A DNA stretch of 23,921 nucleotides from a virus. The position numbers and the translations under genes were made by a program. The notes under the pieces are model-generated. The model ran no database searches. It worked only from the letters and a program-made list of their open reading frames with translations, and had not been told where the DNA came from. Shown here piece after piece: positions 1-23,921 of this stretch (position 1 is its first letter; every line of letters begins with the position of its first letter). The stretch spans positions 1-23,921 of IMG/VR virus record IMGVR_UViG_3300037882_001878. One strand, 5' to 3'.

Positions 1-2
1 CT

Positions 3-1505
3 AAATTAAAGTTGACTGGAGGTTCATACATGGGAAAAAAATGGGATCTTCAGCCGTTCCAGGTTTTTTATTTTATGCAAGTATATGGATGGGTGAATAG
101 TGAAACTAATTTTAGGCGATTTACAAAAGCATATACATCAACAGGTCGTAAATCTTCTAAATCTGAAATGGTAGGTGGTGAATGCACTTATCATTTACTA
201 CATGGTGTAGGAAGTCCTCAGGTCGTTTGCGCAGCTACTACAAGGAAACAAGCGGCATACGTTTATGATCCATCGGTCTATATGTTGACCGAGGCGGCAA
301 AAGAAAGTAAATGGGTACGTGAACGGGTTAAAAAAACACAATATGAGGTTAAAAACTTGATAAATAGAGGTGTGCTGTTTTGTCTTACTGGAGATGCATC
401 TACACAGGATGGTGGAAATATTCAATTTGCAAGTATAGACGAATATCATGCACATGATAATAATAGCATTGTAAAAGTTGTAGAGACAGGAATGGGCTTT
501 AGAGATGAGCCGCTTTGTAAGATTTCAACAACAGCAGGATTCAATAAAAATGGTCCTGATTATGAATTTAGGAATTATGTAGTAAAGGTTTTAAATGGTG
601 ATTTGGCCAATGATAGGTTATTTGGATTTATTCATGACATGGACGAAGGCGACGATTGGGAAAATGAAATTAACTGGTATAAACCTAATCCTTTGATGCC
701 TATCTCTCCAAAAATGGACTGGATGCAAGGGCAATATTTGGAAGCAAAACAAAACGGAGGCGAATTTGAAGTAGAGTTCAAGACAAAAAACCTAAATATG
801 TATGTGGATGCTGCAAAGGTTTGGATAAACTTGGATTTATACAAGAAAATAGGGTCTAGGATCGATGTAGGCGACCTTTTGGGGTTGCGGTGTATAGTTG
901 GGATGGATTTAGCCAGTGTAAGTGATTTGACGGCCGTTACTTACTATTTCCCTGACTTGAATTATTATTATACTGACTACTATTGTCCTGAATCAAAATT
1001 CAAGGTAACCAGGACGGACGGAGTGATCTACAGTGAATTTGAAAAAAACGGATGGGTTAAGCGAACGCCGGGCAATGTTATAGATGCGCAATTTATAATT
1101 AAAGATATTTTGGATAATGCTCAAAAATATAAGATTTTGCGAATAGGTTACGACCCTCACAAGTCTATTGACATTATAACCGTTCTTGAGGGTAATGATT
1201 TGGAATGTTTTAAGGTACCTCAATCTGCAACTGTTTTAGGAAATGGTGTATCATTTTTTAAAAAAGGCATTCTGAATGGTAGGCTAAGACACGACGGGAA
1301 TCAATGTAGTGTATGGCAATTTGGAAATATTACCGTGTATAAGGACGGTAACGGAAATGAGAAGTTTTTGAAGTCAGAAAACAAAAAAGAAAATAAAATT
1401 GATGGACCCGTATCGATGGCCATTTCATTTACTACATGGTTGGATTATAATAAGGATGCTAAAGAGGAATTGACATTGGATAATATTGGATTATTAAGTA
1501 TATAA
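3..1505 (+). CDS. terL: Phage terminase large subunit, 5'-truncated by the window edge
   Basis: This is the packaging motor ATPase/nuclease that cuts concatemeric DNA and pumps it through the portal. The frame is open to the left edge, so the true start lies outside; counting from the in-frame TTG at 12, a Walker A-like segment TGRKSSKS sits at residues 44-51 and a Walker B with catalytic acid, ASIDEYHAH, has its DE at 143-144. The C-terminal nuclease shows GMDLASVSD (Asp299, Asp305), GYDPHKS and a late IDGPVSMA segment, the acidic positions expected of an RNase H-like HK97-type terminase. The Walker A is slightly unusual (RKSSKS where RKxGKS is common). The HK97-type portal, protease and capsid downstream fit, although an unrelated five-gene cassette separates them from it. 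The small terminase is not in the window. Confidence 0.93.
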   Translation, partial: KLKLTGGSYMGKKWDLQPFQVFYFMQVYGWVNSETNFRRFTKAYTSTGRKSSKSEMVGGECTYHLLHGVGSPQVVCAATTRKQAAYVYDPSVYMLTEAAKESKWVRERVKKTQYEVKNLINRGVLFCLTGDASTQDGGNIQFASIDEYHAHDNNSIVKVVETGMGFRDEPLCKISTTAGFNKNGPDYEFRNYVVKVLNGDLANDRLFGFIHDMDEGDDWENEINWYKPNPLMPISPKMDWMQGQYLEAKQNGGEFEVEFKTKNLNMYVDAAKVWINLDLYKKIGSRIDVGDLLGLRCIVGMDLASVSDLTAVTYYFPDLNYYYTDYYCPESKFKVTRTDGVIYSEFEKNGWVKRTPGNVIDAQFIIKDILDNAQKYKILRIGYDPHKSIDIITVLEGNDLECFKVPQSATVLGNGVSFFKKGILNGRLRHDGNQCSVWQFGNITVYKDGNGNEKFLKSENKKENKIDGPVSMAISFTTWLDYNKDAKEELTLDNIGLLSI

Positions 1506-1513
1506 ATAATTAG

Positions 1514-1738
1514 ATGAGTACACAAGAATTTATAAGTCTATATTACACATTCATAGAACTTGGATTAAATGCCATCGATTCTTACAATAAAGCAGAAAAT
1601 AAATATATCGAAATCCATGGATTTAGAAAATATAAGACTTATCTTTCATTTGCAAATGTGAAATCACGTAAGACTAAGAAGATAAAAAAAATAAAAGTGA
1701 TGGATATTGAAGGGGTTGTGCATTCGATAAAATTGTAA
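1514..1738 (+). CDS. Small hypothetical phage protein after terL
   Basis: A 74-residue protein starts 8 nt after the terminase stop, in the same direction. It is helical in its first half (a YNKAENKY segment near residues 24-31) and strongly basic in its second half (SRKTKKIKKIKV). I know of small basic ORFs with a similar YNKAE...RKYKSY pattern in other Bacteroidota phages, but no function. The basic tail could bind nucleic acid; this is inference. It is the last gene before the Csf-like cassette. Confidence 0.6.
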   Translation: MSTQEFISLYYTFIELGLNAIDSYNKAENKYIEIHGFRKYKTYLSFANVKSRKTKKIKKIKVMDIEGVVHSIKL

Positions 1739-1756
1739 GAAAAAAGATTTGAAATA

Positions 1757-1788
1757 GTTGCATTTTTTAATAAATGTACTGATCTTTG
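1757..1788 (+). promoter_or_regulatory. Candidate promoter of the Csf-like cassette
   Basis: In the 74-nt gap before the first cassette gene, GTTG (1757-1760) is followed after 20 nt by GATCTTTG (1781-1788). This is close to the Bacteroidota promoter (TTTG, N19-21, TAnnTTTG) but has one mismatch in each box. A start near 1795 would leave a leader of under 20 nt before the ATG at 1813. If real, the cassette could be expressed independently of the late phage operon. Confidence 0.3.
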
Positions 1789-1812
1789 TATACGTAATCA
1801 ATTCATTACAAA

Positions 1813-2550
1813 ATGTCTCCATGTGAAATAATTTATAATATCGGTTCAAATCAAAAAAAGTATGGTTCATTGGCTGGAATTTGTCGAATTACTGGAAAAG
1901 AAAGTTTAGGTATAAAATTCAATAATTGGGTGAAAGATACATTTACTGAACACGGAAGCCTAAAAGTCGGTACTATAATTTCGAACGAAGCTTTGTTTTG
2001 TTTTGATGAAGCAAGCGAAATAATAAAAGACAAAACAGGGAAGGATAAGCTACAAAGATTCAGAACCTATTCACACATTGTATTGAATGGGGAGTGGTTT
2101 TGTTTTACAAAAGCTCATAAAAAAGAAATTTTTGAAGCAATTAAAAAAGGTGCTGAAATTGTTTGCTTAACAGATACAGGACAAAAGCACTTATTGTTTA
2201 AGCATAAAATTGGATTCTGGCAGCTTGACGAATTGTTTGTAAAGCCAGATTTAGAGTTTTTCCTGTCACTTCATTCGGCAATGACAGATTTAATGAAGAT
2301 CGGGTTTAATCAGTCTTCGATTATAGACGGTAATTATAACCCAAATTTTATTCAAAAAAACGGATTTGAAATATGGCGAGAAAAAGAAACCTACTTGAAA
2401 AATTACAGAGGTTGCGGAATGTTTAATTTCGCATCATGGATGTTGTTCCTTTACGAAAGTGACAAAGATAAAGTCAATGAACAACTGTCCAAAAAAAAAC
2501 CTAAAAAGGAACAAAAAGAAACAATAGTGCAAGAAAAAGTAAAACAATAA
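1813..2550 (+). CDS. csf1: Csf1-like protein of a type IV CRISPR effector (degenerate zinc finger)
   Basis: The 245-residue protein opens the cassette and matches my recollection of Csf1, the large-subunit-like zinc-finger protein of type IV CRISPR complexes. The similar parts are AGICRITGKE (residues 21-30), DTFTEHGSL (42-50) followed by SNEALFC (57-63), and DTGQKHLLFK (121-130), equivalent to the SGQKH-type motif of the family. Csf1 usually carries two CxxC pairs; here only Cys24 and Cys63 remain at those places (CRIT, ALFC), so the finger is probably degenerate. The C-terminal 25 residues are a highly charged Lys/Glu/Gln tail. Position directly before Cas11-like, Csf2 and Csf3 genes strengthens the call. 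Without that context I would have called it hypothetical. Confidence 0.6.
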   Translation: MSPCEIIYNIGSNQKKYGSLAGICRITGKESLGIKFNNWVKDTFTEHGSLKVGTIISNEALFCFDEASEIIKDKTGKDKLQRFRTYSHIVLNGEWFCFTKAHKKEIFEAIKKGAEIVCLTDTGQKHLLFKHKIGFWQLDELFVKPDLEFFLSLHSAMTDLMKIGFNQSSIIDGNYNPNFIQKNGFEIWREKETYLKNYRGCGMFNFASWMLFLYESDKDKVNEQLSKKKPKKEQKETIVQEKVKQ

Positions 2551-2561
2551 AGTTTATTCTA

Positions 2562-2906
2562 ATGAAAGAACAAGAAATTACACAAGAATCGGTAGCCGAA
2601 AATCTACTATGGGGGCTTTGGAGATCAATTAGCGAAGATTACAAAATGAAATACCCTCGAGATATATGGGATCATTTTGAAAATGCAATGAAGTCGGCTT
2701 CATACACATCTTCACTAAAATCATTTTTAACACTATTTCAAAGACGCTTTCCTTTAGACTTGCAAGAACAATATACGAAAGGTATAAAAAGTATTTTGGA
2801 ATCAGGGAGGGATGAAGAAATACTCGGATGGCTAAGGGACGAATCCACGTATATGGTTATGATTGTACGCATAAGAAACCAGGAAAGAAAAGAGGCATTT
2901 AAATAA
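2562..2906 (+). CDS. Cas11-like small helical subunit (putative)
   Basis: This 114-residue protein looks entirely helical, begins 11 nt after the Csf1-like gene and ends 23 nt before csf2. Size, fold class and position match the small subunit (Cas11) that type IV-B loci carry between csf1 and csf2 and that lines the Cas7 filament. The C-terminal third, ILGWLRDESTYMV then IVRIRNQERKE, is an amphipathic basic helix suitable for RNA or subunit contact. Sequence identity alone does not prove the family, since Cas11 proteins diverge quickly. A separate helical phage protein is the alternative. Confidence 0.5.
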   Translation: MKEQEITQESVAENLLWGLWRSISEDYKMKYPRDIWDHFENAMKSASYTSSLKSFLTLFQRRFPLDLQEQYTKGIKSILESGRDEEILGWLRDESTYMVMIVRIRNQERKEAFK

Positions 2907-2929
2907 TCACATTAAAATTATTAAGCAAT

Positions 2930-3829
2930 ATGAAAACTTATATCTTAGAAGGAATAGTAACGGCAACATCCTCAATTTGCCACAATGGAGGCGAAAAAAA
3001 CGGAACAGTAACCCAATTTAGGCGTGAAAAGTTTGTCCAAAAAAACGGCAAAACGATTGAAATCCCGATCATTTCAGGCAATTCGATTCGTGGGAAGTTG
3101 CGAGATATTGCAGCCGTTGAAATCCTAACAAAGAACAACGGTGTAAAAATAAAAGTGGATGCAGATTCATTTAATCTTTTGTTTTCTGGTGGTAGTTTAG
3201 AAAGCACAGGAGAAACAGGCGTAAACGTAGAGAAGGTGAGGCAGATGCGAAAAGATATGCCAATGTTATCAGTTTTAGGAGGTTCAGTTGGTAATATTAT
3301 ACTTCCTGGCAAAGTGGAGGTCGGTAAAATGATTCCGATTGCAAAAGAAACGCTACATCTAATTCCTGTTAAGTTTCACACGGCATATGATGAACTACCC
3401 AAATCTATTTGGGAGTATTGTCAGCTGGAAATGTACACCCGTAAAGATGATGCTAAAGACGAGGTAAAAAAGGAATTTCTAAATGTCGAAGTTTCTGAAA
3501 AAAAATCGCAGATGAAATATGACATTGAGACGCTAGCAGCTGGAACTAAGTTTTATTGGAGGATTTGCCTAAAAGATACAACTGATCAAGAAACGGGGGC
3601 TTTCTTGCAAACCCTACAAACATGGTCAGATATGAATAGCCAAGTTGGGGGAAATGGAAGGATAGGCCACGGAAGTTTGAAGCTAGAAATAAAAGAAACT
3701 AAAATAATTGATTCCGAGCTGGACTTTAAAAATGAAGACTTTGTAACGTTTATAGATGCTTACCAAGAGAATAAAAAGGACGTTTCTAGCTATTTTGAAA
3801 AGGGAATTTCTAAATTACTATTCGAGTGA
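2930..3829 (+). CDS. csf2: Csf2 (Cas7-family RAMP), backbone subunit of a type IV CRISPR complex
   Basis: Csf2 polymerises along a guide RNA to form the backbone of type IV effector complexes. The 299-residue protein has the family pattern in order: ICHNGGEKNGTVTQFRRE (residues 16-33), PIISGNSIRGKLRD (46-59; the RAMP SGNSxRGxLRD motif), PMLSVLGGSVGNIILPGKV (111-129), MKYDIETLAAGTKF (195-208), and the glycine-rich RAMP loop GGNGRIGHGSLKLE (240-253). I see no aspartate in the early loop where type III Csm3 carries its RNA-cleaving residue, so target RNA cutting by that route is not expected. The stop codon overlaps the GTG start of the next gene (GTGA at 3826-3829), indicating coupled translation. 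This is the strongest single piece of evidence for a CRISPR-type cassette in this phage. Confidence 0.87.
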   Translation: MKTYILEGIVTATSSICHNGGEKNGTVTQFRREKFVQKNGKTIEIPIISGNSIRGKLRDIAAVEILTKNNGVKIKVDADSFNLLFSGGSLESTGETGVNVEKVRQMRKDMPMLSVLGGSVGNIILPGKVEVGKMIPIAKETLHLIPVKFHTAYDELPKSIWEYCQLEMYTRKDDAKDEVKKEFLNVEVSEKKSQMKYDIETLAAGTKFYWRICLKDTTDQETGAFLQTLQTWSDMNSQVGGNGRIGHGSLKLEIKETKIIDSELDFKNEDFVTFIDAYQENKKDVSSYFEKGISKLLFE

Positions 3830-4290
3830 TAGATAATTCTGATTTAAAACAAAAGCTATATTTAAGAAGAAGAGGAATGTCGTTAGTCCCGCCACCTTCT
3901 CTTATTGTAGATATGTATGCAGGTGAGGGGCATATTTCAGATTTGATATGGAGGCATTATGATTGTTCTTTGATTTTAATTGAAAAAGAACAATCAAAGG
4001 TTGATAAAATCAAATTTGGCGAAGTAATAGTAGGAGATAACAGTAATTATTTAGACAAAACAAAGCTTGCAAATGTTGTTGATTGTGATGCGTATGGGCT
4101 TGTATTTAAAATAATAAAGGACATCGTTGCATTGTCTGAAACTCATAAGATTATTTTTTTTACTGAATCAAATCCATTTTCAAAAAGTATCTACAAAGCG
4201 ATTGATTCTATTTTAGAATTAAAACCTAAAGCTTTTTGGATTGAAAAATCAAATAATTCATCAGTTTATTATGGATATTTAATAAAATAA
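3826..4290 (+). CDS. Small SAM-dependent methyltransferase-like protein inserted between csf2 and csf3
   Basis: A 154-residue Rossmann-type protein with a GTG start overlapping the csf2 stop by four bases. Residues 28-36 (VDMYAGEGH) resemble methyltransferase motif I, LIEKE (51-55) the acidic end of strand 2 that binds the SAM ribose, and VDCDAYG (85-91) the motif IV region; DAYG recalls the DPYG of some tRNA methyltransferases. It has no obvious target-recognition domain, so the substrate is unknown: RNA, DNA or protein are all possible. Type IV-B loci commonly carry the cysH-like gene as accessory partner, and none is present here. The four-base overlap argues that it works with the cassette. 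A catalytically inactive Rossmann protein is the alternative. Confidence 0.6.
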   Translation: MIDNSDLKQKLYLRRRGMSLVPPPSLIVDMYAGEGHISDLIWRHYDCSLILIEKEQSKVDKIKFGEVIVGDNSNYLDKTKLANVVDCDAYGLVFKIIKDIVALSETHKIIFFTESNPFSKSIYKAIDSILELKPKAFWIEKSNNSSVYYGYLIK

Positions 4291-4306
4291 TTTTAAATAT
4301 TGTTTC

Positions 4307-4948
4307 ATGAAAGCATTAAGAATAAGAGCGTATTTACAAACGCCTGTAATTTCGGACAAAAACATACCTTTTGATTCTATTCTGTATTATCATCATGTTC
4401 GTGATATAGCAGGAGAGGAAGTTTTAACAAAATCAGGAGAAAGTGCAATAAGGGAAAGTTTAGTACCATTGCTCCCTTTTAAAAAGGGTGGGCGAAGAGA
4501 TGAAACTTGGTTTTATCATTGTTCATTTTCGCAATGGCCTCGGAATACTGTCGAAGACTCTAGTTTTAAAGTAAAAAAAGGAGACTGGATTGACAAAACA
4601 GATTTTCTAAACGACAAGACAAAGCGAATTGACAACCAGCGTGGGAAATTTAAAGCGTACCACATTAAAATGTACTACCGATTTTCGAACTACATCGATT
4701 GGTATTGTGTAGGAGACGAAGAAAAAATAATGCGATTGCTTCAATTTTGTACAGCAATTGGTAAAAACACTGGCGATGGTTGGGGGCAAATCATAAAATG
4801 GGAGGTTTCAGAATGGCCAGAAGATTGGAGTATTAGAAACTCAGAAGGAAAGCTAATGCGGTCTATACCTTGCGAAACTGGCATTCCCTACGGAGTTCGG
4901 CCTTCTTATTGGAATCCAAGACATATAACTAGGTGCATCGTTCCGTAG
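4307..4948 (+). CDS. csf3: Csf3 (Cas5-family RAMP) of a type IV CRISPR complex
   Basis: Csf3 is the Cas5-like subunit that caps the 5' end of the guide in type IV complexes. The 213-residue protein begins with the RAMP strand ALRIRAYLQTPVI (residues 3-15) and a PFDSILYYHHVRD segment (21-33). It has the glycine-rich loop IGKNTGDGWGQIIKWEV (151-167), then WSI...GKLMRSIP (174-188), and the C-terminal signature YGVRPSYWNPRHITRCIVP (195-213), which I recognise as the Csf3 GxRPPYW end. It lies 16 nt after the methyltransferase-like gene and closes the cassette. No cas6/csf5, dinG/csf4 or array follows; the portal gene starts 134 nt downstream. Confidence 0.83.
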   Translation: MKALRIRAYLQTPVISDKNIPFDSILYYHHVRDIAGEEVLTKSGESAIRESLVPLLPFKKGGRRDETWFYHCSFSQWPRNTVEDSSFKVKKGDWIDKTDFLNDKTKRIDNQRGKFKAYHIKMYYRFSNYIDWYCVGDEEKIMRLLQFCTAIGKNTGDGWGQIIKWEVSEWPEDWSIRNSEGKLMRSIPCETGIPYGVRPSYWNPRHITRCIVP

Positions 4949-5082
4949 TATAAAGTTACTAAGTCTTGGTTATTTTAACTTGGTTAACCTAGTCTAATGG
5001 CTAACCTAGTCTAATGGCTAATTAAACTGTTTAATAAACATACGAATAAGTAAGGTCTAAAATATCGTCATAGCATTGCGCT
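4949..5082 (+). repeat. Intergenic region with 17-bp tandem repeat and 15-nt palindrome
   Basis: The gap between csf3 and the portal gene contains two exact head-to-tail copies of TAACCTAGTCTAATGGC (4985-5001 and 5002-5018) and the start of a third. It is followed by the perfect palindrome ATTAAAC-T-GTTTAAT (5021-5035). Looser variants of the unit lie just before it (AAGTCTTGGTTA at 4961-4972, GGTTAACC at 4982-4989). There are no spacers, so this is not a CRISPR array. It may be a regulatory site at the junction between cargo and head module, or a scar of the cassette's insertion. Confidence 0.6.
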
Positions 5083-5085
5083 ATG
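5069..5085 (+). promoter_or_regulatory. Hairpin covering the portal start codon
   Basis: CATAGC (5069-5074), a five-base loop and GCTATG (5080-5085) form a perfect 6-bp stem whose 3' arm contains the portal ATG (5083-5085). If it forms in the mRNA it would lower portal initiation and help keep portal, needed in only 12 copies, below capsid. The stem is short, so this is tentative. Confidence 0.35.
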
Positions 5086-6297
5086 TTTGAGCGATTCAGG
5101 AAAAGATTTTTTAGCGTAACAGAACGTCAAGATTCCGATGTTGTGATGAAAATCATCAGCATGGGTAATGATCTTCACGTTGGTATAGTTACTCCTGAGA
5201 CTGCTAAAGCAATCAGTACACTCAATGCATGTGTACGACTGATAATAGAAACCAAAAGCCTTGTAAGGCCTAAAATATACATTTATAAAGACGGTGTAAA
5301 AAAGATCGATAACGATCATGATCAAAATAGCCTATTAACTCGTAAAGCTAACAAATTTACTACATCTATAGATTGGGAAATGCAATGGGTTGCTGACTAT
5401 CTATATTGGGGAAATGGATTTGCCAAAATCGTACGTAATGAAAAAGGCAGGCCAATCAATTTTATAAATCTTGATCCTTCTAAGGTCGAATTTGTGAAAA
5501 TAGATGGTAAGCCTTATTACAAGTATGCTGGAGGTCAACCAATAGCTTATGAAAATATGTTACACTTATCCGATCTTAAGAATGGGAAGGATTTGGCTAA
5601 GTCTAGGATATCAGAATCAAGTGGTACATTTTCAGATATATTATTAGCCAATAGTTATTCTAAGTCTATGTATAAGTCAGGCCTTAAAATGATAGGCTAC
5701 ATCGTACCGGATAGGCCAATAACACCAGAAGCAGCTAAGGTAGTGCGAGACACTTTTATAAGTAAACATGAAAATGGGGAAGTGGGTGTATTGCCAAATG
5801 GATTTGAGTTTAAGCAACTGAATTATGCTTTGCCGTTTGGTGATGCTCAAGTGATCGAAGCCAAAAACCTTGGTAAAAAAGAAATAGCTGAAATATATAG
5901 AGTGCCTTTATCGCTTTTGTCTATGGGTGACCATGCAGACAATAAGGGTGAAGCCGACTTTAATAAGTTCTTAGCTATTACTATCGCTCCATTGTGCCTA
6001 AAAATGGAAGCTGAATTTGATAGTAAAATTTTCAAAACAACGGAGTTAGATAGGTCTGTAAAGTACGAACTAAAGGGGCTGTATAGAACATCTATGCAGG
6101 AGCGATATAATGCCCATAGGGTAGCGATATTCAGCGGTTTCATGTCACCCGACGAGGTGCGGCATGTGGAAGGTATGCCACCATTACCAAATGGATTAGG
6201 GACAGATACATGGAGACCGCTCAACTCTGTACCAGCTGACAAGTGGGATGATTATTTAGATAACAAAAAAGGGAACAATGCTACTAAGGCAATTTAA
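5083..6297 (+). CDS. Phage portal protein, HK97 family
   Basis: The portal forms the dodecameric ring at one capsid vertex through which DNA enters and leaves. The 404-residue length and the pattern fit the HK97/phage_portal family: an N-terminal TLNACVRLIIET helix region (near residues 46-57), an LYWGNGFAKIVRN segment, a NLDPSKVEF strand, the IYRVPLSLLSMGDHADNKGEADF region (near 270-292), and a C-terminal FSGFMSPDEVRHVEGMPPLP segment. The start codon sits in a small hairpin. The 3' end overlaps the protease gene by 20 nt, so the two are likely coupled. Confidence 0.92.
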   Translation: MFERFRKRFFSVTERQDSDVVMKIISMGNDLHVGIVTPETAKAISTLNACVRLIIETKSLVRPKIYIYKDGVKKIDNDHDQNSLLTRKANKFTTSIDWEMQWVADYLYWGNGFAKIVRNEKGRPINFINLDPSKVEFVKIDGKPYYKYAGGQPIAYENMLHLSDLKNGKDLAKSRISESSGTFSDILLANSYSKSMYKSGLKMIGYIVPDRPITPEAAKVVRDTFISKHENGEVGVLPNGFEFKQLNYALPFGDAQVIEAKNLGKKEIAEIYRVPLSLLSMGDHADNKGEADFNKFLAITIAPLCLKMEAEFDSKIFKTTELDRSVKYELKGLYRTSMQERYNAHRVAIFSGFMSPDEVRHVEGMPPLPNGLGTDTWRPLNSVPADKWDDYLDNKKGNNATKAI

Positions 6298-6850
6298 TAC
6301 AGTAGAGGTAAGAGCTAAAAATGACAGGGTAAGGGAGTGTGTTATTTCCTCAAGTCGTGCTGACATGCATAACACTATTATACCCGTCGAAAACTGGGAT
6401 CTTGATTTCTTCAATAAAGCTGGTGCGGTCTATTACCAACATAAGACCGACACATGGGAAGCAAACCCTGACTATTGTATTGGTAAAGGTGAAGCTGTAA
6501 GAGATGGAAGTGACCTAATAGGTAGTACGGACTTTGAGCCTGAAACTATAAATCCATTTGCTGAAAAGATATTGAAGAAGGTCGATTTTGGTACAATCAA
6601 TTGTACTAGTGTAGGCTTTCAACCACTAGAGGGCGGTCAATTTGGTGACGAGACAAGGGGCGAAGATCCTAGGGTGTACTACTTTGGAAAAGTAAGATTA
6701 CTAGAATTTTCATGGGTACATATCCCTTCAAATTTGGATGCTATAAAAAGAGAATATGTTGAATTTCTTTCAAAAGAAATTCCTACAAATAAAATGAGTG
6801 TTGGTTTAGTCAGAGACATAAACACAAGGCTCAAATCAATGCTTAAATAA
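6278..6850 (+). CDS. HK97-type prohead protease (peptidase U35 family)
   Basis: A 190-residue serine protease that matures the prohead by cleaving the capsid protein's N-terminal delta domain. His55 in VYYQHKTD and Ser111 in NCTSVGF are at the positions expected for the catalytic pair. The ISSSRADMHNTIIPVENWDLD segment near residues 23-43 matches the family's early strand region. The gene overlaps the portal by 20 nt and precedes the major capsid gene by 21 nt, the standard portal-protease-capsid order. The C-terminal helix (residues 140-190) may act as scaffold or target the protease into the prohead. Confidence 0.85.
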   Translation: MLLRQFNTVEVRAKNDRVRECVISSSRADMHNTIIPVENWDLDFFNKAGAVYYQHKTDTWEANPDYCIGKGEAVRDGSDLIGSTDFEPETINPFAEKILKKVDFGTINCTSVGFQPLEGGQFGDETRGEDPRVYYFGKVRLLEFSWVHIPSNLDAIKREYVEFLSKEIPTNKMSVGLVRDINTRLKSMLK

Positions 6851-6871
6851 TTATAAAACAAAAATTAGAAC

Positions 6872-8206
6872 ATGGACGAAATTATTAAACTACAAGAGCA
6901 ATATGACGACTTAGTCAGAAAGCAAGATGCCATAATCACAAGGTCTAAAGCCGTAGTAGAAGGCAAAGAGGTTGGTCTATCTGATGTAGACGACAAAGAA
7001 TTTGACCAAATAGGTGAGCAAAGAAAAGCGATTACCAAGCAAATCGAGACGGCCAAAAAATTTGAAGAAGTGAGAATGGCAAAGGCTCAAGAGAAAATCG
7101 GAACGCCAGCTATTCACACGGAAAAAAGAGTTTATTCTCTTGAAAGAGCCTTCCAAGCGGCGGCCGTTGGCAACTGGAATGATGCAGGCCTAGAGCGAGA
7201 AATAAATGAGGAAAGAGCATCTAAAATAGGTAAGCAACATGGATCACATACTTTGTTTTTAGACACATCGTCAGAAACGGGTCAAAAGAGAGCTTCACAA
7301 GCTGCATTGGCTGGACTTGGTAGCGAATTTGTGGGGACTAACTTACAGGCAGAAAAGTTTATAGATGTAATCTTTAATGATTCTATCATAGGTGGTTTGA
7401 ATGTCAATAGAAATACAGGTATAAAAGGACTTGCCAGCGTGCCAGTAAATACAGCTAAACCAACAGCCACAATGGTAGGTGAAGTCGCTGCATTGCCAGC
7501 CGCTACAGATTTGGCAACATCTATAAAAATCGCTTCACCAAAAGAGATGGTTACCAAGTCTCAGATGTCGAGATTATTTAGCATCCAAAGTGCTATTGAT
7601 GTAAAAGGTTTGATCCGAAAGCATGTAACAGGGGCAATCGCTGAAAAGCTCGACACTATGTTTGTTGCAGGGAGTGGAGTAGCTCCATTATTGCCTGGTA
7701 TATTGAATGGCGAGAATGGTGAACCTACTGTTATACCAGGAGCATATACTCCATTAGTGCCAACAAATGGAACTGTAGTAGATTACAAGGCCCTTGTAAA
7801 TCTTTGGATGGAATTAGGCAAGAAAAACAGAGGTAATAATCTGCAATGGATTATGAACTCTCAAGTAGTTGCGAAGTTAATGACCACTTTGAAAGACGCT
7901 GCTAATACAAATAGTGGTTACATCATGAGTGACCAAATGATGAGTGCATTATTAGGCTATCCAGTGGTAAAGTCTCAATCATTGCCAGGAACTTACAACA
8001 AAGGAACAGGATCAAATCTATCGCCTATCATCCTTGGTAATTTCACAGAAACGGAAATCTATCAATGGGATACAGTTGTTGTAGAATTTGATCCATATAC
8101 AGCTGCTGACAATAGCATGACTACTGTAAGATCTTATTCTTATTGGGACTTTCTGCACCTAAGACCAGAAAATTATGCTGTTCTTAGAAACTGTATCACT
8201 ACCTAA
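6872..8206 (+). CDS. Major capsid protein, HK97 fold, with N-terminal delta domain
   Basis: This 444-residue protein forms the icosahedral shell. Residues 1 to about 75 are a charged coiled coil (DEIIKLQEQYDDLVRKQDAI onwards) typical of the HK97 scaffolding domain removed by the upstream protease. The rest has the expected spine-helix, P-domain and A-domain pattern, for example GLNVNRNTGIKGLASVPV and the C-terminal AADNSMTTVRSYSYWDFLHL segment. Length is normal for an unprocessed HK97-type precursor. Exact cleavage position cannot be read from sequence; it should lie near residues 80-125. Confidence 0.92.
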   Translation: MDEIIKLQEQYDDLVRKQDAIITRSKAVVEGKEVGLSDVDDKEFDQIGEQRKAITKQIETAKKFEEVRMAKAQEKIGTPAIHTEKRVYSLERAFQAAAVGNWNDAGLEREINEERASKIGKQHGSHTLFLDTSSETGQKRASQAALAGLGSEFVGTNLQAEKFIDVIFNDSIIGGLNVNRNTGIKGLASVPVNTAKPTATMVGEVAALPAATDLATSIKIASPKEMVTKSQMSRLFSIQSAIDVKGLIRKHVTGAIAEKLDTMFVAGSGVAPLLPGILNGENGEPTVIPGAYTPLVPTNGTVVDYKALVNLWMELGKKNRGNNLQWIMNSQVVAKLMTTLKDAANTNSGYIMSDQMMSALLGYPVVKSQSLPGTYNKGTGSNLSPIILGNFTETEIYQWDTVVVEFDPYTAADNSMTTVRSYSYWDFLHLRPENYAVLRNCITT

Positions 8207-8225
8207 TAAATAGTATAAAATAGTA

Positions 8226-8720
8226 ATGAGATATCTACCAACTGGAACAAGGGTGTTGCCCTCGGCTGCTGATCTACATGTACATCTAAATACTGATGAA
8301 CATGACGACCTTGATCAGTTGGTAGATTCTTATATCGTAGCGGCTGCAGATCAAATAGAAACGGTGCTTGGTTATCCAATATCTTATTCAGGTGCTAAAT
8401 TCTATGTGATCTCTGATAGTTGTTTTGAACTACCGTTTAATGTATTGAATATAACGGAAGCGAAGGACAAAGATGTAATAGTAGTTATTGATCCTCTTAA
8501 CATAACTAAAACTACAAGATCTGTAAAAGTAGTAAATGACTACCTAGGTAAGCTGGAAGTCACATGTACTTTGCAGCCTAAGATCCTTGAGGGTATTTTC
8601 TTTCAAACATTGCGTACAATCGTAGCTCATTGGCTAGAAAATCGTGAGGAAAAAATGATAGACAAGAAGGTACATGGTCATGAAATAATGCTAAGAAATT
8701 ACGTCTGGTATGCTAACTAA
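8226..8720 (+). CDS. Head-tail connector, gp6-like adaptor
   Basis: A 164-residue protein with an N-terminal helical bundle (TDEHDDLDQLVDSYIVAAADQIETVLGYPI, described as residues about 23-52) and a beta-rich middle, as in HK97 gp6-like connectors that bind beneath the portal. It follows the capsid gene by 19 nt and overlaps the next gene by 11 nt. The position right after capsid is the usual one for this adaptor. Confidence 0.75.
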   Translation: MRYLPTGTRVLPSAADLHVHLNTDEHDDLDQLVDSYIVAAADQIETVLGYPISYSGAKFYVISDSCFELPFNVLNITEAKDKDVIVVIDPLNITKTTRSVKVVNDYLGKLEVTCTLQPKILEGIFFQTLRTIVAHWLENREEKMIDKKVHGHEIMLRNYVWYAN

Positions 8721-9039
8721 TTTCTTTAGCGACATTGGTAAACTTGATCGTAAGATATGTATCATGTGCAAGCGATTTGGACAACCAAATGAGCTAGGAA
8801 TCAAAGATGAATACTTTGATGAGAATGTAGTTTCTGCAGCTTTAGCAATCAGAAATCAACGTAGTCAAGATACAGATGTAAGGGTAAATCATAATAGAAT
8901 ACTTCAATTTATAATCAGATATAAAGAGGTCAATATATATGATAAAGTCCGATACCAACATAAGGCATACAACATAACTGACATTGAAGAGATAGGGCGC
9001 AAAAGATTTTTAAAAATCACTTGTGAATGGATAGAATAG
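8710..9039 (+). CDS. Head-closure / head-tail adaptor protein
   Basis: A 109-residue, beta-rich protein in the slot of the phage head-tail joining (stopper) proteins. It contains DIGKLDRKICIM near the N-terminus and the strand series RILQFIIRY, YDKVRYQHKAYNITDIEEIGRKRFLKITCEW at the C-terminus, which matches the SPP1 gp16/HK97 head-closure pattern (variable region then G-R-xx-L-xI/V strands). It overlaps both neighbours, indicating tight coupling. Confidence 0.75.
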   Translation: MLTNFFSDIGKLDRKICIMCKRFGQPNELGIKDEYFDENVVSAALAIRNQRSQDTDVRVNHNRILQFIIRYKEVNIYDKVRYQHKAYNITDIEEIGRKRFLKITCEWIE

Positions 9040-9431
9040 ATATAGAGATTGCAGACATAAACAAAAAGCTCAATCGACTAGCTCAGGGACTCAAAGAAGA
9101 TCTACAAGAAAACAAGGCAGTAAAAAAAAAGGCTGCCAGACCTGTAGTCAATGCTATGCGAACAAATGCGCCAAAAGGACCAACAGGAAACCTGAAAAGG
9201 TCAATACAGATACTACCATTGAAATCCAATGATGTATTTGTAGGGCCAAAAGCAAAAATTGCACCTCATGCTCATTTAGTAGAGTATGGATTTAAGCATT
9301 ATAGAAATGGTAAAAAGGTAGAAGGAAAGCCATTTGTAAAACAAAGTTACGATCAAACAAAAGCTCAAGTATTGGAAATATTGAAAAAAGGAGCTGAGGA
9401 AATTTTTAAAAAATGGGGAGCTAAATTATGA
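9027..9431 (+). CDS. HK97 gp10-like neck/tail protein
   Basis: A 134-residue protein with a long N-terminal helix, then NAPKGPTGNLKRSIQI (residues 48-63), VFVGPKAKIAPHAHLVEYGFKHY and KPFVKQSYDQTK. These match the HK97-gp10/putative tail-component family (APxxTGxLRxSI ... YAxxVEFGT ... PFxRPA). It belongs to the head-tail joining set, overlapping the previous gene by 13 nt and the next by the ATGA quadruplet. Confidence 0.83.
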   Translation: MDRIDIEIADINKKLNRLAQGLKEDLQENKAVKKKAARPVVNAMRTNAPKGPTGNLKRSIQILPLKSNDVFVGPKAKIAPHAHLVEYGFKHYRNGKKVEGKPFVKQSYDQTKAQVLEILKKGAEEIFKKWGAKL

Positions 9432-9781
9432 CACTGTTAGGATCATTATACACACTATTAAGTAACGAATACGAAAAAGTATATACCGAAGAAGTGCCGC
9501 AAAATGTACCTCTTTTGTCACCTATTCCGATAGTCCTATTGACACATGATAGTAGTGAGCCGATTGCAAATAAAGATTTTGCGATCCATGATATAGATAG
9601 ATTCAGAATACACATTATAGGTAGTGACTACCTAGAAGTAATGAAAAGAAAGGATCAAATACGATATTTTCTAAACGCCAAAGAAATTGAAAATAAAATA
9701 ATCCATTATGAACAATCGCTAACGATAGATGACACCGAGCTAGGAATGAAAAGAATGATTATAGATTTCACAACTGAGTAA
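9428..9781 (+). CDS. Tail terminator / tail completion protein (DUF3168-like)
   Basis: A 117-residue protein starting on an ATGA overlap. Its start LLGSLYTLLSNEYEKVYTEEVPQ, the middle DIDRFRIHIIGSDYLEVMKRKDQIRYFLN and the late MKRMIIDFTTE strand fit the tail-terminator fold (small domain, D-xxxFRIHI strand, helix, final strand) that caps the tail tube before joining the head. Position between the gp10-like and tail-tube genes is the standard one. Confidence 0.7.
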   Translation: MTLLGSLYTLLSNEYEKVYTEEVPQNVPLLSPIPIVLLTHDSSEPIANKDFAIHDIDRFRIHIIGSDYLEVMKRKDQIRYFLNAKEIENKIIHYEQSLTIDDTELGMKRMIIDFTTE

Positions 9782-9790
9782 AAAAACAAC

Positions 9791-9961
9791 ATGAAAATAT
9801 ACAAACCAACATGGGTAATAATAAGAAAAGAACATGAGGATTACTTTGGCTACAAGGTGGGTGACCGTGTGCTATCCTTACCTACAAAAATAGAAGAATT
9901 GGTAGCAGCGGGTGTTTTGAAAATAGATGAAAGCCAAGCCGAAAAACCAAGAAAAAAATAA
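9791..9961 (+). CDS. Small hypothetical protein before the tail tube gene
   Basis: A 56-residue ORF (ATG 9791-9793, TAA 9959-9961) fills the gap between the tail terminator and tail tube genes. It reads as a small beta-type domain (KPTWVIIRKEHEDYFGYKVGDRV) with a helix (KIEELVAAGVLKI) and a Lys/Glu/Pro tail. The gap, direction and codon use suggest it is real. I do not recognise its function; small ORFs of this kind often sit before tail-tube genes. Confidence 0.6.
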   Translation: MKIYKPTWVIIRKEHEDYFGYKVGDRVLSLPTKIEELVAAGVLKIDESQAEKPRKK

Positions 9962-9990
9962 ATTTAATAATAAGTCAAAAATAATAAGAA

Positions 9991-10401
9991 ATGCCAACTA
10001 CAGGATTTGTTTCGGGAAGTAAATTAAGAATATTTGTGGGCAACGTTGCAGTAGCTAGGGCGACTGATTGCTCAGTAGAATTTGACGTAGAAACTGAAAG
10101 CGTTTCTACAAAAGACAGTACAGGAGGATGGACTAACTCTATTCTAGGAGATAGGTCAGGTAAGGGACAATGCGAAATGCTTATAGAAGAAGTTGCAGGA
10201 GGTTGGGCCTCGTTGTTTGATGCTTACTTAGCAGGTACCGCAATAACCATATCTATGACCACTGGAGTAGTTGGAGACCTAAAGCTAAGTGGTAGTGCCT
10301 TTGTAACTTCTGCACAATTAAAGGGAACTCATAAGCAAGCAGCAAGCGGATCTATATCATTTACATTTAACGGTGTAGTGACCAAGGGCGTAGCAGCTTA
10401 A
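9991..10401 (+). CDS. Major tail tube protein
   Basis: A 136-residue beta-sandwich protein that stacks into the tail tube. The pattern LRIFVGNVAVARATDCSVEF (residues 12-31), ETESVSTKDSTGGWTNSILG and the C-terminal GSISFTFNGV strand match the TP901-1-like major tail protein family. It is followed by the tail assembly chaperone and the tape measure gene, the expected order. Confidence 0.8.
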   Translation: MPTTGFVSGSKLRIFVGNVAVARATDCSVEFDVETESVSTKDSTGGWTNSILGDRSGKGQCEMLIEEVAGGWASLFDAYLAGTAITISMTTGVVGDLKLSGSAFVTSAQLKGTHKQAASGSISFTFNGVVTKGVAA

Positions 10402-10432
10402 TATTTTATTTTATAACTAAACCAAAACAATC

Positions 10433-10741
10433 ATGATTTTAGAAAATGTAAAAATCACTATGTCTGCTCTCTTAAGAATAGAGAGCAGACTAGGACAACC
10501 ATATGGATGGATTTTAAATAATTTATCTAATCTGACCACGGAAAATATATTTGACTTACTGATTATATCTGATAAGTCTAATAGCCTATCCATGGAAAAG
10601 TTATATAACGAAATTGACATTGATGTGGAATTTCTCAATACCATAGGAGAATTATTGAGTAAAGATTTGGAAGCTATAACAGCCAAAAAAAAACCAACAG
10701 CGACGGTAACGGAAACGGAACTATCGACATCGGTGAGCTAA
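10433..10741 (+). CDS. Tail assembly chaperone, short form (G)
   Basis: The zero-frame product has 102 residues and begins MILENVKITMSALLRIESR. Position between the tail tube and tape measure genes marks it as the G-type chaperone that coats the tape measure protein before tube assembly. The last 15 residues (TATVTETELSTSVS region) after the KKK codons are low-complexity and unlike the -1 frame, as expected where the short form simply runs to the first stop. The A9 run at 10685-10693 is the likely slippage site giving the long form. Confidence 0.75.
   Translation: MILENVKITMSALLRIESRLGQPYGWILNNLSNLTTENIFDLLIISDKSNSLSMEKLYNEIDIDVEFLNTIGELLSKDLEAITAKKKPTATVTETELSTSVS
10685..10693 (+). promoter_or_regulatory. 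Programmed -1 frameshift site (A9)
   Basis: Nine adenines read in zero frame as AAA AAA AAA; the heptamer A AAA AAA is a classical slippery sequence. A -1 shift here leads without a stop into the frame of the downstream chaperone ORF, which has no gap from it. G/GT-type frameshifts are known in most siphophages at this place. Confidence 0.8.
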
Positions 10742-11025
10742 AGGCGACGGCTTTCTACAGTGGTATGTCGATAGATGAGTTTTATAACTCGACATTAGGC
10801 GACATAATTGACTTCATAAATGCTAGGATGGACGCTAAGAAAGAAGCCTTATATTATCAAAGGCTAAATACTTTTTACATGGTAAATGTGCATCTAAGTA
10901 AGCCTATGTACCACCCTTCTAAGCTCTACCCATTGCCAGGTGACGAGATGCAAAATGATCCAAGAAATGAGGATCCGTTTTCAGAAGAAAATAATAAACT
11001 GTTTGAAAATTTAACGATAGAATAG
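10693..11025 (+). CDS. Tail assembly chaperone, T extension made by -1 frameshift
   Basis: This frame is open from the slippery run (TNSDGNGNGTIDIGELKATA..., shown in part) through the internal ATG at 10765 to the stop at 11025. The fused long protein would have about 197 residues, 87 from zero frame and 110 from here. The GELKATAFYSGMSIDEFYNSTLGDI part is conserved-looking before the internal ATG, which supports frameshifting rather than internal initiation. The long form recruits tail tube subunits around the tape measure protein in other phages. An ATG-started 86-residue protein from 10765 is the alternative. Confidence 0.75.
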   Translation, partial: TNSDGNGNGTIDIGELKATAFYSGMSIDEFYNSTLGDIIDFINARMDAKKEALYYQRLNTFYMVNVHLSKPMYHPSKLYPLPGDEMQNDPRNEDPFSEENNKLFENLTIE

Positions 11026-11026
11026 A

Positions 11027-13297
11027 ATGTCAGCATTTACAATAGGTAGCGTAAAGATAAGGATAGGAGCGGACACAACCGCACTAACCAACGACCTTGC
11101 AAAGGCTGGACGATCTCTAAAGAAGTCGGGTAAGGAATTGCAACGTATAGGCGAAACCATGGCAATAGGGATAAGCCTGCCGCTTGGTCTCGCTGGTGGA
11201 GCTGCTATAAAATTGGCTAGTGATGTACAAGAGTCGCTTAATAAAGTAGATGTAGCATTTAAGTCAAGTAGCGAGGTTGTAAAACAATTTTCAAAAACAT
11301 CTTTACAATCGTTTGGTCTATCTGGTGGCAGTGCCTTGGAAATGGCATCTTTATTTGGCGATATGGCTACGTCTATGGGTATATCTACGACGGAAGCGGC
11401 CAACATGTCAACTACCTTAGTAGGTCTCGCTGGTGACCTCTCTAGCTTTAAAAATATCGCAACAAGCGAAGCGCAAACGGCCTTAGCTGGTATATTCACA
11501 GGTGAAACGGAATCGCTCAAAAGGTTGGGTATTGTAATGCTGGATACTCAAGTAAAATCTTTTGCAATGTCGCAAGGATTCAGGGGTAATTGGGAACAAG
11601 CATCACAGGCAGAAAAGGTATTTTATAGATATCAATTTGTCCTTAATGCAACAAAAAACGCTCAGGGAGATTTCCAAAGAACGTCGGGCGGTGCTGCCAA
11701 TCAAACAAGGATATTTCAAGAAAACTTAAAAGAAATCGGAGCGACATTAGGTAATGTATTATTACCTAAATATACTGCATTCTTACAGACGCTTAACCAA
11801 ACAGCGACCAAGTTCAATAATCTAAATCAAGGGCAAAAAGAAGCTGTGGTAAATACTGCTGGTATGGCTACAGCTATAGGGCCGTTGATATTTGCATATG
11901 GAAAAATAAAGGAAGTATTTGGAGACTTATTAACCAAGTTGCCAAAGGTGGGTTCAAATCTTGGACGGCTTACGGGTTTGGGTTTGGTATTTGTGGGACT
12001 GTGGAATAATTTTGATGTGGTTGTCACATCATTTCAAAACTTAGCGGCAAAGATTGGATTTACTATTCCAAAATTGGATATTTTAAAAACACTGTGGGAG
12101 GGGTTTAATGGTGCGATTCGTACAGGTGTAGGGATTATCTACGTATCTATTGCCACCTTGATAGAATTGGTAAAGGTAATAGGCAAAAGTAGTCAGGCGT
12201 TATCTACATTTATTCAACAGGTAGTAAATCCATTTGACGGTAAAAGTCCAAGTGATGCATGGGAAGACTTGACTAAAAATATAAGTTCCAATTTTAGCAA
12301 TTTTGGGAAGAATATAAAAAATGACTTCTTAACTGCTGTAGGCTTTATTTCAGATAGTGAAATCAAAGCTCCCAAAATAGGTGGTTTACGTGGTGTAGGC
12401 GGCCTAAGTGGTGAAGCTGCTTCCATTGCACCGACTGGAGGGAATAAAGCCGCTGGAGGTGGTGCAAAATCAACCTCAAACGAACATAGAGAACAATTTG
12501 AGGTAGTAAGTTTACAAAGTCTTGGAACGCTGCAAGTATTCAATAAAGAAATGGCAGCGGCTAACTTAATATTTCAAGATACTCAATCAAAATTAGCGGC
12601 AGTAAATTCTCAATATAAATTCCTGAATGATGACAGTGGTAAGGCGGCGGCGCAACAATCTATTTTAAAAGATGCATTGGTGCAAGTTGGGGAACTAGGA
12701 TTAACGCCGCAAAATGCACAGGTGGGGCAATTGATAGGGCAATACACTGCATTAGGAGCAAAAGTCGACGAGGTCAAAACTAAAACTGATGCATTTGGAG
12801 TTAGTGTAGCTTCATCTATTCCAGTTGATTTTACGGGGTTACTTCAAGGGGTTGGTGAGGCCCTTGGAGGGTTGTTTTCAGGTGATGCTGGTAGTGGAAA
12901 TTTTTTTAAGAAAATACTAGGAGCTTTAGGGTCTTTCATGCAAACATTAGGTTCTCAATTATTGGTTGCATCTAAAGCACTGGCAGCATTGCAGACATTA
13001 AACCCGGCGTTAATGGCAATAGGAGGTATAGCATTAATTGCAGCAGGTACAGCCATTCAATCATTAGCTGCTAGGGGTCCTAAAGGGCCAAGCCTTGCGG
13101 TCGGTACCGATAGGGTATATAGAGATGGGTATGCTTTCTTACATGCTGGAGAAGAGGTAAGGACGGCGGCACAAGTGCGAGGCGGTGGGAATAGTGGCGG
13201 CTCAGGCGGTGGCTACATAATGGGTGAATTGCAAGGCGATAAAATGTATCTACTTGCTGAAAATAGTAGAAAGTACAAACTAAATAGGCTACGATAA
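11027..13297 (+). CDS. Tape measure protein
   Basis: The 756-residue protein sets tail length. It has an N-terminal DTTALTNDLAKAGRSLKKSGKELQ helical region, the tape-measure core with alternating helices (MASLFGDMATSMGIS..., near residues 105-200), Gly/Ala-rich hydrophobic stretches (near 275-300 and 640-680) and a C-terminal Gly-rich tail. Using the rule of about 0.15 nm per residue, the tail would be about 110 nm long, typical of a siphovirus. It starts one base after the chaperone stop and its last base overlaps the hub gene. Confidence 0.92.
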   Translation: MSAFTIGSVKIRIGADTTALTNDLAKAGRSLKKSGKELQRIGETMAIGISLPLGLAGGAAIKLASDVQESLNKVDVAFKSSSEVVKQFSKTSLQSFGLSGGSALEMASLFGDMATSMGISTTEAANMSTTLVGLAGDLSSFKNIATSEAQTALAGIFTGETESLKRLGIVMLDTQVKSFAMSQGFRGNWEQASQAEKVFYRYQFVLNATKNAQGDFQRTSGGAANQTRIFQENLKEIGATLGNVLLPKYTAFLQTLNQTATKFNNLNQGQKEAVVNTAGMATAIGPLIFAYGKIKEVFGDLLTKLPKVGSNLGRLTGLGLVFVGLWNNFDVVVTSFQNLAAKIGFTIPKLDILKTLWEGFNGAIRTGVGIIYVSIATLIELVKVIGKSSQALSTFIQQVVNPFDGKSPSDAWEDLTKNISSNFSNFGKNIKNDFLTAVGFISDSEIKAPKIGGLRGVGGLSGEAASIAPTGGNKAAGGGAKSTSNEHREQFEVVSLQSLGTLQVFNKEMAAANLIFQDTQSKLAAVNSQYKFLNDDSGKAAAQQSILKDALVQVGELGLTPQNAQVGQLIGQYTALGAKVDEVKTKTDAFGVSVASSIPVDFTGLLQGVGEALGGLFSGDAGSGNFFKKILGALGSFMQTLGSQLLVASKALAALQTLNPALMAIGGIALIAAGTAIQSLAARGPKGPSLAVGTDRVYRDGYAFLHAGEEVRTAAQVRGGGNSGGSGGGYIMGELQGDKMYLLAENSRKYKLNRLR

Positions 13298-15465
13298 TGG
13301 GAGTGCTATTTACCACAGGGCTAAAATATGCCTACGATCGAGCCTATAAGGTTGACATAATTGATAAGGATGCCGCAACTGACAATAATGCACTGTTTCA
13401 GCTTCGTAGCGACAGTTTCGATGTTAATGATGAGGATTATAACTTAGTTTCGCATATAGCTCCAGTAAGCTATGTTATAGAAGCATTTCAAACACCAGCT
13501 TTAATATCGTTCATAAATGATTTTATAGAGAATGGTGAGGGCCGTTATTTTCTTAAGTTATCTGATAGCATTGGGAAAGTATTTTTCTTTGGTAGATTGA
13601 TAATTGATAGTATTGAGATAGGTACCGAAAAGCTGGACACTATACGATTTACGGCAATAGATGGATTAACGCTTTTGAAAAATATTGATTTTGAAATCGT
13701 AGATGGATCGATCAAAACTATTTTTGGAATCATTCATCAATGCTTGAAAAAACTTGACAAATGGGCCTTGCATGGGGCGACTGATGCATGGTTAATAACG
13801 TCAACAAAATTCTATCTAAATGATCCAACATTTACGCCTAATGTATCTGAGCCACTCAATGCTATAGGACACTATGGATATTGGCAAAAAGGAGAAAATA
13901 AAAAGTCATGTTGGGATGTCCTAAGTGAGATTTTGAAAAGGTATGGCTTAAGGCTGGATTCTGTAGATAATCGCTACTATGTAAGGTTTACAAAATTGAT
14001 CTACACTAATGTTACGAATTATAAACCTTACGACAAAAATGGAAATCTATTAACTGGAGTATTGCATTTTGGTCAAAACTTCAATGCTATAAATACTTTT
14101 GGTAGGAATGGGAAATATCATCTATCTGGAGGTGTGAAGGCTGTGACATTCAAGAGACAAAAAGAGTTTATTGATGCCAGGAACATTGTTAGGAAAATTG
14201 CACCTTATGGGGTACAAGAATGGATAGGGTATTATGAAAGTGTAGGAGCTGAATTAATAATAAAATTTAGACAAAATTCAGGATTACCATTTACACACCG
14301 TGAAGCTAGGTTAACAATATTAATAGAACTGCAAGGAGAAACGGAAACCAAATATATACAGTTGAAGAATCCTATAACTTACATGCAAAGCGAAGCATTA
14401 GGAATTATTACATACGAACATCAAGAGCCTACAACGACGGTCAATAATGATGTAAGAATAAAGCTTGATAGCGATACTTCTGCTGCTAGGGTATTCAGTG
14501 TAAAACCTAAATTGACTGGTAAGGTAAGGGTAAGGTGTTACGCTGTATTCGTTGGATTCTATGACGCTATAAATAATCAATTATCTACAAATGGAAGTAC
14601 TACAAATATAACTTGCGAAATTCTGGACCAGGCAAAAGACACAACGGAATTTGAATTGGTCACGGAACGTAACACAACTAATAATTATACCGATAGCATT
14701 ATAGAATTGATGGCTACAGATACCAACTGTAATAAATTAAGTATTGGGTACCTTACCAGCAGTGCGATACAGGCTAATAATTATACTACTGATGTTATAA
14801 TCAGTAGCCTAAAAAATAAATTCGCTACTGAAGATATCTATACCTACGATTATGTTGACAGAGCAATCTTAAATGATTTTCTAAGGTTCTTAACACCTGT
14901 GAAGAAAATGTATTTTGGTACTATAAATCTAAAGGATAGGCGACCGATCACTGTACTTGATACATTTACCTATGGTGGCGAAATCTTCATGGTAAAATCT
15001 GTGAAGCAATCAATATTTGATTATCATGCAAATGTCGTAGGTGTAAAAATAGGTGTAAAACCAATAGTACCAATCGAAGTGCCACCGACCAAAGAGCCAC
15101 CAAATCATTTACCAGATCTTGGTGGTCTATGGGGATCTAAATCTGGAATAAATGGAACAACGGAAGAGCCCTATTTTGAGGAGTTTTTAAACGTAACAGG
15201 TAATGAAGTTACATTCACTAACTACTCACTACCGATTACATTAGTACCTGGTGAAGCTAGGACTTATCCAAGCATGAAAAAGAGCATTGAGATTCATGTA
15301 GATGATTCTTTGTTTTACATGGTTAACCTAGAATCAGAATTGAAAGCTCGTGATAGTTCTTACATCACTTTAGGAAATAATAAAATAAAATTCAGTAGGC
15401 CGCTCGATGGATCGAGGGTCACAATAAAAATTCATAACTATATAAAATTTGGTACAGTCATATGA
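13297..15465 (+). CDS. Tail hub / distal-tail baseplate protein (putative)
   Basis: A 722-residue beta-rich protein directly after the tape measure gene, in the slot of the distal tail and tail-associated proteins. Its N-terminal third (FDVNDEDYNLVSHIAPVS, then GKVFFFGRLIIDSI) resembles a hub domain; the middle (NIVRKIAPYGVQEWIGYY) and a proline-rich linker near residue 595 (PIEVPPTKEPP) lead to a C-terminal beta domain. I do not see a clear enzymatic site. Order and size make a tail hub likely, but the family is uncertain. The stop overlaps the next ATG by 4 nt. Confidence 0.65.
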   Translation: MGVLFTTGLKYAYDRAYKVDIIDKDAATDNNALFQLRSDSFDVNDEDYNLVSHIAPVSYVIEAFQTPALISFINDFIENGEGRYFLKLSDSIGKVFFFGRLIIDSIEIGTEKLDTIRFTAIDGLTLLKNIDFEIVDGSIKTIFGIIHQCLKKLDKWALHGATDAWLITSTKFYLNDPTFTPNVSEPLNAIGHYGYWQKGENKKSCWDVLSEILKRYGLRLDSVDNRYYVRFTKLIYTNVTNYKPYDKNGNLLTGVLHFGQNFNAINTFGRNGKYHLSGGVKAVTFKRQKEFIDARNIVRKIAPYGVQEWIGYYESVGAELIIKFRQNSGLPFTHREARLTILIELQGETETKYIQLKNPITYMQSEALGIITYEHQEPTTTVNNDVRIKLDSDTSAARVFSVKPKLTGKVRVRCYAVFVGFYDAINNQLSTNGSTTNITCEILDQAKDTTEFELVTERNTTNNYTDSIIELMATDTNCNKLSIGYLTSSAIQANNYTTDVIISSLKNKFATEDIYTYDYVDRAILNDFLRFLTPVKKMYFGTINLKDRRPITVLDTFTYGGEIFMVKSVKQSIFDYHANVVGVKIGVKPIVPIEVPPTKEPPNHLPDLGGLWGSKSGINGTTEEPYFEEFLNVTGNEVTFTNYSLPITLVPGEARTYPSMKKSIEIHVDDSLFYMVNLESELKARDSSYITLGNNKIKFSRPLDGSRVTIKIHNYIKFGTVI

Positions 15466-17519
15466 GTAAATTAATTTTCATTTTACTTTTTATTCCATTG
15501 TGCTTATCAAGCCAAACAAAACCAACTTCATTACAATGGGCGCCTAAATTACCTGCTGGTAAGAGGTGGGTGATTTCTGCATTAAGCGATAGTAATTATG
15601 CTCATGTGTTGGTGGATTCTATTGCTCAACAGATAGACACAAATGCTATCAATGCAAAGATAAACAAGCGAATAAAGGGAAGTGGAACAATTGATTATAT
15701 TCCTATTTGGGCTTCATCTGATAGCTTAAGTAATAGTTTTATAAAGAAAAATGCGGCTGGGTATATTGAGATAAATAATACAAATGCAAATGGAAAATTT
15801 GACATTAATAGCACTAATAACAACGTTTTCGTAAACGGAGGAAATGCAACTGCAACGGGGTATTTAAATAATGCTTTTAGTGGTTTAAATTCAATAACAT
15901 CAGGGATCTTAAATAATTCGTTTGGGTATAATTCTCTTTATTCTTTAAATACAGGAGGGTTTAATAATGGTTTTGGTGTTACAGCTGGGCAAAATCTTAC
16001 ATCAGGTTATTATAATAATTATTTTGGATATCAGGCTGGATTGTCAAATTCAACAGGATCAAATAACAATGCTTTTGGAACAGCTTCTTTACAAAATTCT
16101 ACAGGGTCAAATAACAATGCATTTGGGTATGCATCTGGATTAAATAAAATTGGAGGTTCAAATAATGTACTGCTAGGTAATTATACTAATTCGGAAGGTG
16201 GTTCAGCTTCGTATAATATAGCAATAGGTGAACAAGCGATACAATTTTTCCAAGGAAATAACAACATCGGAATAGGGCACTTGGTTGGGTATGCAGATGT
16301 AAGTTCAGCTTCAAACATTGGAGATATGTTTTATGTAGGTAATTATTTTTCTGGTAATACCGCATGGCTCAAAGGTAAAATCGGAGCTAATGGTAATACC
16401 TCATATTTGCAAATAGATGGAAAATTTAAATACAATTTTTCAAGTCCAGATAACGCAACTGGATTGGTAGGAAAATCGAGCGATGGGTTTTTAAAAGATA
16501 TTTCTTTAGGTAGTGGTTTATCGCTTTCGGGGGCAGGTGTATTGTCTAGTAATGTAGGCGGTTCAAACTGGACAAATTACGGCTCAAACATTCATTATAA
16601 TTTAGGCAGGGTATTGATAGGAAATACAGATACAATCTATGGTAAACTAAATGTATTAACTACTGCTTCTGCTGCAAATCCGATAGCTCGAATAAAAGAT
16701 AATAGCAACAATGGAATATATCTACAAACGCCTAGCGGCACAGGAGGTGGCGCATATGCAACAGAACTAACAGGTGGTATAAGATGTACGGCATCGGGTA
16801 CGAATAACGCCACAATCAGAGATAACGGCGGTAGTGCCGGAACAGCAGGGCAATTGCTTACATCTCAAGGTGCGAATAATTGGACGTGGGCCTCTGTACC
16901 TAACGAATTACCAGGAGGTGGACTAGCTAATCAAGTATTAAAAAAGAACTCGACAAATAATGGTCTAATATGGGCAAATGATCAAACTGGTAGCGGTGTA
17001 ACATTGGTATCATTTGGAACATTGTCTGGAGGTGTTGTGCCTATCTCTTCAAATGGATCTACATTTTCCGCTAATGGATCAATTGCAGCTGGTAGTGGTA
17101 TTTCACTTAGTACGTCGGGAACTTCGCCAAAGGTGTTAACGATAAGTGCTGCTACTGCTACTTATACTTATCGGGAATATTATATTAATTCAAACTATAC
17201 AACATTAACTTTATTTTCAGGAACTGTAAATTCTGGATTTTCAGGAACTGTTCCAGAAACTGGAGTTTATGAAATTACATTAACAAGTAATAATAATGAT
17301 TCATATTCGTCAGCTGTTTTTGTAAACGGAAATTGCACTTGTGGATATAGTACTTTATTTAATAATTCGGTTGGATACAAAGTAGTATCTAATACAGGAA
17401 GTTCATCTACAAGTTCAAGAACATGGAGCCAAAATTTGAATTCTGGGGATAATATACAATTAGGCGTAAATGGATCATTTAATGATAAATATTTAGCTAT
17501 ATCGATAAAGAAAATATAA
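15462..17519 (+). CDS. Tail fibre-like adhesin with signal peptide and YadA-head-like repeats
   Basis: A 685-residue protein in the tail fibre slot. Residues 1-18 form a typical Sec signal peptide (Lys, hydrophobic stretch FILLFIPLCL, then SS before Gln-Thr). A region around residues 130-260 holds Asn/Gly-rich NNAFG repeats as in YadA-like head domains, with a clear 16-residue period around residues 196-227. Gly/Ser-rich stretches follow, and the last 120 residues (YREYYINSNYTTLTLF to AISIKKI) look like a C1q/TNF-like jelly-roll tip. The signal peptide is unusual for a virion protein made in the cytoplasm. The gene may have been taken from a host surface adhesin; alternatively the protein is exported as a moron. 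Confidence 0.75.
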   Translation: MSKLIFILLFIPLCLSSQTKPTSLQWAPKLPAGKRWVISALSDSNYAHVLVDSIAQQIDTNAINAKINKRIKGSGTIDYIPIWASSDSLSNSFIKKNAAGYIEINNTNANGKFDINSTNNNVFVNGGNATATGYLNNAFSGLNSITSGILNNSFGYNSLYSLNTGGFNNGFGVTAGQNLTSGYYNNYFGYQAGLSNSTGSNNNAFGTASLQNSTGSNNNAFGYASGLNKIGGSNNVLLGNYTNSEGGSASYNIAIGEQAIQFFQGNNNIGIGHLVGYADVSSASNIGDMFYVGNYFSGNTAWLKGKIGANGNTSYLQIDGKFKYNFSSPDNATGLVGKSSDGFLKDISLGSGLSLSGAGVLSSNVGGSNWTNYGSNIHYNLGRVLIGNTDTIYGKLNVLTTASAANPIARIKDNSNNGIYLQTPSGTGGGAYATELTGGIRCTASGTNNATIRDNGGSAGTAGQLLTSQGANNWTWASVPNELPGGGLANQVLKKNSTNNGLIWANDQTGSGVTLVSFGTLSGGVVPISSNGSTFSANGSIAAGSGISLSTSGTSPKVLTISAATATYTYREYYINSNYTTLTLFSGTVNSGFSGTVPETGVYEITLTSNNNDSYSSAVFVNGNCTCGYSTLFNNSVGYKVVSNTGSSSTSSRTWSQNLNSGDNIQLGVNGSFNDKYLAISIKKI
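16046..16141 (+). repeat. 48-bp tandem repeat in the fibre gene
   Basis: Two adjacent imperfect 48-bp units encode NSTGSNNNAFGTASLQ and NSTGSNNNAFGYASGL. They form part of the beta-roll repeat region of the fibre and could expand or contract by recombination. Confidence 0.7.
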
Positions 17520-17521
17520 CA

Positions 17522-17857
17522 ATGTGCAATAAACTAAACACAACAGAAGGCGAATTATTTACAGATACCATAATAATTAAATCTAATGGTTTGCCATTTG
17601 ATTGCTCTGCATTTACGGAAATAAAATGTCAGGTAAAAAAGAAATTATCTACAGATCCTATCATTGTTGAATTTAAAAAAAGTGATGGAACATTTGTATT
17701 GGCGGGAACAAACAACAATGAATTAAGATTCAATAAAGTGATGCTTATTGGTAATGTTGGTACCTATAAGTTTGACATAGTTTTCATCAATGCGAGCGGT
17801 GGTCAGGTGCTTATAAAAGGCACAATATTTATAGAAAAAAGAATAACTGTAATATGA
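17522..17857 (+). CDS. Baseplate upper-protein-like Ig-type domain (putative)
   Basis: A 111-residue beta protein, 2 nt after the fibre gene. The pattern GELFTDTIIIKSNGLPFDCSAFTEIKCQVKKK, then NELRFNKVMLIGNVGTYKFDIVF and a final KGTIFIEKRITV strand recalls the BppU N-terminal (DUF2479-like) domain that attaches receptor-binding proteins to baseplates. It probably anchors or decorates the fibre. The next gene overlaps its stop by 4 nt. Confidence 0.55.
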   Translation: MCNKLNTTEGELFTDTIIIKSNGLPFDCSAFTEIKCQVKKKLSTDPIIVEFKKSDGTFVLAGTNNNELRFNKVMLIGNVGTYKFDIVFINASGGQVLIKGTIFIEKRITVI

Positions 17858-18273
17858 ATTTAGATTACGAAATAAAGGATAAGGATATTGATGTCGATTT
17901 GCGTCGTAATGTGGTAAATGTTCAAGGTAGTACTAATCAATTTTATGAAACTATTTTCAAAATAGATGACTATACTCCAGTTATTATCTCAGGTGAAAAT
18001 ATCCAAATAAGTACAATAAATGGTTCTGAATATTGTCTATATTATCCACCTTTAGGAATAAAAGCCTATAAGTTATTTTCAGATTATGAGGATCAAGGAT
18101 TCGAAACCGTAACGGTTCAATTTACAACAAATGGAATAGGATCTCAACCATGTTTAAAATTCAGTATAATATACGAAGGTACACTAGACAAGATACATAC
18201 ATTTATACTAAGGTGGCCAAAATCAAGTGGAATGCCTAGTCCTCCAGTTGGTGGTGGGGGTGGTGCATCGTAA
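17854..18273 (+). CDS. Hypothetical tail-region protein with poly-Gly C-terminus
   Basis: A 139-residue beta-rich protein with no family I recognise. It ends in SSGMPSPPVGGGGGAS, a flexible Pro/Gly tail. It starts on a 4-nt overlap with the baseplate-like gene, so the two are likely co-translated and may interact at the fibre or baseplate. Confidence 0.6.
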   Translation: MNLDYEIKDKDIDVDLRRNVVNVQGSTNQFYETIFKIDDYTPVIISGENIQISTINGSEYCLYYPPLGIKAYKLFSDYEDQGFETVTVQFTTNGIGSQPCLKFSIIYEGTLDKIHTFILRWPKSSGMPSPPVGGGGGAS

Positions 18274-18294
18274 CTAATAATTAAATCAATATAT

Positions 18295-18543
18295 ATGAAA
18301 GAACAATTTTTAAATATAATAACTGAACAAATCAAAAGGCAAGGATTGAGCTTTGTTATTCTTGCAGCTGTTGTTTGGTTTTTTTACGACGAAGTTCAGG
18401 AAGTGAAACGAGATTTTGCAGCGTGCAATACTCAATTAATTGAAATGTATTCAAAGCATTCTTTAGAAAATCGTGAAGTAATTTTAAAGAACACTCAAGT
18501 GATTGAGGAAGTAAAAGAATTAATAAAATCAAAAAATAAATAA
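18295..18543 (+). CDS. Small membrane protein with coiled-coil tail, possible spanin or holin
   Basis: An 82-residue protein with one transmembrane helix at about residues 18-30 (LSFVILAAVVWFF) followed by a long charged helix (EVQEVKRDFAACNTQLIEMY onwards). This N-in layout with an outward coiled coil is that of an inner-membrane spanin (Rz-like) or an accessory holin. It opens the lysis region; no outer-membrane spanin partner was recognised. Its stop shares a base with the next ATG. Confidence 0.55.
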   Translation: MKEQFLNIITEQIKRQGLSFVILAAVVWFFYDEVQEVKRDFAACNTQLIEMYSKHSLENREVILKNTQVIEEVKELIKSKNK

Positions 18544-18779
18544 TGGAAATAAGGGACTTTGATAAGATTGAAAATAATCTAATAATAAAAAAATTAGATC
18601 CTAAATTATTCGCTTTGATAGGATCGTTTTTAAAGGAAATGAGGCCTCTATTATTTGATGAAAATTTCAAATACAGGCCTATTAAATTAATCCAAATCGG
18701 AAGGCTTTATAAAATTGCCAAAGCCACAATAGAATTTATTTTACAAATCATAAAAATACAAAATGGAAGTAGTTTCTAA
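18543..18779 (+). CDS. Hypothetical small protein in lysis region
   Basis: A 78-residue helical protein, one base overlap with the previous gene and 17-nt overlap with the next. It is rich in Lys and Ile (LIQIGRLYKIAKATIEFILQIIKIQ at the C-terminal end, an amphipathic or weakly membrane-active helix). No family recognised. Confidence 0.55.
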   Translation: MEIRDFDKIENNLIIKKLDPKLFALIGSFLKEMRPLLFDENFKYRPIKLIQIGRLYKIAKATIEFILQIIKIQNGSSF

Positions 18780-19038
18780 ATTTATAGCAGTAGCGACAAA
18801 GGAATCAATTTTAATCACAAATGAAGGCGACTTCAAAATAAATAAAGGTGATGAAGTCGAGATAATGGATTGCGAAAACAAGATAGATTTCAGCAGTTCA
18901 GAACCTGCAAAATATTATCTAAAATCAGAAGATCGTTTCTTGATTGGAGCTGTTTTGATGGGAGATTTCAGACCTAACAGAAAAGAATATTACAACTCCG
19001 AAACAGGAACTTTAATAAAAAATATTCCTATTATATAA
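18763..19038 (+). CDS. Hypothetical small protein in lysis region
   Basis: A 91-residue beta-type protein (SILITNEGDFKINKGDEVEI early, YLKSEDRFLIGAVLMGDF later) without a recognised family. It overlaps the previous gene by 17 nt and precedes the holin-like gene by 19 nt, so it belongs to the same transcript. Confidence 0.55.
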   Translation: MEVVSKFIAVATKESILITNEGDFKINKGDEVEIMDCENKIDFSSSEPAKYYLKSEDRFLIGAVLMGDFRPNRKEYYNSETGTLIKNIPII

Positions 19039-19057
19039 TTTTTTAAATACTAATAAA

Positions 19058-19306
19058 ATGATAGATTTTTTAATTGAATTGGTCTTGAGATTATTTTCTA
19101 AGACGCCAAACTTTTTTAAGATTGTAAGGACAATAAGTATTATTCTTACAGTTATTACAGGTCTTCCGTTATTCTTACAAGAATCAGGAATAGATCTACC
19201 TTCTGCATGGGATGCTATAGCTAGTAAAATCGTATCCATTGCTGGTGTAGTATCTGCATTCATAGCTTCATTAGCGGTAGAAGATCCCAAAAATTTAAAG
19301 CCATAG
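19058..19306 (+). CDS. Holin-like membrane protein
   Basis: An 82-residue protein with two hydrophobic segments, ISIILTVITGLPLFL (about residues 29-43) and IVSIAGVVSAFIASLAV (about 57-73), separated by a short loop, and a basic/acidic C-terminal end. Size, two-helix layout and position right before the endolysin fit a class II holin that opens the inner membrane at lysis. No signature proves it. Confidence 0.65.
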   Translation: MIDFLIELVLRLFSKTPNFFKIVRTISIILTVITGLPLFLQESGIDLPSAWDAIASKIVSIAGVVSAFIASLAVEDPKNLKP

Positions 19307-19332
19307 CAGTTTTGGTTAGTAAATAATTTTTA

Positions 19333-19362
19333 AGGTGATTTGGTAAAAGTATCAGATCACCT
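19333..19362 (+). promoter_or_regulatory. Stem-loop between holin-like and endolysin genes
   Basis: AGGTGAT (19333-19339) pairs with ATCACCT (19356-19362); inside, after a 2x2 internal loop, GGTA pairs with TATC around an AAAG tetraloop. No T run follows, so it is not a standard terminator. It could tune endolysin expression or protect a processed mRNA end. Confidence 0.45.
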
Positions 19363-19384
19363 ATTTAAAATTTAATATAGAATA

Positions 19385-19825
19385 ATGGAAAATAAGATAA
19401 TAGAAATAGCTATAAAAGAAATTGGCTATATCGAGGATAAAAATAATAGTACAAAATACGGAAAATGGTTTGGGCTGGACAAGCTCGCATGGTGTGGTAT
19501 CTTTACTTCATGGGTGTATTTCAAAGCTGGTTTTAAAATGCCTGTGATCGGATTTGACAAGGGCTTTGCATCGTGTCAATTATTCTACGAATGGGCAAAG
19601 AAAAATAATAAAATAGTATCAGATCCACAAAGCGGTGACATTGTTTTATTTGATTGGAATGGAGACAATCGATTCGACCATGTTGGTTTATTCGATCAAT
19701 GGAAAGTTAAAAATAAATCATTCCATACTATCGAGGGCAACACCTCATTGAAAAATCAATCGAACGGGGGCATGGTTATGCAGCGATTAAGAACCGTCAA
19801 AACTGCCGTATTTGTGAGAATATAA
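19385..19825 (+). CDS. Endolysin, CHAP-type amidase/endopeptidase
   Basis: A 146-residue single-domain lysin of the NlpC/P60-CHAP type (TIGR02594-like) that cuts peptidoglycan. The catalytic Cys37 is in AWCGIFTSWVY, the His99 in RFDHVGLF after SGDIVLFDW, and the third polar residue is in IEGNT (Glu117/Asn119). There is no signal peptide, so it needs the holin. It has no cell-wall binding domain, as is common for lysins of Gram-negative hosts. Confidence 0.88.
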   Translation: MENKIIEIAIKEIGYIEDKNNSTKYGKWFGLDKLAWCGIFTSWVYFKAGFKMPVIGFDKGFASCQLFYEWAKKNNKIVSDPQSGDIVLFDWNGDNRFDHVGLFDQWKVKNKSFHTIEGNTSLKNQSNGGMVMQRLRTVKTAVFVRI

Positions 19826-19854
19826 ATGAGTTTGCTTAGTTATATGATTGTGAT

Positions 19855-19882
19855 GGCCATGTCGTAAGATGTGGCCGTTTTT
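19855..19882 (+). terminator. Intrinsic terminator after the endolysin
   Basis: GGCCA (19855-19859) and TGGCC (19872-19876) form a GC-rich stem, followed by G and a T-rich tract (GTTTTTATT). It sits 30 nt after the endolysin stop and probably ends the late transcript. Confidence 0.65.
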
Positions 19883-19901
19883 ATTAATAAAATAAGAAAT
19901 A

Positions 19902-20282
19902 ATGGCTTCAATAAAATCAAAAACAATAACGGCTCTATACGTGCCAAAAAAATCAAGTACGGAAATACCACAAGATTCAAGGTACAAAACCAATAGATGG
20001 AAAATCTATTCTTTGTATACCAGGGAATCTTATCCAATATGCATGTTGGATAATAAACCGACTGAACCAAGGTTATTAGCTGTAGATCACATCATACCAG
20101 TTTCGCAAGGTGGGAGCTTTTGGAATCCAAAGAATCATCAAATTATTGGCTGGTCGCTTCACAGTAAAAAAACCAAAAGAGAAAAATATCAAAAATTGGA
20201 ATGGGTGTTGGATGAGTTTGGCGATAAAATTCCAAAGGATTTGAGCATCAAAAGCGTACACCATATTTTATTAAATTATTGA
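19902..20282 (+). CDS. HNH endonuclease lacking the usual zinc cysteines
   Basis: A 126-residue HNH protein. The core VDHIIPVSQGG (Asp62, His63), then NPKNHQ (Asn78) and SLHSKKTKRE (His87) give the His-Asn-His set. The normal CxxC pairs are reduced to one Cys (YPICMLD) and the second is replaced by IIGWSLH, so zinc is probably not bound. Phage HNH proteins commonly assist terminase in genome cutting and lie next to terS/terL. Here it lies after the lysis terminator and next to the att-like site, so a homing or other role is also possible. Confidence 0.75.
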   Translation: MASIKSKTITALYVPKKSSTEIPQDSRYKTNRWKIYSLYTRESYPICMLDNKPTEPRLLAVDHIIPVSQGGSFWNPKNHQIIGWSLHSKKTKREKYQKLEWVLDEFGDKIPKDLSIKSVHHILLNY

Positions 20283-20306
20283 TAGATAGGTTTTAATGTT
20301 GGTTTA

Positions 20307-20328
20307 TTCGAATCTCCCCAGCTCCACA
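20307..20328 (+). other. Attachment site: 3' end of tmRNA gene (ssrA)
   Basis: The run TTCGAAT (T-loop, 20307-20313), CTCCC (T-stem 3' strand), CAGCTCC (20319-20325) and A-CA is the 3' end of a tmRNA: CAGCTCC pairs with the universal tmRNA 5' end GGGGCTG. Directly upstream there is no GGGAG to close the T-stem and an HNH gene fills the place of the tmRNA body, so this is only a 3' fragment. Phages often integrate at this position of ssrA. With phage genes on the left and a terminator on the right it fits attR; attP in a free genome is the alternative. Confidence 0.7.
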
Positions 20329-20360
20329 AAATAAACCTCAAAAGACTTCCAAACGTCTGA

Positions 20361-20396
20361 AAGCCTAACAAAATAAGAATTGTTAGGCTTTTTTAT
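20361..20396 (+). terminator. Strong intrinsic terminator, possibly that of ssrA
   Basis: AAGCCTAACA (20361-20370) and TGTTAGGCTT (20381-20390) form a perfect 10-bp stem around a 10-nt loop, followed by TTTTATTTT. It begins 33 nt after the tmRNA fragment, consistent with the host ssrA terminator remaining at attR. Confidence 0.85.
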
Positions 20397-20422
20397 TTTC
20401 GCTTAGTATCGTTTTAAATCGT

Positions 20423-20478
20423 TACATTTGTGCTATAGTGTACACCATAGGTACACTATATTTTTTTGGTGTACACTA
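20423..20478 (+). promoter_or_regulatory. Promoter-like TACATTTG with overlapping GTGTAC inverted repeats
   Basis: TACATTTG (20423-20430) matches the TAnnTTTG -7 box of Bacteroidota. Next come TATAGTGTAC (20434-20443) and its inverted copy GTACACTATA (20451-20460), then T7 and GGTGTACACTA (20468-20478), the exact reverse complement of TAGTGTACACC (20436-20446). The sites cover the expected transcription start and look like repressor operators. The first hairpin plus T7 also has the form of a terminator, and the second pairing is mutually exclusive with it. The 20283-20683 stretch holds only the att site, terminator, these signals and the leader of the next gene. Confidence 0.6.
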
Positions 20479-20565
20479 ATTCTAAAACTATCTACATGCT
20501 GCCAAAGGTCATTTTGGTGAAATAAAAGATAAATCACATGTGTTAAAATATTGTTAAATATATAG

Positions 20566-20602
20566 TATAGTGTACATTATTCAAATGGTTGTTGTATATT
20601 TG
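20566..20602 (+). promoter_or_regulatory. Second promoter with GTGTAC operator
   Basis: A third TATAGTGTAC (20566-20575) lies where the -33 region would be for TATATTTG (20595-20602), a perfect TAnnTTTG box. This promoter would start transcription about 75 nt before the ATG at 20684. Sharing the operator with the upstream promoter suggests joint repression. Confidence 0.55.
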
Positions 20603-20655
20603 TATTGTGATTAGAAGGAAGGACATGAGAGACACTCTAATTATAAAAAAAACTT

Positions 20656-20683
20656 GAGGCTGCAACCTCGCAAACACAAAAAA
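20656..20683 (+). promoter_or_regulatory. Leader stem-loop, copy 1
   Basis: GAGG-CTGCAA-CCTC forms a small hairpin (20656-20669), followed by GCAAACAC and an A run up to the ATG at 20684. A second gene at 21357 has the same leader with a compensated stem pair. Confidence 0.55.
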
Positions 20684-21232
20684 ATGAAAATATTAATTAA
20701 TCCTGCCGACTATTTTGAAAGATATAACGGTGGATGGACAAAGGAGATTACTTGTCTTGACAAAGAAAAAACAAATGGCTATTCTCTTTTAGGAGAATTT
20801 ACACAAAAAGGGACACAGTGTTATGAAGGAGGTAAGCTTTATCTTGATTGTGGAATCGGTGGGTCTCGAAAAAACAACAAAAAGATTTATTCGCTTTTTA
20901 CGATAACGAAACAAGGAGACACTTGTGATGTAGAAGTAATAAAGGTAATTGGAAAAGCTGATGGATCCGAAAACTATGAAGGAAATGCATCAGATTGGGC
21001 AATAAAATTCTGGACTGCAATAGAGGAATTTTTTGCTAAATCAAGTGTTGTAGATGTACAAGCTTTGGTTAAAAGACATAAAGAATTGATTGCGGAGCTT
21101 GTTGAGCTTGAACGAATCTTAGATATAGAACACAATAAGGTAATAGATCTTGTAGATGACGCTGATATTGCAGACAATCCAGACCTTGCAAAGCCAGCTC
21201 CATTTAATGAAATACAGTACTTAACTTTATAA
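20684..21232 (+). CDS. Hypothetical protein with structured leader
   Basis: A 182-residue protein of unknown family. It has a beta-rich first half (GYSLLGEFTQKGTQCYEGGKLYLDCGIGG), a middle with KFWTAIEEFFAKS, and a C-terminal coiled coil (LVKRHKELIAELVELERIL). I chose ATG 20684 over the in-frame TTG at 20654 because the intervening bases belong to a leader shared with the 21357 gene and an A-rich stretch precedes the ATG. It is the first gene after the operator-bearing promoters and probably regulated accessory cargo. Confidence 0.7.
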   Translation: MKILINPADYFERYNGGWTKEITCLDKEKTNGYSLLGEFTQKGTQCYEGGKLYLDCGIGGSRKNNKKIYSLFTITKQGDTCDVEVIKVIGKADGSENYEGNASDWAIKFWTAIEEFFAKSSVVDVQALVKRHKELIAELVELERILDIEHNKVIDLVDDADIADNPDLAKPAPFNEIQYLTL

Positions 21233-21239
21233 CAAAAGA

Positions 21240-21298
21240 GCCCCCTTTCCTGCAAGATTGGGGGCGAATTTTGACGTAAGCAAACACTTTTTTACGTC
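21240..21298 (+). terminator. Double stem-loop between two leader-sharing genes
   Basis: GCCCCC (21240-21245) and GGGGGC (21260-21265) form a 6-bp GC stem; a second stem GACGTAA (21273-21279) pairs with TTACGTC (21292-21298). The first loop contains CCTGCAAG and the second GCAAACAC, both also present in the leaders. The first hairpin is followed by GAATTTT, a weak T tract. It may terminate the upstream gene or be part of the next gene's leader. Confidence 0.5.
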
Positions 21299-21328
21299 GA
21301 AGCAAATATAACAATATTAATTTAAAAT

Positions 21329-21356
21329 GAGCCTGCAAGCTCGCAAACACAAAAAA
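21329..21356 (+). promoter_or_regulatory. Leader stem-loop, copy 2
   Basis: GAGC-CTGCAA-GCTC forms the same hairpin as copy 1 (21329-21342), with the inner G-C pair replaced by C-G, followed by GCAAACAC and an A run to the ATG at 21357. Loop and downstream sequence are unchanged. Confidence 0.55.
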
Positions 21357-21989
21357 ATGAAAACAGCAAAATTTACTAGAAACGGTGAAAGCCCGAAATT
21401 TATCCCTGGTTTTAATTACAAAGGATTCTTAACCTCTAGCGTCCAAATCGGAGTTGGAGAGGCTATAAATAAAGGAGGATTTACAGCAGACGGAGACGGA
21501 GAAACTTGGGAAGAGTATAAGTCCTATAAAGAAAAATACCGCCCTTATTTCGACAATAATAGCATGGATGCATCTACTAGAGACTTCGTAAAATATAATA
21601 TTGCCGACAAAGATTTGAGAGATGTAATCGGTACTGAATATGAAAAATATCTGATAATTTTTGGAACTACTGCGAATTATACAGTAGTTGATGTCGAAGA
21701 GGAAAAGGCAAACAAAGCAGCTGAAGAAGCTAATTCTGTTGCCAATAAAAGTATTCCGATAAAAGTAATAGATGGCAGCTTTGGAAAGAAAATAGTTACA
21801 AGACTTCCCGCTGAACTTTTTGCAAAAATAAAGCACGAAGCTAAATATTGGAGTGCCGCCGACATTGACGACTGGAACGAAGACATGGACGATTTTAGCA
21901 AAGTTGGTGACGGCAAATATGATAAAGGCTGGTACTATACAGAAAATGCCGTAGAAATATTAAAAAATTTAGGTTACGAAATTATATGA
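21357..21989 (+). CDS. Hypothetical acidic protein with structured leader
   Basis: A 210-residue protein of unknown family, acidic in its centre (VVDVEEEKANKAAEEA) and end (DIDDWNEDMDDFSKVGDG). The C-terminal YYTENAVEILKNLGYEII end is compact. ATG 21357 is preferred to the in-frame ATG at 21327 because the latter falls inside the shared leader. The next gene starts on a 4-nt overlap, so the two are co-translated. Confidence 0.7.
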   Translation: MKTAKFTRNGESPKFIPGFNYKGFLTSSVQIGVGEAINKGGFTADGDGETWEEYKSYKEKYRPYFDNNSMDASTRDFVKYNIADKDLRDVIGTEYEKYLIIFGTTANYTVVDVEEEKANKAAEEANSVANKSIPIKVIDGSFGKKIVTRLPAELFAKIKHEAKYWSAADIDDWNEDMDDFSKVGDGKYDKGWYYTENAVEILKNLGYEII

Positions 21990-22399
21990 AAATAGAACAC
22001 ATTACACTAGGAGGTAATGCAGTAATCCGGGATACAGACAGTATCTCGGATGCTGTAAAAAATAAATTGTCTGGAATAACTGGAAAGACTCAAAAACTTT
22101 GGATTCCAGACATTCCTTTTGGAATCGTGATAACTGTAAACGAAGAAGGGGCTATTTTCAATTTACAAAAAGGTGAAGTACCTTTTACTGTAAATGTATG
22201 TTGCTTTGAAGAAAAATACAAAAGTACAATGCTTGCCAATGTAGATCAACTTAACTTTTTCAAGTTCGATACTATAGATCCAGTAACTCCAAATTGGCTT
22301 TACACCTGTATTTTTATGCCTATCTTAGATCCATATGAGGCGTCTCTAGCTGGAGAAATAGAGCTATATATTTATCACCAATTATTGTTAAAAAAATGA
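21986..22399 (+). CDS. Hypothetical protein, partner of the preceding gene
   Basis: A 137-residue protein beginning MKIEHITLGGNAVIRDTD, of mixed alpha/beta look, without recognised motifs. It overlaps the previous gene (ATGA) and the following XRE gene (ATGA at 22396-22399), so three products are translated in series. Together with the regulator this could be a toxin-antitoxin or immunity-like set, but nothing in the sequence proves it. Confidence 0.65.
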   Translation: MKIEHITLGGNAVIRDTDSISDAVKNKLSGITGKTQKLWIPDIPFGIVITVNEEGAIFNLQKGEVPFTVNVCCFEEKYKSTMLANVDQLNFFKFDTIDPVTPNWLYTCIFMPILDPYEASLAGEIELYIYHQLLLKK

Positions 22400-22619
22400 C
22401 TGATCTAATAATAAATGAAGCGAGAAAACGCCACGCTTTGTTTATAAAAAAAGGCGTAAAGAAATGAATTTCACTCAGTCCGACCTAGCAAAAAAATGCG
22501 AAGTTAGCCTACTGACTATTCAGAAAATCGAATCAGGTAGATGGAACTACTCTATAGACATCTTGAATAAAATAGGTGAAATATTAAGTTTTAATATTGA
22601 CCTATTTTGTGTTAAATGA
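22396..22619 (+). pseudogene. XRE-family HTH regulator split by a -1 frameshift at A7
   Basis: The first frame encodes MTDLIINEARKRHALFIKK and stops at 22467. The HTH part lies in the -1 frame: RRKEMNFTQSDLAKK, then CEVSLLTIQKIESGRWNYS and ILNKIGEILSFNIDLF, ending at 22619. A -1 shift at A AAA AAA (22446-22452) joins them into a 74-residue XRE protein with an uninterrupted HTH start (RRKEMNFTQSDLA). A separate 51-residue protein could also start at ATG 22464 on an ATGA overlap. Causes could be programmed frameshifting, a genuine mutation or a homopolymer sequencing error. Confidence 0.65.
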
Positions 22620-22653
22620 GCCCAGCTCTAAGCTATATAAACAAGTAGAAAGT

Positions 22654-22688
22654 AAAAAAGTGATCTCCAAATGGGGTCACTTTTTTTT
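22654..22688. terminator. Bidirectional terminator
   Basis: AAAAAAGTGATCTC and GGGGTCACTTTTTT form a stem with two G-U pairs around a short CAAAT loop, with A and T runs on the two sides. It separates the plus-strand XRE gene from the convergent minus-strand gene. Confidence 0.8.
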
Positions 22689-22689
22689 G

Positions 22690-23187
22690 TTACCTATACT
22701 CCACTTCCCGACCAAACGACCTAGCTACTTTATCCATTATTAAAAATGGGTATGTTTCCAGATATTTATGTTGTGATTGACCTTTGCTATTGGTACGATT
22801 ACGCATATTGAAATAAGGTATCAAAGGGGTCGCTGAACCGTTACCCGTAAATATTGCCAGCGAATCTTTTACCCTCACATTTATAGTATAATTTGCGTTC
22901 CAATACTTTGGAAAAGCGACGGGTTTCGTGGTCACTGTCATAAGATCGTTATCTTTTCGATCTATCATATAGCCATTATCCAAAAGGCCGTTACAGGCCT
23001 CTAAAAAGGTCAATCCTTTGACTATAATCTGGGTGGCGTCTTTTGGTATCTTGGCCGATGCCGGTGTAGGTACCATATTTTGGCTTGATAGGTTCCAATG
23101 TTCTGAAAATGAAGCATAGGCATATCGGTTGACTACCTTGATATACTTAAGATCGGAATCTATTATAGTGGCTTGAGGTATTAATTT
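22690..23187 (-). pseudogene. Hypothetical protein gene, probably 5'-truncated
   Basis: The minus-strand frame is open from 23187 to the stop at 22690. The only in-frame ATG is at 23076 (128 residues, MVPTPASAKIPKDATQ), but good coding sequence continues upstream (DSDLKYIKVVNRYAYASFSEHW) up to a TAG at 23188-23190 with no start codon. The protein has SAKIPKDATQIIVKGLTFLEAC and KYWNANYTINVRVKDSLAIF, which I associate only with hypothetical Bacteroidota proteins. The missing start and the adjacent truncated repressor suggest a recombination junction near 23150-23190. Confidence 0.5.
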
Positions 23188-23320
23188 CTAAGATAGATGT
23201 AGAAATAGGATATTTGTTCTTTAAAACCCTACTTAAATAGTCGTCTGTAACCCCAATAGAGGCCGCAAACGCTTTTTGCGTCAATTGTTTTTTTCTTATA
23301 AATGCCTTTATATCATTCAT
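23147..23320 (-). CDS. Short XRE-family HTH repressor, C-terminally truncated
   Basis: A 57-residue minus-strand protein, MNDIKAFIRKKQLTQKAFAA followed by SIGVTDDYLSRVLKNKYPIS, is a clear Cro/CI-type HTH. After STSILEI, where helix 5 should continue, the sequence turns into INTSSHYNRFRS and stops, overlapping the other frame of the neighbouring gene. The HTH is complete enough to bind DNA. It faces a divergent promoter and early genes at 23366 onwards, as a lysogeny repressor would. Confidence 0.65.
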   Translation of the reverse strand: MNDIKAFIRKKQLTQKAFAASIGVTDDYLSRVLKNKYPISTSILEINTSSHYNRFRS

Positions 23321-23326
23321 ATATAC

Positions 23327-23429
23327 ATTATTGTAATAAATATATCAAAATATATCTATTACTATTTTGACAATCGGTATTTATCGACATATATTTGCAT
23401 TAAGTTATTATTACAACGATTACAATAAT
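23327..23429. promoter_or_regulatory. ATTACAA operator-like repeats in the divergent region
   Basis: ATTATTGTAAT (23327-23337) beside the minus-strand HTH start is the exact reverse complement of ATTACAATAAT (23419-23429); another ATTACAA is at 23410-23416, 9 nt from the copy at 23419. They flank the plus-strand promoter and the repressor start, as operators of the HTH protein would. The region is very AT-rich, so chance matches are possible. Confidence 0.45.
23366..23397 (+). promoter_or_regulatory. Bacteroidota-type promoter
   Basis: TTTG (23366-23369), 20 nt, TATATTTG (23390-23397) matches the TTTG-N19-21-TAnnTTTG consensus exactly. It would start transcription near 23404, toward the plus-strand small genes, opposite to the HTH repressor. 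Confidence 0.7.
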
Positions 23430-23517
23430 AAATAAAATAATCGGAATAATACATAACAATTAATTAAATATAAATTAGTTTTTTAGTTAGATAAGAATTT
23501 TAGAATTTAAATGACCT

Positions 23518-23554
23518 AGAGGATACCTGTAAAAGTATTGGTATCCTCTTTTTT
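23518..23554 (+). terminator. Intrinsic terminator in the leader of the early genes
   Basis: AGAGGATACC (23518-23527) and GGTATCCTCT (23540-23549) form a perfect 10-bp stem with a 12-nt loop, followed by T6. It lies between the promoter at 23366-23397 and the ATG at 23613, so it either ends a small RNA of about 150 nt or attenuates the operon. The 23321-23612 stretch holds no other gene. Confidence 0.85.
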
Positions 23555-23612
23555 AAAACGAAATTCTAAGTTCGCATTACTGCAAAATCAAATTATAAAT
23601 AATAATTTAAAA

Positions 23613-23846
23613 ATGGAAATAAAAGAACTCAAGGCACTCAAGGCCCTCACATGTGAGGAGCGATACCAATACTTTAAGGAGTTGAAAAGAAAGCTCCCAA
23701 GAAGCGTGACGCTATCAAAGATAGCTAGGAAATCAAATACAAGTTACGGCCTCGTAACTCAGGTGTTTGCAGGACTAAGCACAAATGAGGCTATTATGAA
23801 TGCAATAATCTTTTTTGTAAATCAAGAGGAGAAAGTAGTAGCATGA
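23613..23846 (+). CDS. Small HTH-like regulator (putative)
   Basis: A 77-residue basic protein. The part RSVTLSKIARKSNTSYGLVTQVFAG resembles a helix-turn-helix (SKIARKSNTSYGLVTQV). I use ATG 23613, with A-rich context; the longer frame from 23538 starts inside the terminator hairpin. As the first gene behind the divergent promoter it could be a Cro-like or early regulator. The next ATG overlaps its stop. Confidence 0.6.
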   Translation: MEIKELKALKALTCEERYQYFKELKRKLPRSVTLSKIARKSNTSYGLVTQVFAGLSTNEAIMNAIIFFVNQEEKVVA

Positions 23847-23921
23847 ATTTAATAACTTTTGAAGAAGCTTTAGATAGAATATTTGAAATGCATGAAGCTA
23901 TAAAAGAGCTAAAAGAAGAAA
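23843..23921 (+). CDS. Hypothetical protein, cut by the window end
   Basis: An ORF starts on the ATGA overlap with the previous gene and stays open to the window end (MNLITFEEALDRIFEMHEAI...). Only 26 residues are visible, helical and acidic; no function can be given. Confidence 0.5.
   Translation, partial: MNLITFEEALDRIFEMHEAIKELKEE

Follow-up and report, generated by a model that had tools for sequence, protein, structure and literature searches.

The 23,921-base viral contig analysed here carries, apart from any tmRNA body, an exact copy of the 3' end of ssrA. This fragment is probably the attachment-site core through which a temperate HK97-like siphophage infecting a Saprospirales-type bacterium integrates at the ssrA 3' terminus, with the contig representing attP. 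The window, by which we mean this whole stretch of DNA, is a single IMG/VR virus record, classed as linear and truncated at both ends. We favor attP of a free phage over the right boundary of a prophage with moderate confidence; it is no more than moderate since both contig ends are truncated and neither an integrase nor a second copy of the core is present. The fragment most likely serves as a landing site through which the phage can join the host chromosome without breaking ssrA.

Anatomy of the ssrA-end copy

Direct reading of the sequence gives a 21-nt tmRNA 3' end without mismatch, TTCGAATCTCCCCAGCTCCAC, whose parts are listed in Table 1. Homology begins exactly at T54, because the position preceding the core, where the 5' strand of the T-stem would lie, reads GTTTA in place of the GGGAG that pairing would need. 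No tmRNA was detected in the window by ARAGORN, by Rfam (E<=1) or with the RF00023 tmRNA model; the body is absent and the 3' end copy stands alone. The first-pass annotation had described T-loop, T-stem 3' strand, acceptor strand and A-CA without a tmRNA body, followed by a perfect terminator, and both parts of that description held: the first by direct reading and the negative ARAGORN and Rfam searches, the second by a perfect 12-bp hairpin 3' of the fragment. Base composition shows no break across 20.3 kb.

Table 1. Features at and around the ssrA-end copy, in window coordinates
Feature	Position	Strand	Remarks
CHAP/NlpC-type endolysin	19385-19825	+	late gene left of core
HNH endonuclease	19902-20282	+	last gene left of core; phrog_589, 6e-13; Pfam matches below curated cut-off
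GTACACCATA	20256-20265	+	candidate arm-type site (P side) or chance copy of operator-like motif
Putative att core O, TTCGAATCTCCCCAGCTCCAC	20307-20327	+	T54 to base after discriminator A; identical to ssrA 3' end in L025, L027, L028, L029
T-loop TTCGAAT	20307-20313	+	direct reading
T-stem 3' strand CTCCC	20314-20318	+	direct reading
Acceptor strand CAGCTCC	20319-20325	+	direct reading
Discriminator A, then CA	20326	+	direct reading
Intrinsic terminator	20360-20391	+	12 perfect pairs, arms 20360-20371/20380-20391; T-rich tail
GTACACYATA/GTGTAC cluster	20434-20478		20434 -, 20440 +, 20451 +, 20465 - (1 mismatch); candidate P' arm sites or repressor operators
GTACACTATA, exact copy	20566-20575	-	upstream of first right-hand gene
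ORFan	20654-21232	+	right of core; no family; likelier start ATG 20684
ORFan	21327-21989	+	right of core; leader with same hairpin as 20654 gene (repeat D1)
ORFan	21986		right of core
Short HTH protein	22464-22619	+	best NCBIfam match RstR-type phage repressor, below curated cut-off; Pfam HTH_3 above cut-off
ORF	22690	-	right of core
Cro/CI-type HTH protein	23147-23320	-	divergent from 23538 gene; HTH_3 above cut-off
Putative early regulator	23538-23846	+	weak matches: phrog_7284 1.2e-4, phrog_27705 2e-4, phrog_14302 6e-4

It is very improbable that the fragment is instead what is left of a phage tmRNA gene, captured or permuted, or reflects some other non-att use of the sequence. Viral contigs with a complete or permuted tmRNA and the same 3' end do exist (L003, L009 and L013), but in the window the 5' strand of the T-stem is missing, the GGGGYTG start is absent near the fragment (the nearest one listed is at 12848), and ARAGORN and Rfam are negative; neither both strands of a tRNA-like domain nor a 5' piece nearby was found. 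These three IMG/VR contigs hold complete tmRNA genes (tags VNDYQPTYAYA and GDYQPSYAYAA) and one tmRNA flagged as permuted, and several of their sister contigs retain the same 3' end, yet ARAGORN reports no tmRNA in them.

ssrA as probable source of the core and as integration site

The same 21-mer also terminates tRNA-Ala genes in L004, L017 and L026, so that the motif alone does not establish a tmRNA origin. We scanned 84,980 prokaryote species genomes (257 Gb) for the 21-mer followed by a base other than C and recovered five stretches only, four of them ssrA of Saprospiraceae or Bacteroidetes and one a Chloroflexi tRNA-Ala (L026); with so few matches in 257 Gb, four being ssrA, the match is not due to chance. 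All four ssrA records, from Saprospiraceae or uncultured Bacteroidetes, match the window at 21/21 nt. Three, L027, L028 and L029, comprise an entire tmRNA gene with the tag GESNFALAA; the fourth, L025, holds just the 3' part of a tmRNA that the locus end truncates. Each of the four Bacteroidota genomes has a single copy of the core, located in ssrA, and a search of 396 genomes of the order recovered it from three of the four alone (G001, G002 and G004). Identity between the window and L029 extends to 25 nt (core plus AAAA) and then ends; the G53-C61 pair is present in all clade ssrA genes displayed, and it is exactly there that the window diverges.

A derivation from a tRNA-Ala gene, with a tRNA rather than the tmRNA as integration site, would account for the shared 21-mer in L004, L017 and L026, but we consider it improbable: those examples come from one Chloroflexi genome and from two viral contigs whose gene runs on into an encoded CCA, and all four Bacteroidota genomes carry the core once, in ssrA. 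As far as sequence comparison can assign it, the Bacteroidota evidence points to ssrA as the source of the core. The core was also found in 17 other IMG/VR contigs, which were considered as similar att fragments and rejected, since every one keeps the GGGAG that completes the T-stem and is thus a tmRNA or tRNA-Ala end.

We asked how ssrA is used in the clade by drawing on 120 genomes from the GTDB family of L029, all of which have a tmRNA match (107 above cut-off), and examined 80 ssrA loci, 78 of which came from those 120 genomes and had a readable 3' end, with up to 20 kb downstream of each. A profile based on 16 integrase domains from this order identified a tyrosine integrase directly after ssrA at two of the 80 loci, in genomes G255 and G451. 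Each also has a body-less tmRNA 3' copy farther downstream, CTTCGGAAATCGGCGGCTCCAC at 20.3 kb from ssrA in G255 and a copy terminating in CCCCAGCTCCACCA at 28.3 kb in G451. These pairs are attL/attR of ssrA elements (G255:C14, L146 and L182; G451:C5, L133 and L188), and in both the attR is built like the window fragment. With an integrase after ssrA and a far body-less copy in each, they show ssrA to be used for integration in this clade. The proposal of the first-pass annotation that integration occurs at ssrA is accordingly supported, both by the exact host-type tmRNA 3' end in the window and by the similar copies at the far ends of these two elements. The ORFs within the G255 element suggest a restriction-modification island. 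A further ssrA-end copy (L097 1-320, genome G396) was rejected as an element, being a tandem duplication of about 160 bp that includes the terminator region. In a limited literature search we found no earlier report of ssrA integration in this Bacteroidota group.

Free-phage attachment site or prophage boundary

All genes left of the core, up to 20282, are on the + strand and comprise terL (5' truncated), portal, protease, major capsid, connectors, tail and tape measure, with a holin-like protein, the endolysin and the HNH gene at the late end. Right of the core, no host genes are recognisable from 20.4 to 23.9 kb; this region contains ORFans, a divergent regulatory region and two HTH genes of Cro/CI type (Pfam, PHROG and NCBIfam matches with E > ~1e-3 were left out). 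The first-pass annotation had the phage genes ending left of the fragment and the fragment marking the probable right prophage boundary; given this right-hand content, neither statement is supported as made, and attP of a free phage, which the annotation named as an alternative, fits better. The right side looks like a phage lysogeny/early region, and is neither recognisable chromosome nor demonstrably part of the same phage. Homologues of the 21327 and 23538 proteins were not found in 198 genomes of the order, nor were relatives of the 20654, 21327, 22690 and 23538 proteins where searched in INPHARED and IMG/VR, negative results that carry little weight unless paired with a positive control; the 22690 protein gave one weak match only in the 198 genomes, and INPHARED contains no DNA relatives of the att region. 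Missing homologues do not prove a phage origin of the right side, and this counts against attP. Two consecutive right-hand ORFans are each preceded by one of two near-identical 49-nt leaders (20642-20690 and 21315-21363), each with a small hairpin, GAGNNTGCANNCTC, and terminating in CGCAAACACAAAAAAATGAAAA; the exact leader repeat was not found in IMG/VR.

Between terL and portal (1813-4948, +) the window also encodes a type IV-B-like CRISPR effector cassette, which is more interesting than the ssrA copy itself. It has matches to Csf1/Cas8-like (6e-9), Cas11 (9e-21), Csf2/Cas7 (3e-68) and Csf3/Cas5 (3e-47) proteins, and holds in addition a 154-aa protein of Rossmann/methyltransferase-like appearance. 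Relatives of Csf2 with 45-79% identity are present in viral contigs (L191, L192, L193, L194 and L195), which were rejected as sibling phages, as only the cassette was found in common with the window. Four of these (L191, L192, L194 and L195) have a PP-loop (CysH-like) gene in the position of the 154-aa gene, so that the window cassette may be a type IV-B variant in which cysH has been replaced. Directly 3' of the Csf3 gene are two adjacent 17-nt copies of TGG(T/C)TAACCTAGTCTAA (4981-5014), with a third copy (82%) at 15320.

We hypothesize that the late genes and the lysogeny/early genes of the phage lie on one molecule, separated by P arm, core O and P' arm in that order, and that recombination between the 21-bp core and the ssrA end identical to it would be catalysed by a tyrosine integrase encoded beyond the contig. 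The host tmRNA body would become joined to the phage copy of the T-loop and acceptor end, and by virtue of this phage-borne 3' end the tmRNA would remain intact. The terminator next to the core could have a role in both states, ending the late operon transcript in the free phage and the tmRNA transcript after integration.

The repeats flanking the core are consistent with such an arrangement. Five exact copies of the motif GTACACYATA occur in the window against an expectation of 0.07, and all lie within 20256-20575, one left and four right of the core. In an unbiased scan that took in words with at least three G/C, GTACACTATA at 20434-20566 was the only 10-mer in the whole window with three copies in 400 bp (0/60 shuffles). 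The 10-mer GTACACCATA is shared by the two sides, at about -51 and +113 relative to the core. The cluster on the right is significant; the lone left-hand copy is not significant on its own, since a 10-mer common to both sides is seen with 9% of the window's pseudo-cores. G451 has a 13-mer in common between its P and P' arms, at positions near -60 and +130 (0/1912 random pairs), and G255 has three copies of TATATGGTG on its P' side. The window repeats have a geometry similar to that in G451, suggestive of attP, in which a single core is flanked by arm sites for the integrase. The 10-mer also belongs to a palindrome (TAGTGTACACTA-like; TAGTGTACACCA...TGGTGTACACTA, I4 and I16) beside a promoter-like region, and may instead be a repressor operator, for which a palindrome is expected. 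It is tempting, if rather far-fetched, to picture an ssrA-type attP with a distant integrase, in which P' arm-like repeats are combined with palindromic operators and a promoter, such that one protein could couple lysogeny control and integration.

Several observations count against attP. A profile search found no integrase among the ORFs of the window, a contig truncated at both ends, while in G255 and G451 the integrase directly adjoins the core. The core occurs only once in the truncated contig, which also offers no host flank for comparison. On the attP reading the HNH gene would be the neighbor of att, whereas its place in TerL-related prophages is immediately upstream of the terminase. 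Those prophages (31-34% identity) were rejected as a guide to the position of int and att, there being no tmRNA near any of them. Phages related through TerL and HNH have an integrase-like ORF (~190-500 aa) just upstream of HNH, at ~0.6-1.2 kb in L018, L019 and L021 and at 7797-9290 in L076; in G197 an integrase-like ORF adjoins HNH.

The fragment could also be attR of an integrated prophage, as the first-pass annotation proposed, with the DNA right of the core being either host sequence that follows ssrA or the next element of a tandem array, a possibility to which we give a minor but real share of our belief. The attR of G255 (+20.3 kb) and of G451 (+28.3 kb) matches the fragment in anatomy, Dehalococcoides has islands in tandem with 20-bp ssrA repeats between them (PMC3146451), and the native ssrA of the clade is often followed by a terminator, with the 31-nt spacing of the window in range (12 of the 52 detected are at least 33 nt away). 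Terminator spacing does not discriminate a host flank from that of a phage and was rejected as a criterion. Against attR, the right-hand genes are HTH regulators and ORFans with no recognisable chromosomal genes among them, a second ssrA element should, like those of G255 and G451, open with its integrase and 3.6 kb revealed none, and the window flank is unlike the native flanks of ssrA genes with the same core. We retain attP as the favored assignment.

Comparison with known ssrA elements

Integration at ssrA is common across phyla according to the authors of the Dehalococcoides study (PMC3146451), and the window is for that reason an ordinary new case: the type of site is well known, and is met here in a little-studied Bacteroidota group. 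It changes little beyond host assignment and the calling of boundaries. The rare exact ssrA 3' end would tie an uncultured phage to a Saprospirales-type host lineage, and G255 and G451 are two further examples of ssrA integration in this group.

The vcr-GI islands of Dehalococcoides are bounded by 20-bp repeats of the ssrA 3' end, with insertion inferred in the T-loop (PMC3146451). The window resembles them in having an ssrA 3' copy, and its 21-bp identity likewise begins in the T-loop. They differ from it in using serine recombinases (DsiB), in occurring as tandem islands and in having no phage structural genes (PMC3146451), whereas the window is a siphophage with no integrase visible. CP4So of Shewanella oneidensis, together with CP4-57 of E. 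coli, represents P4-type prophages at ssrA, and its integration and excision alter a base of the tmRNA (PMC5148205). Like these, the window would represent a phage-related element at the 3' end of ssrA; unlike it, CP4So is a cryptic P4-like element of Gammaproteobacteria with the integrase beside ssrA (PMC5148205). Within the clade itself, G255 and G451 share with the window the same target gene and position and a body-less tmRNA 3' copy, which in them lies at the far boundary, and G451 in addition has repeats common to both arms at similar distances. Both differ from the window in that the integrase directly follows ssrA, the shared core is only ~14 bp, and the inspected ORFs include no recognised phage structural genes.
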